Source of the DNA: Pseudanabaena yagii GIHE-NHR1
GTDB taxonomy: Bacteria; Cyanobacteriota; Cyanobacteriia; Pseudanabaenales; Pseudanabaenaceae
Assembly (NCBI RefSeq): GCF_012863495.1
Contig: NZ_JAAVJL010000001.1
Location: 744,001 to 808,000 of the forward strand
DNA length: 64,000 nt
Direction of reading: 5' to 3'
Each line of letters opens with the position of its first letter. The first letter of the stretch is position 1. The notes under the pieces were generated by a model that saw nothing but the letters and a program-made list of their open reading frames with translations, did not search any database and was not told the origin of the DNA. Below, piece after piece: positions 1 to 64,000 of this stretch. A program made the translations under genes and the position numbers.

Positions 1-2010
1 AAAAAGGGGGTTTGTTTAGGAGAGCAGTACACAATTGATTTTTTGACAGATATTTTAACGACTTTAGACTTTGTGCATCGGCAACAGGTCATTCATCGGG
101 ATATTAAGCCGAGTAATTTAATTCGTCGCATCAGCGATCGCCGAATTGTTTTAATCGATTTTGGTGCTGTTAAAGAAGTCAGTACCCAACCCATTAGTCA
201 ACTAGGGCATACTTCGAGTCTAGTGATTGGTTCCCCCGGCTATATGCCCAATGAGCAATATAGTGGCAAAACCATGTTTGCTAGTGATATCTATGCGATC
301 GGTATTATTGCGGTACAAGCCTTAACAGGACTATTGCCCAATCAAATTCCTGAAGATCCAATGACCAGTGAGTTTCGTTGGCGCGATCGCGCAAAAGTAA
401 CACCGACCTTAGCAGATGTCATCGACAAGATGGTGCGGTTTGATTTCCGTCAGCGCTATCAATCCGCCAATGAAGTATTAGCTGCCCTCCAGCCATTATT
501 AACCAAGTCTCTCGCTCAAACTATCTTTAGCGCAGTTACCCCATCATTGCTTGATGATTTATCTTTAAGTCCTGACAATTCTGATCTTCAAAATCCCAAC
601 CTCAATAACATTACTAAGAGTCCTCTCGACCTTCTCATTGATGACATTTCCGATGATCTGGAAATGAGTGAAGATCCAGTTAGAGCAAAGAAATTAGTAT
701 GCCTAGTATGTACTGGTATCTTAGAGAATGATGCCCAGCGTTTAGATAACTTCAGTTTTGTAGAACTACTTCAAGATTTATATCAGCAATATCCAACGAT
801 AGAATCACTAAAAGAGAACTTGGTCAAAGCGGTGAAGACAATCTCCGTACCCAAGCAACGCCAGTATCTCATCGTTGCCAAAACAGTCTTTAATATAGTT
901 TCTCAACTCTATAAGCCATCAACAACCGAAGCTCCTTCCAGTAGTTCTGAGCCAGTCAGTTCTAGTGCTCAGGTAATGAGCCAACCAATTTCCTATCAAG
1001 TGAGTAACTTAGTCATTAATGCTGGCTCCGCGCAGATAGTTGCACCAATTGAGCATTCTCCAAACAGTCAAAGTGTTTTAGAAGAGAAATTACCCAATGG
1101 AGATCTTCATCCAGATTTGCCGTCAGCAGAGAGTCAATTGGGATTCACTCAAGATGAGATATCGCTCCTTAACTCCTACCCTAGTGAAGATAATGATATT
1201 TACGCATGGGTTGCCCATGATATTGATACAGATGCTCAACAAATGCGCTTAAAAAAGCTTCTATTCTATACCTATCAAGATGTATGGGAAAGCGATCTCC
1301 GTCAATTAAATAGCATTGATTGGATAGGTTTGCTAAAGGAATTAGTCACCTTTATGCCCACTTTTCCACAATTAAGAGCCTTGATTCAGGAAGCAGTGCA
1401 AAGAGTTTCTAAACCTGCGGAATATACAGTAATTGGCAATATGTTACTTGCAAAGTTGGAACCTCTTTATCCTGATAGCGCTTACCCAAATATTGCGGAA
1501 GTAGTTGCGCCACCTGTTTATCAAAACAATGGCTTTATAGAGCCTATCGCAAGTTATGAGCAATCGAAAGTTCCATTTGATCCTCAAATCGTCCATGATC
1601 TCTTTGATTTACGTTTAGAGTTAATGCGGTTCACCAACTCTATGCGAACCAAAATCTTACTATTTTCTACTCTTTATTATCCCTTCGATCCCGATCACGA
1701 CAATTGGCAGGATTTGCGTACCCATGAGTTAGACGGGCTACTCCGACAGCTATTTTATGCCTATCCCTCCTTTGACAAAGTAGAACATACGCTCTGGCAA
1801 GTAGCGCGATCGCTTAATGAATCAAGTGCCTATGAGCAGTCTGCCAACTACATTCTCCAAGTGATCAAGACTCTCTATGAGCAACTTGTAGCCAAATCAA
1901 TGCAGCATCCTGCCGAAGGCGGCTTACAGCCATCACAGGATACTGATTTCACGCAGCCAAGTGCCATTTTCCATCAAGGTGATGAGGACGATACTTGTCA
2001 ATTTGCATAG
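1..2010 (+). CDS. Serine/threonine protein kinase, 5' end outside window, with three C-terminal helical repeats
   Basis: The reading frame is open from base 1, so the N-lobe (glycine loop and lysine) lies upstream of the window; a TTG at 43 is only an internal codon. The visible part holds the catalytic loop HRDIKPSN, the metal-binding DFG, and GSPGYMPNEQY in place of the APE region, as in cyanobacterial Hanks-type kinases. After a Ser/Pro-rich linker come three divergent copies of an about 80-residue module (nt 673-912, 1240-1470 and 1639-1880). Each starts R-x-K-x-L-L and ends in a helix finishing L-Y. I do not recognise this module. The substrate is unknown. No transmembrane segment is visible. 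Confidence 0.9.
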   Translation, partial: KKGVCLGEQYTIDFLTDILTTLDFVHRQQVIHRDIKPSNLIRRISDRRIVLIDFGAVKEVSTQPISQLGHTSSLVIGSPGYMPNEQYSGKTMFASDIYAIGIIAVQALTGLLPNQIPEDPMTSEFRWRDRAKVTPTLADVIDKMVRFDFRQRYQSANEVLAALQPLLTKSLAQTIFSAVTPSLLDDLSLSPDNSDLQNPNLNNITKSPLDLLIDDISDDLEMSEDPVRAKKLVCLVCTGILENDAQRLDNFSFVELLQDLYQQYPTIESLKENLVKAVKTISVPKQRQYLIVAKTVFNIVSQLYKPSTTEAPSSSSEPVSSSAQVMSQPISYQVSNLVINAGSAQIVAPIEHSPNSQSVLEEKLPNGDLHPDLPSAESQLGFTQDEISLLNSYPSEDNDIYAWVAHDIDTDAQQMRLKKLLFYTYQDVWESDLRQLNSIDWIGLLKELVTFMPTFPQLRALIQEAVQRVSKPAEYTVIGNMLLAKLEPLYPDSAYPNIAEVVAPPVYQNNGFIEPIASYEQSKVPFDPQIVHDLFDLRLELMRFTNSMRTKILLFSTLYYPFDPDHDNWQDLRTHELDGLLRQLFYAYPSFDKVEHTLWQVARSLNESSAYEQSANYILQVIKTLYEQLVAKSMQHPAEGGLQPSQDTDFTQPSAIFHQGDEDDTCQFA

Positions 2011-2101
2011 TCCAGACAAGCAACTTCTAAAAATCTGCAAATTGTCTAGAAAAGAAATAGTAAGAGATTTAAGCAAGAGATTTTAAATAGAGACTTTAAA
2101 T

Positions 2102-3160
2102 ATGGAAGCAGCACTTACCCCTCAAGATATTTTGCGCCGTTACGCTAAAGGCGATCGCGATTTTAGTGGCATTAACCTCAATGGCATCAAACTCAGTGGT
2201 GCAAACCTAAGCCGTACCGATTGGCTAGATGTCAATTTATCAAAAGCCTATCTCAATAGTACCGTTTTAACCTTTGCCTGTCTCACCCGTGCTAATTTAC
2301 GCGGAGCCGTGATGATGGGCGCACATTTGTGCGGAGCAAATCTCAACCAAGCGAGCCTCAGTAATGTCAATCTATCCAATGCAGATTTACATGGTGCAAG
2401 CCTCCAAGGTGCAACTCTATTTGGAGCTAATCTCAGTTTGGCAAACCTGATGGATGCGAACTTAATTGAAGCAGATATGCGAACGGCAAATTTAAATGGA
2501 GCGAACCTAGTCGGAGCCTGTCTAAGAGGAGCAAACCTAAGACAAGAAAGGGCTATTGGCGATCAGCATGATATTGCTCCTAGTCAAAAAAAGCGGAGCA
2601 TTGCCAGTCTGCATGGTGCTAACCTATCTGGTGCTGATCTGCGGGGAGCCAATCTATCTGGCGCAGATTTACATAAAGCTGACCTGCGGGGAGCCAATCT
2701 CCAAGAAGCAACTCTCAATGGCGCTAATCTCAGTGAGGCAAAACTAAATAATGCCAATATGCAGGGCATATTTTTGAGCGAGGCAAATCTCAGTAATGCC
2801 ACATTGTCAGGTGCGGTTTTAAGTAATGCAAAGTTAGAACGTGCCATCCTGATCGATGCCGATCTCAATGGTGTGAACTTACGAAGTGCGGTCATGGCAG
2901 ATGTTAAGGCAAGTCGAGTCCAGATGCAGGGCACAGATCTGACTGATACAAAGTTTTCCCGTGCCGATCTGAGTCGTGCTGATTTGCGAGGAGCGATTAT
3001 GGTACGGGCAAATCTCATTGAGGCTTATTTAGCAAGAACAAATCTAGCAAATGCGAATTTAACGGATGCCATTCTCAACCGTGCTGAACTCAGCAGTGCC
3101 AATCTTGTCGGTGCAATTCTCATTGGCGCAACGCTACCTGATGGGAAAATTCATAAATAA
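2102..3160 (+). CDS. Pentapeptide-repeat protein
   Basis: Residues from about 20 to the end are almost all A(N/D)Lxx pentapeptides (for example LSGANLSRTD, LRGANLSGAD), which fold as a right-handed quadrilateral beta-helix. One break near residues 145-165 (a charged QERAIGDQHD segment) separates two coils. The protein is 352 residues with no signal peptide or membrane segment. Such proteins are abundant in cyanobacteria and most have no known role. It starts 91 bp after the kinase and could be cotranscribed with it. The antisense frame at 2584-3018 is a mirror of the repeats and not a gene. Confidence 0.92.
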   Translation: MEAALTPQDILRRYAKGDRDFSGINLNGIKLSGANLSRTDWLDVNLSKAYLNSTVLTFACLTRANLRGAVMMGAHLCGANLNQASLSNVNLSNADLHGASLQGATLFGANLSLANLMDANLIEADMRTANLNGANLVGACLRGANLRQERAIGDQHDIAPSQKKRSIASLHGANLSGADLRGANLSGADLHKADLRGANLQEATLNGANLSEAKLNNANMQGIFLSEANLSNATLSGAVLSNAKLERAILIDADLNGVNLRSAVMADVKASRVQMQGTDLTDTKFSRADLSRADLRGAIMVRANLIEAYLARTNLANANLTDAILNRAELSSANLVGAILIGATLPDGKIHK

Positions 3161-3214
3161 AGAATCAATTTTTGAGGTGTGGCAAAGCCACACCTCAAAA
3201 ATTGATTCTTTATT
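3156..3214 (+). terminator. Perfect 28-bp hairpin after the pentapeptide gene
   Basis: Arms 3156-3183 and 3187-3214 are exact reverse complements with a 3-nt loop AAA between GGC and GCC. The left arm includes the stop codon. There is no long T run, so it may be an mRNA 3' end or a palindromic element. Confidence 0.75.
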
Positions 3215-3255
3215 GAACTGCAAAACTCCAAGTGCCACTTAAATTAACAGAAATT

Positions 3256-3882
3256 ATGCAAGATGCTAGACAATATGCTCCAGCTACTCTAAGAAATCGT
3301 GAAGCAATCTTAGAAGTCCTACTCAAAAACTTGCCCACCACAGGCAATATTCTAGAAATTGCGAGTGGTACTGGCGAACATTCTGTCTACTTTGCGCCAC
3401 ACCTCCATCCTCGCCAATGGATTGCATCTGATCCTAATCCGATCGCAATTTCTAGTATCATCGCTTGGCAGCAACACGAGCCATCGCCAAATTTAGTTGA
3501 GCCGTTAAATATTGATGTAACTGCGGCGGATTGGAGCGATCGCTATCAATTAAAAAGTCAAGATATTCAGGCGATCGTCAATATCAATATGCTCCATATT
3601 GCGCCTTGGAAAGCTTGCCTAGGATTAATGGCTGGAGCAAATAGGATTTTGCCAGAAGGTGGCATTCTGTATCTTTACGGTGCTTATAAACAAAATGGTA
3701 AACATATATCCCTAAGCAATGCTGACTTTGATGCTAGTTTGCGCTATCAAAACCCAGAGTGGGGCGTTCGCGATCTCGAAGCAGTCATAGAGGTTGCCGC
3801 CGCCGAAAACCTCGTACTCCAAAAAGTACAATCAATGCCAGCCAATAACCTTTCTGTATTTTTTCAGAAAATTAGCAAGTAA
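3256..3882 (+). CDS. DUF938 family SAM-dependent methyltransferase
   Basis: The N-terminus MQDARQYAPATLRNREAIL is the signature of the DUF938 family. It is followed by a class I SAM-binding motif (EIASGTGEHS), an acidic loop (ASDPNP) and NINMLHIAPW. The protein is about 208 residues, the normal family length. I chose ATG 3256 because the family begins right there; GTG 3232 is in frame, adds eight residues, and has no better ribosome site. The substrate of DUF938 enzymes is not established. The gene is isolated, with hairpins on both sides. Confidence 0.85.
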   Translation: MQDARQYAPATLRNREAILEVLLKNLPTTGNILEIASGTGEHSVYFAPHLHPRQWIASDPNPIAISSIIAWQQHEPSPNLVEPLNIDVTAADWSDRYQLKSQDIQAIVNINMLHIAPWKACLGLMAGANRILPEGGILYLYGAYKQNGKHISLSNADFDASLRYQNPEWGVRDLEAVIEVAAAENLVLQKVQSMPANNLSVFFQKISK

Positions 3883-4330
3883 CTTAACGCGAGTTCAGGA
3901 TAATTTGAAACGGGCTTTGAGAGAGGGTTTGCGTAGCAAACCCTCTCTCAAAGCCCAAAAGTAAAAGCCTTGCTAAGCAAGGCTTTTACTTTTGGGCTTT
4001 TAAAATTTGCCAGCTTAACCCGAACTGAGATTAACTTAACCTCAATTCAGCAAATCACTGTAAAGCCATTTCATAAGCTTGCAAAGCTTACAAACTACCT
4101 AAATCAAGCAATTCTGGGTGACTTTAAAAATTCTTGTTCCCCCAGAATTGGGGGCTAGGGGGCGATTAATTTTTGAGGTGAGGATGTACATAGCAAATCC
4201 TCTCTTAAAGCTTGTTTTAAATTCTTCTAGGCTTAGAAACAGTGCTTTGCAAAGCCCCTATTCTTTTGGGTTATGAAAAGCTGTATATTGGCTAGAGTGA
4301 CACATTTATCGATACAAAATTTAAAAAACC
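3883..4330. other. Non-coding stretch with double hairpin and poly-C/poly-G repeat
   Basis: Contains the double hairpin (3912-4000), then a CCCCCAGAATTGGGGG palindrome at about 4139-4154, part of a repeat also present near 9735-9825. The short frame at 3970-4158 is built from these repeats and is rejected. No RNA gene seen. Confidence 0.6.
3912..4000 (+). repeat. Double-hairpin repeat element, copy 1
   Basis: Two perfect hairpins: 3912-3932/3936-3956 (21 bp, loop GTA) and 3950-3973/3977-4000 (24 bp, loop TAA). They share bases 3950-3956, so they cannot both be fully paired. A related copy lies at 36658-36728 with the same upstream flank (AGTTC...GGATAATTT...AAACGGG). Confidence 0.8.
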
Positions 4331-5404
4331 TTGATTGCAACTCCCATTAAACCAACTGTAACGACAAGACGACCTGTATTTCCTTTCACCGCTGTGATCG
4401 GACAGGAAGAGATGAAGCTCGCCCTGTTGCTCAACGTCATCGATCCTAAAATCGGTGGAGTCATGGTAATGGGCGATCGCGGTACGGGCAAATCCACCAC
4501 CGTTCGCGCCCTTGCCGACCTCCTACCTGAAATTGAAGTTGTTGCCGATGATCCCTTTAGTAGCCATCCTACCGATGGTGACTTACAAAGCGAAGAAGTC
4601 CGCCAACGCATTGCTAATGGTGAAAAACTACCTGTGACTACGAAGCAAGTAATCATGGTGGACTTACCTCTCGGTGCAACAGAAGACCGTGTTTGCGGCA
4701 CAATTGACATCGAAAAAGCACTATCCGAAGGGGTCAAAGCCTTTGAAGTCGGTCTACTTGCTAAGGCAAATCGTGGCATTCTCTACATTGATGAAGTTAA
4801 CCTCCTCGACGATCACCTCGTTGATGTATTACTAGACTCTGCCGCCTCTGGTTGGAATACCGTTGAGCGTGAAGGGATTTCGATTCGCCACCCTGCCCGA
4901 TTTGTGCTAGTTGGTTCAGGCAACCCTGAAGAAGGCGAGTTACGTCCACAGTTACTCGATCGCTTTGGGATGTATGCCGAAATTAAGACCGCCCGCGATC
5001 CTGAACTGCGCTTGCAAATTGTAGAAAATCGCACCACCTTTGATAACAATCCCCATGCATTTCTGGCTGAAAAAGCTGCTCAACAATCTGAAAAGCAGGC
5101 ACAGATTGTGAGAGCACAGCAAATTCTGAATGAGGTCAATATTGAGCGGGATCTCCGTTTAAAAATCTCCACAGTTTGTGCTGACCTAAATATTGATGGT
5201 TTGCGTGGTGATATTGTGACCACCCGTGCAGCAAAGGCTTATGCAGCTTCGGAAGGACGAAAAGAAGTAGAAGTAGATGATATCAAAGCGGTAATTGGTC
5301 TCTGTCTGCGTCACCGTCTCCGCAAAGATCCTCTGGAATCAATTGATTCAGGCTATAAAGTTCTCAAAACCTTCAACCAAGTATTTGGCATCGAGGAAGA
5401 ATAA
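4331..5404 (+). CDS. chlI: Magnesium chelatase ATPase subunit I
   Basis: The AAA+ subunit of the ChlD/ChlI/ChlH complex that inserts Mg2+ into protoporphyrin IX at the first committed step of chlorophyll synthesis. Walker A GDRGTGKS (residues 49-56) follows the cyanobacterial ChlI N-terminus TRRPVFPFTAVIGQEEMK. Walker B LYIDEVNLL and the sensor region GSGNPEEGELRPQLLDRFG are present. Length 357 is typical. TTG 4331 is the only start compatible with the full N-terminus; the next ATG would delete conserved residues. No clear ribosome site. chlD and chlH are not in the window. Confidence 0.97.
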   Translation: MIATPIKPTVTTRRPVFPFTAVIGQEEMKLALLLNVIDPKIGGVMVMGDRGTGKSTTVRALADLLPEIEVVADDPFSSHPTDGDLQSEEVRQRIANGEKLPVTTKQVIMVDLPLGATEDRVCGTIDIEKALSEGVKAFEVGLLAKANRGILYIDEVNLLDDHLVDVLLDSAASGWNTVEREGISIRHPARFVLVGSGNPEEGELRPQLLDRFGMYAEIKTARDPELRLQIVENRTTFDNNPHAFLAEKAAQQSEKQAQIVRAQQILNEVNIERDLRLKISTVCADLNIDGLRGDIVTTRAAKAYAASEGRKEVEVDDIKAVIGLCLRHRLRKDPLESIDSGYKVLKTFNQVFGIEEE

Positions 5405-5444
5405 TCAAGAAGAGGCTGTCCAATAGACAGCCTCTTCTTGATTA
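5402..5444. terminator. Bidirectional terminator between chlI and the MerR gene
   Basis: 19-bp perfect stem (5402-5420/5426-5444, loop CAATA) spanning the stop codons of two convergent genes. Confidence 0.8.
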
Positions 5445-6254
5445 GACCCTTTCTACAGGGAACTGAATCTCTGTAATATATGATTCGTTATCAAATTCAG
5501 AACCACCTTGAATATAGAACTCACGGTTTGCACCGATGCAGCGATAGCCATTGTTCTCAATCCAAGTTAACAAATGCTCATAAGCCTTTGGAAAATCTTG
5601 ATAACTGCCATGATGAACTACACAGGCGATCGCCTCATAGCCTTGCAATTCATAGACCTTAATACGGTCATTACCTTTAGTACCTGATGGCACAGCTAAG
5701 ACAGCCTCAGCATCCACATCACTTTCCTTGTAACCAAGGTCATGCCAGATGGCAGCATCATAGCCAAACTTAGTAATGCCTTGCTGACCGAGAAATTGAT
5801 ACAACTCTTGAAACAGTTGTGTGATCGCAAAATAATTGGGCAAAATCTCGCGAATTGAAGCAACAGTAATTGGTTCACTTTTTTTAATGATGACTTCGTA
5901 ATCAGACATAACATTCTCCTGTTCAATTTGTCTAAGTCGGGCGGCTACTCTAATCAGTCTTGCTTGTTCTTCTTCAATTAGTTGCTGCAAATCAGCTTGC
6001 TTGATCCGCAACATACCGCGCATCTGTTCGATAGAAATCTCTTCATTTAGCAATTGCAAAATTTGCTCTAAAGAGAATCCCAAATCTTTGAAGGCAAGAA
6101 TGCGATGCAATCTAGGTAATTGACTGACTGAGTAAAAGCGATAACCCGTAAAATGATCGACTGAGATTGGCTTAAGCAATCCCATTTCGTCGTAGAGGCG
6201 TAGCGCCTTAATAGACACCTGACTGAGCTTAGAAAAATCTCCAATCTTGAGCAT
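5442..6254 (-). CDS. MerR-family regulator with GyrI-like effector-binding domain
   Basis: Residues 1-70 are a MerR winged helix (MLKIGDFSKLSQVSIKALRLYDEMGLL, then TGYRFYS). A long helix (75-115) forms the dimer coiled coil. Residues 125-270 resemble the GyrI-like/AraC effector-binding domain that binds bulky hydrophobic drugs (compare BmrR and TipAL). Length 270 matches BmrR-type proteins. It is probably a ligand-responsive activator; no efflux pump is adjacent, so its target is elsewhere or is itself. It converges on chlI. Confidence 0.9.
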   Translation of the reverse strand: MLKIGDFSKLSQVSIKALRLYDEMGLLKPISVDHFTGYRFYSVSQLPRLHRILAFKDLGFSLEQILQLLNEEISIEQMRGMLRIKQADLQQLIEEEQARLIRVAARLRQIEQENVMSDYEVIIKKSEPITVASIREILPNYFAITQLFQELYQFLGQQGITKFGYDAAIWHDLGYKESDVDAEAVLAVPSGTKGNDRIKVYELQGYEAIACVVHHGSYQDFPKAYEHLLTWIENNGYRCIGANREFYIQGGSEFDNESYITEIQFPVERV

Positions 6255-6463
6255 TTCGTTAATCTCTTGAATCCTCTTGTTGTGATTACAACATCTCCTC
6301 TAGGGGGAGAGTCAATATAGAATTTTAATTTTGCCTGCGACAATGCAAGTGCTTAGGAAATCCCCAAAAAAGATGAGTAGCTCTTTGAGACTTACGATTG
6401 ACATATTGATTTATTGTGTCAAACTAGCATCAATTCTAGTCATCTAAATTACTCTAGAGCTTG

Positions 6464-7903
6464 ATGTATATGGCAATTCCTCAGCATTTAACCAAGATTG
6501 TTGCCACAATTGGACCAGCAAGCCGATCCCCTAACGTATTTCGCAGAATGGTAGAAGCAGGGGTCACCGTTGCGAGATTGAATTTCTCCCATGGCAGCTA
6601 TGCAGACCATGCCAAGACTATTACAATGATTCGAGAAGTATCGGAAGAAATGGATGTTCCGATCACAATTTTACAAGATTTACAGGGTCCCAAAATTCGC
6701 GTTGGTGAGCTACCTCCAACTGGGATCAAGCTGATTGAAGGCAATTCGATTACACTCATTCCCATAGATCCAAACCAGACAAGCGATCGCCATTATGCAG
6801 ATGCCATCACAATTGATTATCCATACGTTGCTGAAGAAGCGACGATTGGCACTCAAATCCTCTTAGCTGATGGCATTTTTGAACTCAAGGTCACTGGGCT
6901 TGAAGGTAATGCTGTGTATTGCGAAGTCATTAAAGGCGGTATCCTCACGAGTCATAAAGGCGTAAACTTTCCCAGTTTAAATTTACGGTTGCCTTCCATG
7001 ACCGAAAAAGATCAACAGGATCTCGCATTTGGGCTAGCACAGGGTGTGGATTGGATTTCGTTAAGCTTTGTCCGCCAAGCCGCAGATGTCAAGCGACTTA
7101 AATCCTTAATTGCAGAACATGGAAAGACAGATATATCGATTATTGCCAAAATCGAAAAACCACAGGCGATCGCTAATCTTGAAGAAATCATCGCTGTAGT
7201 CGATGGCATCATGGTGGCAAGGGGGGATTTAGGCGTAGAAATGCCTCCCGAGCGAGTACCCATGATTCAGAAACATATCATTCGTCGTTGCAATGAAGTT
7301 GGTATTCCTGTGATTACGGCAACACAGATGCTAGAAAGCATGATCCAAAATCCACGTCCAACTAGAGCCGAGGCAAGTGATGTCGCCAATGCAATTATGG
7401 ATGGTACAGATGCCGTCATGCTCTCAGGTGAATCGGCAGTAGGAGACTATCCTGTGCAAGCTGTAGAGATGATGACGCGGATTGCCTCTGAAGTGGAAAA
7501 GGATGCCTCATTTATCAATTATCCTGCCTCTAGAACCGATGAAGTCCATGCCATTAGTGAAGCACTCCATGCCATTTCTGATGTCATCGACTTTCGTTGC
7601 ATTGTTGCCTTTACCGCAACTGGCTATACTGCGATTCTGGCATCAAAGGAGCGACTCAAACTCCCTATTATTGCGCTCACTCCCAGTATTAATGTGTACC
7701 ACCGTCTTAATTTAGTCTGGGGAGTTAAGCCTCTGTTGTTAGAACAAGAGGTAAATTCCTTTGAGATGGTAATCCAACAGGTAGAGTCCTATTTAATTGG
7801 ACGCAATTTAGCATCCCAAGGCGATCGCGTTTTGATTGTGGGAGGCATTCCTATGGGTGTGCAAGGCGGCACAAACTTCCTGAAGATTCATATCCTGTCA
7901 TGA
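6464..7903 (+). CDS. pyk: Pyruvate kinase
   Basis: Converts phosphoenolpyruvate and ADP to pyruvate and ATP in lower glycolysis. The N-terminus TKIVATIGPASRS, the RLNFSHGSYADH motif, the catalytic-lysine segment IIAKIEKPQA, MVARGDLGVEMP and TATQMLESM are all present. About 479 residues: the short form without the C-terminal PEP-utiliser domain found in some bacterial enzymes. ATG codons at 6464 and 6470 are both usable and neither has a strong ribosome site; TTG 6461 is less likely. It stands alone, with a shared hairpin terminator downstream. Confidence 0.96.
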   Translation: MYMAIPQHLTKIVATIGPASRSPNVFRRMVEAGVTVARLNFSHGSYADHAKTITMIREVSEEMDVPITILQDLQGPKIRVGELPPTGIKLIEGNSITLIPIDPNQTSDRHYADAITIDYPYVAEEATIGTQILLADGIFELKVTGLEGNAVYCEVIKGGILTSHKGVNFPSLNLRLPSMTEKDQQDLAFGLAQGVDWISLSFVRQAADVKRLKSLIAEHGKTDISIIAKIEKPQAIANLEEIIAVVDGIMVARGDLGVEMPPERVPMIQKHIIRRCNEVGIPVITATQMLESMIQNPRPTRAEASDVANAIMDGTDAVMLSGESAVGDYPVQAVEMMTRIASEVEKDASFINYPASRTDEVHAISEALHAISDVIDFRCIVAFTATGYTAILASKERLKLPIIALTPSINVYHRLNLVWGVKPLLLEQEVNSFEMVIQQVESYLIGRNLASQGDRVLIVGGIPMGVQGGTNFLKIHILS

Positions 7904-7908
7904 TATGC

Positions 7909-7951
7909 CTAATCGTATGTAGAGCAGCTAAGCTGCTCTACATACGATTAG
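7909..7951. terminator. Bidirectional hairpin between pyk and the ATP-grasp gene
   Basis: 20-bp perfect stem 7909-7928/7932-7951, loop TAA, tip GC-TAA-GC. Confidence 0.8.
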
Positions 7952-9488
7952 TTTCTTGATCGAGAACCTGTTCGACCTGTGCATAAATTGCCTGTGCTTC
8001 TGCGGGAGAGTTACCGATACTAGTGAGTCCTAATTTACCAAATTCCGATAGGCAACTCATGAGATGGAATACCGTTCCTGTTTCTGTGCTGCTATCAAAA
8101 TGTAACCGATGGTAAGCAATGATATCCATTAGATCATGGGGTAGCAATCCTCTGTATTGAGGCTTTTGGAGGTTATCTGTTGCTACATAATATTTTTCTT
8201 GACCTTGGCGGCTATAGAACTTTCCATCTTCAAGTTGGAATTTACCATTAGTGAGAAACCTCAGTGTCATAAATGGATGGGTTGTGCCACCTTTACGGAG
8301 ATTAATCTCGATCGCTTGTAAATCCCAATTTCCATTCGCTTGTTTCACTGCCACAAAATCCACCCCATAGCGTTCTAAAGCACCCTTACTCGCTAGATTT
8401 TTACCAATTGCCAAACCGATTTCTTGTAATTTTAGGCGATAGGCAGCATCAGCAGGAAAGCTACAACCTAGATATACCTGTCCATCGGAACCTCCTAAGA
8501 TCTGATCATGGGTAGAAAGAATTTCTACTTCACCTGTTGGCGTGATCCGACCTTGCACACTAGGCGATCGCTTTTCTTCACCTTCGATAAATGCCTCAAC
8601 AATTGCTCCTAGTTCAGGAATCCGCCGCGCATAGTTGCTCCATGTTTCATGATTGGACTGGAAGCGCATAGAGGCAAAGAGATCACAAATAGCGGCACTC
8701 CGATCAGCGAGACTCGTTTTTCCATTTTGATTAATTTCTGCGATCGTATCTAAACATAAAATTGCATTACCTTCCCCAGAAAAGCCTTCGTTGAGCTTAA
8801 CGACCATCCGCTTCAGATCTGGTTGTCTTTGCCACAGTTCAGCGGCAGCGATCGCTAAATCTCCAATTGTCCATACGAGCTGACTGCCATCAGGATGAGG
8901 AATTCCTGTTTCGGCAAATACTTGACGACTTCCACTTTTGGTTCCCAAATGTAATAAATCGGGATCGACTGCCCATAGAGGAATATCCAGTTGAATTGAC
9001 AATTCCCGCTCTAAAGGTGTGGAATTGAAACAAATCATATATGCCTTATCAAGGCGTAATGATTGTCGAATCCGTTCGATTAAACGTGGGCGTTCGAGAA
9101 TTTTCTGGGATAGTGGCTTCTCGGCGGCATCATAGGTAGTAAGTGTGACTAAGCGTTCCCTTGCATGGGAAAAGGGAATCCCCGGTAATAATTGCAGATA
9201 ATAATCGATGATGATCGGGGCTAAGGGCTGCGAAGTCAGATAAACCAAGCGATTGCGAGGGTTACGCAGGCGAATTAGCGAAAATAATAAACGCTCTTCG
9301 TAGTGATGGCTACCTTCAACTTTTTTCAGTTCCGATGGGTCAAGGGTCAAGGATGGCACAACGAGAATATCGTAATCACTTTGCTCGAATTGTTCGATAT
9401 TTTGCCAGCGATCGCGTAGTTGTATTTGTAATTCACGGAAACGCTGTGTAGATTCTCGTGCGATGAAGCCCATATTTTGATGATCCAT
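7938..9488 (-). CDS. ATP-grasp ligase, PGM1-related peptide ligase family
   Basis: About 516 residues. The central and C-terminal part reads like an ATP-grasp fold: RMVVKLNEGFSGEGNA (nucleotide lysine and glycine loop), then EILSTHDQILGG and AIEINLRKGGTTHP (metal-binding Glu/Asn near the end). This pattern fits the cyanobacterial group related to the PGM1 peptide ligase of pheganomycin biosynthesis; the real substrate here is unknown. I place the start at ATG 9488, which has GGAGG about 6-7 bases upstream. The open frame runs 51 codons further upstream but crosses a palindromic repeat, so I do not count it. Confidence 0.75.
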   Translation of the reverse strand: MDHQNMGFIARESTQRFRELQIQLRDRWQNIEQFEQSDYDILVVPSLTLDPSELKKVEGSHHYEERLLFSLIRLRNPRNRLVYLTSQPLAPIIIDYYLQLLPGIPFSHARERLVTLTTYDAAEKPLSQKILERPRLIERIRQSLRLDKAYMICFNSTPLERELSIQLDIPLWAVDPDLLHLGTKSGSRQVFAETGIPHPDGSQLVWTIGDLAIAAAELWQRQPDLKRMVVKLNEGFSGEGNAILCLDTIAEINQNGKTSLADRSAAICDLFASMRFQSNHETWSNYARRIPELGAIVEAFIEGEEKRSPSVQGRITPTGEVEILSTHDQILGGSDGQVYLGCSFPADAAYRLKLQEIGLAIGKNLASKGALERYGVDFVAVKQANGNWDLQAIEINLRKGGTTHPFMTLRFLTNGKFQLEDGKFYSRQGQEKYYVATDNLQKPQYRGLLPHDLMDIIAYHRLHFDSSTETGTVFHLMSCLSEFGKLGLTSIGNSPAEAQAIYAQVEQVLDQETNRM

Positions 9489-9512
9489 GACAACCTCCAG
9501 CGATGCTATGGC

Positions 9513-9544
9513 GGTTTTCATTTTGCCAAAGACAAAATAAAAAC
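9513..9544. repeat. Degenerate TTTTCATTTTGCC palindrome, copy A
   Basis: Imperfect hairpin GGTTTTCATTTTGCC ... GACAAAATAAAAAC with downstream AAACTCTTGCT. Related copies at 36531-36561, 39633-39665 and 60373-60403. Confidence 0.5.
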
Positions 9545-9641
9545 TTAAAACTCTTGCTAGGATTGATTTCCAGTTATCACATGCATATGTACGCATGTGA
9601 TAACTGCTGTAACCCATTTTCAGAGTTGAGTAAGAAACCAT

Positions 9642-9989
9642 TTAAGAATACTTTCTACGATCAAAAGATCTAAGAGATCCCCTCCAGCCCCTCTTAAAAG
9701 GCTACGGTGTACACACAACTATCTAAGTTTTGATTTATCTAAGCCCCCCCTAAATCCCCCAATTCTGGGGGACTTTGAAAGACTTTTATTTTCTTGTTCC
9801 CCCAGTATTGGGGGCTAGGGGGAGATTAATTGTGATCTTGACTAGGTTTTATGACTTGTGTGTACAAGGTAAAAAAAGGGGAGAGAATTTTCTTCTTCCC
9901 CTTTTTTAAGGGGAAGAAGAAAATTCTTAAATTAGTTCTAACAGGAGTCCATTGGCATTTATTGTAGATTTTGGTTGATGTTTTATGAG
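9642..9989. other. Non-coding stretch with cyanobacterial poly-C/G repeats and a hairpin
   Basis: Holds the common repeat pair CCCCCAATTCTGGGGG / CCCCCAGTATTGGGGG (about 9755-9815) and a 20-bp perfect hairpin 9884-9903/9908-9927 (loop TTTT), which may terminate the response-regulator transcript. No coding signal seen. Confidence 0.6.
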
Positions 9990-10631
9990 TTACGAATAGT
10001 TAAGAATGGAAGTCACTAAAATGGCTATTTGGGTTCTATTCCGTAAATTTAGCTGACTTAAAATATTGGTAACGTGATTTTTTACAGTCTTCGTGGATAT
10101 GTAAAGCTGACTCGCAATTTCTTCATTATTTGCCCCTGTAGCGATTAATTTCACGATTTGCTGTTCTCTAGGAGTAAGTTTATCCCAATCAGTTGTAGAA
10201 ACTTCCACATTTTCGGGAATTCGAGCGATCACCTTGCGTCCTAAGTTCAAATCTAAATGCATATAGCCCCGATACACTGCCTGAATCGCAAAGGATAATT
10301 CTTCAGGTGGTGTATTTTTTAAAATATATCCCGATGCACCATATTTCAAAGCTTGAGATATATATTCTTCAGTATCATCAACCGTAAGAATCAATATCTT
10401 CGTTTCTGGAAAGCGATCGCCAATTTGTTTAGTTGCTTCCACTCCATCCATGACTGGCATTTGAATATCCATTAGCACCACATCGGGCTTAAGGTTTTCT
10501 ATTTGGGCGATCGCTAATTGTCCATTTTCCGCTTCGCCGACAATCTCTAATGCCGATTCATCACCGAGAGAGATTCGCAGAGCACGACGGATAAAGGAAT
10601 GATCGTCAACAAGTAAAACGCGGATTTTCAT
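9990..10631 (-). CDS. NarL/FixJ-type response regulator (REC + LuxR HTH)
   Basis: 213 residues. REC domain at 1-120 with the acidic pair in LLVDDHS, the phospho-acceptor Asp in VVLMDIQMP, the T in LILTVDD and the K in YILKNTPP. LuxR HTH at about 148-210 (LTPREQQIVKLIATGANNEE, then STKTVKNHV). A phosphorylation-controlled DNA-binding regulator. No sensor kinase is adjacent, so it is an orphan here. ATG at 10631. Closely related proteins exist in several copies per cyanobacterial genome, so I give no gene symbol. Confidence 0.95.
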   Translation of the reverse strand: MKIRVLLVDDHSFIRRALRISLGDESALEIVGEAENGQLAIAQIENLKPDVVLMDIQMPVMDGVEATKQIGDRFPETKILILTVDDTEEYISQALKYGASGYILKNTPPEELSFAIQAVYRGYMHLDLNLGRKVIARIPENVEVSTTDWDKLTPREQQIVKLIATGANNEEIASQLYISTKTVKNHVTNILSQLNLRNRTQIAILVTSILNYS

Positions 10632-11024
10632 GGGAGCTACCTATTACAGCGCTTTGCGCTGACTTGAAATCCAGATAAATCCTTGAAAGCTTTGTAAAGC
10701 AATGCTTTCAAGGATTTATCTGTACTACTTTAAGCCTCAACAGGCTGTAATACTAATTCATGAAAGTGTATCAACACCTCCGTGAACTAAAATCCAATCC
10801 CAGTAAGATTTATAGCAAAACAAAAAATGGCTATGCTATTTTTTGTTTTGCTATAAATCGATGGCTTCTAAGAGCAGGTTAGCGGTTTCTCTGATAGGAA
10901 TCAAGTGGCGATAGTCCTAATTTGGCATAGGACTAAAGTACTAGACAAATTCAGGACTTCAGCTTCATGTGCTATTTCTAGCTCAACTATAGGATAGGAA
11001 TATCGAAATGAGGAGGTTCCTATC
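10632..11024. other. Divergent intergenic region with two long hairpins
   Basis: Between the minus-strand NarL regulator and the plus-strand REC gene. Hairpins 10672-10690/10704-10722 (19 bp, 13-nt loop) and 10807-10831/10835-10859 (25 bp with one G-T pair, loop TAT). A 40-codon frame at 10759 lies across the second hairpin and is rejected. Confidence 0.6.
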
Positions 11025-11393
11025 ATGTCCAAGATTCTCGTTGTTGAAGATAGCAAGACCCAAAGGGAAATGATTGCTAATTTACTCCACAATAATCAAT
11101 TTGAAGTGGTAACAGCTAACAATGGCTTGGAAGCTTTGTCTCAAGCAGAATTACTCCATCCTGATCTCGTGATTTTAGATATCATTATGCCGAAAATGAA
11201 TGGCTATGAACTTTGTCGGAAGCTTAGAGATAATCCCGATACTTGGGATATCAACATCATCATGTGTTCCAGCAAATCTACAATAGTTGATCGGCATTGG
11301 GGCTTGCGACAAGGCGCAAATGCTTACATTAGTAAGCCTTTTCCACCAGAAGACCTAGTTGATACAGTTAAAGAATTGCTCAAGAGTAAGTAG
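11025..11393 (+). CDS. Single-domain (CheY/PilH-like) response regulator
   Basis: 122 residues, REC domain only: KILVVEDS at the N-terminus, DLVILDIIMPKMNG with the phospho-acceptor Asp, MCSSKS, and ISKPFPPEDL with the conserved Lys. There is no output domain, so it acts by protein contact, as PilH/PixH-type regulators do in cyanobacterial phototaxis. A strong ribosome site (GAGGAGG) lies just upstream of ATG 11025. No pil or che cluster surrounds it. Confidence 0.92.
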   Translation: MSKILVVEDSKTQREMIANLLHNNQFEVVTANNGLEALSQAELLHPDLVILDIIMPKMNGYELCRKLRDNPDTWDINIIMCSSKSTIVDRHWGLRQGANAYISKPFPPEDLVDTVKELLKSK

Positions 11394-11579
11394 CTGCCCC
11401 CATAGCTGTCAGCATAACAATCTGGCAGTGGTTGATAGTGATGCTGAGCTACTTAATTGATTTCGTATTACCATAAGAGAAAGTAGGTAAAGAGTTGCTA
11501 GTTTCTGTGACTGATATCTTTACCTCAAAACAGCAATCTACAAAAAGTGATAGGGAATCAAGTGTCTGGGAATGTATCT

Positions 11580-12902
11580 ATGAATTTGGCAGAGAATTTG
11601 GTAGCTTCGATTCAACATACGCGCACTGCCGCGATCGCCTTGGCGAAATTGCCGACTGCTGCCAAAAATGCTGCCCTAGAAGCGATCGCCATCGCCCTAG
11701 AGCAAAATTCGGAAACAATTTTGGCGGCTAACCAAAAGGATGTCGTGGCGGCGAATGCTGCCCAATTGCCTAGCGCCTTGATCGCTCGTCTTAAGCTCGA
11801 TCCGAGTAAGCTCAAAAGTATGGTTGCTGGCGTTCGTGATGTGATTCGCCTTGCCGATCCTATTGGCGATCGCCAAATTCATCGGGAATTAGATGCAGGC
11901 TTAATTCTCGAACGTCTTTCCTGCCCACTAGGTGTGATAGGAGTCATTTTTGAAGCGCGCCCCGATGCCGTCACCCAAATTGCTGCCCTTGGCATTAAAT
12001 CGGGCAATGGGGTGATTCTCAAAGGTGGGAGTGAAGCGGTCAATTCCTGTGAAGCGATCGCTGCCGTGATGCGTGAGGCTTTAGAGAAGTTATACGAAAA
12101 TACTGAAGATGCCTCAAGTCATGCAGTATCACCTCATGTAGTACAGCTATTAACCACCCGTGCCGAGACTTTAGCAATTCTCCACATGGATAAATTAATT
12201 GACCTGATTATTCCTAGAGGTTCCAATCAATTTGTCCGCTATATTCAAGACAATACGAATATTCCCGTACTTGGTCATGCTGATGGAATTTGCCATTTAT
12301 ACGTTGATGCGGCTGCGGATCTCCATAAAGCAGTAGCGATCGCCGTCGATAGCAAGACCCAATATCCTGCCGCCTGTAATGCGATCGAAACTCTGTTAGT
12401 ACATAACGAGATCGCACCTCAATATTTTCCTTTAGCTTTAACTGCTTTTCAAGAACGTGGCGTGAAATTACTGGGATGCGATCGCACCCAAAAAATCATT
12501 GATGTTTTGCCCGCCATCGAATCAGATTGGTCAACGGAATATTCGGATTTGATCCTATCGATCAAAATTGTTGATACCTTAGAGGAAGCGATCGCCCATA
12601 TCACCACCTATGGCTCCAAGCACACAGAAGCGATCGTCACTGAAAATCAAACGATCGCGGATATCTTCACCAGTGATGTTGATGCAGCAGGGGTATATCA
12701 CAACTGCTCCACTAGATTTGCCGATGGTTTCCGCTATGGCTTTGGGGCAGAAGTAGGCATCAGTACCAATAAAATGCCCCCACGGGGTCCCGTTGGCTTA
12801 GAAGGACTTGTTACCTATAAATATCGTCTTGTCGGTAATGGTCATATTGTCGCAGACTATGCGGGAACTAATGCCAAAGCTTTTACCCATAGGGATGTAT
12901 AA
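11580..12902 (+). CDS. proA: Glutamate-5-semialdehyde dehydrogenase (gamma-glutamyl phosphate reductase)
   Basis: Second step of proline synthesis: reduces gamma-glutamyl phosphate to glutamate semialdehyde with NADPH. Family landmarks: [44 protein letters not shown], the catalytic cysteine in [14 protein letters not shown], and the ending [14 protein letters not shown]. About 440 residues. I take ATG 11580, which matches the family start; GTG 11547 would add an unusual leader. proB is not nearby. Confidence 0.95.
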
Positions 12903-12941
12903 AAAAAGGAAAGATGGATTAATCCATCTTTCCTTTTTTTA
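12900..12941. terminator. Bidirectional terminator between proA and petA
   Basis: 21-bp perfect palindrome with no loop bases, A-rich on one side and T-rich on the other, so it ends in a U tract in both directions. A second palindrome ATTGAAACCTTG follows at 12948-12971. Confidence 0.85.
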
Positions 12942-12988
12942 TAGATTATTGAAACCTTGCAAGGTTTCAATGACCATATAACTTTGAT

Positions 12989-13972
12989 TTAGAAGTTCAT
13001 TTCAACAGCTTGAACTTTTTCAACTTGCTTCTTCTTCAATACCAACAGAATTTGAGTGACGATTACTGCGGCAAAGAATGCTAGCAAACCTTGAATGCGG
13101 CGAGGATCTTGAAGGACGATTTCGCCATCTTGCTGTCCAAAACCACCAACGTTAGGATTAGTAGTTAGAGGTGCACCCGCTCTCACTTCACTACCTGGCT
13201 CGACAACTAGCTCAGCACCAGCAGGAACCTTCTCTACAGCAATGCTACCATCGGTAGTTTGGATAGAGATTTCATAACCACCATAGATACCTTCATCTTC
13301 ATTAGGAGCGATCGGGCTAATTTGAGTAACTAGACCAGAAACAGAAGATGTGTATTCATTATTATTGCTCTTTTCACCAGTGGGGTAAACTTGACCACGA
13401 CCACGGTTACCACCTGCGTATACAGAATACTTCAAGAAGTGAATATTCTTGTCCGTTGCAGGATCAGGAGATAGGACTGGGAATACAATTTCGGAATACT
13501 CATCACCAGAGATAGGTCCAACGAGAACGATATTTTCTTGATCGTCGCTGTAGGGTTGGTAATAAATATCTTTGGTTTTTTCCTTTAGTTCTTCAGATAA
13601 GCGCTCTTCAGGAGCAATCTTAAAACCTTCAGGCAATACTAAAACTGCACCAATATTCAAGCCTGTTTTGCTACCATCAGCAGCTACTTGCTGTTTGGTG
13701 TGGTCATAGGGAACCTTTACTACTGCTTCAAATACGGAATCGGGCTTAACAGATTGAGGCAATTCTAACTCAATACCCTTTTTCGCTAAGTGACAGTTAG
13801 CACAGACAATTTTACCAGTCGCTTCACGAGGGGTTTTGTAAGCTTCTTGGGCAAAGTAAGGATAAGCAAAGGCTGACTGGTTATTCAGTCCAAATAACAA
13901 AGTCAAGCTGGTGAGGACACATAGGCTAACGCCGACAAGCAGACGTTTAGCACGGGATAAAGCTTTTTTCAT
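12989..13972 (-). CDS. petA: Cytochrome f (apocytochrome)
   Basis: Large c-type cytochrome subunit of the thylakoid cytochrome b6f complex, which passes electrons from the Rieske centre to plastocyanin or cytochrome c6. From ATG 13972 there is a Sec signal ending in SAFA; the mature protein begins YPYFAQEAY (the N-terminal Tyr is a haem ligand), followed by the haem site CANCH. The C-terminal helix [21 protein letters not shown] anchors it. About 327 residues. Starts 53 bp after petC, so petC-petA is an operon as in other cyanobacteria. Confidence 0.98.
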
Positions 13973-14025
13973 GTATGAGTTCAAATGTGATTTAAAGACC
14001 AATTGCAAAGGTTTCTGACAAACTA

Positions 14026-14565
14026 CTAAGACCACCAAGGAGCTTCATTGGTGCGGAAGTCGGTTTCCGTCCAAGGACTAAATTGCACAACGTCATCCTC
14101 AACAGTGGCATGAGCGAGGGCAAGGGACAAGGGAGCGGGTCCACGCACAACTTTGCCTTCGTTGTTGTACTGAGAGCCGTGGCAAGGACAAATAAATTTG
14201 TTCTCGGCAGCATTCCAAGGTACAACGCAACCAAGGTGAGTACAAACTGCATTCAAGCCGTAGGAGGCAATTTCTCTATTTTCAGTGACGACAATGTAGG
14301 TAGGGTCGCCCTTGAGTCCTTGAGCAAGTTCGCGTTCGCCAGGTTGATGACTCGCCAAGAAAGCCGAAGCAAGTATATCTTTGCCCAATGCATCTTTAGC
14401 AGAAACACCACCGCCAGCACCACCGCGAGAAGGAGGTACAAAATACGCCAAGAAGGGGTAGGCAGCACCAAGGGTGGTTACGGCAGCAGACCCCCCTAAA
14501 ACTAGGTTTAGAAATCGACGACGACCAATGCTAGGGACATCGGCGGATGCAGAAGCTTGACTCAT
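14026..14565 (-). CDS. petC: Cytochrome b6f Rieske iron-sulfur subunit
   Basis: 179 residues. Carries the 2Fe-2S cluster that oxidises plastoquinol. The N-terminal helix (about 14-45) follows a twin-arginine-like GRRRFLNLV; the glycine hinge is SRGGAGGG. Cluster-binding boxes CTHLGC and CPCHGS are intact, with the disulfide cysteines in place. Conserved ending [12 protein letters not shown]. First gene of the petC-petA operon. Confidence 0.98.
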
Positions 14566-14852
14566 AAATTTGAATAACGGTTTTGCTGAGAAATATTACG
14601 TTTTATATATCAATCTCTACCATGATATCGACAATCTTTGGACATCTCTCTAGATGTTTTGCAACGAAATGTTAAGCAGTGCGATCGCCAACATCCGTAA
14701 AACCTAAAAGTAATCCCAATTCTCGATAGGTTAGAGCCACTGCATACAGCCAAAAGCTTTACCGGCTATTGTTTTTGATTGCATAAAGTATAGCGATATA
14801 TAGCGCTTTTCTAACGCATGATGTATAAGGTTGTTGAAGCTTGAAGTAGTAC

Positions 14853-14901
14853 AGAGCAATTTTTGAAAGGACAGCTTCGCTGTCCTTTCAAAAATTGCTC
14901 T
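14853..14901. repeat. 23-bp perfect hairpin with GC-TTC-GC tip
   Basis: Arms 14853-14875 and 14879-14901, no mismatches. Far from any stop codon, so not an obvious terminator. Confidence 0.7.
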
Positions 14902-14946
14902 AAATGAGTAGATCAGGAAACCTATATAAAGCATTTGTAGAGCATG

Positions 14947-15012
14947 GGTTTGTTTCCCCGCCACAGGCGGGGAAACAAACCTCTATACCTAGCTTGCTTG
15001 AAAAACGCTATA
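14947..15012. repeat. Hairpin repeat element, family shared with 49460
   Basis: Stem 14947-14962/14966-14981 with CCCCGCC-GGCGGGG core, then a conserved tail GCTTGCTTGAAAAACGCTAT. Same order and tail as 49460-49528; the stem differs at paired positions. Confidence 0.7.
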
Positions 15013-15183
15013 TTAGCTAATCGGTATAACAAGATACATAAAACATCTCACTGTTTTTGGGCTTTTAGGTTGATGATTGTCGTAGCGTCGTTGCGGGAAA
15101 TATTATTAAAGTTAAAAGGAGTGAGACAACTGCCCTATTTCAAAGTATGAATAAAGCAGTTTGTGAGACTTGATGTTGCTCGT

Positions 15184-16941
15184 ATGAATGTAAAAGCTAC
15201 TTCGCAGTTCTCTAAATATCGCATTTTAGGCTTGGTTGGCAGAGGTCAATTTGGCAAAGTTTTGTGTGCGCGTATGAGAGATACGGGCAAATTGGTAGCA
15301 CTCAAAGAGCTAGAAAACAAAAGATTTCCTACCAGTAAGCTCCTGAGAGAATTACGGTTTTTATTGACTCTACAGCATGAAAATATCGTATCTTGTACGG
15401 CGTTAGTCCATCACCAAAATTATCGCTATTTGGTCATGGACTATTGCGAGGGTGGCACATTACGAGACTTGATGAACTATCCCAAAGCTTTATCGATCCA
15501 ACAATGTTTTGAGTTGGTAAATGATATTTTGCTGGGATTAGAACATGCCCATGCGGCGAATATTATCCATTGCGATATTAAACCTGAAAATGTGTTGCTG
15601 AAAATCACAGCTAAGGGTTGGCAGGCAAAGATCTCAGATTTTGGGATTGCCCGTCTCAGTCAAGAAATTGGTTCGGATGGTAGTAACACAGGTTCCCCCG
15701 GTTACATGGCTCCTGAACGTTTTTATGGGCAATTTTCGGCAGGGTCAGATCTTTATGCTGTGGGGATTATTTTGTATGAATTGGTGGTGGGTAAGCGACC
15801 TTTTTCAGGGATGCCTACAGAATTGATGAATGCTCATTTAAATCAGAGGGTAATTGTTCCTGACAATTTGCCCCGATCGCTACAAAATGTAATTGCGCGA
15901 TCACTGGAAAAGTTACCGAAGCGACGCTACACCTCAGCACAAGAGATGCGTTTAGATTTATTAGCAACTATTAATTCCGAAGATTTCAACGCACTTAATT
16001 TTGGTCAAACTAAGGTAGCTGCTGATGTCGATACCTGTGCAACAACTCTATTTGCTCAGAAGGCAGCTTATTTTGATCAAAAAGATATGCCCGAAAGAAT
16101 TGTGAGTCTAGTGGGTGCTGGGAAATCACGATTTTATAGCACGTCAAATCTACATTTACATTGGCATAGTTTATCCCTCGATCAAGAAGAACAAATTGCC
16201 AAGTCTGAGCAGCAAATCGAGGAAATTATCTTTACGAAAAAGTCTTTATTTGCCTTGACTAAGCGATCGCTTTATCAATTTGTACAGGGAAAACCCAAAT
16301 CTTTATATCAATCTGCTCAACCTTTTAAATCGATAATTTCACCGAATGGCGATTGGTTCGCTGTCTCTACGGGCAAACAACTCGAAATTAGAAATATTGT
16401 TTATGGGCGAGCGATGCGCTTGGAGTTCGCAACAAGGGACTTAAGCTGCATTATTGCTTTTGATCAACATCATTTAGTGGCGATCGCTAATAAGCCAGAA
16501 ACAAGTGAGAGTAGAGCAATCGTCATTTCCCGCCGTTGCAATATTATGTATCGGCTAGCTTTGCCTATACCAATCGAGACAGGTATTGCGACCTTTACAA
16601 GCGATCGCGTCATGTTGTTAGAAGCAGACAATCGCCGCAATCTATATTTACTCGATCTCAAACCCTATCGCTTAGTGCGAATACCGTTAGAGTATGAAGT
16701 CCTATTAATGACAGCAACGCCTTGGGGCTACGCAATTACAGCTACTTACAATGCTTATCAAACAATTTTGATGCTTTTAGATTTACGTGGTAATAACATT
16801 AGCAACTTAATTATTGATGGTGAAATTACAGCGATCGCTCCAGTTGATATTAATTTATTAGCGATCGCTACTTCGGACATATCAGGCTACAAACTCTATG
16901 TCATTAATCTAAAAAAATTGGATGTAGATCTAGTTTTTTAA
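15184..16941 (+). CDS. Serine/threonine protein kinase with C-terminal propeller-like domain
   Basis: Kinase domain about 12-275: glycine loop VGRGQFGKV, catalytic Lys41 in VALKEL, catalytic loop HCDIKPEN, SDFG at about 151-154, and SPGYMAPE. The usual Arg before the catalytic Asp is Cys (HCD), so this is a non-RD kinase and probably does not need activation-loop phosphorylation. Residues 300-585 contain short beta-strand repeats with no membrane helix and look like a beta-propeller sensor; I cannot name the family. ATG 15184 preferred; GTG 15163 is in frame. Confidence 0.88.
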   Translation: MNVKATSQFSKYRILGLVGRGQFGKVLCARMRDTGKLVALKELENKRFPTSKLLRELRFLLTLQHENIVSCTALVHHQNYRYLVMDYCEGGTLRDLMNYPKALSIQQCFELVNDILLGLEHAHAANIIHCDIKPENVLLKITAKGWQAKISDFGIARLSQEIGSDGSNTGSPGYMAPERFYGQFSAGSDLYAVGIILYELVVGKRPFSGMPTELMNAHLNQRVIVPDNLPRSLQNVIARSLEKLPKRRYTSAQEMRLDLLATINSEDFNALNFGQTKVAADVDTCATTLFAQKAAYFDQKDMPERIVSLVGAGKSRFYSTSNLHLHWHSLSLDQEEQIAKSEQQIEEIIFTKKSLFALTKRSLYQFVQGKPKSLYQSAQPFKSIISPNGDWFAVSTGKQLEIRNIVYGRAMRLEFATRDLSCIIAFDQHHLVAIANKPETSESRAIVISRRCNIMYRLALPIPIETGIATFTSDRVMLLEADNRRNLYLLDLKPYRLVRIPLEYEVLLMTATPWGYAITATYNAYQTILMLLDLRGNNISNLIIDGEITAIAPVDINLLAIATSDISGYKLYVINLKKLDVDLVF

Positions 16942-16963
16942 CATCAACTAGGACTTGAGATAA

Positions 16964-16994
16964 GAGAAAGGGGTTGCTACGCAACCCCTTTCTC
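16964..16994. terminator. Hairpin between kinase and rne
   Basis: 14-bp perfect stem, loop TAC (tip GC-TAC-GC), between two convergent genes. Confidence 0.75.
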
Positions 16995-17009
16995 AAAAAT
17001 TATTCTAAA

Positions 17010-19184
17010 TTAGCCTTGTGAAGCAGAAGAACGCTTGCGACGCGAGGCTTCAGGGGATTGAATTGGCACAAATTCTTTAGAACCATCTAAAAAGTCATTT
17101 TTAGAGTCATTCGCCTCATCATCAATCGGTTCTGATGGTTGCGCCCGATTAACTTTCAGAATCACACCATTAGGGTTAGTAATCCCATTGTTAGTAGTTA
17201 CAATGGGCGAATCATTGACCACAACCTCAGATTCTATTTCCTCAGCAATTTCTGTCTCGATGGCATCTTCAGAAATACTCTCCTCATTTAGTACTTCAGG
17301 ACTTGGCTTAATGGCATTTTTAGGTGCTTGTCCAGGTAGGGCTACGGTGACGATTACATTGCGAGGATCTTTCACTTCCCGATCAACTAAGACCAAGGGA
17401 GAAACCCCGATCAGAGAGTATACATCCTGCTCCTCCTCAGTCATTTCCACCACAATGACCTCTGGTGGCTCCACAACCTTAGTCCGTAATTCTCGCTTAT
17501 TAGGACGTTCAGGGATAGAGACTTCAGGAGCAGCAATGATCGGTGCAGGCTCGATCACTTCCACTAACTCTTCGACAGGTTCAGCAATATGCTTGGTGGG
17601 CGAAATGCTCGGTAAAGCAATCTTGCTAGGAATAGCACGTTCAACAATCTCGCGCTCGACACGAGGCTCAAAACGTGGTTCAAACCTTGCCTCAACCCGC
17701 GATCGCACATCCACAGGTGCAACCTTTTCCACTTCACGCAACTCGCGAGAATCCTTATTGAGTAACGTCCGCTTGCTACGTCTGCGTAAATTGCCCCGCT
17801 CTTGATAGCTCGGATGATTGACCAAATTGGGCTCCAGTCCGCCACCCAACTCCGAATCACCATCCTCATACTCAGAGGTAAAGTCGAGTTGGTTAGACTG
17901 CTTCGATTCCCAAGTCCGTGAAGTTGAGTCTACGGGCTGACCTGCGGCTTCCCCGGGTAAATGCATCAAATGTCCAAGACCACCACAGGTAGAGCATGGA
18001 CGACCAAATAATTCATAAATGCTCTGACCTTGGCGCTTACGGGTCAACTCAACCAGTCCTAACTCCGTCAACTGCGCGATTTGCGGACGTGACTTATCCG
18101 ATCGCAAAGCTTTATTAAAGTATTCCAATAACTGCAACTGATCGCGGCGAGTGTCCATATCAATGAAGTCCACCACGATTACACCCGCAATATTTCGCAA
18201 GCGAATCTGACGGGCAATCTCTACAGCCGCTTCACAGTTTGTCCAAAGCACCGTCTCACGAGAGGTTTGGGACTTGGTAAAGGAGCCAGAGTTAACGTCA
18301 ATTACTGTCAAAGCCTCAGTCGGCTCAATAATAATGTAGCCACCACTAGGCAAATCAACACGGGGCTTCAGCGCTTCACGGATACCCGCATTAACGCGGA
18401 AATATTCCAAAATCGGAGTGCGTTCACGGTGATGATCGAGTAACAGTCCACTAGGAATTTTGCCATCACCCCAGTTGAGTAAATGCTGCTTAATGCGGCG
18501 TAAACCATCACTAGAGTCGGTTACAATGCGATTTACCTCAGTGCTATAGAGGTCACGCAGTACCCGTTGGACAAAATCTCTTTCGCGATCGAGCAGGGTT
18601 GGCTGGCGAGTGGTTGCCACATCCTGCTGAATGCCTTCCCACTGACGTTGCAAATTATCGAGATCCTCAATAATCTGCTCCTCAGGCATCCCATCCGCCT
18701 CAGTCCGCACCAAAATGCCCATACCCGCAGGCTTGACCAAAATCGCCAGTGCCCGCAGACGATTACGCTCAGCCTCACTGCGAATACGTCGGGATAGGTT
18801 CACCCCACGACCAAAGGGCAGTAGCACCACATATCGACCAGGTAGCGAAATATTTCCCGTCAAACGGGGACCTTTATTACCCGTTGGTTCTTTCATAACC
18901 TGAACCAACACGCGCTGTTGCGGTACGACCAGATCGCTGATCGAGCCAGACGATCGCCGCATTTTTAAGGGGCCAAGGTCAGTAATGTGAATAAACCCAT
19001 TGCGATCGCCATCGCCAATATTTACAAATGCCGCATCAATACTAGTTAAAACATTTTCAACAACGCCCAAGTAAACATCCCCAACTTGGTGAGTTCCTGC
19101 GGCAACAACAATTTCTTCAATTTGATCTTCACTAAATACGGCAGCAATTCGATACTGCTCGGCAATAATTATTTGCTTTGGCAT
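17010..19184 (-). CDS. rne: Ribonuclease E/G
   Basis: Endoribonuclease that starts mRNA decay and rRNA processing. 724 residues, the compact cyanobacterial form. S1 domain at about 35-120 (VGDVYLGVVENVLTSIDAAF), the RNase E/G core with TVIDVNSGSF and VVDFIDMD (Mg2+ Asp residues), and the zinc-link CSTCGG at about 396-401. The C-terminal 320 residues are acidic and disordered and end in RRKRSSA, close to the arginine-rich tail that binds polynucleotide phosphorylase in other cyanobacteria. Preceded by a long AU-rich leader. Confidence 0.95.
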   Translation of the reverse strand: MPKQIIIAEQYRIAAVFSEDQIEEIVVAAGTHQVGDVYLGVVENVLTSIDAAFVNIGDGDRNGFIHITDLGPLKMRRSSGSISDLVVPQQRVLVQVMKEPTGNKGPRLTGNISLPGRYVVLLPFGRGVNLSRRIRSEAERNRLRALAILVKPAGMGILVRTEADGMPEEQIIEDLDNLQRQWEGIQQDVATTRQPTLLDRERDFVQRVLRDLYSTEVNRIVTDSSDGLRRIKQHLLNWGDGKIPSGLLLDHHRERTPILEYFRVNAGIREALKPRVDLPSGGYIIIEPTEALTVIDVNSGSFTKSQTSRETVLWTNCEAAVEIARQIRLRNIAGVIVVDFIDMDTRRDQLQLLEYFNKALRSDKSRPQIAQLTELGLVELTRKRQGQSIYELFGRPCSTCGGLGHLMHLPGEAAGQPVDSTSRTWESKQSNQLDFTSEYEDGDSELGGGLEPNLVNHPSYQERGNLRRRSKRTLLNKDSRELREVEKVAPVDVRSRVEARFEPRFEPRVEREIVERAIPSKIALPSISPTKHIAEPVEELVEVIEPAPIIAAPEVSIPERPNKRELRTKVVEPPEVIVVEMTEEEQDVYSLIGVSPLVLVDREVKDPRNVIVTVALPGQAPKNAIKPSPEVLNEESISEDAIETEIAEEIESEVVVNDSPIVTTNNGITNPNGVILKVNRAQPSEPIDDEANDSKNDFLDGSKEFVPIQSPEASRRKRSSASQG

Positions 19185-20045
19185 TCAATTTCCTCAGAAT
19201 TTCTTCGATTCAAAAGAGCCAGTCTAAGAACTTATCTGAAAAATACTTTTTTATATAAACTTTAGAAAAATGTTTAGAAAAATATTTTCAGACCCCTGCT
19301 TAAAAGCCTCAAAGAGTCATAGTGGGAGCTTTATCCAGAACATACCAATAACGAAAGTAAGAAAAAATTTCGATTACAAATAGCCCTTATCGTAAACCTA
19401 TTACTTAGCTATGTACCGAGCTAGTAATTGGGCGATTTGTCTGCTCTGACATCACGATAGTTAAGACATATTGCTTTGTTCGGAATGGTTTAGATACCAA
19501 AAACTATGACGCTCTTAGGTTTTCAATAAACTAGTTTCTATACAAAATAGGTAGTTTTTTCTATCTACTTTGTGTAAAAACTAAATTTTAAAACCTTGCA
19601 GACTACTGACGCTAAGCTTTGCCTATCATCAGCAACCTAATCGAGCAATACTCATAGCAATACTTATGGCAATGCAGTATGAATATAGTTGTTGGGAAGT
19701 TTGGTGGGGTTTCGTTAAAAGCTAAGTTTATTTCTTAGACTGACTTTTATTAAACTATCTAGAAGGTGCTTACACCATTTGCCTACAGCATTCAGCCTAT
19801 AGGTAAAACAGCGTACTTGATGATTCAAGTTTATGATTATGGTAGGTAAGCTTGAGCGCTTAACTAACAGCTAGATGCACTTTAGCTAGATGCACTTTAG
19901 CTAGCAGCTATCTTAAGCCTATCGTAGTATTATAGCGCAGCATTGAGCGTTACTATTTCTTAATAGTGTTTTAATATTAGGTAGTTGTGTTGGATATGCT
20001 GGTTGTCCCAACTATCCAACTTTAAATGAAGATGAGGGTAAGGTT
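19185..20045. other. Long divergent leader region between rne and the phosphatase gene
   Basis: 861 bp without a gene. On the rne side it is A/T-rich, with the word TTTAGAAAAAT twice (19260-19285). An imperfect hairpin lies at about 19529-19573. A 15-bp unit AGCTAGATGCACTTT is repeated in tandem at 19869-19883 and 19884-19898. rne of Synechocystis has a long AU-rich 5' UTR used in autoregulation, and this could be the equivalent (inference). Confidence 0.5.
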
Positions 20046-21392
20046 CTGAGTACGCGAGTAGTTATCGTCCGTCACGGCGAAAGTAATTTCAATATCCTGA
20101 GCAAAATCCAAGGACGGGGCAATTACGATCGCCCAGAATTGCAGTCTGTGTTGACTGACAAGGGTAAGCATCAAGCCAAACTTGCAGGTAGAGCCTTATC
20201 TAACTTAGGTATTGATGTTGCCTATGCTAGTCCCTTAGTTCGTGCTCAGCATACTGCCCAGATCATTTTGTCCGAAAATTTTCAACCTCCAGTGCTAAAT
20301 ACCACTGAAGGTCTACTCGAAATAGATCTCTCAGAGTGGGAGTCTATGATTGCGAGTGATGTCAAAGAGCAATTTCCTGAAAAATATCATTTTTGGCAAA
20401 ATGAACCAGAAAAATTTCAACTAGGCGATCGCTATCCAATTCTTGATCTTTTCGAGCAAGCTAAGGCTCTATGGGCAGAAATCTTGCCTAAGCATGAAGA
20501 CAAAACCATTTTGCTTGTGGGGCATAGTGGCATTAATCGGGCTCTAATTTGCTCAGCGATCGGTATCCCTGTCAGTCTCTATCACAATATCCATCAAGCC
20601 AACTGCGCGATCAGCGTCCTCAATTTCCAAGGCTCAAGCATTAACGATGGTGTCCAACTAGAATCGCTGAATCTCGTCAGCCATCTCCAAGATCTAACAG
20701 AATCACCATTGCCCCCCCTCAAGAAAAAACACAATGGTCCCCGTCTATTGCTAGTGCGCCACGGTGAAACCGAGTGGAATCGCCAAAAACGCTTCCAAGG
20801 ACAAATTGATGTCCCCCTCAATAACAATGGTCATGCTCAGGCAAGACGCGCTAGTGAATTTCTCGCCAAAGTCAAAATCGACAAGGCTTTCAGCAGTCCA
20901 ATGCTCCGTCCCAAGGATACAGCGCTAGAAATTTTAAGCAAGCATCCTAATATCAAACTGGAGCTATTTGATGAACTCAAGGAAATTTCTCATGGTCTCT
21001 GGGAAGGCAAATTTGAGCATGAAATCGAAGCCGAATTTGCGGGGCAACTAGCCCTCTGGCAGTCACAACCCGAAACTGTGCAAATGCCTGAAGGTGAGAA
21101 TTTACAGCAGGTATGGGATCGTGTCGCGGTAATTTGGCAAAAAATTGTGGAGTCAGTTCCCGCAGGAGAGACAGCTCTAGTTGTCGCCCATGATGCTGTG
21201 AACAAAGCAATTCTTTGTTTATTATTTGGCTTTACACCAGAGCAATTTTGGATCTTTAAACAAGGTAATGGCGGCGTGAGTGTAATTGACTATCCTCAAG
21301 GCGCACAGGGTAAACCAGTTTTACAGTCTTGCAATATCACCACTCACCTCTCTGAAGGCATTCTCGATCGCACTGCCGCAGGAGCTTTATAA
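20046..21392 (+). CDS. Tandem histidine phosphatase (phosphoglycerate mutase-like), probable CTG start
   Basis: Two histidine phosphatase domains in one chain. Domain 1 has the catalytic RHGESN at the very N-terminus and LVGHSG later; domain 2 (from about residue 235) has VRHGETEWN and VVAHDAVN. Both catalytic His pairs are intact. The first domain begins ten codons after CTG 20046 (LSTRVVIVRHGE). No ATG, GTG or TTG occurs in frame upstream of the RHG motif; the first is TTG 20139, which would remove the catalytic His. An AAGG sits just before the CTG, so I infer CTG initiation. About 448 residues. Substrate unknown. Confidence 0.85.
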   Translation: MSTRVVIVRHGESNFNILSKIQGRGNYDRPELQSVLTDKGKHQAKLAGRALSNLGIDVAYASPLVRAQHTAQIILSENFQPPVLNTTEGLLEIDLSEWESMIASDVKEQFPEKYHFWQNEPEKFQLGDRYPILDLFEQAKALWAEILPKHEDKTILLVGHSGINRALICSAIGIPVSLYHNIHQANCAISVLNFQGSSINDGVQLESLNLVSHLQDLTESPLPPLKKKHNGPRLLLVRHGETEWNRQKRFQGQIDVPLNNNGHAQARRASEFLAKVKIDKAFSSPMLRPKDTALEILSKHPNIKLELFDELKEISHGLWEGKFEHEIEAEFAGQLALWQSQPETVQMPEGENLQQVWDRVAVIWQKIVESVPAGETALVVAHDAVNKAILCLLFGFTPEQFWIFKQGNGGVSVIDYPQGAQGKPVLQSCNITTHLSEGILDRTAAGAL

Positions 21393-21421
21393 AGCAAATA
21401 GGGCATATGCCCTATTTGCTT
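21392..21421 (+). terminator. Palindrome after the phosphatase gene
   Basis: 15-bp perfect palindrome AAGCAAATAGGGCAT / ATGCCCTATTTGCTT starting at the last base of the stop codon. Confidence 0.7.
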
Positions 21422-21506
21422 CAGCCCTTAAGAGAGACGCATTTTCTGCTAATTTGGTGTAAAGGATTTATTTTGGTATTTTGTTTTAGTACTTGGAGTT
21501 AAAAAA

Positions 21507-21695
21507 ATGACTATTTTATTTCAGCTTTTATTAGCTGCATTTGTGCTGTTTTCCTTCGTTTTGGTGATTGGCGTACCCGTCGCATACGCATCTCCTAGCT
21601 CTTGGAATCAAACCAAGCCCCTCTTGTTTCTTGGCTCCCTAATTTGGGTAGCTTTTGTCATTGTTATCGGCATCTTAAATTCTTTTGTAGCTTAA
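21507..21695 (+). CDS. psbZ: Photosystem II protein Z
   Basis: 62 residues, two transmembrane helices (about 3-28 and 38-60) joined by the lumenal-type segment [11 protein letters not shown], the PsbZ (Ycf9) pattern. Sits at the photosystem II periphery near CP43. ATG 21507 follows AGTACTTGGAGT, a weak GGAG ribosome site. It precedes ribH, an arrangement I recall from other cyanobacteria; a hairpin in between suggests separate 3' ends. Confidence 0.95.
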
Positions 21696-21700
21696 TCAAT

Positions 21701-21731
21701 ATTTGATGGAGCGCCAAGCGCTCCATCAAAT
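21701..21731 (+). terminator. Hairpin after psbZ
   Basis: 14-bp perfect stem 21701-21714/21718-21731, loop CAA. Confidence 0.75.
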
Positions 21732-21778
21732 AATTAAATTTTCATTTTTGACTTTACTTTTGACTTAAATTTAACTCT

Positions 21779-22267
21779 ATGGCAGTTTTTGAAGGTAGCT
21801 TTACCAATACTGATAGTTTGCGTTTTGCGATCGTGGTTGCTCGGTTTAATGACCTGATCGTTGGTAAGCTCCTCCAAGGATGTCAAGACTCACTATTGCG
21901 CCATGGCGTTGATGTCTCTGAAAATGGCAGTCAAGTTGACTACGCATGGGTTCCTGGTAGTTTGGAAATATCCATGGTGGCAAAGGAACTAGCCGTTTCA
22001 GGACGCTATGATGCAATTATTTGCTTAGGTGCGGTCATTCGTGGCGATACACCCCACTTTGATTATGTATCCAATGAAGTTTCTAAGGGTGTTGCTGCCG
22101 CCTCTTTTCAAACAGGCGTGCCAATTATTTTCGGGGTATTGACGACTGACACGATGCAGCAAGCTCTCGAACGCGCTGGCATCAAGAGCAATAAGGGTTG
22201 GGAGTTTGGCATGGGTGCGATCGAAATGGCTAACCTCATGCGTCAAATTCGCAGTAAATCTGCCTAA
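21779..22267 (+). CDS. ribH: 6,7-dimethyl-8-ribityllumazine synthase
   Basis: Penultimate step of riboflavin synthesis: condenses the dihydroxybutanone phosphate with the ribitylaminouracil. Motifs [10 protein letters not shown], the substrate site [24 protein letters not shown] with the catalytic His, [16 protein letters not shown] and the ending [15 protein letters not shown]. 162 residues, full length. ATG 21779. No other rib gene is near. Confidence 0.97.
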
Positions 22268-22269
22268 AG

Positions 22270-22308
22270 GTTTAGAGAGGGTGTCGCTTTGCGACACCCT
22301 CTCTAAAC
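22270..22308. terminator. Bidirectional hairpin between ribH and the Rrf2 gene
   Basis: 18-bp perfect stem, loop TTT, spanning the Rrf2 stop codon. Confidence 0.8.
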
Positions 22309-22746
22309 TATAAATCCAGCGCTTTGTCCTTGGGAGGCTTGCCAACTGCGGGCATCGTAATATAAATCTTCTAAACAAATTCCATAGAGTGCATCCTTAA
22401 GCTTGCGATCAAGTCTTTGCCAGAGGGCAAATGTGACCCAGTCGGAGGCTAGTTTTTCCTGTGGCTTTAATCTTGGTAAGGGGTGGGTATCTTCACCGAC
22501 GGCAGATAATATTTCACCGAGAGAGATATCTTTGGGCGATCGCTTCAGCTTATATCCCCCCTGTACGCCCCGCACGGACTCAACTAAATCCGCTTGGCGT
22601 AGCGCGATTAAAATTTTTTCTAAATAGGGAGCAGGAATTGATTGGCGATCGCTAATTTCTTTTACAGAAGCAGGCTTACGCTTTGCCCAAACCACCAGAT
22701 CGAGCATCGCCTTCACACTGTAATGACCTTTTCTGGTTAGTTTCAT
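22303..22746 (-). CDS. Rrf2-family transcriptional regulator
   Basis: Winged-helix regulator beginning MKLTRKGHYSVKAMLDLVVW, with the recognition region IPAPYLEKILIALRQADLVESVRGVQGGYKL. About 147 residues. Only one cysteine (in YGICLEDLYYDAR) is present where IscR-type members have three, so a standard IscR 2Fe-2S ligand set is missing. ATG 22746 chosen; GTG 22755 adds three residues. It faces ribH and lies downstream of the small membrane-protein gene at 22835. Target genes unknown. Confidence 0.92.
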   Translation of the reverse strand: MKLTRKGHYSVKAMLDLVVWAKRKPASVKEISDRQSIPAPYLEKILIALRQADLVESVRGVQGGYKLKRSPKDISLGEILSAVGEDTHPLPRLKPQEKLASDWVTFALWQRLDRKLKDALYGICLEDLYYDARSWQASQGQSAGFIV

Positions 22747-22760
22747 AAAACCCACTTAAG

Positions 22761-22795
22761 TTTAGCCAAGCTTTGCAGAGCAAAGCTTGGCTAAA
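22761..22795. repeat. Hairpin between small membrane protein and Rrf2 genes
   Basis: 16-bp perfect stem 22761-22776/22780-22795, loop AGA, tip GC-AGA-GC. Confidence 0.7.
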
Positions 22796-22834
22796 TATAT
22801 CTACGAATTTAGATAGCGTCGCTATCGACGAATT

Positions 22835-22978
22835 TTAAAAAAGAAAGGATAAATCAACGGGGGCAGGTAACATCTCACCACCACGCCAATCTAGTATCTG
22901 AACCAAAATCAAATAGCCTAAACCCAAAATTACGGCGATAACGCCTGTAAGTACTGATATCCACTGCGATCGCTGCAT
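22835..22978 (-). CDS. Small single-helix membrane protein (47 aa)
   Basis: Read from ATG 22978 to TAA at 22835. The sequence starts MQRSQWISVLTGVIAV, forms one hydrophobic helix at about residues 7-29, then has the polar tail ILDWRGGEMLPAP. The size and shape are those of the small subunits found around thylakoid complexes, and the WRGGEMLPAP tail looks constrained rather than random. I do not recognise the family. Upstream of the Rrf2 regulator on the same strand. HIP1 sits at its 5' end. Confidence 0.6.
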   Translation of the reverse strand: MQRSQWISVLTGVIAVILGLGYLILVQILDWRGGEMLPAPVDLSFLF

Positions 22979-23203
22979 AAGTAAATTTAAGTAAAAGAAT
23001 CAAGTAAAAAATCTAAGGAAATCTATGAATTAGCAAAAACACACAAACTAACTGCTATTATCCCTCTTGAAATATGTTTTTGGTAGGAACAAACTTTTTC
23101 GATCATCGTCCTAAAACTTGAGCATTAGAGATACAGATTATTGAATTTTAATAAATTCTGCTAAATCTACTGCTGATTAAAGTCCAGTAGGAGCGATTGA
23201 TTG

Positions 23204-23863
23204 ATGAGTTACAGCCTATCTTGGTCAACCAGCATCGGAGGGTACACGCCCTCCAACTCCGTGTCCGTTGATAAGCTCCCCATCGTTGAATTGGTGCAAA
23301 TGTGCCAGCAAGAAGCGCAACCCAAGAGGTCTGCGTTTGCAGAACTTATGCGACGTAATCAATCTTATGTCGATCAAGTTTTGTATAAGCTCGCTCCTGA
23401 CTGGCAGGATCGTGCCGACCTCGCCCAAGAGGTTTGGTTGCGTGTTTATCGTAATATCAAGCGTTTGCAAGAACCTGAAAAATTTCGCGGTTGGCTTAGT
23501 CGCATTGCCACCAACTTGTTTTATGACGAGTTGCGTAAACGTAAAAGGGTAGGAAATTCTGTTTCCCTAGATGCTCCATTTATGTCTGGCGATGGCGATG
23601 AAATGTCTTGGGACTTGCCCAGCTCAGCCCCTAGCCCCATCGACAATATGTCTACACAGGAGTTTTATGAACAACTCCGTAAAGCCATTGAAGATTTGCC
23701 TTCTAGTTTCCGCGAAACTATTGTGCTACGAGAAATTCAAGGCTTATCCTATGAAGAGATTTCTGAACTAACAGGTGTATCGCTTGGTACAGTAAAATCA
23801 CGTATAGCAAGAGCAAGATTGAAGCTCCAAGCGCAACTACAACCCTATTTGTCTAGTATGTAA
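23204..23863 (+). CDS. sigG: ECF-type RNA polymerase sigma factor, SigG-like
   Basis: 219 residues with sigma region 2 (DRADLAQEVWLRVYRNIKRL, then FRGWLSRIATNLFYDELRKR) and region 4 (LPSSFRETIVLREIQGLSYE, then GTVKSRIARAR). The N-terminal extension and the following anti-sigma gene match cyanobacterial group 3 SigG. AGGAG lies about 10 bases before ATG 23204 (TTG 23201 is adjacent and possible). Likely cotranscribed with the next gene, 17 bp away. The symbol is by resemblance and context. Confidence 0.85.
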   Translation: MSYSLSWSTSIGGYTPSNSVSVDKLPIVELVQMCQQEAQPKRSAFAELMRRNQSYVDQVLYKLAPDWQDRADLAQEVWLRVYRNIKRLQEPEKFRGWLSRIATNLFYDELRKRKRVGNSVSLDAPFMSGDGDEMSWDLPSSAPSPIDNMSTQEFYEQLRKAIEDLPSSFRETIVLREIQGLSYEEISELTGVSLGTVKSRIARARLKLQAQLQPYLSSM

Positions 23864-23880
23864 GGGGGTGTATTTAAGTT

Positions 23881-24369
23881 ATGAGTGCTAACCAAATTTC
23901 TAATAATTCTATGACTACTCCAAATGAGCGCTTTGAGTTACTCAGTGCTTATATAGATGGTGAAGTAACAGAGACTGAAGAACAACTCGTCGAGCAATGG
24001 CTATCAGACGATGTTGATTTTCGTCGCCTCTACCAGCAACAAATGAAACTGAGACAATCGCTAATTGAGTTACCTGTACCAGTAGCTGCCAATTCCTCTG
24101 CGAAGAAAGAAACAGAGGTCATGATCGATCGCGTCTTTGCAGAAATTGACAAGCGATCGCAGCGCCGCAAATGGAAACTCGCAGGTATTGGTATATCTGT
24201 GGCGGCTGTAGTTGGCGTATTTGGTTCATTATTTACCTTCAATTCATCGCCCCAATTTAGCCCCGTTGCCAACAGTGTAAAATCTCCTGCTCCAGTTGCG
24301 GAGGAACCAGTACTAATTGCCATGGAAGAACCGCTAGTACCATTGCCTAAATCAATGAATACTAAGTAA
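23881..24369 (+). CDS. Membrane-anchored anti-sigma factor
   Basis: 162 residues. The N-terminal part (FELLSAYIDGEVTETEEQLV, then WLSDDVDFRRLYQQQMKLRQ) resembles the anti-sigma domain of RseA-like proteins, without the His-Cys zinc motif. One transmembrane helix at about 98-122 (WKLAGIGISVAAVVGVFGSL), then a short extracytoplasmic Pro/Val-rich tail. Just downstream of the ECF sigma gene, so its partner is almost certainly that sigma factor. Confidence 0.85.
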   Translation: MSANQISNNSMTTPNERFELLSAYIDGEVTETEEQLVEQWLSDDVDFRRLYQQQMKLRQSLIELPVPVAANSSAKKETEVMIDRVFAEIDKRSQRRKWKLAGIGISVAAVVGVFGSLFTFNSSPQFSPVANSVKSPAPVAEEPVLIAMEEPLVPLPKSMNTK

Positions 24370-24693
24370 TTTCATAGCACTTTGCACTAAAACACCCCTA
24401 AATAATGCGTAGTAAAATAAGGAATTCGTTAGCGCGGCAAAGCCACACCAACGAATTCCTTATTGAGTCAACCTAAAAAAATTTTGAAAGACTGGCTTGG
24501 TAAACCTTTGTAAATAACTCTGACGCTTCGGTTTACTTGTCAAAATCCGCAACTATAAAAGCGTGCTGAGCACGCTTTTTCGATCTTAGTTAAATTGACT
24601 TGATCGAGATTGACGGTTTTCCGTTAATTGTGGAAATTAACATCATAGGAAATTTTTTGTAGAATCTAAATATTATTGGTCGCGGAAATAGCT
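24370..24693. other. Intergenic region before the HtrA gene
   Basis: Imperfect 23-bp hairpin 24416-24438/24442-24464 (loop AAA, three mismatches) and a classical terminator at 24557-24583. Promoter elements for the protease should lie in 24600-24690; I cannot assign an ECF box. Confidence 0.5.
24557..24583 (+). terminator. Rho-independent terminator
   Basis: AAAAGCGTGC-TGA-GCACGCTTTTT, 10-bp GC-rich stem followed by a T tract. Confidence 0.85.
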
Positions 24694-25926
24694 ATGAGAG
24701 ACTCAAATAAAAAATCTCGTTACAAGCAACCCTTGATCTATGCTTCGATGCTGCTGCTAGGCGTGATTTTAGGTGCATGGGCAGTTGTATCTGGAGTGCG
24801 ATCGCCAAATATGACAGCCATTACGCCTTTACCTCAAGTTGCATCTGTATCCCCTGCGATCGCGCAAGATAGCGACAAGACAAAAGCTATCCCTGTACCT
24901 CGCAATTATGTGGTGGATGCTGTAAATCGCACAGGTCCTGCTGTAGTCAGAATTAATGCATCACGCACCGTTGCCAACAATCAACAAATACCCGATGTTT
25001 TCTTAGACGATCCGATGTTTCGTCAGTTCTTTGGCGATCAATTACAACGGATGCCTAAGGAGAGAGTTGAGCGGGGCACTGGCTCAGGCTTTATCATCAA
25101 CAAAGAAGGCGATATCATCACCAATGCTCACGTTGTTAGTGGAGCTGATAAAGTAACCGTCATCCTCAAGGATGGTCGCCAAATTGAAGGTAAGGTAATT
25201 GGTAGCGATGAACTAACCGATGTCGCTGTTATCCAAGTTAAATCCGATAATTTACCTACAGTCAGCCTCGGTAGTTCTTCGAGTTTGCAACCCGGAGACT
25301 GGGCGATCGCGATCGGCAATCCCCTCGGTCTCGACAATACCGTAACTGCGGGCATCATCAGTGCGATCGGTCGCAAGAGCGGACAAATTGGCGTAGACAA
25401 GCGCGTTAGTTTCATTCAAACCGATGCGGCAATTAACCCCGGTAACTCAGGTGGTCCCTTGCTCAATCAGAACGGTGAAGTCATCGGCGTAAATACAGCG
25501 ATTATTCAAGGCGCACAGGGATTAGGTTTCGCGATTCCCATCGAAACTGCCCAACGCATTGCCAAGCAACTGATCCAAAATGGCAAGGTCAGCCGTGCTT
25601 ATTTGGGTATCCAAATGGTAACGGTCGATCCTAGCGTGAAAAAGCAAGTCAACCAAGACTCTAATTTAGGTATTCAAATCTCCGAAGATAAGGGAGTATT
25701 GATTACTAGAGTTGTGGAAGATTCGCCTGCGGCAAAAGCAGGAGCTAAACGTGGCGATGTGATCGTCAAGTTTGATAATCAAGACATCCTTACTGCGGAT
25801 CAAGTTACTCAACTAGTAGAAGATCGTGCTGTTGGTGACAAAATTCGGATGGAAGTGAAACGGAATGGGCAAACCGTAGCGCTTAATGTCGAAGCAGCTC
25901 AATTCCCTCAAAAGTTCCCTAATTAA
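24694..25926 (+). CDS. HtrA/Deg-family serine protease with one PDZ domain
   Basis: About 410 residues. N-terminal hydrophobic segment (about 14-34, LIYASMLLLGVILGAWAVVS) exports or anchors it. Trypsin-like domain with catalytic His146 (NAHVVSG), Asp176 (LTDVAVIQV) and Ser252 (INPGNSGGPL), all intact. A single PDZ domain follows (RAYLGIQMV onward, with DSPAAKAGAKRGDVI). This is the HhoA/HhoB/HtrA type of cyanobacteria, degrading damaged envelope or lumen proteins. Its place after a sigma / anti-sigma pair suggests an envelope-stress regulon (inference). ATG 24694; TTG 24676 is less likely. Confidence 0.95.
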   Translation: MRDSNKKSRYKQPLIYASMLLLGVILGAWAVVSGVRSPNMTAITPLPQVASVSPAIAQDSDKTKAIPVPRNYVVDAVNRTGPAVVRINASRTVANNQQIPDVFLDDPMFRQFFGDQLQRMPKERVERGTGSGFIINKEGDIITNAHVVSGADKVTVILKDGRQIEGKVIGSDELTDVAVIQVKSDNLPTVSLGSSSSLQPGDWAIAIGNPLGLDNTVTAGIISAIGRKSGQIGVDKRVSFIQTDAAINPGNSGGPLLNQNGEVIGVNTAIIQGAQGLGFAIPIETAQRIAKQLIQNGKVSRAYLGIQMVTVDPSVKKQVNQDSNLGIQISEDKGVLITRVVEDSPAAKAGAKRGDVIVKFDNQDILTADQVTQLVEDRAVGDKIRMEVKRNGQTVALNVEAAQFPQKFPN

Positions 25927-25967
25927 TTCCTCTTAGGCTCTTGCGGATAAAAAATGTCCCACCAAAG

Positions 25968-26034
25968 TTATCTAGCTTCGATTTCGCTCAGCTAACGTTG
26001 GCTTCGGCTCTGCTCAGCCAACGTTACTTTAATT
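25968..26034. repeat. GCTTCG...CGCTCAGC interspersed repeat
   Basis: Two tandem variants of CTTCGNNTCNGCTCAGC (from about 25975 and 25999) around a GTTGGCTT/CCAACG inverted repeat. Another copy at 31240-31290. Common type of intergenic repeat in filamentous cyanobacteria. Confidence 0.5.
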
Positions 26035-26073
26035 AATAGCAAGTCCCTTAACGCGCTTTGAGCTGAGTTAAAA

Positions 26074-26124
26074 CCCAGAATATTTTAAAAGTGCTGCCAA
26101 GTAGCACTTTTAAAATATTCTGGG
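26074..26124. repeat. 22-bp perfect hairpin
   Basis: Arms 26074-26095 and 26103-26124, 7-nt loop. Upstream flank GCGCTTTGAGCTGAGTTAAA resembles that of the hairpin at 10672. Confidence 0.7.
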
Positions 26125-26151
26125 TAATGATACCAGACCAAAACTTTATAT

Positions 26152-26206
26152 TTCTCATAAAGTAGAGGGGTGAGTGCTAAGCACTCACCCCTCTACTTTA
26201 TGAGAA
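26152..26206. repeat. 26-bp perfect hairpin just upstream of a gene
   Basis: Arms 26152-26177 and 26181-26206, loop TAA, tip GC-TAA-GC. It ends 7 bp before ATG 26214, so in an mRNA it would sit on the ribosome site and could block translation. Confidence 0.7.
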
Positions 26207-26213
26207 TAAACTG

Positions 26214-26984
26214 ATGAGTAAATTTATTGGTTGGCTTGGCGCTTTACTGCTGATCTTTTTAGCTGGATTTGGACTAACTCAATGGTTAAATTTACCCTTT
26301 GGGAATTTCCTTGATTGGGTAATTGGGGCAAGCATTTTTGTATGGTTAATTATCATTGTCACAGTACCTTGGAATCTCTACTTTCAGTCCAAATCTGTAC
26401 TAAATCAAGCCCAACTTTCTCAAGAGCGTGGCATCAATATTGATGAACAACAACTCCCCTATGTCCGATCGCTAGCACAGCGATCGCTTGGCTTAGCCCT
26501 TGGATTGCATGTAATTTCAGCGATCACTCTATATGCTTTAGCGTCAAGTGGCGTGGGGACAGTGGGTTATGTTGGCGCGATCGCAGCTTTATTGTTAACA
26601 GTCTTGCGTCCTGCAATTAGCGCCTATGAGTATATATCTCAGCGTTTACGAGCGATTTCCCAACAAATTGATTATCCTCGCGAAGATATAACCGAATTGC
26701 GTCAGCGTTTTGCCAATTTAGAAAACTCAGTGCGACAAATTAACGATGAATTACTCAGCAAAGAAAATCCCTATTCATGGCTATCAAAATATGAGCAGTT
26801 TGTCGATGAGACCCGCAAAGACTTGTCAAAATTAGGGGCAAATATTGAAGACTTACGCGCAACCAATGATCGCGATCACGATCGCCTGTCACGGGAATCT
26901 CGGCAAGCGATCGCGCAACTTAGTACTGACAGTCAATTTTTAGAACATGTTCGTGAAATTATTCGTTTCTTTAAAAATGCTTAA
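26214..26984 (+). CDS. Membrane protein of unknown function with C-terminal coiled coil
   Basis: 256 residues, not recognised. Two helices at the N-terminus (about 4-24 and 33-54), two more at about 88-132, then a long charged helical region (140-256, LRQRFANLENSVRQINDELL, then RKDLSKLGANIEDLRATNDR) likely to form a cytoplasmic coiled coil. Start ATG 26214 is tight against a 26-bp hairpin and no ribosome site is free of it. The gene stands alone. Confidence 0.75.
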   Translation: MSKFIGWLGALLLIFLAGFGLTQWLNLPFGNFLDWVIGASIFVWLIIIVTVPWNLYFQSKSVLNQAQLSQERGINIDEQQLPYVRSLAQRSLGLALGLHVISAITLYALASSGVGTVGYVGAIAALLLTVLRPAISAYEYISQRLRAISQQIDYPREDITELRQRFANLENSVRQINDELLSKENPYSWLSKYEQFVDETRKDLSKLGANIEDLRATNDRDHDRLSRESRQAIAQLSTDSQFLEHVREIIRFFKNA

Positions 26985-27111
26985 ATTCAGTAAAATAGCG
27001 TATCTTGCTGGAATGGAAATTTTGTTATGGATAGATAACGCAACATTAGTAGATGTTTTAGCTCATCAAAAGTTTGCGTGCTATAAACTCTAAAATATAT
27101 TGACTACTCCT

Positions 27112-28251
27112 ATGACTGATCAAGCCATGAATTCAAAAGATGCCACTGTAGTTGAAGGTAGTCAATTCGAGCATTCGTTGGTGATTAAAGATCCTGAAGG
27201 AGTACAGGGCATATTACTAGATGATCGGTTCTACAAGATTGGTAGAGCGCCCAAAAATGATATCGTGTTGCGATCGCAAATGGTCTCTCGCGAACATGCC
27301 ACCTTAACAGGAATCATCACCGATCCTCCTTTGTTTCAGTTATTTCGACTGAGTGATGGTGACCCTGAAGTAGGCAAAAGTACCAATGGATTGCAAATTA
27401 ATGGAGAGCGTCGCGATCATTGGATACTCATGCATGGCGATGAAATTGTTTTTAGCAGTGATAGTAGTGCCTATTATCGAATTGAGCCAGAACCACCCTA
27501 TGTAACTGGCAAAATTGATATTTTTTTAGATGCTTTAAAAAAACTAGCAAAGACCTATATTAAAGCCAAAAACTATAAAGATGCGGCAGAGGCAACTCTT
27601 CAACAAATTTTGGTAATAACCGAGCGGTTTTATGGCAAAGATCATGCTAGTGTTGCAGACTGTCTACTCGAATTAGCAATATTTTATTATTCACAAAATA
27701 ACTTTACCAAAGCAGAGCCTTTGTTTTTGCAAGTAATTGCTCTACGTCAACAGGCACTGGGCATAGAGCATTTAGATGTTACCAGTATCATGCTAGATTT
27801 AGCCGCAATTTATAATAATCAGGGGTTATATGCTAAAGCTGAAGCAATCCTTTTACAAGTACTAGAAATCAAACAAAAGTTATTAGGTGATACTCATCCA
27901 GAAATCGCTACAAACATGATTGATCTAGCCGCAGTTTATTATCCCCAAAAGCGCTATACAGAAGTCAAGAACCTCTACGAAAAAGCCATCAAAATTTATA
28001 AGCGATCGCTGGATAATGGGCATCCAAATATTATTGCATTACAAAAGAAATTAGCTAATGTCAAGAGAAAGCTTCGTCCTGCTTGGCTATCATGGCAAAT
28101 TTTGATTCCTGCATTTTTACTACTAATTACGAGTGGTAGTATCGCCTATGCAGTATTTGCTCCCAAAGCCGATCTTACCTGTGTCAAGATTTTACCGAAT
28201 GGCAAAGCCCAAGCCATATCTGCTGAGGAATGTCGAAAAATCAGTAAATAG
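27112..28251 (+). CDS. FHA-domain protein with tetratricopeptide repeats and C-terminal membrane helix
   Basis: FHA domain at about 20-125 (FYKIGRAPKNDIVLRSQMVS with REHATL, then STNGLQING), a phosphothreonine-binding fold; then about four 42-residue Kinesin-light-chain-like TPRs (DVTSIMLDLAAIYNNQGLYA, then AEAILLQVLEIKQKLLGDTH) and a transmembrane helix near the end (ILIPAFLLLITSGSIAYAVF). It may be read by a Ser/Thr kinase such as those in this window (inference). ATG 27112; TTG 27100 in frame. Its last 60 bases overlap the end of the opposite-strand cobD. Confidence 0.85.
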   Translation: MTDQAMNSKDATVVEGSQFEHSLVIKDPEGVQGILLDDRFYKIGRAPKNDIVLRSQMVSREHATLTGIITDPPLFQLFRLSDGDPEVGKSTNGLQINGERRDHWILMHGDEIVFSSDSSAYYRIEPEPPYVTGKIDIFLDALKKLAKTYIKAKNYKDAAEATLQQILVITERFYGKDHASVADCLLELAIFYYSQNNFTKAEPLFLQVIALRQQALGIEHLDVTSIMLDLAAIYNNQGLYAKAEAILLQVLEIKQKLLGDTHPEIATNMIDLAAVYYPQKRYTEVKNLYEKAIKIYKRSLDNGHPNIIALQKKLANVKRKLRPAWLSWQILIPAFLLLITSGSIAYAVFAPKADLTCVKILPNGKAQAISAEECRKISK

Positions 28252-29241
28252 AATTGCGAAGAAGATTGCTAGACTAAGCCATATCAAGAAACAAGTCTTT
28301 GTTAAGTTGAGAGCCTGTTGAATTTTAGGCGGCGCGATCGCCTCAATTGCTTCGCCTAACAAGGGCTTATATTTGACAATACCGCGATAGCGATTTTCAC
28401 CACCCAATTGCACTTGCAAAATGGCAGCATATACACATTCGCTCCAGCCAGAATTGGGACTAGGATCTTGATGGGCATCGCGTTGGCAAACTTTCCAGAC
28501 AGCATAAGGTTTTCCTGAAACTAGGGCTAAGGTAATTACTGTTAACCGACAGGGTATCCAAGTCAACACATCATCGGTTTTGGCGCTAAACCACCCCAAA
28601 TCACTATAGGGAAATTCGCGATAGCCCACCATCGAGTCAAGGGTGCTAGATGCTTTGTAAGCGATCGCAAGGGCAACACCACCATAGGGAAACAAGAAGG
28701 AACCAATCAAGGCATAAAACAAGGGTGATGTCACGGCATCGATCGCATTTTCAGTGACCGTTTCCAGCACTGCTCGTAAAATCTCCAATTCTGACAAGTC
28801 ATTAGTATCACGCCCCACATAGCGACTGAGTTCTTGGCGAGCTTGCTCAAGATTTCCTGTTTGTAATATTTTTAAAACGGATTCTGCGGCATCTCGGAGA
28901 CTGCGCTCCGCAAAACATGAGGCTAATAAAATACTAGATAGGGCGATCGCTAATAATGGGTGAATTTGGGAAGCAATGATGAGCATCAGCCAAGTTACTG
29001 CCCCACTTCCTAAAACCATACTGACACCTAAGACAACTCCTGCAATTCTCATAATCAATGGTGAAAATCGAGGAATCCGCTTATTAGTAGCAGTATCTTG
29101 AATGATTACCAAATTAGTGAATTGGGCAATCATCCAACCCATAACCTGTACGGGATGTAACCAATTAACAGGATCACCAATTAAGCGATCGAGAATCGCC
29201 GCAAAAATTAAAATCAGAAAATTAGGAGATAGTTCTAGCAC
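28192..29241 (-). CDS. cobD: Adenosylcobinamide-phosphate synthase (CbiB/CobD)
   Basis: Membrane enzyme that attaches the aminopropanol arm to adenosylcobyric acid in cobamide synthesis. Signatures DRLIGDPVNWLHPVQVMGWM, VGRDTNDLSELEILRAVLET, VTENAIDAVTSPLFYALIG and KASSTLDSMVGYR; several hydrophobic helices. 349 residues, slightly longer than usual because of the C-terminal segment overlapping the FHA-TPR gene on the other strand. Divergent from cobQ across 69 bp, so the two B12 genes may share a control region. No cobalamin riboswitch was recognised there. Confidence 0.93.
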   Translation of the reverse strand: MLELSPNFLILIFAAILDRLIGDPVNWLHPVQVMGWMIAQFTNLVIIQDTATNKRIPRFSPLIMRIAGVVLGVSMVLGSGAVTWLMLIIASQIHPLLAIALSSILLASCFAERSLRDAAESVLKILQTGNLEQARQELSRYVGRDTNDLSELEILRAVLETVTENAIDAVTSPLFYALIGSFLFPYGGVALAIAYKASSTLDSMVGYREFPYSDLGWFSAKTDDVLTWIPCRLTVITLALVSGKPYAVWKVCQRDAHQDPSPNSGWSECVYAAILQVQLGGENRYRGIVKYKPLLGEAIEAIAPPKIQQALNLTKTCFLIWLSLAIFFAILFTDFSTFLSRYGLGFAIR

Positions 29242-29310
29242 TAAAAGTCAATGATAAGTTAGGGTAGACGATGCAAAGCGCTGCCTATCCTAACTTATCG
29301 TAATAATCTT

Positions 29311-30798
29311 ATGAAAGCCATCTCTGTTTTAGGAACTTCATCAAATGCTGGTAAAAGCTGGATGGTGACAGCGTTAGGGGCATGGCTGCGACGCAATGGC
29401 ATAAAAGTTGCTCCCTTTAAAGCCCAAAATATGTCGAATAATTCCTATGTAACATTGGAAGGAGGAGAAATCGGTCGCGCGCAGGCAGTTCAAGCGATCG
29501 CCTGTGGAATGCGTCCCATCGCCGAGATGAATCCAATTCTGTTAAAACCATCGGGGAATGGAACTTCGCAATTAGTTCTATTAGGAGAAGCCCGTCAACA
29601 TATCGCCGCCGTTGATTATTATCGGCATATCGAAGCTCTTTGGGAAACTGTGCGCGATACTCTCGAATTTTGGCGCGATCGCTGCGATGTTTTGTTGTTA
29701 GAAGGCGCAGGTAGTCCCGTAGAGCTAAATCTCATGCAGCGCGATCTCGTCAACTTACGACCGATTGTATATTTACAGGGAAGATGGCTATTAGTTGGCG
29801 ATATTGAAAAAGGAGGTGTATTCGCCCAGATTATTGGTACGCATCATTTGATTCCTCAGCCTGCGAAGGAATTAGGTTTAGGATTCATTGTCAATAAATT
29901 TCGGGGAGATTTGCGCCTTTTTAGCGATGCCAAGAAACACTTTCGTGAGCATATGCCACACTTCCCTTATTTGGGTGTACTTCCCTATGCCACAGACCTT
30001 CAGCCTGAGAGCGAAGATAGTCTTTGTAGTGAAGCAGAATCTAAAGGCAAAGGAGCAAAAATTGCATGGATTCGATTTCCTCATTTATCAAATTCTCAAG
30101 ACAGTCAGCCTTGGCAATTGGATTCAGGAATTGAAACTGTTTGGGTAAAAACGGTTGTAGAACTAGAGAATGCGCGGATTATTATTCTCCCTGGTAGCAA
30201 AAACACTCTGAGCGATTTGCAATGGTTGCGAACTACGGGATTAGATCGCGCAATTCTCAATGCTCACCAGCAGGGCATAACGATAGTCGGCATTTGCGGA
30301 GGCTATCAGATGTTAGGAAAATATCTAGGCGATCGCGAAGGTGTTGCTGGGACATCAGGGGAAGTAGCAGGGCTAGGGCTATTACCAATTAGTACAGAAT
30401 TTCTCGCATCAAAACAGGTACGTCAAGTCCAAGCGATCTGGAAATCAGCACAATCTATTGATCAATGGATGGCTTACGAAATCCATATGGGCGTAACGAA
30501 ATTAATTGATGGAATGGAATCTCATCAGGTACAGCCTTTGCTACGGGTGCTACAAACAGATGGCGATCGCGAATATTACGATGAAGGGATAAAAGGCGAT
30601 CGCGTTTGGGGCAGTTATTTACATGGTCTCTTTGAGTCAGCCCATGCACGTCAGGCTTTGACTCAATTAGCCAATATATCTCAACATCAACCTGCCGCTA
30701 TTTCTTGGCAAGAGCATCAACAAAATCTCTATAACAGCATGGCAGATCTACTAGAAGAACATCTAGATCTTCTCTCAATTCGTAGTTATCTAGATTAA
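29311..30798 (+). CDS. cobQ: Cobyric acid synthase
   Basis: Glutamine-dependent amidation of four side chains of adenosylcobyrinic acid a,c-diamide. N-terminal dethiobiotin-synthetase-like ATPase (VLGTSSNAGKSWMVTALGAW, KAQNMSNNSYVTLEGGEIGR) and C-terminal class I glutamine amidotransferase with nucleophile Cys in VGICGGYQMLG and the His in GSYLHGLFE. 495 residues, full length. ATG 29311. Confidence 0.97.
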   Translation: MKAISVLGTSSNAGKSWMVTALGAWLRRNGIKVAPFKAQNMSNNSYVTLEGGEIGRAQAVQAIACGMRPIAEMNPILLKPSGNGTSQLVLLGEARQHIAAVDYYRHIEALWETVRDTLEFWRDRCDVLLLEGAGSPVELNLMQRDLVNLRPIVYLQGRWLLVGDIEKGGVFAQIIGTHHLIPQPAKELGLGFIVNKFRGDLRLFSDAKKHFREHMPHFPYLGVLPYATDLQPESEDSLCSEAESKGKGAKIAWIRFPHLSNSQDSQPWQLDSGIETVWVKTVVELENARIIILPGSKNTLSDLQWLRTTGLDRAILNAHQQGITIVGICGGYQMLGKYLGDREGVAGTSGEVAGLGLLPISTEFLASKQVRQVQAIWKSAQSIDQWMAYEIHMGVTKLIDGMESHQVQPLLRVLQTDGDREYYDEGIKGDRVWGSYLHGLFESAHARQALTQLANISQHQPAAISWQEHQQNLYNSMADLLEEHLDLLSIRSYLD

Positions 30799-30827
30799 AT
30801 AGGAGCGACATTTTTTGTCGCTCCTAT
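30799..30827. terminator. Terminator between cobQ and the small acidic protein gene
   Basis: 12-bp stem ATAGGAGCGACA / TGTCGCTCCTAT around a T5 loop, between convergent genes. Confidence 0.75.
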
Positions 30828-30834
30828 CTAGACA

Positions 30835-31095
30835 TTAAGATTGGGGCTTGCCACCAATATCGCCATCGCCATCAATATCACGACCAGTAGCAGTTTCTAA
30901 AGCATCAATGGCTTTACCAGTGGAATCTTTAGCGATCGCACCAACATCTGTATTTAAGACATCAGTGACTTTTTTGACATTTTCTTCACCAACAACTTTC
31001 TCAACTTGATCCTTCAGCCCTTCAGATAGTTCACTAGCCTTCTGTTGTAAACCACTAACGAATCCACCAAGACCTGAATTTTGCTCTGCACTCAT
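30835..31095 (-). CDS. Small acidic protein of unknown function (86 aa)
   Basis: Mostly one amphipathic helical region (GLQQKASELSEGLKDQVEKV ... VLNTDVGAIAKDSTGKAIDA) followed by TGRDIDGDGDIGG, which has the DxDxDG spacing of an EF-hand or dockerin calcium loop. No signal peptide. Not recognised; it resembles small stress-type helical proteins. Start ATG 31095 is the only one. Confidence 0.6.
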   Translation of the reverse strand: MSAEQNSGLGGFVSGLQQKASELSEGLKDQVEKVVGEENVKKVTDVLNTDVGAIAKDSTGKAIDALETATGRDIDGDGDIGGKPQS

Positions 31096-31482
31096 GTTGA
31101 TTGACTCTGTAGAGAGTTTTGATTAGATTACTCTTGAATTATAATCAGTTAATTTCTAAAAACATGTTTCTCTCAATACTCTGTAAGACGATCTCCCATA
31201 ATTTAGATATATAGTTGTTTTAAATAATTTACAGAGGGGCTTCGACTCCGCTCAGCCATCGGTGTAAGCTAGCTGAGCGAAGTCGAAGCTGTAGTTCTTA
31301 TTTGAATTATCCATAGCAATGAAAGCCTTGCTTAGGACATAAACCCCAAAGATGACTAGCAGATCTTCGCGCCGCCATTCATCTTTTGGGTTTTGAATAG
31401 CTTGTGAAAGTACACCCCCTTCGGGGGGCACTTCCACAAACCACAAAAATCTACAAAAGCACCCATAAGAGTACTTTTCTCT
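31096..31482. other. Intergenic stretch with repeats, no gene
   Basis: Contains the GCTTCGACTCCGCTCAGC repeat with its inverted copy (31240-31290) and a hairpin GTACACCCCC-TTC-GGGGGGCAC-like at about 31412-31433. Short frames here overlap the repeats and are rejected. Confidence 0.5.
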
Positions 31483-32418
31483 TTAATCTTTGAAACTATT
31501 AGAAGCGAGGTCGAGGGTGACTTGGCGCATTTGCAAATAATCCATTGGATCGACGGCATTTTTACCATCGGGCTGCACTTCAAAGTGTAGATGGGGACCA
31601 GTACTGCGTCCCGTTGTGCCAACCTCAGCGATCGCTTGTCCCTTATTTACAACCTGTCCCTTAGATACATAAACCCTATTGGTATGAGCATATAGCGTCA
31701 CCGACCCGTCACTATGGCGTAGTTCGACAATATTGCCATAACCACCATCTGTCCAACCTGCATCAGTCACCATACCATCAGCCGCCGCAAAAATTGGCGT
31801 GCCAGTGGGAGCAGCAAAGTCTACGCCTTTATGTAATCTTCTCTCGCCTGTGACAGGATGTACTCGCCAACCAAAACCTGAACTAATGACTGCGCCCGTG
31901 ATCGGTAAAGTAAAGTTAGAAACACTATTCAAATCGATCGCTGCAATATTTTGAGGCAACTGCATTGACCATTTCCCCGGTTGCCGAGACTTGAGCTTTA
32001 ATTGCTGTGGGTTAATCGTGACATCAGGGGAAAATTCGACCACCATTCTGGTGGTATTGGCATCCACCTGTCCTACACGCACAGCCTGTACTCCCCGACC
32101 GACCCTGCGGCGTACCGTTGGACCTTGATAGACAATCCCTGGTAAATCAATCACGATTCTGGTGGGGTTACTGATTACTGAACCCTTTGGCTCAATGTCA
32201 TTTTTGAGGGAAAACTCAATCTTGCTATCGGTCAAATCGTAGACAAAGGTTTCGAGACGATTAGCATGAGCGATAGGTGCAGCGATCACTAAACTGCTAG
32301 CCAAACCACCAAGGGTTAATAACATGAGATGCATATTCACAGCTCTAGCTTTACCATTTGGCAGAGAACTAGGCGATCGATGAAAAATGTAGAGGGAGCG
32401 AGAAATAAAATTTTGCAT
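31483..32418 (-). CDS. Secreted AMIN-domain M23 metallopeptidase
   Basis: 311 residues: a long N-region then a signal peptide (about 30-52, ending AHA), an AMIN domain (about 55-150) typical of periplasmic peptidoglycan amidases, and an M23/LytM endopeptidase domain (about 175-290). Zinc ligands are intact: His196 and Asp200 in RLHKGVDFAA, and HLHFEV later. It probably cuts peptide cross-links in peptidoglycan or activates an amidase. Alternative start at Met29 would give a more usual signal peptide. Confidence 0.92.
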   Translation of the reverse strand: MQNFISRSLYIFHRSPSSLPNGKARAVNMHLMLLTLGGLASSLVIAAPIAHANRLETFVYDLTDSKIEFSLKNDIEPKGSVISNPTRIVIDLPGIVYQGPTVRRRVGRGVQAVRVGQVDANTTRMVVEFSPDVTINPQQLKLKSRQPGKWSMQLPQNIAAIDLNSVSNFTLPITGAVISSGFGWRVHPVTGERRLHKGVDFAAPTGTPIFAAADGMVTDAGWTDGGYGNIVELRHSDGSVTLYAHTNRVYVSKGQVVNKGQAIAEVGTTGRSTGPHLHFEVQPDGKNAVDPMDYLQMRQVTLDLASNSFKD

Positions 32419-32937
32419 TGGAACGTTGCGCTATAGGAGGGTTAAGGGCAAGCTACAAGCAGTACAAAAATGCACAAAAGGTGTTGCAGGATTAGAAAAG
32501 TTTTGGCTAAGCCGACTTTCCTAATTTCTAAATTACTTGTAGAAGACTAGGAATAAATACTCTGGGAATTTGCGTAACGAGAACGAGGGAGATTCTACAT
32601 CAATTTCGAGAAAATATGACAACTCGCGATCATGAACCAGACAAAAAATTATTTTTTCTTGCAAGAAATTATTAGGAAAAACAAGCTTTTGCAAGGACAA
32701 AGGTGGGAGAGCGATCGCAAATCTACACCTTCTTTACTTCCTAAATGACAGTACTTCACACCGTCACCTAAATCACTATAAGGCGCTTATTAAGGGGTTA
32801 TGTCTCCGCCGAAGGCGGAGACATAACCCTGATTGGTATACGCGATAAACTTCAAAATAATGAATACCGAAGCAGTATATTTGTTGCAGTCTGCAAATCG
32901 ATGCTTCTTACCAAGCCGCTAAATAACCGCTAAATTT
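32419..32937. other. Divergent intergenic region upstream of pyrF-pyrE
   Basis: 519 bp, AT-rich. A 16-bp perfect hairpin at 32795-32810/32814-32829 (loop GAA, core CTCCGCC-GGCGGAG). No RNA gene or ORF with support. Confidence 0.5.
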
Positions 32938-34482
32938 ATGAGCTTTGCCTCGAAACTCAGGGCAGCGATCGCCACTAATCAAAGTATTTTGTGTTTGGGG
33001 CTAGATCCCAATCCTGAAGTGATGCCTGCTAAATATAAGGCGCAGTATGATGCTGAGTCGGCAACCCATCACGACCATGCCGTTGCTTATCTCTGGGAAT
33101 GGATGAATTTCATAATTCAGTCCACTGCCGATCTAGTCTGTGCCTATAAGCCCACGTTGGGATTTTATACAGCCTTGGGTTCCGCAGGCTTAGAGCTATT
33201 AGCCAAGACACTCGCTGCCATTCCTCCTGAAATACCGATTATTCTCGATGCTAAGCACGCTGACATCAATAGCAGCACAGTGATGGCAAAGACAGCCTTT
33301 GAGCAATGGGGGGTGGATGCAATCACTTTAAGCCCCTATGGTGGGCAAGATTTAGCGGCACGTTTTTTGATGTATCCCGATAGAGCAATATTTGTCAGTT
33401 GCTATTCCTCAAACACCACTGCTCAAGATTTTCAGGAATACCCCAACCGAGATCAGCCTTTATATCTAAATGTGGTGCAAAACTGTCAAGCTTGGGCAGG
33501 GATGGAGACTTTAGCCCTAGAAGTGGGGGCAGCAAATATCGAGGCTTTAGCAAAAGTGAGATCGCTTGCGCCTGAAAGATTAATTCTCGCCCGTAGTATT
33601 TGGGCAAATAGTCAGGGTAACAGTCAGGAAAATCAATACAAGATTGATAACTTAGCGGCAATTCTCAATGCGGGGCTAGATGCTAATGGTGATGGCTTAA
33701 TTTTGCCAGTCAATCAGGATGCGCTAGCCATCGGCGAACCTGCTCAATTTGTGCGATCGCTAAGGGATGAGGTCAATCAAGCGATCGCCTTAACTGCTCA
33801 TCAACGACCTAGCTGTGAGCTATGGGTTCCGAATGTATGTTTACTGGATCGCCAAGGGCATCCCGACTCAAATTCACATACAAATTTAATTTTGCAACTG
33901 TTCGACATTGGTTGCATTACTTTTGAAGAAACCGTGCAAGCCTCTGGTCAAGTTTTCCCCTATTACATCGATTTACGCAAGATTATCTCCAATCCACAGG
34001 TGTTTGATGCGGTGATTGGTACTTATGCTGAGATCTTGCAAAATTTACAATTTGACCGCATTGCAGGGATTCCCTATGGTTCTCTGCCAACAGCCTCAGG
34101 GCTTGCCTTACGGCTCAATTTTCCGCTGATTTTTCCACGCAAGGAGGTCAAGGCATACGGCGCGAGACGCTTGATCGAGGGTAACTATGAGGCAGGTGAA
34201 ACCATTGTGGTCGTCGATGATATTTTGATTTCTGGCAAAAGTGCAATCGAGGGGGCACAAAAAATCGAAAGCTGTGGTCTAAAGGTACGCGATATTGTTG
34301 TATTTATTGATCATGAGGCAGGAGTACGCGATCGCATTCAACAAAGTGGCTATTCACCCCATGCGGTGTTAAAAATCTCGGAAATAAATGAGACACTGTA
34401 CCAATCAGGGCGTATAAATGAGAAACAATTTCTTGCGTTGTCCCATTCTTCTAGCGATTTACACTCAAACCCGAACCAATAA
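32938..34482 (+). CDS. pyrF-pyrE: Bifunctional orotidine-5'-phosphate decarboxylase / orotate phosphoribosyltransferase
   Basis: Last two steps of UMP synthesis on one 514-residue chain, decarboxylase first. Residues 1-280 are a type 2 PyrF with the catalytic Asp-Lys-Asp in ILDAKHADINSS and CLGLDPNPE near the start. Residues 300-500 are PyrE with the PRPP loop TIVVVDDILISGKS. The order is opposite to eukaryotic UMP synthase; I recall this fusion from cyanobacterial annotations. ATG 32938. Confidence 0.92.
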   Translation: MSFASKLRAAIATNQSILCLGLDPNPEVMPAKYKAQYDAESATHHDHAVAYLWEWMNFIIQSTADLVCAYKPTLGFYTALGSAGLELLAKTLAAIPPEIPIILDAKHADINSSTVMAKTAFEQWGVDAITLSPYGGQDLAARFLMYPDRAIFVSCYSSNTTAQDFQEYPNRDQPLYLNVVQNCQAWAGMETLALEVGAANIEALAKVRSLAPERLILARSIWANSQGNSQENQYKIDNLAAILNAGLDANGDGLILPVNQDALAIGEPAQFVRSLRDEVNQAIALTAHQRPSCELWVPNVCLLDRQGHPDSNSHTNLILQLFDIGCITFEETVQASGQVFPYYIDLRKIISNPQVFDAVIGTYAEILQNLQFDRIAGIPYGSLPTASGLALRLNFPLIFPRKEVKAYGARRLIEGNYEAGETIVVVDDILISGKSAIEGAQKIESCGLKVRDIVVFIDHEAGVRDRIQQSGYSPHAVLKISEINETLYQSGRINEKQFLALSHSSSDLHSNPNQ

Positions 34483-34526
34483 ATTTTTTGAAAGTGTTGC
34501 TTAGCAACACTTTCAAAAAATTTATT
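34478..34526 (+). terminator. Hairpin after pyrF-pyrE
   Basis: 23-bp perfect stem 34478-34500/34504-34526, loop TTA, starting inside the stop codon region. Confidence 0.75.
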
Positions 34527-34640
34527 GTGGTTCATTTGATCGGAAATTGCTATCAAACATCATCAGGGTTGCCAATTGGGCTAGTCCCAATTTCATCAAC
34601 TAAATCTCATCATTATCAGGTTATTGACTTAGAGTTACGC

Positions 34641-35516
34641 ATGTTCAAACGAATTGCTCTGTTCCTCGTTTCTGCCACAGTTACAGCGATCGCACCGATC
34701 GCTAATCCTATACTTGCGGCCCAATCATCGAAGCCAGCCCCACCTGAGCTAGCAAATATCGTGTATGCACTGGATAAAGCTGCCAGTAGTCAAGACATTG
34801 AAGCGGTGATGAAATACTATGCCCCAACTTTTAATCATGCTGATGGGCTAAACCGCGATCGCTATAAGCAGGTACTGCGTGAACTCTGGCAACGTTACAA
34901 GAATATTAGTTATCGCACCGAAATCTCCAAATGGGATAAGCAAGGCGACACGATTACTGCGGAAACAGTAACGATGGTGCAGGGCACAAAGGGCGTAGAG
35001 AACGATAACTTTAAGCTAGACGCAAGGTTGATTTCTACCCAAACCTATAAAAATATCAATGGGCAATTGCAAGTCACCTCACAGCAAGTTCTCTCAGAGC
35101 AATCTTCGCTGAGTACAGGTGAAGCACCGCCAATGGTAAAACTGAAGGTTCCTGAACTGATTGGTGTCGGTCGTCAGTATGTCCTTGATGCGATCGTCAC
35201 TGAGCCACTTGGCACAAATCTGTTATTAGGTGCAGCGATCGAGGAACCCGTCGAAGCTAAAAATTATCTTAATGACAACACGATCAATCTCAAGCCTTTG
35301 CGAGCTGGTGGTTTATTTAAGATCGGACAGGCTCCTTTTACATCAGGCGATCGCTGGATTTCTGTAGTTCTAGTCCGTGAGTCAGGAATCACAATCACTA
35401 GTCAAAGACTCAGAGTCAGCAAGGATTTTACAGGCAATCAATACACCCCTCTGCCTGAGCCAGACGTAACCCCCAGCCGTGTTCGTCCTCGTCCCAATAG
35501 CGAACAAACATTGTAG
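34641..35516 (+). CDS. Secreted NTF2/SnoaL-like protein of unknown function
   Basis: About 291 residues. ATG 34641 begins a clean signal peptide (MFKRIALFLVSATVTAIAPI ... LAA). Residues about 35-150 (IVYALDKAASSQDIEAVMKY, then FNHADGLNRDRYKQVLRELW) look like an NTF2-like fold. The second half is beta-rich and Pro-rich at the end. The frame is open further upstream to 34488, but that stretch is the terminator hairpin of the previous gene. Function unknown. Confidence 0.75.
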   Translation: MFKRIALFLVSATVTAIAPIANPILAAQSSKPAPPELANIVYALDKAASSQDIEAVMKYYAPTFNHADGLNRDRYKQVLRELWQRYKNISYRTEISKWDKQGDTITAETVTMVQGTKGVENDNFKLDARLISTQTYKNINGQLQVTSQQVLSEQSSLSTGEAPPMVKLKVPELIGVGRQYVLDAIVTEPLGTNLLLGAAIEEPVEAKNYLNDNTINLKPLRAGGLFKIGQAPFTSGDRWISVVLVRESGITITSQRLRVSKDFTGNQYTPLPEPDVTPSRVRPRPNSEQTL

Positions 35517-35555
35517 AGAAACAAAAAGCTCCTTTAGGGGCTTTTTGTTTCTCTA
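35514..35555. terminator. Bidirectional terminator, 19-bp stem
   Basis: TAGAGAAACAAAAAGC... stem 35514-35532/35537-35555 with one G-T pair and a TTTA loop, between convergent genes; U-rich 3' arm. Confidence 0.85.
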
Positions 35556-36173
35556 TGAAAATTGTTCAGTAATACTTGGCAAATTTACCCCTTCCAAATT
35601 TGCATTGTTTAAACCTGTTCCCTCTAATATTGCTTCAGTTAGATCGCTTTTCCGCAAATTTGCATTGTTCAGATTAGCTTCCGTCAAATTCGCTTTTTTG
35701 AGATTGGTATAACTTAGATTGCAAGAAAAACAATTTGCCCCCGTTAAGTCTGTCTCTTGCATATCAGCAAATTCCAAATGAGCATTACTTAAATTCGCAC
35801 CCCGTAAATTCGCATTTTTGAGAATCGCTCCCCTAAGAATCGCACCACTTAAATCTGCTCCCCCTAGATTTACGCCCCTTAAATTCGCATTACTCAAATC
35901 AGCATTACTAAGATTGCTAAAACTCAGACTCGATCGCTCTAAATTTGCCCCCCGCAAATCGGCTCCACTTAAATCAGTAAGGTCAAGGTCAGCATCTCGC
36001 AGATCAGAACTTGTTAAATTAATAGCTGGGAGTTTGCAGCAAGATAGCTTCAGTCCTGAAAAGTTTTCGGAATCAAAATCCTTACGCCCCAGTTCATACA
36101 TCTTCTTTAATGCGATTCCCCTCGCGAAGGCATTACTGATGGGAGAGTGAATTTTTGGGTTAGTGGACATCAT
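35553..36173 (-). CDS. Pentapeptide-repeat protein
   Basis: 206 residues. After about 40 N-terminal residues (a GRKDFDSENFSGLKLSCCKL lead-in) the chain is nearly all A(N/D)L(R/S)x repeats, for example LRGANLERSSLSFSNLSNAD, ending in a short cap. No signal peptide. A second member of the family found at 2102 and 60414. The plus-strand frame at 35818-36150 is its antisense mirror. Confidence 0.92.
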   Translation of the reverse strand: MMSTNPKIHSPISNAFARGIALKKMYELGRKDFDSENFSGLKLSCCKLPAINLTSSDLRDADLDLTDLSGADLRGANLERSSLSFSNLSNADLSNANLRGVNLGGADLSGAILRGAILKNANLRGANLSNAHLEFADMQETDLTGANCFSCNLSYTNLKKANLTEANLNNANLRKSDLTEAILEGTGLNNANLEGVNLPSITEQFS

Positions 36174-36416
36174 TGCAATCGCTCTCTAGCTGGACTTCTA
36201 GCGTTTTTAGCTATTGAATTTAATATAAGGCGATCGCTCTAAATATCGCTTCACCCTAATGGATTGCTTGAATAGTGAGCATTGTGGGAATAGAAGCTTC
36301 TTAGGAGTGAATGCAGAGAAAGCTCACAGATTATTTAGAATCAAGGTAGAATGGAGAGAAATAAGTGACAAAAAATCTACTTATCGTATCCTCTTTAATC
36401 TGCACTGGAGAAAATC
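36174..36416. other. Intergenic stretch upstream of the Lys-rich peptide gene
   Basis: A frame opens at 36259 but runs out of frame over the better-supported peptide gene at 36417. No other signal. Confidence 0.4.
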
Positions 36417-36512
36417 ATGGCAAAAGAACAAAAGGGCAATAAAGAGGCAAAGAAGCCTAAAAAAGATCCTTCCGAAAAAAAAGAAAAGAAAGATCCTAAT
36501 AGATACAACTAA
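36417..36512 (+). CDS. Lysine-rich 31-residue peptide
   Basis: ATG 36417 preceded by TGGAGAAAATC, a good ribosome site. Product MAKEQKGNKEAKKPKKDPSE followed by KKEKKDPNRYN: about 40% lysine, no hydrophobic core, likely disordered and nucleic-acid or ribosome binding (inference). Similar MAKE-K-NKEAKK peptides are annotated in many bacteria. Compositional bias alone could mislead, hence moderate confidence. Confidence 0.55.
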   Translation: MAKEQKGNKEAKKPKKDPSEKKEKKDPNRYN

Positions 36513-36530
36513 TCCTCAACAGCTATAACA

Positions 36531-36561
36531 GTTTTCATTTTGCCTAAGGCAAAATGAAAAC
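36531..36561. repeat. TTTTCATTTTGCC palindrome, copy B
   Basis: GTTTTCATTTTGCC-TAA-GGCAAAATGAAAAC, perfect 14-bp arms, followed by AAACTCTTACTGGGATCAAT as at copy A (9545 onward). Confidence 0.6.
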
Positions 36562-36657
36562 TCGAAACTCTTACTGGGATCAATTTTTGAATTTTAAATG
36601 AGCACATACTCATCTAAAACTCTCTATACAACACAAGTTCGGAATAATTTAAAACGG

Positions 36658-36728
36658 GCTTTGAGATAGGGTTAGCTACGCCAACCCTATCTCAAAGCAA
36701 AAGCCTTGCTACGCAAGGCTTTTGCTTT
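36658..36728 (+). repeat. Double-hairpin repeat element, copy 2
   Basis: Hairpins 36658-36676/36680-36698 (one mismatch) and 36694-36709/36713-36728 (perfect), both with loop TAC, again overlapping by a few bases as in copy 1 at 3912-4000. Confidence 0.75.
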
Positions 36729-36903
36729 CGGGCTTATAAAATAGAAATTTGCTAATAATTGTTGTAATGAAGCACCTCACTTAGTGAGGTGCTTCATTAT
36801 TTTGAGCTTTTGTCTAGTTATTTCTACACATTGCCAGAGTCACAAAATATGAAATTCGCTGATAATTAAGCAATTAAATAAAAAATTAAACCTTGCGATA
36901 AAA

Positions 36904-37332
36904 ATGTCTAGCCAAACCCTGCCTCAATCATCCCAAAGTGATCATAAAAATTTTGCGGAGTATGAAGCACATATCCTGCAAAGAGCCGAAATTGCTTTGC
37001 GCTGTGCACCATTTACAGTGAAATTGTTTGCGGATATGGCAACCCAAGGCGTAAATCTACGAGCGATCGCAGGTAATGAAGGACTCAAAAATCAATATCT
37101 CACTCGCGCTAGCAATTTAATCATTACCGAAAATTCTCTGCTATGGCTGATCCAAGTCGGGGTTTTACGTCGTGAAGTTGACGGGCAAGGCATCACTGAT
37201 AGTTTTCGACTCACACCAATGGGGCATTTTTTACTAGATAAGTGGCAACAGCAACCAAGATTTCCGATCGCCACTATTAGCGATCGGCTGCAAAATTTCT
37301 GGGCACAAATTCAAATCTCCAGATTTCTTTAA
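36904..37332 (+). CDS. Conserved cyanobacterial protein, possibly Npun_F0494 family
   Basis: 142 residues, cytoplasmic, no catalytic motif visible. The stretches RAEIALRCAPFTVKLFADM and LLWLIQVGVLRREVDGQGIT with DSFRLTPMGHFLLDKW match my recollection of a family found only in cyanobacteria and annotated Npun_F0494; a winged-helix fold is possible. Function unknown. ATG 36904. Confidence 0.7.
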   Translation: MSSQTLPQSSQSDHKNFAEYEAHILQRAEIALRCAPFTVKLFADMATQGVNLRAIAGNEGLKNQYLTRASNLIITENSLLWLIQVGVLRREVDGQGITDSFRLTPMGHFLLDKWQQQPRFPIATISDRLQNFWAQIQISRFL

Positions 37333-37637
37333 GTAACTCAGCAAAGTGCTGTGCGGCACAGCACTTTAGGTCTTAAAACCTAGCTATTTAAAATATTTTT
37401 TGTGTCATGGCTTCGCCATGACACAAAAAATATTTTAAGCACAAGCTTCATACAGGTGAATCTTTTTTTCTTTTTTTGGAAAAACCTGAAACAAAAAACT
37501 CACGAGATCGTCTGCATTTTAGAGGCTTGTGTACTGAAATATTGTGGCGCATTGAGTGCTTGTATAGTCTTGCGCCAACGCAGATTAGGTGAACACTAGT
37601 AAATCATGCAGTAAATTACGCTAGGGAACAAATTACG
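37333..37637. other. Intergenic stretch with a 24-bp hairpin
   Basis: Arms 37388-37411 and 37415-37438, perfect, loop TTC (tip GC-TTC-GC). A short frame at 37402-37599 crosses it and is rejected. Confidence 0.55.
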
Positions 37638-39383
37638 ATGAATATTTTTCAGAAAAATTTTCGGAAGCAACTGGGTAAAACTTTTCATAGAACTTCATTA
37701 TCTGTACTGGCAGCAACTCTCGCCACTGCCCCCTTTATCTCTACCTTAGAAGCGATCGCTGCACCATCTGTTCCTCAAATCGTTGCCCAAGTCCCTCAAG
37801 ACTGGCAAACGGGGGTAAAACTATTAAAGCTTTTAGACAATTCGGGGAATCTTTCTAGCATTGGCATTTTGTTTGATGTCTTGAACAAACCAAACACAAA
37901 CTACGCCAACGTGGTTTACCAACTTTATGTACGTCGTGCAGGGGAATGGCGTGAAGTTTATACCAATTCTGGGGCAAGACTACTCTCTAAACAAGCAGGA
38001 AAATTCTTCCCGCCTGTTGAAGTAATTTCTCTAAGCAGCTTAAGTGAAAGGATTTCTCTAGACGATATCTACAATGGCGATCTCAAAGCGATTACAAGTG
38101 TTCGCTATGATTTGCCTAACGGGATTAAAGACGCTCGCTTTGAAATCGAGGAAATTAAATCCTTCTCATCGATTACAACGGTGACTGCCTCTGAAGTAAT
38201 TGCTAGACGCACCTCTACAACCACAATCAGCAATACCTCTGGTAATACCATTCTTACCGATCGCGATTTAGGTATTTCCAACGATTCGCAAATCAGTCAA
38301 ACAACAACCACTCAAACGACAACCACCCAAACTGTCCAGACTCAGCAAATGAAGCCGATCATCGTCACCCAAAATGATGATGACGAAGATGATGACTACG
38401 ATTGCGATGCGTCAGATCGTCGTGATTATCGCGATTATCGTCGTGATGATGACAAGGATCGCAAAGAGCATCGAGACAACCGTCGCACCGATAACAAGGA
38501 TCGCTCCAATGGTCATGACAATCGCCGCACCGATGACAAAAACGGTGGCAATATTCACTACGATAACCGTAGAGCTGATCGCCGAGATCGCGATGACGAT
38601 GATAAAGACAGTCGCCGCACCGACAGTAAGAACTGTAAATATCGTGATGGCGTTGAACAGTCCAAGAAGAATCCTCATCGCGGACATTTCAGCCTTGCAG
38701 TGTTGCAGTCGCCACAACGTCTGTCTCAGGTAATTGCACGTATATCTCTGAAGTCTAAGCGTCCCAATGGCTTCCTTAAGGAACGTTTTGTGGGAGATTA
38801 CCGCTTTACAGTTAATCAACGGGCAACCTTTATTCGTGGTTTAAATCCTGGCGATCGCATAGTTGTGCGTCTGTTTGATCTACAAAATCGTCCCTTGGGC
38901 TATACCGAAGTACAGTTGCTCAAAAACTTTGCTGCGATTAGTCTGGTTTTGCCTAGCGATCCATTGGCATATGGCACATTGCGGACTGTTGCTGGTATCG
39001 ATTCTCAGCGCATTGGTCGTATTGATCGTGATGTAAAAACCTACGACTACTTCACCCAAATCACCACCACCACCGTTGTCACCCAAACTGTGGCGCGTTT
39101 CTTGACGACATCTCAAGGAATTTCGACAAGTTTATTTAACGTCGGAGGCTTGCCACCAGCTCCAACTCAATGCACCTATACCAATGCCTTCTCTAGAGGT
39201 GAACAATCTCTAATTGAGCGCACAGTCAGTGTATTCACCAGAGATATGCCTCCTGTGATGCAGGTTCTCCCAGGACAATTAAGCTCATTGATTCCCATCA
39301 ATGATAGCCAGTCTACCTTTGATGTAGTTCGTAAGATGCTTGACCTCAAAGACTTGATTCCCAATGGTTCTACTCTTTTCTAA
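37638..39383 (+). CDS. Secreted protein with Asp/Arg-rich central region
   Basis: 581 residues, not recognised. Signal peptide at about 1-45 (LSVLAATLATAPFISTLEAI, AAPS). Residues 50-200 are a globular, beta-rich domain. Residues 215-240 are Thr/Gln repeats (TTTQTTTTQT). Residues 248-345 are a polyampholyte of alternating D and R/K (for example DRRDYRDYRRDDDKDRKEHR). A second globular part (350-581) follows. It may be cell-surface or sheath associated (inference). ATG 37638. Confidence 0.75.
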   Translation: MNIFQKNFRKQLGKTFHRTSLSVLAATLATAPFISTLEAIAAPSVPQIVAQVPQDWQTGVKLLKLLDNSGNLSSIGILFDVLNKPNTNYANVVYQLYVRRAGEWREVYTNSGARLLSKQAGKFFPPVEVISLSSLSERISLDDIYNGDLKAITSVRYDLPNGIKDARFEIEEIKSFSSITTVTASEVIARRTSTTTISNTSGNTILTDRDLGISNDSQISQTTTTQTTTTQTVQTQQMKPIIVTQNDDDEDDDYDCDASDRRDYRDYRRDDDKDRKEHRDNRRTDNKDRSNGHDNRRTDDKNGGNIHYDNRRADRRDRDDDDKDSRRTDSKNCKYRDGVEQSKKNPHRGHFSLAVLQSPQRLSQVIARISLKSKRPNGFLKERFVGDYRFTVNQRATFIRGLNPGDRIVVRLFDLQNRPLGYTEVQLLKNFAAISLVLPSDPLAYGTLRTVAGIDSQRIGRIDRDVKTYDYFTQITTTTVVTQTVARFLTTSQGISTSLFNVGGLPPAPTQCTYTNAFSRGEQSLIERTVSVFTRDMPPVMQVLPGQLSSLIPINDSQSTFDVVRKMLDLKDLIPNGSTLF

Positions 39384-39400
39384 CTAAAAAAGGAAACTTT

Positions 39401-39439
39401 AAAAGAGGAAGTCGGCGCTTCGCGCCGACTTCCTCTTTT
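39401..39439 (+). terminator. Hairpin after the secreted protein gene
   Basis: 18-bp perfect stem 39401-39418/39422-39439, loop TTC, followed by T-rich sequence. Good terminator. Confidence 0.8.
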
Positions 39440-39632
39440 TATTAGATTGCATTGCGTTAAGCATTATGGCGATCGCTACACATAATCGTCATCACCACCG
39501 CAAAAGTGTCAAGATTTAGACATCTACGTAGCTAGGTGTAATTAAAAACCAGAACCAAAACCTGTGGCGCACGCTGCGCGTGCGCCACAGGTTTTGGGGC
39601 TTTATATTTAATTGCATCCAGCTACTTATAAC

Positions 39633-39665
39633 GAATTTGATTTTGTCTAAGGCAAAATCAAATTC
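39633..39665. repeat. TTTGATTTTGTC palindrome, copy C
   Basis: GAATTTGATTTTGTC-TAA-GGCAAAATCAAATTC. Same layout as copy B with compensating stem changes; a similar tail (ATGAGCA...ACTCA...AAAACTCT) follows in both. Confidence 0.55.
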
Positions 39666-39748
39666 CCAAAATCTTTAATGCAATTGACTGTTGTTTTGGA
39701 AATGAGCATGAACTCACTGCCAAAACTCTATATTTTAGAGTTAACGAT

Positions 39749-41101
39749 ATGAAAAAGACTTTTGTACTTGATACTAATGTGCTGTTGTATGACCCAACTG
39801 CCATGAGGCGCTTTGAGGATAATGAAGTAGTCTTGCCGATGACCATTATTGAAGAACTCGATCGCTTTAAGAAACAACCTGAAATGATCGGACGCAACGC
39901 TCGACAGGTTTCTCGTGAACTGGATGATTTGCGAAGTCAGGGGAATATTATCAAGGGTATTGATTTAGAAAATGGGGGACTGCTCAGAGTCGCTCTCTGT
40001 GATCGCGAAACTTTGAAAACCTTGCCAATTGAGCTAGAAGGCGATCGCAATGACAACGCCATTTTAGCTGTGGCACTCGAATTGAAGAAACATTGCCAAT
40101 GTCGTGTGGTGATGGTCAGCAAAGACACCAACCTGCGGATTAAAGCTGATGCATTAGGACTAGAGGCGGAGGACTATGAAACCAATAAGGTTGATATTTC
40201 CGAACTCTATACAGGGCTTGCCGAAGTAACTGTCCGATCGGACAAAATCGATCAGCTTTTTAAACATGATGCGATTACCCTTGAGGGTGAGTTTTGTCCC
40301 AATCAAGCTGTCATGCTAGTGGATGAAATCAATCCTTCCCATACAGCTTTAGCGATCGTCAAAGATTGTCACCAACATTCCAGCAAATTGGTTGCCCTTA
40401 ATGAAATCGCCAACGCAGGTGTTTTGGGAATTAAAGCTCGCAATCGCGAACAAAAATTTGCCCTTGATCTTTTATTAAATGATGCCATTCCTCTTGTTAC
40501 CCTCGTTGGTAAAGCGGGTACTGGCAAAACCTTATTAGCGATCGCTGTAGGACTCCATAAAGTCAGCGATGAACACAGCTATACCAGACTACTCATTTCG
40601 CGCCCTGTCATTCCTATGGGTAAAGACATCGGCTATTTACCAGGGGACATCAAGGAAAAGCTCACCCCTTGGATGCAGCCTATTTATGACAACTTTGATT
40701 TGATTTTCGGCGCACAGTCTCCTAAAGACACAAAGGAAAAACGCAGCCTCCATCCCCATGTGCGTCGCGGACATGAAGACTTAATAGAGCGTGGTCTGCT
40801 ACAGATTGAGCCACTTACCTATATTCGTGGGCGGACAATTCCCCAACAATTTCTAATTGTCGATGAAGCCCAAAACCTGACTCCCCATGAGGTCAAAACC
40901 ATCCTCACCCGTGCTGGGGAAGGCACTAAAGTAGTTTTGACAGGCGATCCAGAACAAATCGATAGTCCTTTTATCGATGCGGCAAGTAATGGTCTCACCT
41001 ACGTAGTGGAACGATTTAAAAATGATCCGCTAGCAGGTCACATTACTCTCAGCAAGGGTGAGCGATCGCCACTTGCCGAACGTTCTACAGAATTGCTTTA
41101 A
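39749..41101 (+). CDS. PhoH-family ATPase with N-terminal PIN domain (PhoH2-like)
   Basis: 450 residues. PIN nuclease domain at 1-140 (FVLDTNVLLYDPTAMRRF, the Glu in IIEELDRFKK, DRNDNAILAVALELKK, MVSKDTNLRIKA). PhoH ATPase at about 235-440 with Walker A VGKAGTGKT and Walker B FLIVDEAQNLTPHEVKTILT. PhoH2 proteins are described as RNA helicase/RNases, so RNA turnover is the likely role. ATG 39749. No VapB-like antitoxin gene precedes it, unlike some actinobacterial PhoH2. Confidence 0.92.
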   Translation: MKKTFVLDTNVLLYDPTAMRRFEDNEVVLPMTIIEELDRFKKQPEMIGRNARQVSRELDDLRSQGNIIKGIDLENGGLLRVALCDRETLKTLPIELEGDRNDNAILAVALELKKHCQCRVVMVSKDTNLRIKADALGLEAEDYETNKVDISELYTGLAEVTVRSDKIDQLFKHDAITLEGEFCPNQAVMLVDEINPSHTALAIVKDCHQHSSKLVALNEIANAGVLGIKARNREQKFALDLLLNDAIPLVTLVGKAGTGKTLLAIAVGLHKVSDEHSYTRLLISRPVIPMGKDIGYLPGDIKEKLTPWMQPIYDNFDLIFGAQSPKDTKEKRSLHPHVRRGHEDLIERGLLQIEPLTYIRGRTIPQQFLIVDEAQNLTPHEVKTILTRAGEGTKVVLTGDPEQIDSPFIDAASNGLTYVVERFKNDPLAGHITLSKGERSPLAERSTELL

Positions 41102-41153
41102 CATAAGATAGTCAGTGCATAGCGCTGACTATCCCAAATCACTGCCTATCTCC

Positions 41154-42122
41154 ATGAGCTATCTCGAAACCACCGCCGAATTTTATACAGAAGCAGCCAC
41201 AAAACCACAGGTGGGACTATGTTGCATTAGCACGCCACCATTGCAGTACCCCGATCTCAAGATTCCTGAAATCATGCAGCAAATGAACTATGGCTGTGGT
41301 ACAACCATCCACCCTACGGAATTACGCAACAATCCTACCGTTCTCTATATTGGTGTTGGTGGTGGTTTAGAAGCCCTGCAATTTGCCTATTTCTGCCGTC
41401 GTCAACGCAGTATTATTGCCGTCGATCCTGTAGCTGCGATGCGAGAAGCTGCTGATCAAAATCTTAAACTAGCCGCAAAAGAGAATGCTTGGTTCGATCG
41501 CAATTTTGTGGAAATTCTCGAAGGTGATGCCTTCAATTTGCCCGTAGCCGATGCATCGGTTGATGTAGTTGCTCAAAACTGTCTCTTTAATATCTTTGAG
41601 CCACAGGATTTAACTAGAGCGCTGAAGGAAGTTTATCGAGTTCTCAAACCTAAGGGAAGATTGATCATGAGTGACCCGATCGCCACTCGTCCTATCCCTG
41701 CCAACTTGCAAGCAGATGAACGGTTGCGGGCTATGTGCTTATCGGGAGCAATGACCTACGCTGATTATATTCAGCATCTCATCGATGTTGGATTCGGACA
41801 AATCGAAGTCCGCGCTCGTCGCCCCTATCGCCTACTCGATACCCATAGCTTTGAATTGGAAACGCCTTTACTATTAGAAAGTTTAGATACTGTATCGTTT
41901 AAAGTTCCCATTCCCAATGATGGAGCCTGTGTCTTTACAGGTAAAACCGCCATATATAGCGGTATTGAGGAATATCTTGATGATCATGCAGGGCATAATT
42001 TACAACGGGGTAATCCTCTCTCCGTATGTGATAAAACAGCAGCAAAACTAGCACATAAATTTCCACAAGAAGTCATTGTGACTGACTCTAATTGGCACTA
42101 TAACGGAGGTGGATGTTGCTAA
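41154..42122 (+). CDS. arsM: Arsenite S-adenosylmethyltransferase, arsenosugar pathway type
   Basis: About 322 residues from ATG 41154 (MSYLETTAEFYTEAATKPQV); GTG 41115 lies in a hairpin and is rejected. SAM motif LYIGVGGGLEALQFAYF; cysteines in GLCC (23-24), NYGCG (48) and RAMCLSG (about 192) are the expected arsenic-binding set; the C-terminus ends GGGCC. The N-terminal wording is that of the cyanobacterial ArsM of arsenosugar synthesis. Its stop overlaps the next start as TAATG, so translation is coupled to the VTT protein. Confidence 0.9.
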   Translation: MSYLETTAEFYTEAATKPQVGLCCISTPPLQYPDLKIPEIMQQMNYGCGTTIHPTELRNNPTVLYIGVGGGLEALQFAYFCRRQRSIIAVDPVAAMREAADQNLKLAAKENAWFDRNFVEILEGDAFNLPVADASVDVVAQNCLFNIFEPQDLTRALKEVYRVLKPKGRLIMSDPIATRPIPANLQADERLRAMCLSGAMTYADYIQHLIDVGFGQIEVRARRPYRLLDTHSFELETPLLLESLDTVSFKVPIPNDGACVFTGKTAIYSGIEEYLDDHAGHNLQRGNPLSVCDKTAAKLAHKFPQEVIVTDSNWHYNGGGCC

Positions 42123-42901
42123 TGGAAACACAGAATTTCCTGAAGTTCTCTTCTTATGGGAAAGCGCTATCCAAAGTTTGGATGGTGAGTTTAATCGCGA
42201 TCGCCTTTTTATTTACCAATGCGATCATCTCTAGTCCAGCCTTTGCCCAACAAAATATAAACATCAGCACTTTCGAGCCGCAAGAACTATTTCTCAATAT
42301 CCTGAAATGGATTGAAGGCTTAGGCTATGTTGGTGGAATTACCTTCATTCTGATTTACATTATCGCGACCATTGCCTTTATCCCCGGTTCTGCCTTGACC
42401 CTAGGCGCAGGTACATTATTTGGCGTGATTTGGGGTTCGATCTATGTATTTATCGGCGCAACTTTAGGGGCGATCGCTGCCTTTTTGATTGGACGCTATT
42501 TAGCCCGTGATTGGATTGGCAAAAAGATTGAGGGAAATCAGCAGTTTGTGGCAATTGATCGCGCTGTTGCCCATGAGGGTTTCAAAATAGTGCTATTAAC
42601 GCGCCTATCTCCTGCTTTTCCCTTTAATTTATTAAATTACGCCTTTGGCATCACTGGTGTGGGATTGAAGGAATATGCGATCGCTTCCATCGGCATGATT
42701 CCGGGAACAGTGATGTATGTTTATATTGGCTCTTTTGCTGGCGATCTTGCACGTATTGGTAGCAGCGCTCCGCAGTCTCCCAGTCTCACATGGCAATGGG
42801 CTATTCGCATCATTGGATTAATTGCCACAGTTTTAGTAACGCTATATGTCACCAACATTTCTCGTAAAGCAATCAAAGACGCAGCTATATCGCCTGACTG
42901 A
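42122..42901 (+). CDS. VTT-domain (TVP38/TMEM64/DedA-like) membrane protein
   Basis: About 259 residues. An N-terminal signal-like helix, then the VTT core: FIPGSALTLGAGTLFGVIWG, AFLIGRYLARDWI, LLTRLSPAFPFNLLNYAFGI and SIGMIPGTVMYVYIGS. DedA-like scramblase/transporter fold. Translationally coupled to arsM (TAATG), so probably exports or handles a product of arsenic methylation (inference). The usual third partner, a radical SAM enzyme ArsS, is absent here. Confidence 0.9.
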   Translation: METQNFLKFSSYGKALSKVWMVSLIAIAFLFTNAIISSPAFAQQNINISTFEPQELFLNILKWIEGLGYVGGITFILIYIIATIAFIPGSALTLGAGTLFGVIWGSIYVFIGATLGAIAAFLIGRYLARDWIGKKIEGNQQFVAIDRAVAHEGFKIVLLTRLSPAFPFNLLNYAFGITGVGLKEYAIASIGMIPGTVMYVYIGSFAGDLARIGSSAPQSPSLTWQWAIRIIGLIATVLVTLYVTNISRKAIKDAAISPD

Positions 42902-42990
42902 ATTTCCCACGAGAGGCTCCAAACAAGATTACAATATGTTAAGCAAATTTATTACAAGATAACGACGGTAAGGGTCGAGCATAACAAAAC

Positions 42991-44394
42991 ATGAAAGCAG
43001 CGATTATTGGTGCAGGCTTAGCTGGTATGAGTACTGCCGTAGAACTCAGTGAGCAGGGCTATGAAGTAGAACTTTTTGAATCCCGTCCCTTTGTCGGCGG
43101 CAAGGTCAGCAGTTGGCTAGACAAAGATGGCAACCATATCGAGATGGGCTTGCATGTATTTTTTGGCTGCTATTACAACCTCTTTGCCCTGATGAAAAAG
43201 ACGGGAGCCTTCAAGCATCTCCGCCTCAAGGAACATACCCATATTTTCGTTAATCCTGGTGGCGCACAGGCTGCCCTAGATTTTCGTAACTTTGGTGGCG
43301 CACCTTTTCATGGTTTAAAGGCATTTGTGACCACAGGACAGTTACCGCTTAAGGACAAAATCCAAAATGCGATCGCGATCGGGCGCAGTCCTCTAATTCG
43401 CGGCTTAGTCGATCATGTTGGCGCAATGAAAGAAATCCGCGCCCTTGACAACATCAGCTTCAAAGATTGGTTTTTAGGCATGGGTGGATCGCAAGCGAGC
43501 CTTGACCTGATGTGGGATGCGATCGCCTATGGTTTAGGTTTCATCGACTGCGAAAACATTTCGGCAAGATGTATGCTCACCATCTTCCAATTCTTTGCAT
43601 CCCGCACCGAAGCTTCCATTTTGAGAATGCTCGAAGGTTCTCCCGAAGTGTTTCTACATCAGCCGATTGTGAAGCATATTGAATCTAAAGGCGGCAAGTT
43701 TCATTTGCGTCGTGGTGTGCGCGAAGTTCTATTTGAAGGCGAAGGTGAAGATACTCGCGTCACTGGATTAATTGTCGGTAAAGAAGATGGCGAAGAAATC
43801 GTCACTGCTGATGTCTATATTTGCGCCACGGATATTCCAGGGGTGAAGCGGATTATCCCTGAGAAATGGCGAGCATGGTCGCAGTTTGACAATATCTATA
43901 AGCTTGATGCTGTGCCAGTCATTACGGTGCAACTGCGCTTCGATGGTTGGGTAACGGATATTGATAACTTGCTCTATGCTGTGAAAGTGGATTTCTCTAC
44001 CTTTGCGGATTTAGCGATTACCAGTCCTACTGATTATTACAAAGAAGGCGAAGGTTCACTGTTGCAGTTAGTAATTACCCCTGCGGATGATTACATTAAG
44101 CTTAGCAATGAAGCGATCGTCGAGAAGATGATTGCTCAAGTACATCAGATTTTCCCATCTTCTAATAAGTTGAATGTTACTTGGTCAAGTGTGGTCAAAC
44201 TCGCCCAGTCTCTCTATCGTGAAGCCCCCGGCAAAGATCCTTTCCGTCCCGCTCAGGCAACTCCTGTGAAGAACTTCTTCCTTGCAGGTAGCTACACGAT
44301 GCAGGACTACATCGATAGTATGGAAGGCGCAACGCTATCGGGTAGGATGTGCGCGGCAGAAGTAATTAAGAGCAAACAACTTGCTAAAGTCTAA
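42991..44394 (+). CDS. crtQ: 9,9'-di-cis-zeta-carotene desaturase
   Basis: Plant-type zeta-carotene desaturase that converts zeta-carotene to lycopene. Dinucleotide-binding [20 protein letters not shown], then [31 protein letters not shown] and the C-terminal [20 protein letters not shown] (FAD-binding carotenoid motif). 467 residues. Follows the arsM pair after 89 bp; a shared promoter is uncertain. Confidence 0.95.
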
Positions 44395-44427
44395 ACAAGA
44401 AGCGCCGCAATGCGGCGCTTCTTGTTT
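44393..44427. terminator. Bidirectional hairpin between crtQ and the gamma-CA gene
   Basis: 17-bp perfect stem around a single A, overlapping the last two bases of the crtQ stop codon and the end of the opposite gene. Confidence 0.85.
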
Positions 44428-44923
44428 ATTTGTGCAACAGCGATAGCTGGTAATAATTTTCGGCATGGGCGATCGCATCTTGTTGTTCTGCTTCTGAAAG
44501 TTCGCGCATCACTTTGGCAGGAACTCCTGCCACCACCACACCCGCAGGCACATCTTTAGTTACTACGGCTCCCGCGCCGACAATACTACCCGCACCAATT
44601 TTTACCCCTTCAAGTAGAATTGCGCCCATCCCAATTAAGCAACCTCTGCCTATTTCGGAACAATGAATTACGGCTCGATGCCCGATAGTCACATAATCGC
44701 CAATTACTAAAGGTTTATCGGGATCACCGTGGATGATTGTGCCATCTTGAATATTGGTGCAGTAGCCAATATCCATACGGTTGACATCGGCTCTGATGAC
44801 GACTTTGTACCAAATATTCACGCGATCGCTGAGATGCACATCGCCAACCACCACCGCATCATTGGCAATAAAAGCGGCTTTACTCAGATCGGGAATGGGA
44901 AGTTGAGAATAGGGAAGACGCAT
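44426..44923 (-). CDS. Gamma-carbonic anhydrase-like hexapeptide protein
   Basis: 165 residues of left-handed beta-helix ([40 protein letters not shown]). The metal-binding histidines H in IIHGD, HRAVIH and the terminal helix match the YrdA/PaaY/CaiE group rather than CcmM, which has extra domains. Trimeric, Zn or Fe dependent; carbonic anhydrase activity is not assured. ATG 44923. Confidence 0.92.
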
Positions 44924-44945
44924 ATTTCCTGACTTTTTCTAAAAT

Positions 44946-44990
44946 AATAGGAGATAATTTGCTCACAAAGCGGGCAAATTATCTCCTATT
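44946..44990. repeat. Hairpin in divergent promoter region
   Basis: 17-bp perfect stem 44946-44962/44974-44990 with an 11-nt loop, between the gamma-CA gene and the ABC transporter gene; possible operator or RNA structure. Confidence 0.55.
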
Positions 44991-45041
44991 GCGAATCACC
45001 CTCCTATAATAATGATTAATTCTGCTGCTAATTCATAATCT

Positions 45042-46844
45042 ATGTCACCATCTCCAGCTTCTGACCAAGCCCCGAACCAGACTACAGATTTATTGCTTGC
45101 GGTATCTAACTTGCAAGTTAGCTTCCGTGGCGATGATAGCCTCGTCCATGCTGTCAAAAATGTTTCCTTCGATCTTGCCCAAGGTCAAACTCTTGGCATC
45201 GTCGGCGAATCTGGCTCTGGCAAATCGGCAACAGCTTTGGCAATTATGGGATTGCTAGGAGAATCAGGCAAAATTACCAACGGGCAGGTGCTATTTCATC
45301 CCAAGGGCAGCCATCCCGTAGATCTGGTGCGCGTATCACCTCAAAAAATGTTGCAATATCGCGGCGATCGCATGGCGATGGTATTTCAGGAACCCATGAC
45401 CTCGCTCAATCCTCTATTTACCTGCGGCTATCAGGTCATCGAAGCGATTCAAATGCATCAGAAAGTTTCTAAGGAAGAAGCAGAGACTCGCACGATCCAG
45501 TTATTTAATGAGGTGCAATTACCCAATCCTGAGCAATTAATCGAACGCTATCCCCATGAGCTTTCTGGCGGACAATTGCAACGGGTGATGATTGCGATGG
45601 CAATTTCCTGCAATCCTCAGTTGATTATTGCCGACGAACCGACTACGGCGCTAGATGTGACCGTACAGGCGGCGATTTTGCAACTGCTCAAGGAAATTCA
45701 GCGATCGCGTCAGATGTCGATGATTTTTATTACCCATGACTTAGGGATTTTGGCAGAGATTGCCGATCGCGCGATCGTGATGAACCAAGGGGAAATTGTG
45801 GAATCAGGGGATACACAATCCATTTTCCAAAGTCCTAAGCATCCCTATACCAAAGGCTTGATCGCTTGCCGTCCTCAGCCCGATCGCCAGTTGCGTTTGT
45901 TACCAACGGTCAGCGACTTTATGGAATTGCAGAATGGTGTCATCGTTGAGAAAGAACCATCCGATCCTCGCTATTTAGAAGTTGTCCCACCCGAGGAAAC
46001 GGCGGCGCGTTTGAGCGAACTCCAAAAGCAAGAACCACTTCTTTCTGTGCAAAACCTAAGAATTGAATTCCCCATTCGCAGTGTTTTAGGCTTAAAAAAA
46101 CGGTATCTCGTCGCTGTCAATAATATTAGCTTTGATGTCTACCCCGGAGAGACCCTTGGACTGGTGGGCGAGTCTGGCTGTGGGAAAACAACGACAGGAC
46201 GCGCAATTTTAGGCTTAACCAATTCTGTGATGGGTTCCGTTAAATTTGAAGGGAAAGAAATCTCGAAGCTTAAGGGTGAGGCTCTCCAGAATTTACGCTG
46301 TGATTTGCAGGTGGTATTCCAAGATCCCTATGGTTCCCTCAATCCAAGGATGTCCGTTGGTGATGCGATCGCCGAACCATTGATTGTCCATAGTCATCAA
46401 GAACGCTTTCATCGCTATCGTAAAGCCGAAGCTAGAAAAGAAAGGGTTGCCTATTTGCTAGAGCGGGTGGGATTGACCGCAAGTGCGATGCGCCGCTATC
46501 CCCATGAGTTCTCAGGTGGACAACGCCAACGCATTTGCATCGCTAGAGCTTTAGCCCTCAACCCCAAATTAATTGTCGCCGATGAACCTGTTTCCGCCCT
46601 TGATGTATCCGTACAGGCGCAGGTTCTCAATTTATTAAAGGAACTGCAAGCGGAATTTGGGTTAACTTATATTTTCATTTCCCACGATCTCGGTGTAGTC
46701 AAATTTATGAGCGATCGCATTATGGTGATGAACAAAGGCGCGATCGTCGAACTAGATACCGCCGAAGCAATCTATACCAATCCTCAACAGGAATATACCC
46801 AAAAGCTAATCAGCGCCATTCCGAAGGCTCTAGTTTTTTCATAA
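45042..46844 (+). CDS. Fused double ATP-binding subunit of a peptide-type ABC transporter
   Basis: 600 residues carrying two complete nucleotide-binding domains: Walker A GESGSGKS (about 56-63) and GESGCGKT (about 375-382), signatures LSGGQLQRV and FSGGQRQRI, Walker B LIIADEPTTALD and LIVADEPVSALD. Each is followed by an oligopeptide-type C-terminal region (PYTKGL, EYTQKL). It equals DppD plus DppF, as in YejF or GsiA, and energises uptake of peptides or glutathione-like solutes. Permease and binding-protein genes are not adjacent. Confidence 0.93.
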   Translation: MSPSPASDQAPNQTTDLLLAVSNLQVSFRGDDSLVHAVKNVSFDLAQGQTLGIVGESGSGKSATALAIMGLLGESGKITNGQVLFHPKGSHPVDLVRVSPQKMLQYRGDRMAMVFQEPMTSLNPLFTCGYQVIEAIQMHQKVSKEEAETRTIQLFNEVQLPNPEQLIERYPHELSGGQLQRVMIAMAISCNPQLIIADEPTTALDVTVQAAILQLLKEIQRSRQMSMIFITHDLGILAEIADRAIVMNQGEIVESGDTQSIFQSPKHPYTKGLIACRPQPDRQLRLLPTVSDFMELQNGVIVEKEPSDPRYLEVVPPEETAARLSELQKQEPLLSVQNLRIEFPIRSVLGLKKRYLVAVNNISFDVYPGETLGLVGESGCGKTTTGRAILGLTNSVMGSVKFEGKEISKLKGEALQNLRCDLQVVFQDPYGSLNPRMSVGDAIAEPLIVHSHQERFHRYRKAEARKERVAYLLERVGLTASAMRRYPHEFSGGQRQRICIARALALNPKLIVADEPVSALDVSVQAQVLNLLKELQAEFGLTYIFISHDLGVVKFMSDRIMVMNKGAIVELDTAEAIYTNPQQEYTQKLISAIPKALVFS

Positions 46845-46881
46845 TTTTCAAAGCAGCAACCTGTGCTGCCTTGAAAATTAC

Positions 46882-48027
46882 CTAAGCCAACAATAGAGCT
46901 TCTGCTAGTTCCTTATCCATTTTTTCGGCACTGGCGATCGCATCGGTCATGATTTGGCGAGGACTAATGCCATTGTGATAAGCCGCTAACCAACGTTGTG
47001 CTTCGTTGCCCTGTTCAAGGATTTTCTTCAAGGGCGAGAGGAAACACCAAACACCCGAATCCTTTGCCCGCGATCGCAATTCTTCGTAGAGATTGGACAC
47101 CCACTCCCGTGCCGTAATCTCTTCCCCTGTCTGCCAATGAGTTAGCACAGCATCAAGACTATTGGTAGCTGCGGCGATTTCATTGCGATCGGCAATTTCC
47201 GCAAGTTCACTCGGCGTAAATTTACTAGAATTAGGTGCAAGTGGATCGAGAGATGAGCCAATTCCTGCTTCCAGAAACTGAGTGAGGCGCATTTCTAAAA
47301 GTGAAGTGATTGCTAATAGAGCCACAGGATCAATCACTAGATCGGAAATTCGTAATTCTAAGCGATTGAGGTTATAGGGGCGATTGTCACCATTGGGGCG
47401 CACCGATGACCAAAGATGACGCACATTTTGCATCGTTCCCAATTGCAATTGCTGTTCTGTCCATTCCACAAAATGATGATGATTACGGAAGAGGGGAACT
47501 TCCTTTGGTGTTTTGGGAAACATTTGCCAACGGGAAGAATGGAAACCAGTTGCTTTGCCATTGAGAAAAGGAGAAGCGGCGCTGAGAGCTAGATACAGGG
47601 GTGCTTCGAGACGAATGAGGCGACAGGCGGCAATTAACAGCTCTAAATCAGGAATCCCAACATTAATATGAATACTAGCAGTGACTACATCCGTACCATA
47701 GGTCTGCTCAATATAGGTGTGATAGGGATTATTAGGATCGGAGCGATAGAAATGATCGGTTCCCCCCAGAGCCAGCGTACTCCCCGGCATCAAAGTATAA
47801 TCGCCTAGCGATCGCAAATAGCTGCGTAGTTTTTGGCGTGGTTCCACCAAAGCCATCAGTAATGGCTCATATTTGAGAAAAGGTGGAGTGATGTATTCGA
47901 CATTGCGGCTATCGGGTTCGCGCACAAACCCATGCAGATTTGCCACGATGCGATCGCTAAAGCCAATCACATCCCCCGTTGGTGTAGAGGTATATATTTC
48001 TACTTCAAAGCCTTTAGATAAAAGCAC
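46882..48027 (-). CDS. gshA: Glutamate-cysteine ligase, cyanobacterial type
   Basis: First step of glutathione synthesis. The sequence FEVEIYTSTPTGDVIGFSDR, NVEYITPPF, MPGSTLALGG, ASIHINVGIPD and NLNRLELRISDLV are those of the cyanobacterial GshA family. I start at GTG 48027 (LLSKGFEVE...), which has AAGGA eight bases upstream; another GTG at 48084 adds 19 residues without a good ribosome site. About 381 residues. gshB is not in the window. Convergent with the ABC transporter gene. Confidence 0.9.
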   Translation of the reverse strand: MLLSKGFEVEIYTSTPTGDVIGFSDRIVANLHGFVREPDSRNVEYITPPFLKYEPLLMALVEPRQKLRSYLRSLGDYTLMPGSTLALGGTDHFYRSDPNNPYHTYIEQTYGTDVVTASIHINVGIPDLELLIAACRLIRLEAPLYLALSAASPFLNGKATGFHSSRWQMFPKTPKEVPLFRNHHHFVEWTEQQLQLGTMQNVRHLWSSVRPNGDNRPYNLNRLELRISDLVIDPVALLAITSLLEMRLTQFLEAGIGSSLDPLAPNSSKFTPSELAEIADRNEIAAATNSLDAVLTHWQTGEEITAREWVSNLYEELRSRAKDSGVWCFLSPLKKILEQGNEAQRWLAAYHNGISPRQIMTDAIASAEKMDKELAEALLLA

Positions 48028-48130
48028 GGGAGGTTTCCTTTTGCTATAGACACTATCTATTAGCGTACCCTGCAATGCGATCACTTTAAAGATGCCTTAG
48101 GGTATACAACTTTTGACATTACTTTGTGCT

Positions 48131-49330
48131 TTAACTTTTCATCAGTTCCTTCATCTGCTTGGCGGCTAGGGCATAGCCCCCATCAGCGCCATCCACAAAA
48201 TGCACTTGACGACCATCGCGTTCAAAAACTAAGCAGGTCATCAATGCGCGATCGGATATATGAAATCCATATACTAGTCGCCCCTCTTGAAATTTTTTCT
48301 CTAAATAATCAGTTAATTTTTGACGCTGTTTGGTTCTACCAGAAATAACCATCCGCAATACATCATCAAATTTTTTGAAGTCCGTGGCTTCCGAAACAAT
48401 CTGCTTGTAATCACCCCAATTAAAGTTTCCTGTCTTGATATTAAAAGTCATCAGCAGTAGTCCTAACAAATTAATCATGCGGATTTTCCATAGATATAAA
48501 GTTTGTTTGATCCACCCCTGAGAAGCTTCAAAAACTCTCGTTTCCGATAATAAATTTTTCCCTCGAAAAGCAAGTTGTAGATTCTCTGTCACAACAGGAT
48601 GACATTCTGTACCTTGCCCATAGATGCGATCGATCTGGTTAATTACTTCACGATAGAGATTGTCGATTTGTGTCTGGCTTGGTGCAGTCACTTGCACAAT
48701 TAAACTCAAAATCTCTTCGTGGCGGGTGGGGATATCTTGCCATCGGCATTCTAAACCAGAGAAATCGGCGATCGCATATTTATGATTCAGCTTAGGGCTG
48801 TATAAATCTGTTGTTGCCTTGTCCTTAACTAGTCTTGTGGCATAACTAATACCGCCACCTCTAATGATCGCTTGGGTATAGTTATCTGAGATTCGCAACT
48901 TAGCAATTTTGACATCATAGCTTGAGGTAATTACTTCCAATGGAACAATGCCAGTGCGTAGGATCAGGTTAAATTCCTCGGAAGCCATTTTTTGAACTGC
49001 TAATAAGGCACGTTCAGCATCGGGAATAAATTTGGGAGGTATCATAAGCGAAGCTCCATCACCACCAAATACAAAAGGAATCTCTAAGTCTCCAACTAGG
49101 TTCAAAATAACAATAATCGAGCAAGCTCCTAAAAGATTGACATCCTTATATCTTCCTGCTTCGATCGCTTTTGTGGAGTCGGCAATATCGGTAATAATTA
49201 CTGCCCAGTCTTTAGGAACCGCATAAAAATTTTCACTATGAGTAATATCTACAAAATTTTCAAGCACAGGTAGATTCGCATAAAAGTCTTCATTATCAGT
49301 ATTCTGTTGTTGAGAGCCTTGAATACTCAT
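48131..49330 (-). CDS. DUF3095 protein with cyclase-like N-terminal region
   Basis: About 399 residues from ATG 49330. The N-terminal half has VIITDIADSTKAIEAGRYKD and FVFGGDGASLMIPP, which read like a class III nucleotide cyclase core (metal Asp in ITDIxxST and the GGD). The second half (ASQGWIKQTLYLWKIRMINL onward) is specific to DUF3095. Whether it makes a cyclic nucleotide is untested; key substrate residues cannot be judged by eye. Marks the left edge of the accessory region. Confidence 0.85.
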   Translation of the reverse strand: MSIQGSQQQNTDNEDFYANLPVLENFVDITHSENFYAVPKDWAVIITDIADSTKAIEAGRYKDVNLLGACSIIVILNLVGDLEIPFVFGGDGASLMIPPKFIPDAERALLAVQKMASEEFNLILRTGIVPLEVITSSYDVKIAKLRISDNYTQAIIRGGGISYATRLVKDKATTDLYSPKLNHKYAIADFSGLECRWQDIPTRHEEILSLIVQVTAPSQTQIDNLYREVINQIDRIYGQGTECHPVVTENLQLAFRGKNLLSETRVFEASQGWIKQTLYLWKIRMINLLGLLLMTFNIKTGNFNWGDYKQIVSEATDFKKFDDVLRMVISGRTKQRQKLTDYLEKKFQEGRLVYGFHISDRALMTCLVFERDGRQVHFVDGADGGYALAAKQMKELMKS

Positions 49331-49459
49331 ATCTGTAATCCTAAATGCGAAGGGCGATTCAGTTGATTTTATCAATAAAAATATGGGTAAAAGTAACCGC
49401 CACTTGGCGGCTGTTTACGCTCCTTCCACAACAGTGCTTAAAAAGCGCTATGAAGTACG

Positions 49460-49528
49460 GGATTGTTGCCCCGCCTTCGGTGGGGCAACAATCCTTTGTA
49501 TCTCGCTTGATTGAAAAGCGCTATATAC
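49460..49528. repeat. Hairpin repeat element, family shared with 14947
   Basis: Stem 49460-49475/49479-49494 (one G-T pair, loop TTC), followed by a tail GCTTGATTGAAAAGCGCTAT. Compare 14947-15012. Confidence 0.7.
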
Positions 49529-49612
49529 TAAATGCTAAGGTATCGCCTTCAGCACGAGACCTTAGCACTACCCAAAACATTTCGGCTTTACGTTAATCTT
49601 TGAGGTGTCACT

Positions 49613-50221
49613 ATGACCCAAGCCCTAAGTCGTCCCATTACATCTAGCGAACAAGATCACGATCAACACCTTATCTATTCAGGTATCACTTGGGAGCAGT
49701 TTAAGCTCATCCAAGCAGGTTTTGCTGATTCCAATAGAGTAAGGCTTTTTTATTATCAAGATACTATCGAAATTCTCATGCCAGGATACACCCACGAATT
49801 CTATAAAACAATTATTGGTTTCCTGATCGAACTTTTTTGTTTAGAAAATAATATCGAGTTTGAGCCAACAGGTTCAATGACTCAACAGCGCGAGGGGGAA
49901 GTTTCGGTTGAACCAGATGAATCGTACTGTTTTGGAACATCAAAGCCCACTCCTGACTTGGTAATAGAAGTTGTTTTTACTAGTGGCAGTCCTAAGAAGT
50001 TACAACGTTATCAAGCTTTAGAGATTCCTGAAGTATGGTTTTGGCAAGATGGCATATTTAGTCTCTATCGTTTACGCGATCGCACCTATGAAGTGATTTC
50101 CCAGAGCGAGATTCCAGAGCTTGTAGATTTAGATATAGAGTTATTAACTCGCTGTGTCACAATGGCACAAACTTCTCGCTTAGAAGCAGCAAATGCTTTT
50201 CGTAATGCTCTCAAAAAGTAA
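49613..50221 (+). CDS. Uma2-family (DUF820) putative restriction-type endonuclease
   Basis: 202 residues. PD-(D/E)xK fold with FEPTGSMTQQ, EPDESYCFG, PDLVIEVVFTSGSPKKLQRY and IPEVWFWQDG, the standard Uma2 pattern with active-site Asp, Glu and Lys present. Dozens of copies occur in many cyanobacteria; role unknown, linked to mobile elements. ATG 49613 with GAGGTG upstream. Confidence 0.93.
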   Translation: MTQALSRPITSSEQDHDQHLIYSGITWEQFKLIQAGFADSNRVRLFYYQDTIEILMPGYTHEFYKTIIGFLIELFCLENNIEFEPTGSMTQQREGEVSVEPDESYCFGTSKPTPDLVIEVVFTSGSPKKLQRYQALEIPEVWFWQDGIFSLYRLRDRTYEVISQSEIPELVDLDIELLTRCVTMAQTSRLEAANAFRNALKK

Positions 50222-50261
50222 AGAACACTGAATTTTATAATAGGTGTAAGCACTCCAAAGA

Positions 50262-50290
50262 GATCGCGCCATCACCAATAAATTTTCTGC
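50262..50290 (+). repeat. Direct repeat unit, left copy
   Basis: GATCGCGCCATCACCAATAA then ATTT; repeated at 52132. The pair brackets the toxin-antitoxin locus and the IS element. Confidence 0.6.
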
Positions 50291-50383
50291 TTGCTAAGGT
50301 AAGAAAACCTACAAAAGATCGGCGATCGCACTATATTCCTAAGTATGTTAGCTTTATATGTAATTTTGAACTGAGGTTAAGCC

Positions 50384-50671
50384 ATGTTAACTACAGAGAC
50401 TTCTAAACAAATAAATGTTAGACAGGCGTTAATCCAAGAAATTGATCAGACTTCAGATTATCTTTTAAGCGAAGTTCTAGACTTTCTTTTGTTTATTAGA
50501 GCTAAACATTCGCCAGTACAGATGGAAATACAAACAGATGTTGGTGAATTAGTAGAAGATTATGATGATCCTCAAGAAAAAATCTTAGAGGATCTGCGTC
50601 AGTCTTTAGAAGATGCTAAAGCAGGTCGAGTTCACGATATTTCTGAACTTTGGGATGGCATTGATGTCTAG
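50384..50671 (+). CDS. Type II antitoxin
   Basis: 95 residues, acidic. N-terminal helix-rich segment (LIQEIDQTSDYLLSEVLDFL, LFIRAK) like DUF2281-type antitoxins; the C-terminus EDLRQSLEDAKAGRVHDISE LWDGID resembles tails that wrap a RelE/ParE toxin. The stop TAG overlaps the original toxin start ATG 50664 (ATGTCTAG), the usual coupling of type II pairs. The antitoxin itself is intact while the toxin is broken. Confidence 0.8.
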   Translation: MLTTETSKQINVRQALIQEIDQTSDYLLSEVLDFLLFIRAKHSPVQMEIQTDVGELVEDYDDPQEKILEDLRQSLEDAKAGRVHDISELWDGIDV

Positions 50672-50685
50672 TAATGATTCCAAAT

Positions 50686-51740
50686 GGCTTTGTTGCATGA
50701 ATAAAAAGAAGCCAAAAGATGGAGGATCTTAGAAAATTAACGAACAACAGGAGAGGAGAGAGGTTTAGCCAGTTGAATCATGCGATTAAGAGCAGCACAT
50801 TTGATGAACAACTCAACCGCCTGATTGTCAAATTTACGAGAACATAAAGTAGCACCAAAGATTTTTTTGAAACGAAACATCGTAGTTTCTGCCAAAGAGC
50901 GCCGATGATAACCTGAGTCACGTTTCCATTTTTTACGCCCATGTTTACGGATATAACGGAGATTTTGGTCACGCGGATGTGGTGGAGCATTGGTATTGCC
51001 ATGCTGCCAGATTTTGGCATCTTTGCGCGGAGGAATCACGGCTTTAGCACCATGTTGGGCAATCTCGTCATAACAATGACGATGGTCATAAGCTCCATCT
51101 GCGGAAACTTGAGCAATTTCAGCATCAATCGCATCGAGAATATCGGCGAGTACTTCTCCATCGTGGCAATCATTCGTGGTGACGACCGCAGCCAGTATTT
51201 CTCCTGTTGATTCATCGGCTCCTAGGTGTAATTTGCGCCATGTCCGTCTCTTACTAATTCCATGCTGCCGTGTTTTCCATTCCCCTTCGCCGTATACTTT
51301 GATCCCTGTCGAATCAACTACTACATGCACTGCTCCCTGTTTCGGGATTACTGGTAAGGTCACACTTAAACTTGCTGTCCGTCTTGACACGGTGCTGTGG
51401 TCTGGTACTGGTAAATCTATTCCCATCAAGGCAAATATTGACTCTAACAGTCCTTGCGTTTGTCTTCCTGCTTGCTGATATACCGCTTTGACCGTGATAA
51501 ATGTCGCTATTGCTATATCACTGTAATCTTTGGAAGCTCCCCGTTTGCCACTTAATGTTTGATTTAACCATCCTTCAATTACTTCTTCGCTCATCCAAAA
51601 AGTCAGGCTTCCTCTTTGTTTTAGCCCTGCGTTATACTCTGTCCAGTTGCGGATCTCATGTTTCTGTGTCATTTGCTGGGACTCCATCTCCTGATTTTTA
51701 TCTAATTTACCTTCTCTTCCCCTTTTTATGCAACAACGCC
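50686..51740 (-). mobile_element. IS5-family (IS903-group-like) insertion sequence
   Basis: 1055 bp. Terminal inverted repeats GGCTTTGTTGCAT (left) and GGCGTTGTTGCAT (right, reverse strand), 12 of 13 identical. Flanked by a perfect 9-bp target duplication ATTCCAAAT at 50677-50685 and 51741-51749. Length, ends and 9-bp duplication fit the IS903 group. The perfect duplication suggests recent insertion. Confidence 0.93.
50737..51672 (-). CDS. IS5-family transposase
   Basis: 311 residues from ATG 51672 (MTQKHEIRNWTEYNAGLKQR); GGAG lies nine bases upstream. DDE residues in VVVDSTGIKVYG, SADGAYDHRHC and SLAETTMFRFK are intact. An upstream in-frame extension to 51747 would run past the IS end and is not used. 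Looks complete and active. Confidence 0.93.
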   Translation of the reverse strand: MTQKHEIRNWTEYNAGLKQRGSLTFWMSEEVIEGWLNQTLSGKRGASKDYSDIAIATFITVKAVYQQAGRQTQGLLESIFALMGIDLPVPDHSTVSRRTASLSVTLPVIPKQGAVHVVVDSTGIKVYGEGEWKTRQHGISKRRTWRKLHLGADESTGEILAAVVTTNDCHDGEVLADILDAIDAEIAQVSADGAYDHRHCYDEIAQHGAKAVIPPRKDAKIWQHGNTNAPPHPRDQNLRYIRKHGRKKWKRDSGYHRRSLAETTMFRFKKIFGATLCSRKFDNQAVELFIKCAALNRMIQLAKPLSSPVVR

Positions 51741-52080
51741 ATTCCAAATTGAAGATTCAGTTTACGGATGTTTTTAAGCGTCAAGTTCGAGATTTCGCAA
51801 AGCGCTATAGACGGATTAAATTAGATCTTCAACCAGTTTTAGATCAACTCCAAAGTGGTGACTTAGTTGGCGATCAAGTTCAAGGTACTGGATATACAGT
51901 GTTTAAAGTTCGCATTAAAAATAGTGATATTCAGAAAGGTAAAAGTAGTGTGGCTATAGGTTAATTTACTATATTAAAACCTCTGAGAATATTTTATGTG
52001 TTTTGATTTACTCAAAATCTGATGAAGACAATGTAACGTCATTGGAAATCAAGAAAATTATTCAAGAATTTTATGATTAA

Positions 52081-52309
52081 CATCTAGAATTACAATGATT
52101 TACTGCCAATTCCTCACCCAAATTAGATAATGATCGCGCCATCACCAATAAATTTATTGCTCGCTAAAGCCACCAATTTCATTCAAAATTAGGTGCATTA
52201 AATTTCAGTAATGCATCCTATAAGCTCGGCGATCACACTAGCCGCAAAATGACTGTATAACTTGGTGATTCAACTCCTTCAGTGATTAGGAAACGTTGTA
52301 ATCTGTTTT
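52081..52309. other. Intergenic stretch after the toxin remnant
   Basis: Contains the right copy of the GATCGCGCCATCACCAATAA direct repeat at 52132-52158. No gene. Confidence 0.5.
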
Positions 52310-54151
52310 TTACTTCCATGTTTTAGAGAGTCCATCAACGAATTCCCAATACCTCTTATTTGCATTTATTACTATTAAATTTTGTCTTGTTCTTGTCATT
52401 GCAGTGTAAACAATTTGGTCGTAGACATCATCACTTTCATAGTAGTTTTCAGGTATGTATAAGATCACATTTAAAACTTCCCAACCCTTAAAGCTATGAA
52501 TTGTAGAAATTTTCAATCTACTGTCACCCATCCAAAATGCTTTTTTGTGTCTATGGTGTCGCTCTTCATCCTCATTTTCAAATACATGATTTACTTCCAT
52601 ATTTTTGGTTGTCTCAAAAAACTTTACACATTTAAGTCCAAAGTTTTTGTTCGGAAGTAAAATAACTGTATCTGAAACGTGTTTTGACGTTCCTTTCTCT
52701 TTAATTATTTCAAATCCTTCATTTACTTTGCTTAACCATTCTTTTTCTTCGATATTCCACCATACAGAATGCTCAATGTACTGATTGAAGAGATTTGAGC
52801 GTTCAACCTCACCAAATTTTACGTCTCTATTTAAGTTAAATTTTTCGCTAAACTCTTTCGTAATACCTGCAATTCTTTCAGGTAATCTAACGATAGTTCT
52901 TAATTCTATCCAATCACCAAATTTTTCAACGCCAGCACGTCTTTTATCTAACCATTCTGTTTTACGGCTGTAAATGTTTTGCTTTTTATCACATACAACA
53001 ACCACCTCATCTCTGTCAGTTAGAAAATGACGAAGCATAGTGTACCATTCGATATAGTAGTCTTGTCCTTCGTCAATCAAGATTGCATCATACTTCTCGT
53101 ATTTCTTTCCTTTAATCACTTCAAGAACTTTATTGGGGACTATTTCTCTGAAAACCGTTTCATCATCTCCATTTTGATTCGGCCAGTTTTCGCCAAATTC
53201 ATTCAATATGTCTTTACAAAATCCATGAAAATGACTAAAAGTGAACCTATCCCAACGGAATTCAAACGGGCTTCTTTGCACCATATCCTTTATGTAATGC
53301 CACAAAGTAATGTTAAAAGAGAGTATTAAAACTCTGTAACCTTGTGAAGCAAGTTTGCCAGCTCTATAAGCCAACACTTGTGTTTTCCCACTGCCCGCAA
53401 CACCTCTAACTCTAAAATGACCCTTTTGAGGCTCTGCAAATTTCTCTTGATGAATATTTAATGTAAGTTCAAGACATTGTTCGATAGAATGCAAAGGTGG
53501 GTACAACCAAAATAAAATTTCTTTATTCCACGCTTTTTTCCAATAATAGCTCTGTGGCAAATAGCTATAAGGGACTATTTTCCTTAAATTGGAAGCTGTC
53601 AATAAGTCTATTCCAAATACGGGAAAATATTTATAGTCTTTTTTTTGAGTTCTAAATAAATCTTGCGCTTGCTCTGTAGTTGCTTTGTGGCAATAGATCG
53701 ATGTTTTTATAAGTGCATATCTTTTATCATTTTTGTCAATCTCTTCTCCTATCTGTGGGATAAGCTGACCAGTCAATTTCTCTTTGTAATAATCAACTTG
53801 TTTGACAGGAGATTTTTCAGGATAACTGCCTTTGCTATTTGTAAAGTAAAAATCCCATTTACCTGTACTGTTTTCTCTAAAAGAATAATTGTTTAGATTC
53901 CAGTCTTTAACTTCTATGATTTGAACGCCAACATTAGGATTAAAAATAATAATATCAGGTCGGCTGCCATTTAAAAAAGGCTGGACAAAAATCAACCAAC
54001 CGTTGTATTGAGTTAAGTCACCACCATCTTTAAACACTTCGTCTTTCTTTAAAGTGTTGTCTAAAAATTTTAATAGATGTAATTCCCCTTCAGTTAAAGG
54101 TTGCTTAAAATTTTCGATATGATCCAAAGATGGAATTACTCTGTTAAACAT
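52310..54151 (-). CDS. NERD nuclease-SF1 (UvrD-like) helicase fusion
   Basis: 613 residues. N-terminal NERD domain (about 20-125) with a complete PD-(D/E)xK set: Glu23 (EGELHLLKFL), Asp66 (SRPDIIIF), Glu80 and Lys82 (IIEVKDW). Then a superfamily 1 helicase: Walker A GVAGSGKTQ (250-258), Walker B ILIDEGQDYY (357-366), IRR-like motif IVRLPERIAG, KISTIHSFKGWE and motif VI YTAMTRTRQNL. A DNA-degrading/unwinding machine of the kind seen in phage-defence loci. AT-rich, no HIP1. Lies upstream-to-downstream with the small membrane protein gene at 54234 on the same strand. Confidence 0.85.
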   Translation of the reverse strand: MFNRVIPSLDHIENFKQPLTEGELHLLKFLDNTLKKDEVFKDGGDLTQYNGWLIFVQPFLNGSRPDIIIFNPNVGVQIIEVKDWNLNNYSFRENSTGKWDFYFTNSKGSYPEKSPVKQVDYYKEKLTGQLIPQIGEEIDKNDKRYALIKTSIYCHKATTEQAQDLFRTQKKDYKYFPVFGIDLLTASNLRKIVPYSYLPQSYYWKKAWNKEILFWLYPPLHSIEQCLELTLNIHQEKFAEPQKGHFRVRGVAGSGKTQVLAYRAGKLASQGYRVLILSFNITLWHYIKDMVQRSPFEFRWDRFTFSHFHGFCKDILNEFGENWPNQNGDDETVFREIVPNKVLEVIKGKKYEKYDAILIDEGQDYYIEWYTMLRHFLTDRDEVVVVCDKKQNIYSRKTEWLDKRRAGVEKFGDWIELRTIVRLPERIAGITKEFSEKFNLNRDVKFGEVERSNLFNQYIEHSVWWNIEEKEWLSKVNEGFEIIKEKGTSKHVSDTVILLPNKNFGLKCVKFFETTKNMEVNHVFENEDEERHHRHKKAFWMGDSRLKISTIHSFKGWEVLNVILYIPENYYESDDVYDQIVYTAMTRTRQNLIVINANKRYWEFVDGLSKTWK

Positions 54152-54233
54152 CAGTATTATAAAATAGAATGCATTTGCATATCAGGACTCTTCCAAGATG
54201 CATATCAAAATCAGAAAAATCTAATTGATATTA

Positions 54234-54449
54234 TTATTTTTTATTATCTTTCTTGATAGCGTCCCCTGCACTATCTGTAAACCAACTTGCGGCGGCTCCT
54301 ATAAGCCCCATTCCTACTACACCAGCTATCCCAATCGGGGCAATCAAAGCGACTCCAACTACTCCTGCACTAACAACGGCAGCTTTGACAACTTTTTCAG
54401 GAGTAATATTTGTAAACTCGTTTTTGCCGTCTTGATTATCTTGTGACAT
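54234..54449 (-). CDS. Small glycine-rich membrane protein
   Basis: 71 residues from ATG 54449, with AAGGA seven bases upstream (an in-frame TTG-type extension to 54494 is rejected). Charged N-terminus (SQDNQDGKNEFTNITPEKVV), then an Ala/Gly/Val helix pair (AAVVSAGVVGVALIAPIGIA, GVVGMGLIGAAASWF) with glycine-zipper spacing, and a Lys-rich tail. Could insert in the membrane as one or two helices. First gene before the NERD-helicase (82 bp gap, same strand), so probably cotranscribed. Family unknown. Confidence 0.65.
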   Translation of the reverse strand: MSQDNQDGKNEFTNITPEKVVKAAVVSAGVVGVALIAPIGIAGVVGMGLIGAAASWFTDSAGDAIKKDNKK

Positions 54450-54517
54450 GAGCTTTTCCTTACTTAGATTAAATTTATTTGTATATAAAAGCATATTAGA
54501 TGAATTTATAAAGACTT

Positions 54518-54588
54518 AAAAGCGGAAAAAGACGGATCGCTGAAAATTTAATTTAAGACGAAAAAAAGCGGATAAAGACGGTTATAAT
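54518..54588 (+). promoter_or_regulatory. Paired operator-like repeats over a -10 box
   Basis: AAAAGCGGAAAAAGACGG (54518-54535) and AAAAGCGGATAAAGACGG (54564-54581) differ at one base. The second abuts TATAAT (54583-54588), a consensus -10 for the gene at 54618. Weaker AAGAC words at 54511 and 54555 extend the array. Located between divergent genes, so it could control both. Confidence 0.65.
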
Positions 54589-54617
54589 CGGGCTTGTGGA
54601 TTTATGACTTTGTAAGT

Positions 54618-55127
54618 ATGGACGTTAAAGAATTGCTGAATTTTGTTGATGAGAGTATGTTTGCGAAGACGGGGAAAAGGCTTAATGATTTACAAAGAAA
54701 AGTGATTGAGGGGGCGCTAAATCACCAAAAATATGTGGATATAGCCGAATCTTTTGAAAGGAGTGAAGGTCATGTTAAAGATACTGGTTATGAGCTTCTA
54801 CAAATGCTTTCAGAGGTTTTTGAAGAACCAGTTAAAAAAGGGAACCTTAAATCTGTTTTAGAAAGACAGAGAGATATCAATTTTAATATTAGTGATGGAA
54901 ATAATGGAAGTATTGCTAATGTTATAAATTGTGTTAATTTTAATAGCGATCGTACTAAACCAAAAACAGATAAAGTTCCATTAGAACAGTCTGATCCTCA
55001 ACAGAACAAGCAAATATCCAAAATCAAAAAATTGCAAGATCTTGGCTTAACCAATGATGAAATTTCCGAATTGTTAGAGATCCCTTTGGAATTAATTACA
55101 GGTACAAATTTAGAAGAATCTGCTTAA
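54618..55127 (+). CDS. Solo HTH protein resembling the N-terminal domain of cyanobacterial vWA-MoxR-associated/NB-ARC proteins
   Basis: 169 residues from ATG 54618. Residues 1-85 (MDVKELLNFVDESMFAKTGK, RLNDLQRKVIEGALNHQKYV, DIAESFERSEGHVKDTGYEL) match the HTH that, as I recall, sits at the N-terminus of large cyanobacterial vMAP/NB-ARC/WD40 conflict proteins; here it stands without an effector. A polar linker leads to a C-terminal helix pair (KIKKLQDLGLTNDEISELLE) like a UBA or HTH tail. Divergent from the NERD operon with repeats in its promoter; likely its regulator or adaptor (inference). Confidence 0.7.
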   Translation: MDVKELLNFVDESMFAKTGKRLNDLQRKVIEGALNHQKYVDIAESFERSEGHVKDTGYELLQMLSEVFEEPVKKGNLKSVLERQRDINFNISDGNNGSIANVINCVNFNSDRTKPKTDKVPLEQSDPQQNKQISKIKKLQDLGLTNDEISELLEIPLELITGTNLEESA

Positions 55128-55154
55128 TCAGTAAACAGATTTGCCAAATACTTG

Positions 55155-55541
55155 TTAAGAATGTCCAATTTTAGGAAAATAAATTACATCAGGCAAATTT
55201 TCAAAATGGTTATCAGAAGTAATGAGTTTGACTTTTTCTTGCTTTGCTGTTGAATAGATAATTGAATCGGCAAAGCTTAATTTATACTTTTGTGAAAGTT
55301 CTGAAGCAAGCAACGCCAGAGACTCTGTAAAAGGCACTACTGTAGATTGTTGCGTAAGTGCAATAATTTCCATAGCCAATACAGAATCTCGTTCGCGACA
55401 TATCCACTTATGAAGTTCGTACTGTATGGAAGTGGGAACAATCACATTATCGAGATCGCTCAAATAGGGTGCAAACTCATCAGCTAATACACCGTCCGTA
55501 AGCCACTCTATCCATCCGCAAGTATCAATAAGAAATTTCAT
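55155..55541 (-). CDS. vapC: PIN-domain toxin, VapC family
   Basis: 128 residues. Acidic PIN residues in FLIDTCGWIEW, TSIQYELHKW, LSFADSIIYSTA and LITSDNHFENL. RNase toxin. Its start overlaps the end of the antitoxin gene by 4 bp. Convergent with the HTH gene (27 bp). Confidence 0.9.
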   Translation of the reverse strand: MKFLIDTCGWIEWLTDGVLADEFAPYLSDLDNVIVPTSIQYELHKWICRERDSVLAMEIIALTQQSTVVPFTESLALLASELSQKYKLSFADSIIYSTAKQEKVKLITSDNHFENLPDVIYFPKIGHS

Positions 55542-55747
55542 ACTCTTTCAGTGCGATCGCGAACATTATTAATATTAGCTCCCTTCAAAACACCGCGAAA
55601 TGACTGGACAGAAGATTTAGGGACAAGCGTAATTGAATCACCTTGCAATAAAACTGAAAATTTTTGTCCCGCCTTTAAATTCAATAAATCTCTAACTTCT
55701 TGTGGGATAGGAACTTGATACTGTGGCGACAAGGTAACTTCTAACAT
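55538..55747 (-). CDS. vapB: AbrB/MazE-type antitoxin, VapB family
   Basis: 69 residues. Swapped-hairpin DNA-binding fold: VTLSPQYQVPIPQEVRDLLN, LKAGQKFSVLLQGDSITLVP, then a toxin-binding tail. Overlaps vapC by four bases, giving translational coupling. The HIP1 site at 55553 marks the return of host-like sequence. Confidence 0.88.
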   Translation of the reverse strand: MLEVTLSPQYQVPIPQEVRDLLNLKAGQKFSVLLQGDSITLVPKSSVQSFRGVLKGANINNVRDRTERV

Positions 55748-55890
55748 TGCTTATCCTTAATTTACATCTCTCGCATATTTTAGCTTCTAAAATCTTAGCA
55801 AATTCTAACAGTAGATTGATTGTATTAAAAACAATATCTGTATTGCGATCGCAATAAAAAAGGGACGCAATGCGCCCCCTTCTATTTAAT

Positions 55891-57564
55891 CTATTCCCAT
55901 TCAATCGTGCCAGGGGGCTTAGACGTAATATCTAGCACTACGCGATTGACACCTTCTACTTCATTCACAATGCGATTGGAAATAGTTTCCAATAGCTCAT
56001 ATGGAACTCTCGCCCAGTCCGCAGTCATGCCATCCTCACTACTTACCAGACGCAAAACCACAGGATGAGAATAGGTACGCTTGTCACCCATTACGCCAAC
56101 ACTGCGAACCGTTGGTAATAGCACCGCAAAGGCTTGCCAGAGATTATTGTATTGACCTGCGCGATTGATTTCCTGACGCACGATCAGATCGGCATCGCGT
56201 AAAGTATTCAATCTCTCGCTGGTAATTTCACCAATAATCCGAATCGCTAACCCAGGACCGGGGAAAGGTTGACGCTTGACAATCTCTTCAGGAAGACCGA
56301 GAGCAGTACCAACCTTTCGCACTTCATCCTTAAACAGTTTGCGAAGAGGTTCCACAAGCGTGAAACGCAGATTTTCAGGCAATCCACCGACATTGTGATG
56401 ACTCTTGATCTTGACGGCAACACGTTTACCCGTGGCAGGATCGACGTTGGTATCCGCAGATTCAATCACATCGGGATAGAGCGTACCTTGAGCAAGAAAA
56501 TCAAAAGGTCCTAAACGGCTGGATTCTTCTTCAAAGACATTAATAAATTCACCACCGATGATCTTGCGCTTTCGTTCGGGATCGGTGACTCCTTTTACCT
56601 TTTCGAGGAATCTTTCGCGGGCATTGACATATTCCACATGAATATGGAACTGTTCTTCAAAGAGTTTGACAAGGCGTTCAGGTTCTAGCTTCCGCATGAA
56701 GCCTTGATCGATAAACATACAGGTGAGTTGATCGCCGATCGCTTTATGTAGCAAGAAGGCAAGTGTGGAAGAGTCCACTCCACCTGAAAGGGCTAACAAA
56801 ACGCGCTTAGTCCCAACCTGTTCGCGGATTTCACGAATCGCATTTTCGATAAAGGTCTCGGTAGTCCAGCTTGGTTCGCATTGGCAAATGTGATAAACAA
56901 AGTTGCGAATCATCGCCATGCCACCTGCGGAATGTACTACCTCAGGATGGAATTGCACACCATACAGCTTTTTGACATGATCAGCGATCGCAGCACAGGG
57001 AGTATTTGCCGTATGGGCAAGCACTTCAAATCCTTTAGGCAAATCCACTACCGAGTCGCCATGACTCATCCACATGGTGATCCCTGTATCCACATTAGTG
57101 AGTAGATCCGTGGGATCATCGATTTGTAATTCTGCTTTGCCATATTCCCCGCGATCAGCGCGTTCGACAGTGCCGCCGAGCTGTTTCGCCATTAGCTGCA
57201 TTCCATAGCAAACGCCTAAAACAGGAATACCTAAATCGAAAATCTTAGGGTCACATTGTGGTGCACCTTCATCGTAAACAGAACTAGGACCACCTGACAA
57301 GATAATCCCTTTAATATTTGATTTCAGCAATTTTTCGGCTGAAGTGTGATAGGGTAAAACCTCGGAATAAACTTGTGTCTCACGGATACGTCGAGCAATT
57401 AGCTCCGAGTACTGAGACCCGAAATCAAGAATAGCAATCATGGAACGAGTGATTTTATTGGCTGTGGTACTATCAGAACTTGTGCTAGCTGAATCTATAC
57501 TAGATGAAAGCGCACCTTCAAGATTGAGTACGGCATTCGATGATGTTGGGGGGGAAGAAACCAC
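55891..57564 (-). CDS. guaA: GMP synthase (glutamine-hydrolysing)
   Basis: XMP to GMP. Class I amidotransferase domain with nucleophile Cys in [11 protein letters not shown] and His in [13 protein letters not shown]-loop ATPase [19 protein letters not shown]-terminal dimer domain ending [12 protein letters not shown] 57564 is supported by GAGG eight bases upstream and gives a 41-residue Ser/Thr-rich leader, which cyanobacterial GuaA proteins often have; ATG 57441 is the alternative. 557 residues. Confidence 0.96.
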
Positions 57565-57656
57565 AGTAGATACCTCTATCTTAATGAGATAGCATTTAAT
57601 GAGAGTGTCAGGCTTTCGTTAAGCCTATCGCTGCGAAAAAAGTAGCTATTCGTACA

Positions 57657-58259
57657 ATGCTAGCAAAATGGTACGTGTTTATGTATAAAAAAGTTATGAT
57701 AGCGATCGCATTGTTACCAGTTTTAGGGTTTCCAGTTTTAGGATTTCCACCTTTAGAAGCAGGAGCAGTGCAGTTACGCGATGGTAAGACGTATTTCTTG
57801 CATTTACCAACATTCCTAGAGGCTGAGTCAACCATAGATGTGATCTATGCACGGAATGCCACTTATTATTTCAAGATCGCGCTTCCCCAGAGTATGGGAG
57901 AAAACTTACAAAGGCTGGAAATAGTTCAATCAGAAGGTTTTGAGACGCTTGACTTTCGGCTTGAAGAAACAATTGCCTATTTGCAAGCACCCTCAGGCGA
58001 TCGCCTTCCTATTTCGGGTAAAGCTGAAATTATCCAAAATCAGGATCGCGATCAAAGGAAAATTGTCATTACTTTTGATCCCCCAATTCCTGCTAATGGT
58101 GAGCTTAATCGCCAACTAGTAGTCGGGCTAAGACCAATTCGCAATCCCCGTTATGATGGGGTCTATTTATTTGGAGTCTCTGCATCTCCGCAAGGCGATC
58201 GCCCTAACACGCAATTTCTGGGCTATGGCAGATTAAACTTCTATGATCCCTTCCGCTAA
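57657..58259 (+). CDS. DUF2808 secreted protein
   Basis: 200 residues with an N-terminal signal peptide containing a duplicated VLGFP. The mature part (VQLRDGKTYFLHLPTFLEAE, then YYFKIALPQSMGENLQRLEI, and NTQFLGYGRLNFYDPFR at the end) is the DUF2808 pattern found in cyanobacteria. Probably periplasmic; function unknown. ATG 57657 or 57681. Precedes gvpK by 19 bp and may share its transcript. Confidence 0.88.
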   Translation: MLAKWYVFMYKKVMIAIALLPVLGFPVLGFPPLEAGAVQLRDGKTYFLHLPTFLEAESTIDVIYARNATYYFKIALPQSMGENLQRLEIVQSEGFETLDFRLEETIAYLQAPSGDRLPISGKAEIIQNQDRDQRKIVITFDPPIPANGELNRQLVVGLRPIRNPRYDGVYLFGVSASPQGDRPNTQFLGYGRLNFYDPFR

Positions 58260-58278
58260 ATAATTCTGCAAAAACATA

Positions 58279-58731
58279 ATGACCGATAGCAATGACAGTT
58301 TAATCGTCAAGCCCAAAAAATCTGGACTAGCGCCATTGATTCTCACCTTGGTGGAATTGTTGCGCCAGTTAATGGAAGCGCAGGTAATTCGGCGAATGGA
58401 TGCGGAAAAATTAACTGAGTCGGAAATCGAGAGAGCCGCAGATAGCCTACAAGCTCTAGAGAAACAGATTTTCAATCTTTGTGAAGTTTTAGAAATTGAT
58501 CCCGAAGATCTCAATCTCGATCTCGGCGAATTTGGGAAACTGCTCCCTAGACGCGGAGCCTATTATCCAGATCAGTCCTCTAGTGAGTCATCGATTTTGG
58601 AATTACTCGATCGCTTGATTAGTACAGGAATTGTCCTCGAAGGTGATGTGCAGATTGGACTCGCCGATATTAACCTAATCGATCTCAAATTAAAGTTATT
58701 ACTAACTTCAGGCGATAAATCAGCTTCTTAA
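58279..58731 (+). CDS. gvpK: Gas vesicle protein GvpK
   Basis: 150 residues. LAPLILTLVELLRQLMEAQV, IRRMDAEKLTESEIERAADS and LNLDLGEFGKLLPRRGAYYP follow the GvpK pattern, with the C-terminal part (SILELLDRLISTGIVLEGDV) like GvpA/GvpJ. GvpK is an assembly factor of gas vesicles. No other gvp gene is in the window, so it is detached from the usual cluster. The stop codon TAA forms part of the target duplication of the adjacent MITE. Confidence 0.92.
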   Translation: MTDSNDSLIVKPKKSGLAPLILTLVELLRQLMEAQVIRRMDAEKLTESEIERAADSLQALEKQIFNLCEVLEIDPEDLNLDLGEFGKLLPRRGAYYPDQSSSESSILELLDRLISTGIVLEGDVQIGLADINLIDLKLKLLLTSGDKSAS

Positions 58732-58895
58732 CTGATGTTACGTGGAACGCAGATGATAAATCTCTTACTGCTAGCGAAGCAGGGCAACCACGGGGGGATT
58801 GCCCCGACCTGTAAATTTTATATCTTGTAGGGGCTGCGCCCCCGTGCCAGCCCCATACTTCAACCATTGTAGGAATTCCTTCCACGTAACATCAG
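58732..58895. mobile_element. 164-bp MITE-like element
   Basis: Perfect 16-bp terminal inverted repeats CTGATGTTACGTGGAA / TTCCACGTAACATCAG and a 7-bp direct duplication TTCTTAA on both sides (58725-58731, 58896-58902). The interior holds GGGGCTGCGCCCC-like palindromes and no ORF. The parent transposase is not identified. Confidence 0.8.
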
Positions 58896-58902
58896 TTCTT
58901 AA

Positions 58903-60317
58903 CTAGAGATTAGCTTTGCTAATCTCTAGCAAACTTTCCCCTGCAAGCTTTACAGCTTCTTGAATGCGCGTTAATGGCACATGATGCGATCGCGCTAGCT
59001 TCGCGCAGTCCTCATATTCTGGTTGAATCGTCCAGAAGCCATCCCGCCATGCCATCTTCACTCGCGCCTTGCCATATTCCGTTGCGACTTCATGAATCTC
59101 ACGATGGAGGATTTTGCGCTCTTGCCAACGATAGCGAATACCGAGAGTACTAGTTTCCCGAAAGAGAATTTGCTCACAAATAGACTGGCGATCGCAATGG
59201 CAAATAACAGTAATGAGTGTTCCGTTGCGGGATTTTTTCATGCCCACTGCTTGGGTATACACATCCAGAGCGCCATTTTGCAATAACTGCTCCATCGTGT
59301 AGGCGATCGCTTGAGCAGACATATCATCAACTTGAGTTTCCAGAATGACGATGGTTTCAGTAATGCTTGCGATTGGTTGCTGTTTGTCAATTTCTTGAAT
59401 AAAAGCAGCATTAATCTCTAATCTTTTTTTTTATCCTTGGACTTACTTTTCCCAACCCACAACCGTAAGGCATTAGGAATTTCTAAATCCTGAGAACCTG
59501 CACCTAAACCCACTTTTTTGATTTTCATTAAGGGAACTTCGCCAAACTTTTCACTGAGGGTAACAGCGATCGCTGCTCCTGTGGGGGTGACTAATTCCTT
59601 ACGAATACCATTATCAAAGGTAGTTACACTATGTAGTTCCCATAGTTTCAAGGTTGCAGGGGCAGGCACGGGCATCTTGCCATGATCGCAATTGACATAG
59701 CCACCACCCGCAGGCAAAGCCGAACAATAGATTTTTTCGACTGCTAACCAAGCAAAGCCTGCACAGGTGCAGACAATATCGACGATCGCATCGATCGCTC
59801 CTACTTCATGAAAATGGACAGCCTCTGGCGCAATCCCATGCACGGCTCCCTCGGCGATCGCTAGTTCTTTAAATATCGCTAAACTCCACTTCTCAACCTG
59901 CGCTGGTAATTTAGCATGACGAATGATTCTCTCAATATCAGGCAAATGCCGATGCTCTCTATGGGTATGGGTTTCATGATGATCATGGCTATGGGAATGT
60001 TCTCCATGAGCGTGCGCGTCATGATCGTGGGAGTGACTATGGGTATGATCATGGCTATGATCATGGGAATCGGTGGCGGCTACGGTTGGTGGCTCATTAC
60101 CGACATAATTCAATAACTCCACATGGAGTTTTGTCACTTGAATGCCACCACGATAAACTGATTCTGTCCATAGCTTCACTTCGCGATCGAGTCCCAATTT
60201 ATGAACAATATCTTGTAGATATTCTAGTGGGACACCTGCGTTCACTAGCGCCCCCAGACACATATCACCTGCGATGCCTGTCGGGCAATCTAAATATGCA
60301 ATAGTTCCCATACTCAA
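58903..60317 (-). CDS. larC: Nickel-pincer cofactor biosynthesis protein LarC, in two frames joined by a probable -1 frameshift
   Basis: Part 1 (60317-59418): IAYLDCPTGIAGDMCLGALV, a long His-rich nickel-binding stretch (residues about 83-126), and PAGGGYVNCDHGKMPVPAPA. It ends in a run of nine A (59424-59432, read on the minus strand) followed by GATTAG stop. Reading one base back at the A run continues as KRLEINAAFIQEIDKQQPIA ... LETQVDDMSAQAIAYTMEQL to the stop at 58903, the normal second half of LarC. LarC inserts nickel into the lactate-racemase-type cofactor. In Lactobacillus plantarum larC is known to be made by frameshifting, so this is probably real, not an error. larA, larB and larE are absent here. 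Confidence 0.85.
58904..58930 (-). terminator. Terminator at the end of larC
   Basis: CTAGAGATTAGC-TTT-GCTAATCTCTAG, 12-bp perfect stem overlapping the larC C-terminal codons. Confidence 0.6.
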
Positions 60318-60372
60318 TCACTATAGAGAATATCAAAATGCGCCTATGTGCATCCTAGCATTTGATATGGCA

Positions 60373-60403
60373 GTTTTCATTTTACCGTAGTTAAAATGAA
60401 AAC
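60373..60403. repeat. TTTTCATTTTA palindrome, copy D
   Basis: GTTTTCATTTTA ... TAAAATGAAAAC, 12-bp arms; the same core as copies A and B. Confidence 0.5.
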
Positions 60404-60413
60404 CTAAAAGAGT

Positions 60414-61517
60414 TCATTTTTGCTGGAGTAAAAAGCCGATTACTCCTTGCAGATTAGCTCCTTCCCAAATAGTGCTTTCTACAATTACATCAGTTAAGTT
60501 AGCATTTGCAAAATTTGCATTCTGTAAATTTGCACCCATGAGATTTGCGCCACTCAAGTCTGCACCACCTAAGTATGAGTTCTGAAGATCCGCCACAGCA
60601 AAGTTTGCTTGTTTGAGAATTGCCATACTGAGATCAACTTCCTTGAGTTCGGCATGACGAAACTTAGTTTCGATACAGTTAGCCTGAGCCAAAATTGCTT
60701 TATATAAGTAAGTGCGGCTAAAATCTGCATGGCTAAGATTTGCCTTCGTTAAATTAGCCATGCTCAAAAAAGCATCCTCTAGAAAAGCGTCACACAACTC
60801 TGCACCGACTAGCTGCGCTCCACTGAAAATTGCACTACCTAAATTAGCTTTATTGAGAACTGCTTTATTTAAAATCGCCTCACTAAAATTTGCCATCAAG
60901 CAGCCAGCCATACTGATATCTGCAAAATCAAGCAATGCTCCACATAAATTTGCACGAGTTAGTAATGTACCTCGCAGTTTCGCCCGACTCATCTTGGCAT
61001 TGCTTAGATTCGCATTACTCAAATTGGCTCCGCTAAAATCGGTATTCTGAAGATAAGCTCCACTGAGATTAGCACCACTAAGATTTATCTTTTTGAAATT
61101 CTCTCCACTGAGATTCACTCCCCGTAGATCTGCACCACTGAGGTTCGCTGAGCCAAGATTGATGCCCCTAAGTTCTAGCGATCTCAAGTCAGTACCAGCC
61201 AAATTGACATCTTGGACATTCGCTTGGCTAATATTAGCCTGAGCCAAAATTGCGCCACGCAAATCGGCTCCCTTTAAGTTGGCATTGGGAAATACAGCAC
61301 CACTCAGATTAGCTCCCGTCAGATTAGCGTTACTTAAGTCAGCTCTACTAAAATTAGCTTTGCTGAGATTAGCTTGACTTAAATTGACACCACTAAGCTT
61401 GAGACCAGAGAGGTCTACTTTTTGCAAATCAATCTCTTCAGGTAGAGCTTTTTCACGCCAAGCATTCCAGCGCTCTGCGCCATCTTTAATATGTCGAACA
61501 ATCTTTAGGTCAGCCAA
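60414..61517 (-). CDS. Pentapeptide-repeat protein
   Basis: 367 residues, the longest of three in the window. N-terminal KIVRHIKDGAERWNAWREKA (a lead-in with Trp/Arg seen in several cyanobacterial members), then about 65 A(N/D)LSx repeats. Start is TTG 61517 (leaving MADLKIVRHIKDG); no in-frame ATG precedes the lead-in. No signal peptide. Function unknown. Confidence 0.9.
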   Translation of the reverse strand: MADLKIVRHIKDGAERWNAWREKALPEEIDLQKVDLSGLKLSGVNLSQANLSKANFSRADLSNANLTGANLSGAVFPNANLKGADLRGAILAQANISQANVQDVNLAGTDLRSLELRGINLGSANLSGADLRGVNLSGENFKKINLSGANLSGAYLQNTDFSGANLSNANLSNAKMSRAKLRGTLLTRANLCGALLDFADISMAGCLMANFSEAILNKAVLNKANLGSAIFSGAQLVGAELCDAFLEDAFLSMANLTKANLSHADFSRTYLYKAILAQANCIETKFRHAELKEVDLSMAILKQANFAVADLQNSYLGGADLSGANLMGANLQNANFANANLTDVIVESTIWEGANLQGVIGFLLQQK

Positions 61518-61613
61518 AATGATTTAATTACTCAAATTTACTGTTGATATCATTCTAATCTAAGCTTCTTATTAAACAAATTTATATCAGCCGTTTAGCT
61601 TATGCAAGCGTCT

Positions 61614-61674
61614 ATAGCAGAACTCAATTTTTGGGGCTTGGCAAAGCCAAGCCCCAAAAATTGAGTTCTGCTAT
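61614..61674. terminator. Perfect 29-bp hairpin at the queG 3' end
   Basis: Arms 61614-61642 and 61646-61674 with loop AAA; covers the queG stop. The longest perfect stem I found in the window. Confidence 0.8.
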
Positions 61675-62639
61675 TCTACTGCTCGTCCCTTATCGATTAA
61701 TGTTTGGGCGTTACGTTGCCAGCGATCGCGTTTAATCCTTCGCAGTGCCGAACCTGTAAAATGCTGATCCCACTCTTCTTCAGTCATATTTACTAAATCT
61801 GTTAATTTGGGATCGACATTATGGGGAAAGGGTTGAAAATCAGTTTCTAAGGTCTCTTGAGCAAAACGCTGGTTCCAAGGACAAACATCTTGGCAAATAT
61901 CGCAGCCTGCAACCCAGTTTTGTAAATTAGCGGCGATCGCATCAGGAATCTGTTCGGCTTTGTTCTCAATGGTGTGATAAGCGATACAGCGATTAGCATC
62001 TACCACAAAAGGCTGGGCGATCGCCCCCGTTGGGCAAGCCTCAATACAGCGGGTACAAGTTCCGCAATGTTCGGTATGGGGACGATCAGGTTCTAGTTCA
62101 AGATTGGTGAGAACTTCTCCGAGAAATAACCAAGAGCCATAGTCGCGAGTGATCACATTACTATGTTTGCCAATCCAACCGATCCCCGCCCTTTGAGCAA
62201 AGGCTTTTTCGGCGATCGGCCCCGTATCCACATAATATCGAGTTTGAATCTTCTCCCCCTCATACTCACCCAGTGACTCTAACCAAGTAGCCAAAGCCTT
62301 TAACTTTTTAGTCAGAACCTTATGATAGTCACGTCCCCAGCCATAGCGAGAAATTTTCCCCACTTGGCGATCGCTTGAATGTTGATGGGGAGTGTAATAA
62401 TTCAGCGCTACGCAAATAACCGACTTCACTCCTGCCATCACCTGAGTAATATCTTGGCGCTTGGGATTTGCCATCCAGTCCATATCGGCTTGATAGCCTA
62501 AAGAGAGCCATTCTTGTAGACGCTCTGCTTCTAGTCCAGATTCCGCTTTTGCAATTCCGATCTTACTAAATCCTAGTTCTAAAGCTTTTTGCGCGATCGC
62601 TTGTTTGAGTTCTTGCGGAGATAATTGATGATCGTTCAT
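61671..62639 (-). CDS. queG: Epoxyqueuosine reductase
   Basis: Last step of queuosine synthesis in tRNA, cobalamin dependent. 322 residues from ATG 62639 (MNDHQLSPQELKQAIAQKAL). Motifs YYVDTGPIAEKAFAQRAGIG and WIGKHSNVI; two 4Fe-4S clusters in CGTCTRCIEACPTGAI and CDICQDVCPWN; ending WQRNAQTLIDKG. The frame extends upstream to 62696 but crosses a hairpin (62648-62680). The need for cobalamin fits the cobD and cobQ genes in this genome. Confidence 0.95.
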   Translation of the reverse strand: MNDHQLSPQELKQAIAQKALELGFSKIGIAKAESGLEAERLQEWLSLGYQADMDWMANPKRQDITQVMAGVKSVICVALNYYTPHQHSSDRQVGKISRYGWGRDYHKVLTKKLKALATWLESLGEYEGEKIQTRYYVDTGPIAEKAFAQRAGIGWIGKHSNVITRDYGSWLFLGEVLTNLELEPDRPHTEHCGTCTRCIEACPTGAIAQPFVVDANRCIAYHTIENKAEQIPDAIAANLQNWVAGCDICQDVCPWNQRFAQETLETDFQPFPHNVDPKLTDLVNMTEEEWDQHFTGSALRRIKRDRWQRNAQTLIDKGRAVE

Positions 62640-62647
62640 ACTACAAA

Positions 62648-62680
62648 TCAAAAATGTGATGCGAAGCATCATATTTTTGA
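62648..62680. repeat. Hairpin between the J-domain gene and queG
   Basis: 15-bp stem TCAAAAATGTGATGC-GAA-GCATCATATTTTTGA, one G-T pair. Confidence 0.6.
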
Positions 62681-62685
62681 TACTT

Positions 62686-63798
62686 TTAGCCTCCACCTAG
62701 CCAACCAAAAAATCCACCTTTCTTTTCGTCCTTAGGCTTAGCTTGATTTTTTTCTACATTTGGTGTTATGCCACTAACTTGGTTAATGTACTGTAGCGCT
62801 AAAGGCTCCTCTGGATTGAGTTTCAGGGCTTGCTGAAAACTCACCTTTGCCATGCCTGATAATTTTTGATTCATATAGACAAAACCTAACAAAGCATGAC
62901 ATTTGCTATTGTTACAATCCACTTGAATCGCACTGCGTAATTCCTTTAATGCTGAAGCCCATAACTTTTGGTTGATGAAGGCTTCGGCTTGGCGAATATA
63001 TTGATTACTCGAACCAGATGCATTATTACTAGCCGCAGCTTGGTTTTGCCCTGTACTATTCGAGGCAGTATTATTCGCATTAGATGCGGTGTTATTCGCA
63101 TTACCCGCCCCACTACGGGGAGAAACTTGTGCTTCACTCCGCATTTGATAGGTGCTATTTGTACTATTGGGATAAGTAGAACTGACTCTACTACCACTAG
63201 TATTGCTGGTATTACTTGTACTGTTGCTATTTATGTTGCTTGCCAATCCATTGGTTACAGCAACTTTAGGCGTACTAATTCCTGAATTCACAGCCTCATG
63301 GGATTTGTGTCTATAGCCTTCTTGCAAGAGAATATGCACTAAATTTAGTTCGCTTAATAACCCAATGTGCTCTAAGACTTGATCAAGATCTTGATACTGA
63401 ACTTTCGCAATAGTCTGGATTGTTTGTTCGTAATTGATATCTGTAGCCGCAGTTAAATATTTTTTGGCAAGTTCTGACTGAGGCGTAAATGTCTGGTTAC
63501 GCTTCATTAAACGTTTGCCCAATAATTTTAAAATCGCTGAATATTCTGTACGTTCGCGTTCTTGAGACAGCACGTCGTAGGCAGGATTCACTAACTTAGA
63601 TAGATATTGAGTAGCAACTTGCTTCTCTGACGGAGTACGCCCATGAATATCTGGATGCAAACACTTTGCAATTAAGAGATATCGCCTACGCACTTGGGAA
63701 GCCTCTGCTGTCAGTGGTAAGCCTAATACAGCATAGTAATCATTAAAGTCATATTGACCAATGCCACGCTCTATACGGAATGTTCTTGGGTTTTCCAC
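62686..63798 (-). CDS. J-domain protein with C-terminal tetratricopeptide repeats
   Basis: 370 residues. J domain at about 17-85 (DYYAVLGLPLTAEASQVRRR) with the essential HPD at 48-50, so it should stimulate a DnaK-type Hsp70. A low-complexity Asn/Ser/Thr linker (about 190-265) is followed by two or three TPRs (AEAFINQKLWASALKELRSA, then FVYMNQKLSGMAKVSFQQAL). Ends GGFFGWLGGG. Start GTG 63798 with GAGG seven to eight bases upstream. Specialised cochaperone; client unknown. Confidence 0.88.
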   Translation of the reverse strand: MENPRTFRIERGIGQYDFNDYYAVLGLPLTAEASQVRRRYLLIAKCLHPDIHGRTPSEKQVATQYLSKLVNPAYDVLSQERERTEYSAILKLLGKRLMKRNQTFTPQSELAKKYLTAATDINYEQTIQTIAKVQYQDLDQVLEHIGLLSELNLVHILLQEGYRHKSHEAVNSGISTPKVAVTNGLASNINSNSTSNTSNTSGSRVSSTYPNSTNSTYQMRSEAQVSPRSGAGNANNTASNANNTASNSTGQNQAAASNNASGSSNQYIRQAEAFINQKLWASALKELRSAIQVDCNNSKCHALLGFVYMNQKLSGMAKVSFQQALKLNPEEPLALQYINQVSGITPNVEKNQAKPKDEKKGGFFGWLGGG

Positions 63799-64000
63799 TA
63801 TCTATCCTCGGCTTTTCGCGACCCAAACAAAATTTTTTAGATTTTAAACTAGATAAGTAATAATAACCTACCCATTATTAATACAGTTATGATCGCAACA
63901 ATCGCACATTTCCCATAGGTAAAACATTGAAAATTTACAAATTATTTTATCTCAATTTCATGCATATTGGTTATGCGACTTCCAGTTTAACTAGAACAAA

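Follow-up and report, generated by a model that had tools for sequence, protein, structure and literature searches.

The larC locus and its two reading frames

The window (the whole stretch of 64,000 nucleotides that was analysed) carries on its minus strand, from 60311 to 58903, a larC gene laid out in two reading frames. The 0-frame part (59418 to 60311, minus strand) encodes LarC1, a protein of 297 residues with a His-rich loop; we place its start codon at the ATG at 60311, whereas the list of open reading frames (ORFs) takes the in-frame TTG at 60317 as the start. The −1 frame part (58903 to 59424, minus strand) encodes a linker and the LarC2 domain, 173 residues after the slip. The first ORF matched the NCBIfam LarC1 model TIGR00299 (3.1e-64, 215.7 bits, cut-off 90) and the second the LarC2 model NF052512 (7.1e-38, 129.3 bits, cut-off 50). 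The Pfam family PF01969, of which DUF111 is presumably the old name, was covered by ORF 1 at positions 1-242 (305 bits) and by ORF 2 at positions 239-374 (165.9 bits; cut-off 22.1). The fused protein could be aligned with the solved chains 12bi (full length) and 6bwo (LarC2). At the frame junction 12bi has a shorter stretch, which suggests that the junction lies in the linker between the LarC domains, a place likely to accommodate a Lys-rich insert.

The 0-frame ends in GGG AAA AGT AAG TCC AAG GAT AAA AAA AAA GAT TAG, as the original prediction had read it (GGAT-A9-GATTAG). The A9 run at 59424-59432 on the minus strand (T9 on the plus strand of the window) consists of three in-phase AAA codons and holds the heptamer A_AAA_AAA, and the stop codon TAG (59420-59418, minus strand) follows one codon past the run. 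In the −1 frame, a TAA (59433-59431, minus strand) stands where the run begins, and beyond it there is no stop before that of LarC2 at 58903. The overlap of the two frames is just 13 nt, so a slip joining the larC halves has to occur at the A run. An X_XXY_YYZ heptamer in the overlap and in 0-frame phase, as expected of −1 programmed ribosomal frameshifting, is therefore present with A_AAA_AAA, and the uninterrupted run of nine A equally has the form of a transcriptional-slippage cassette (about nine A). It had also been proposed that a one-base backward slip would open the LarC2 half without the need for an ATG. In agreement with this, no ATG, GTG or TTG occurs in the window's −1 frame from the run to the end of the LETQVD motif, and the first ATG of that frame cuts LETQVDDM, after which the LarC2 model begins at position 11 instead of position 1.

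The products predicted from the sequence are a 297-residue protein (32.4 kDa) without slippage and a 469-residue protein (52.1 kDa) with a −1 slip. If the last A is read twice, the fused sequence becomes ...KDKKK-RLEINAAF..., and the −1 frame encodes the peptide LEINAAFIQEIDK. In all probability larC is one gene with two readings, an in-frame LarC1 and a full LarC obtained by −1 slippage of the ribosome. Ribosomes staying in frame at AAA AAA AAA would stop at the TAG one codon on and release LarC1 with its His-rich loop. A fraction would slip back by one base, both tRNA-Lys re-pairing on A_AAA_AAA, and would continue in the −1 frame to the complete 469-residue LarC, which would serve as the CTP-dependent nickel insertase in the synthesis of the nickel-pincer nucleotide.

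The genome also encodes LarB (288.9 bits, cut-off 175) and LarE (TIGR00268, 310.1 bits, cut-off 150), which indicates that the nickel-pincer cofactor pathway is present. A profile search of the genome gave no Lar_N (LarA) match. The occurrence of larB and larE without larA agrees with parts of a published study according to which many cyanobacteria make the cofactor without LarA; the same parts describe the LarC of Synechocystis as functional in Escherichia coli (PMC11796402).

Just downstream of larC, at 58730-58897 of the window, lies a MITE-like element of 168 bp with perfect 18-bp terminal inverted repeats. Its repeat end has 28 matches in the genome, including six inward-facing pairs spanning about 150-170 bp.

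Conservation of the split in Pseudanabaena and in other cyanobacteria

The original prediction of a probable programmed −1 frameshift at the nine-A run was to be checked by aligning related larC genes, and this alignment supported it. A LarC match was found in 25 of 26 Pseudanabaena genomes (the exception being G001), and in all 25 the gene was split, with the second half in the −1 frame. Each of them has an uninterrupted A run with three in-phase AAA codons at the same place, an A9 in 21 genomes and an A10 in four, the latter keeping the −1 relation. The 0-frame stop follows 2-9 nt past the run in all 25 genomes, and the run always lies inside the frame overlap, which is 13-46 nt long in 22 genomes and 172-181 nt long in the other three. 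The count takes in G011, whose LarC1 part has a further break; the single-contig assemblies G007 and G023 show the same split. Outside the run, the 25 genes contain 408 AAA and 213 AAG lysine codons (66% AAA), but in the eight codons before the run there are 10 AAA versus 31 AAG codons. Codon bias alone therefore does not account for a pure AAA triplet in every species; since the species are related, no p-value is attached to this comparison. In G002, a second, LarC2-only copy (L165, C17:476624-477040) is located about 7 kb from the main larC; the upstream stretch inspected contains no A9, and by eye the upstream ORF resembles a YoeB-type toxin.

In the family as a whole, LarC was found in 37 of 38 genomes. 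It was split in 34 and intact in three, which all belong to genus g3 and contain no A run in their linkers (n = 3). Site and direction are conserved across species here as well, 33 of the 37 genes having their second half in −1 and an X_XXY_YYZ heptamer where the frames overlap. Of the 34 split loci, 31 combine A9 or A10 with the −1 frame and two (g8) combine A_AAA_AAG with the −1 frame. One does not fit: G035 (L042) has A8 with LarC2 in +1, while its sister G034 (L154) has A9 and −1; the A8 could be a sequence error or reflect a different event. In G037, the LarC2 part is cut at the junction by a contig end. Intact relatives with a different number of A, which would have spoken against the prediction, do not occur within the genus; intact genes are found in g3 and in other cyanobacteria.

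In a sample of the phylum, 92 of 146 genomes had a LarC match. Among the 65 other genomes of the same class with a match, 64 carried larC in a single frame and one (G136) carried it split. The remaining matches came from the window's own genome, from seven genomes with a long match, and from 19 genomes of family f25, all of which (19/19) hit only the LarC1 part of PF01969. Next to three of these LarC1-only genes (L170, L171 and L172 in G163, G135 and G049) the following ORFs resemble CbiM and LarE by eye.

In a sample of the class, 382 of 388 genomes had a match, 31 of them in the family. Outside the family this sample was judged by the number of matches per genome, and 23 genomes that had more than one match, or whose best match was weak, were rechecked; G199 and G401, each with one weak match, are not among them. 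One of the 23, G334, had the device of A9, −1 frame and early stop, which together with G136 makes at least two genomes outside the family. Fourteen had a single frame across the LarC1/LarC2 boundary, some of them being broken elsewhere. In G202 (−1) and G346 (+1) the gene breaks close to the boundary, and in G343 it has more than one break; none of these breaks has a slip heptamer. In G299, G238, G403, G255 and G324 the match stops at a contig end near the boundary, so that these genomes are uninformative. In the first four of them it is the LarC1 match that ends at a contig end near the linker, possibly owing to difficulties in assembling that linker.

A careful tree was built from 78 rows, L035, L066 and L157 being left out as too short. 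On it the split state required two changes, the same number as is forced by well supported branches. A quick tree of 43 chosen rows, which included G334, required four, of which branches with good support force two. Most simply, this is read as a single gain in the family followed by a loss in g3, with separate gains in G136 and G334. Two origins of split LarC in cyanobacteria are supported by these trees, and three are likely.

Comparison with known recoded genes

A frameshifted LarC encoded by larC1 and larC2 was reportedly described for Lactobacillus plantarum by Desguin and co-workers in 2014. The analogy to this LarC, drawn in the original prediction, holds at the level of sequence: two L. 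plantarum plasmids, and also L. paracasei pBD-II, contain the junction TTC GAA AAA AAA AAC TAA with LarC2 in −1 and a hairpin 3' of it. The L. plantarum gene resembles that of Pseudanabaena in being split at the same domain boundary, with an A10, an immediate TAA and LarC2 in −1, and it has a downstream hairpin (z −3.78). It differs in the phase of the run (GAA AAA AAA AAC versus AAA AAA AAA) and comes from a different phylum. Moreover, the lactobacillus larC lies beside larB and larE or larD, while the window's genome lacks a larA match, and a single-frame form with A11 exists in one L. paracasei plasmid but in none of the 25 Pseudanabaena genomes. The two L. paracasei plasmid loci concerned (L207 and L208) have the same larC junction, once with A10 (split) and once with A11 (single frame), which is either a run-length polymorphism or an assembly difference. 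Other plasmid copies of LarC, one from L. plantarum and one from Streptomyces, are intact. The Paenibacillus and Niallia plasmids (L210 and L211) carry a LarC whose second half is in +1; the break, at the same domain boundary, has no slip heptamer, and the halves are perhaps two separate genes.

The DUF111 cluster of frameshifted genes in GeneTack shares with larC the occurrence of split genes with fusion relatives, and up to 39% frameshifting in E. coli is given for it in the main text of Antonov et al. (2013; PMC3711429), which, figures and supplements aside, does not name Pseudanabaena. The dnaX genes also yield a short and a long product from one gene, using A_AAA_AAG with a hairpin in E. 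coli (PMC3711429, main text) and A9 in Thermus thermophilus (PMC1088944, in part). The short product of dnaX is the one made by slipping, whereas in larC slipping would yield the long one, and an upstream Shine-Dalgarno-like element as in dnaX, shared across the genus, was not seen by eye in larC.

Recoding of LarC is already known from other bacteria. Among the matches listed in literature searches on LarC frameshifting and its operon, on surveys and on Pseudanabaena, which mostly covered papers outside subscription journals and no supplements, there was no frameshifted cyanobacterial larC. The main text of PRFect (PMC10885494) mentions neither larC nor DUF111 nor cyanobacteria, and larC does not occur in 300,000 characters of the text of PMC5009743. 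Relative to the matches listed, three points are new: that the split is conserved throughout a cyanobacterial genus, that hairpins there carry compensatory changes, and that the split was probably gained more than once.

Origin of the proposed slippage and possible role of LarC1

We infer from these patterns that slippage takes place at the window's larC, that the ribosome is the main slipper and that both products matter. The A9 run by itself would suit RNA polymerase as well, which could slip on it and produce mRNAs with one extra A (or two fewer) that are translated to full LarC. The A9 of T. thermophilus dnaX works in this way with an effect of about 50%, and selection against A/T runs is seen in many bacterial genomes from length nine (PMC1088944, in part). 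In the 5.57-Mb genome studied here, the A9 pattern AAAAAAAAA has 22 matches representing 19 distinct runs, while about 147 are expected from the window's base composition alone; this scarcity, and the uninterrupted run in all 25 genomes of the genus, fit slippage by the polymerase. What argues against it is that a downstream hairpin is still untranscribed when the polymerase is on the run, yet strong hairpins are found in many relatives, and that the two g8 genes use A_AAA_AAG with six A only. Six A are too short for efficient slippage of RNA polymerase. For these two reasons, which come from relatives and not from the window's own sequence, the ribosome is favoured, and slippage by the polymerase is rather unlikely.

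The shortage of such runs, and the three in-phase AAA codons at the larC site in all 25 genomes, also indicate that the larC run is not there by chance. Among the 19 runs, ORFs of at least 80 codons that end 3 nt past the run are limited to larC and six transposase copies (L187, L191, L192, L193, L194 and L198). All seven continue in −1, for 173 residues in larC and for 202 residues in the transposase. The six copies read AAA AAA AAA CTT TAG with the DDE_3 half in −1, and we take them to belong to the IS630-like family. Like larC in the same genome, they have an A9, then a stop and the second half in −1; unlike larC, they belong to a mobile element. A textbook hairpin in these copies was not borne out, the one copy folded giving a z of −0.10. 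A further run, the A10 of L196 (contig C8, 5321-5330, minus strand), lies in an open frame of 120 codons followed by 106 residues open in −1; it is a possible further frameshift site, and the pieces of L196 tried gave no Pfam match.

Hairpins were assessed by folding the 60 nt past the run and comparing them with shuffled sequences (200 shuffles in one run, 100 in the other), a z of −3.5 or lower being counted as strong. The window's own stem-loop (59378-59410, minus strand) lies in the same place as the strong hairpins of many relatives but is weak and not significant: its z was −1.15, with 22 of 200 shuffles folding as well, and in a repeat −0.67 (52 of 200). With 200 shuffles, 15 of the 25 Pseudanabaena loci had a strong hairpin. 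With 100 shuffles there were 13 of 25, compared to three of the 523 further 60-nt windows taken from these genes. The longest stem comprises 25 bp (L018). The stem begins 0-2 nt past the run in nine loci, about 9 nt past it in three (L007, L010 and L011) and elsewhere in the rest. A stimulatory stem usually lies 5-8 nt from the slip site (PMC4066793, in part), so that nine stems are closer than usual. Whatever the stem start, the tip of the hairpin is located 25-32 nt past the run in 14 of the 15 strong cases (33-38 nt in L026); a ribosome on the run may have melted the base of the longer stems, which would leave a similar barrier in each case. No significant hairpin was found in the window's clade (five genomes), in five other Pseudanabaena genomes and in eight split loci outside the genus, so a hairpin stimulator is not universal. 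The shuffle test left out L042 and L154, and L221 was folded without shuffles.

The hairpins of two groups of sequences show compensatory changes. In the first group (six sequences), both sides have changed at four of 25 pairs and 94.7% of the cells pair; in the second (five sequences), both sides have changed at eight of 17 pairs and 88.2% of the cells pair. When the partners were slid by one to three columns, pairing fell to 35-51% in both groups, a comparison that favours the true register because the structures were taken from group members. For register, the rows of L014 and L016 begin with the last A of the A10 run. In both groups, the covariation score and the number of cells changed on both sides were higher than in any of the 500 shuffles. 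The number of pairs with such changes was equalled in 19 of 500 shuffles for the first group, where it favours pairing only weakly, and in one of 500 for the second. The number of further pair types was equalled in 400 of 500 shuffles for the first group, where it does not favour pairing, and in 28 of 500 for the second. An origin of the hairpins from a dispersed repeat was not supported: the core of the one hairpin type searched occurred in four of 26 genomes of the genus (G012, G016, G019 and G021), once each and only in the larC linker.

The hairpins of the relatives might serve another purpose than stimulation, as on the opposite strand a hairpin followed by T9 could form an intrinsic terminator of antisense transcription into larC. 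The loci whose stem begins 0-2 nt from the run do have a terminator layout on that strand. In L007, L010 and L011, however, the stem is 9 nt away, which makes a poor terminator and is near the usual place of a stimulator; the constant position of the tip in 14 of 15 strong hairpins does not fit a terminator either, and a terminator scan of the window did not report this site. We consider this explanation improbable.

A still less probable alternative to slippage is that LarC1 and LarC2 are separate proteins and that translation of LarC2 begins on its own or is coupled to termination at the LarC1 stop. A −1 frame ATG, GTG or TTG between the run and the end of LETQVD is indeed present in 16 of the 25 Pseudanabaena genomes, and the split L. 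plantarum copies of larC are annotated as two genes. Such a start is absent from the window and from eight others of the 25, the first ATG in the window would yield the truncated LarC2 described above, and neither the in-phase A run in all 25 genomes nor the strict −1 relation would be explained. Phase variation, in which replication slippage toggles the tract between a fused and a split state, is very unlikely. Homopolymers mutate often, and the A10 and A11 forms of the L. paracasei plasmids are what such toggling would produce, but none of the 25 Pseudanabaena genes (one genome per species) is fused, and where the run is A10 (four genes) the second half is still in −1; we rejected phase variation on account of this conservation of the split state. 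A sequencing error or a dying pseudogene, for which the error-prone sequencing of homopolymers, the further break in G011 and the A8 tract of G035 could be cited, was dismissed as practically excluded by the recurrence of this split in 25 genomes, among them G007 and G023, in all of which both halves can still be recognised.

As to why the split of larC has been kept, we tentatively suggest that LarC1 has its own job, that the slip ratio sets the balance between the two products, and that LarC recoding arose several times for that reason, although this is the less probable case. LarC1 alone may hold nickel on its His-rich loop or may compete with LarC, and recoding at an A run would have appeared repeatedly, in the Pseudanabaena family, in G136, in G334 and in lactobacilli. 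A job of its own for LarC1 is suggested by the fact that none of the 25 genomes has the fused form, which a change of a single base in the run could create, and by the LarC1-only genes in all 19 f25 genomes with a match, three of which have CbiM- and LarE-like ORFs beside them.

The larC gene of Pseudanabaena is a further chromosomal example of probable recoding, one that is deeply conserved within a lineage of cyanobacteria. Annotation may list such larC genes as two genes, as it does in lactobacilli. The 25 species-level genomes, with one slip site and different hairpins, constitute natural replicates, to which a genus of the family that probably lost the split and probably separate gains elsewhere can be added. 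With them, the reasons for a split LarC and the role of LarC1 become testable in organisms in which the cofactor is made but the known user enzyme is missing.
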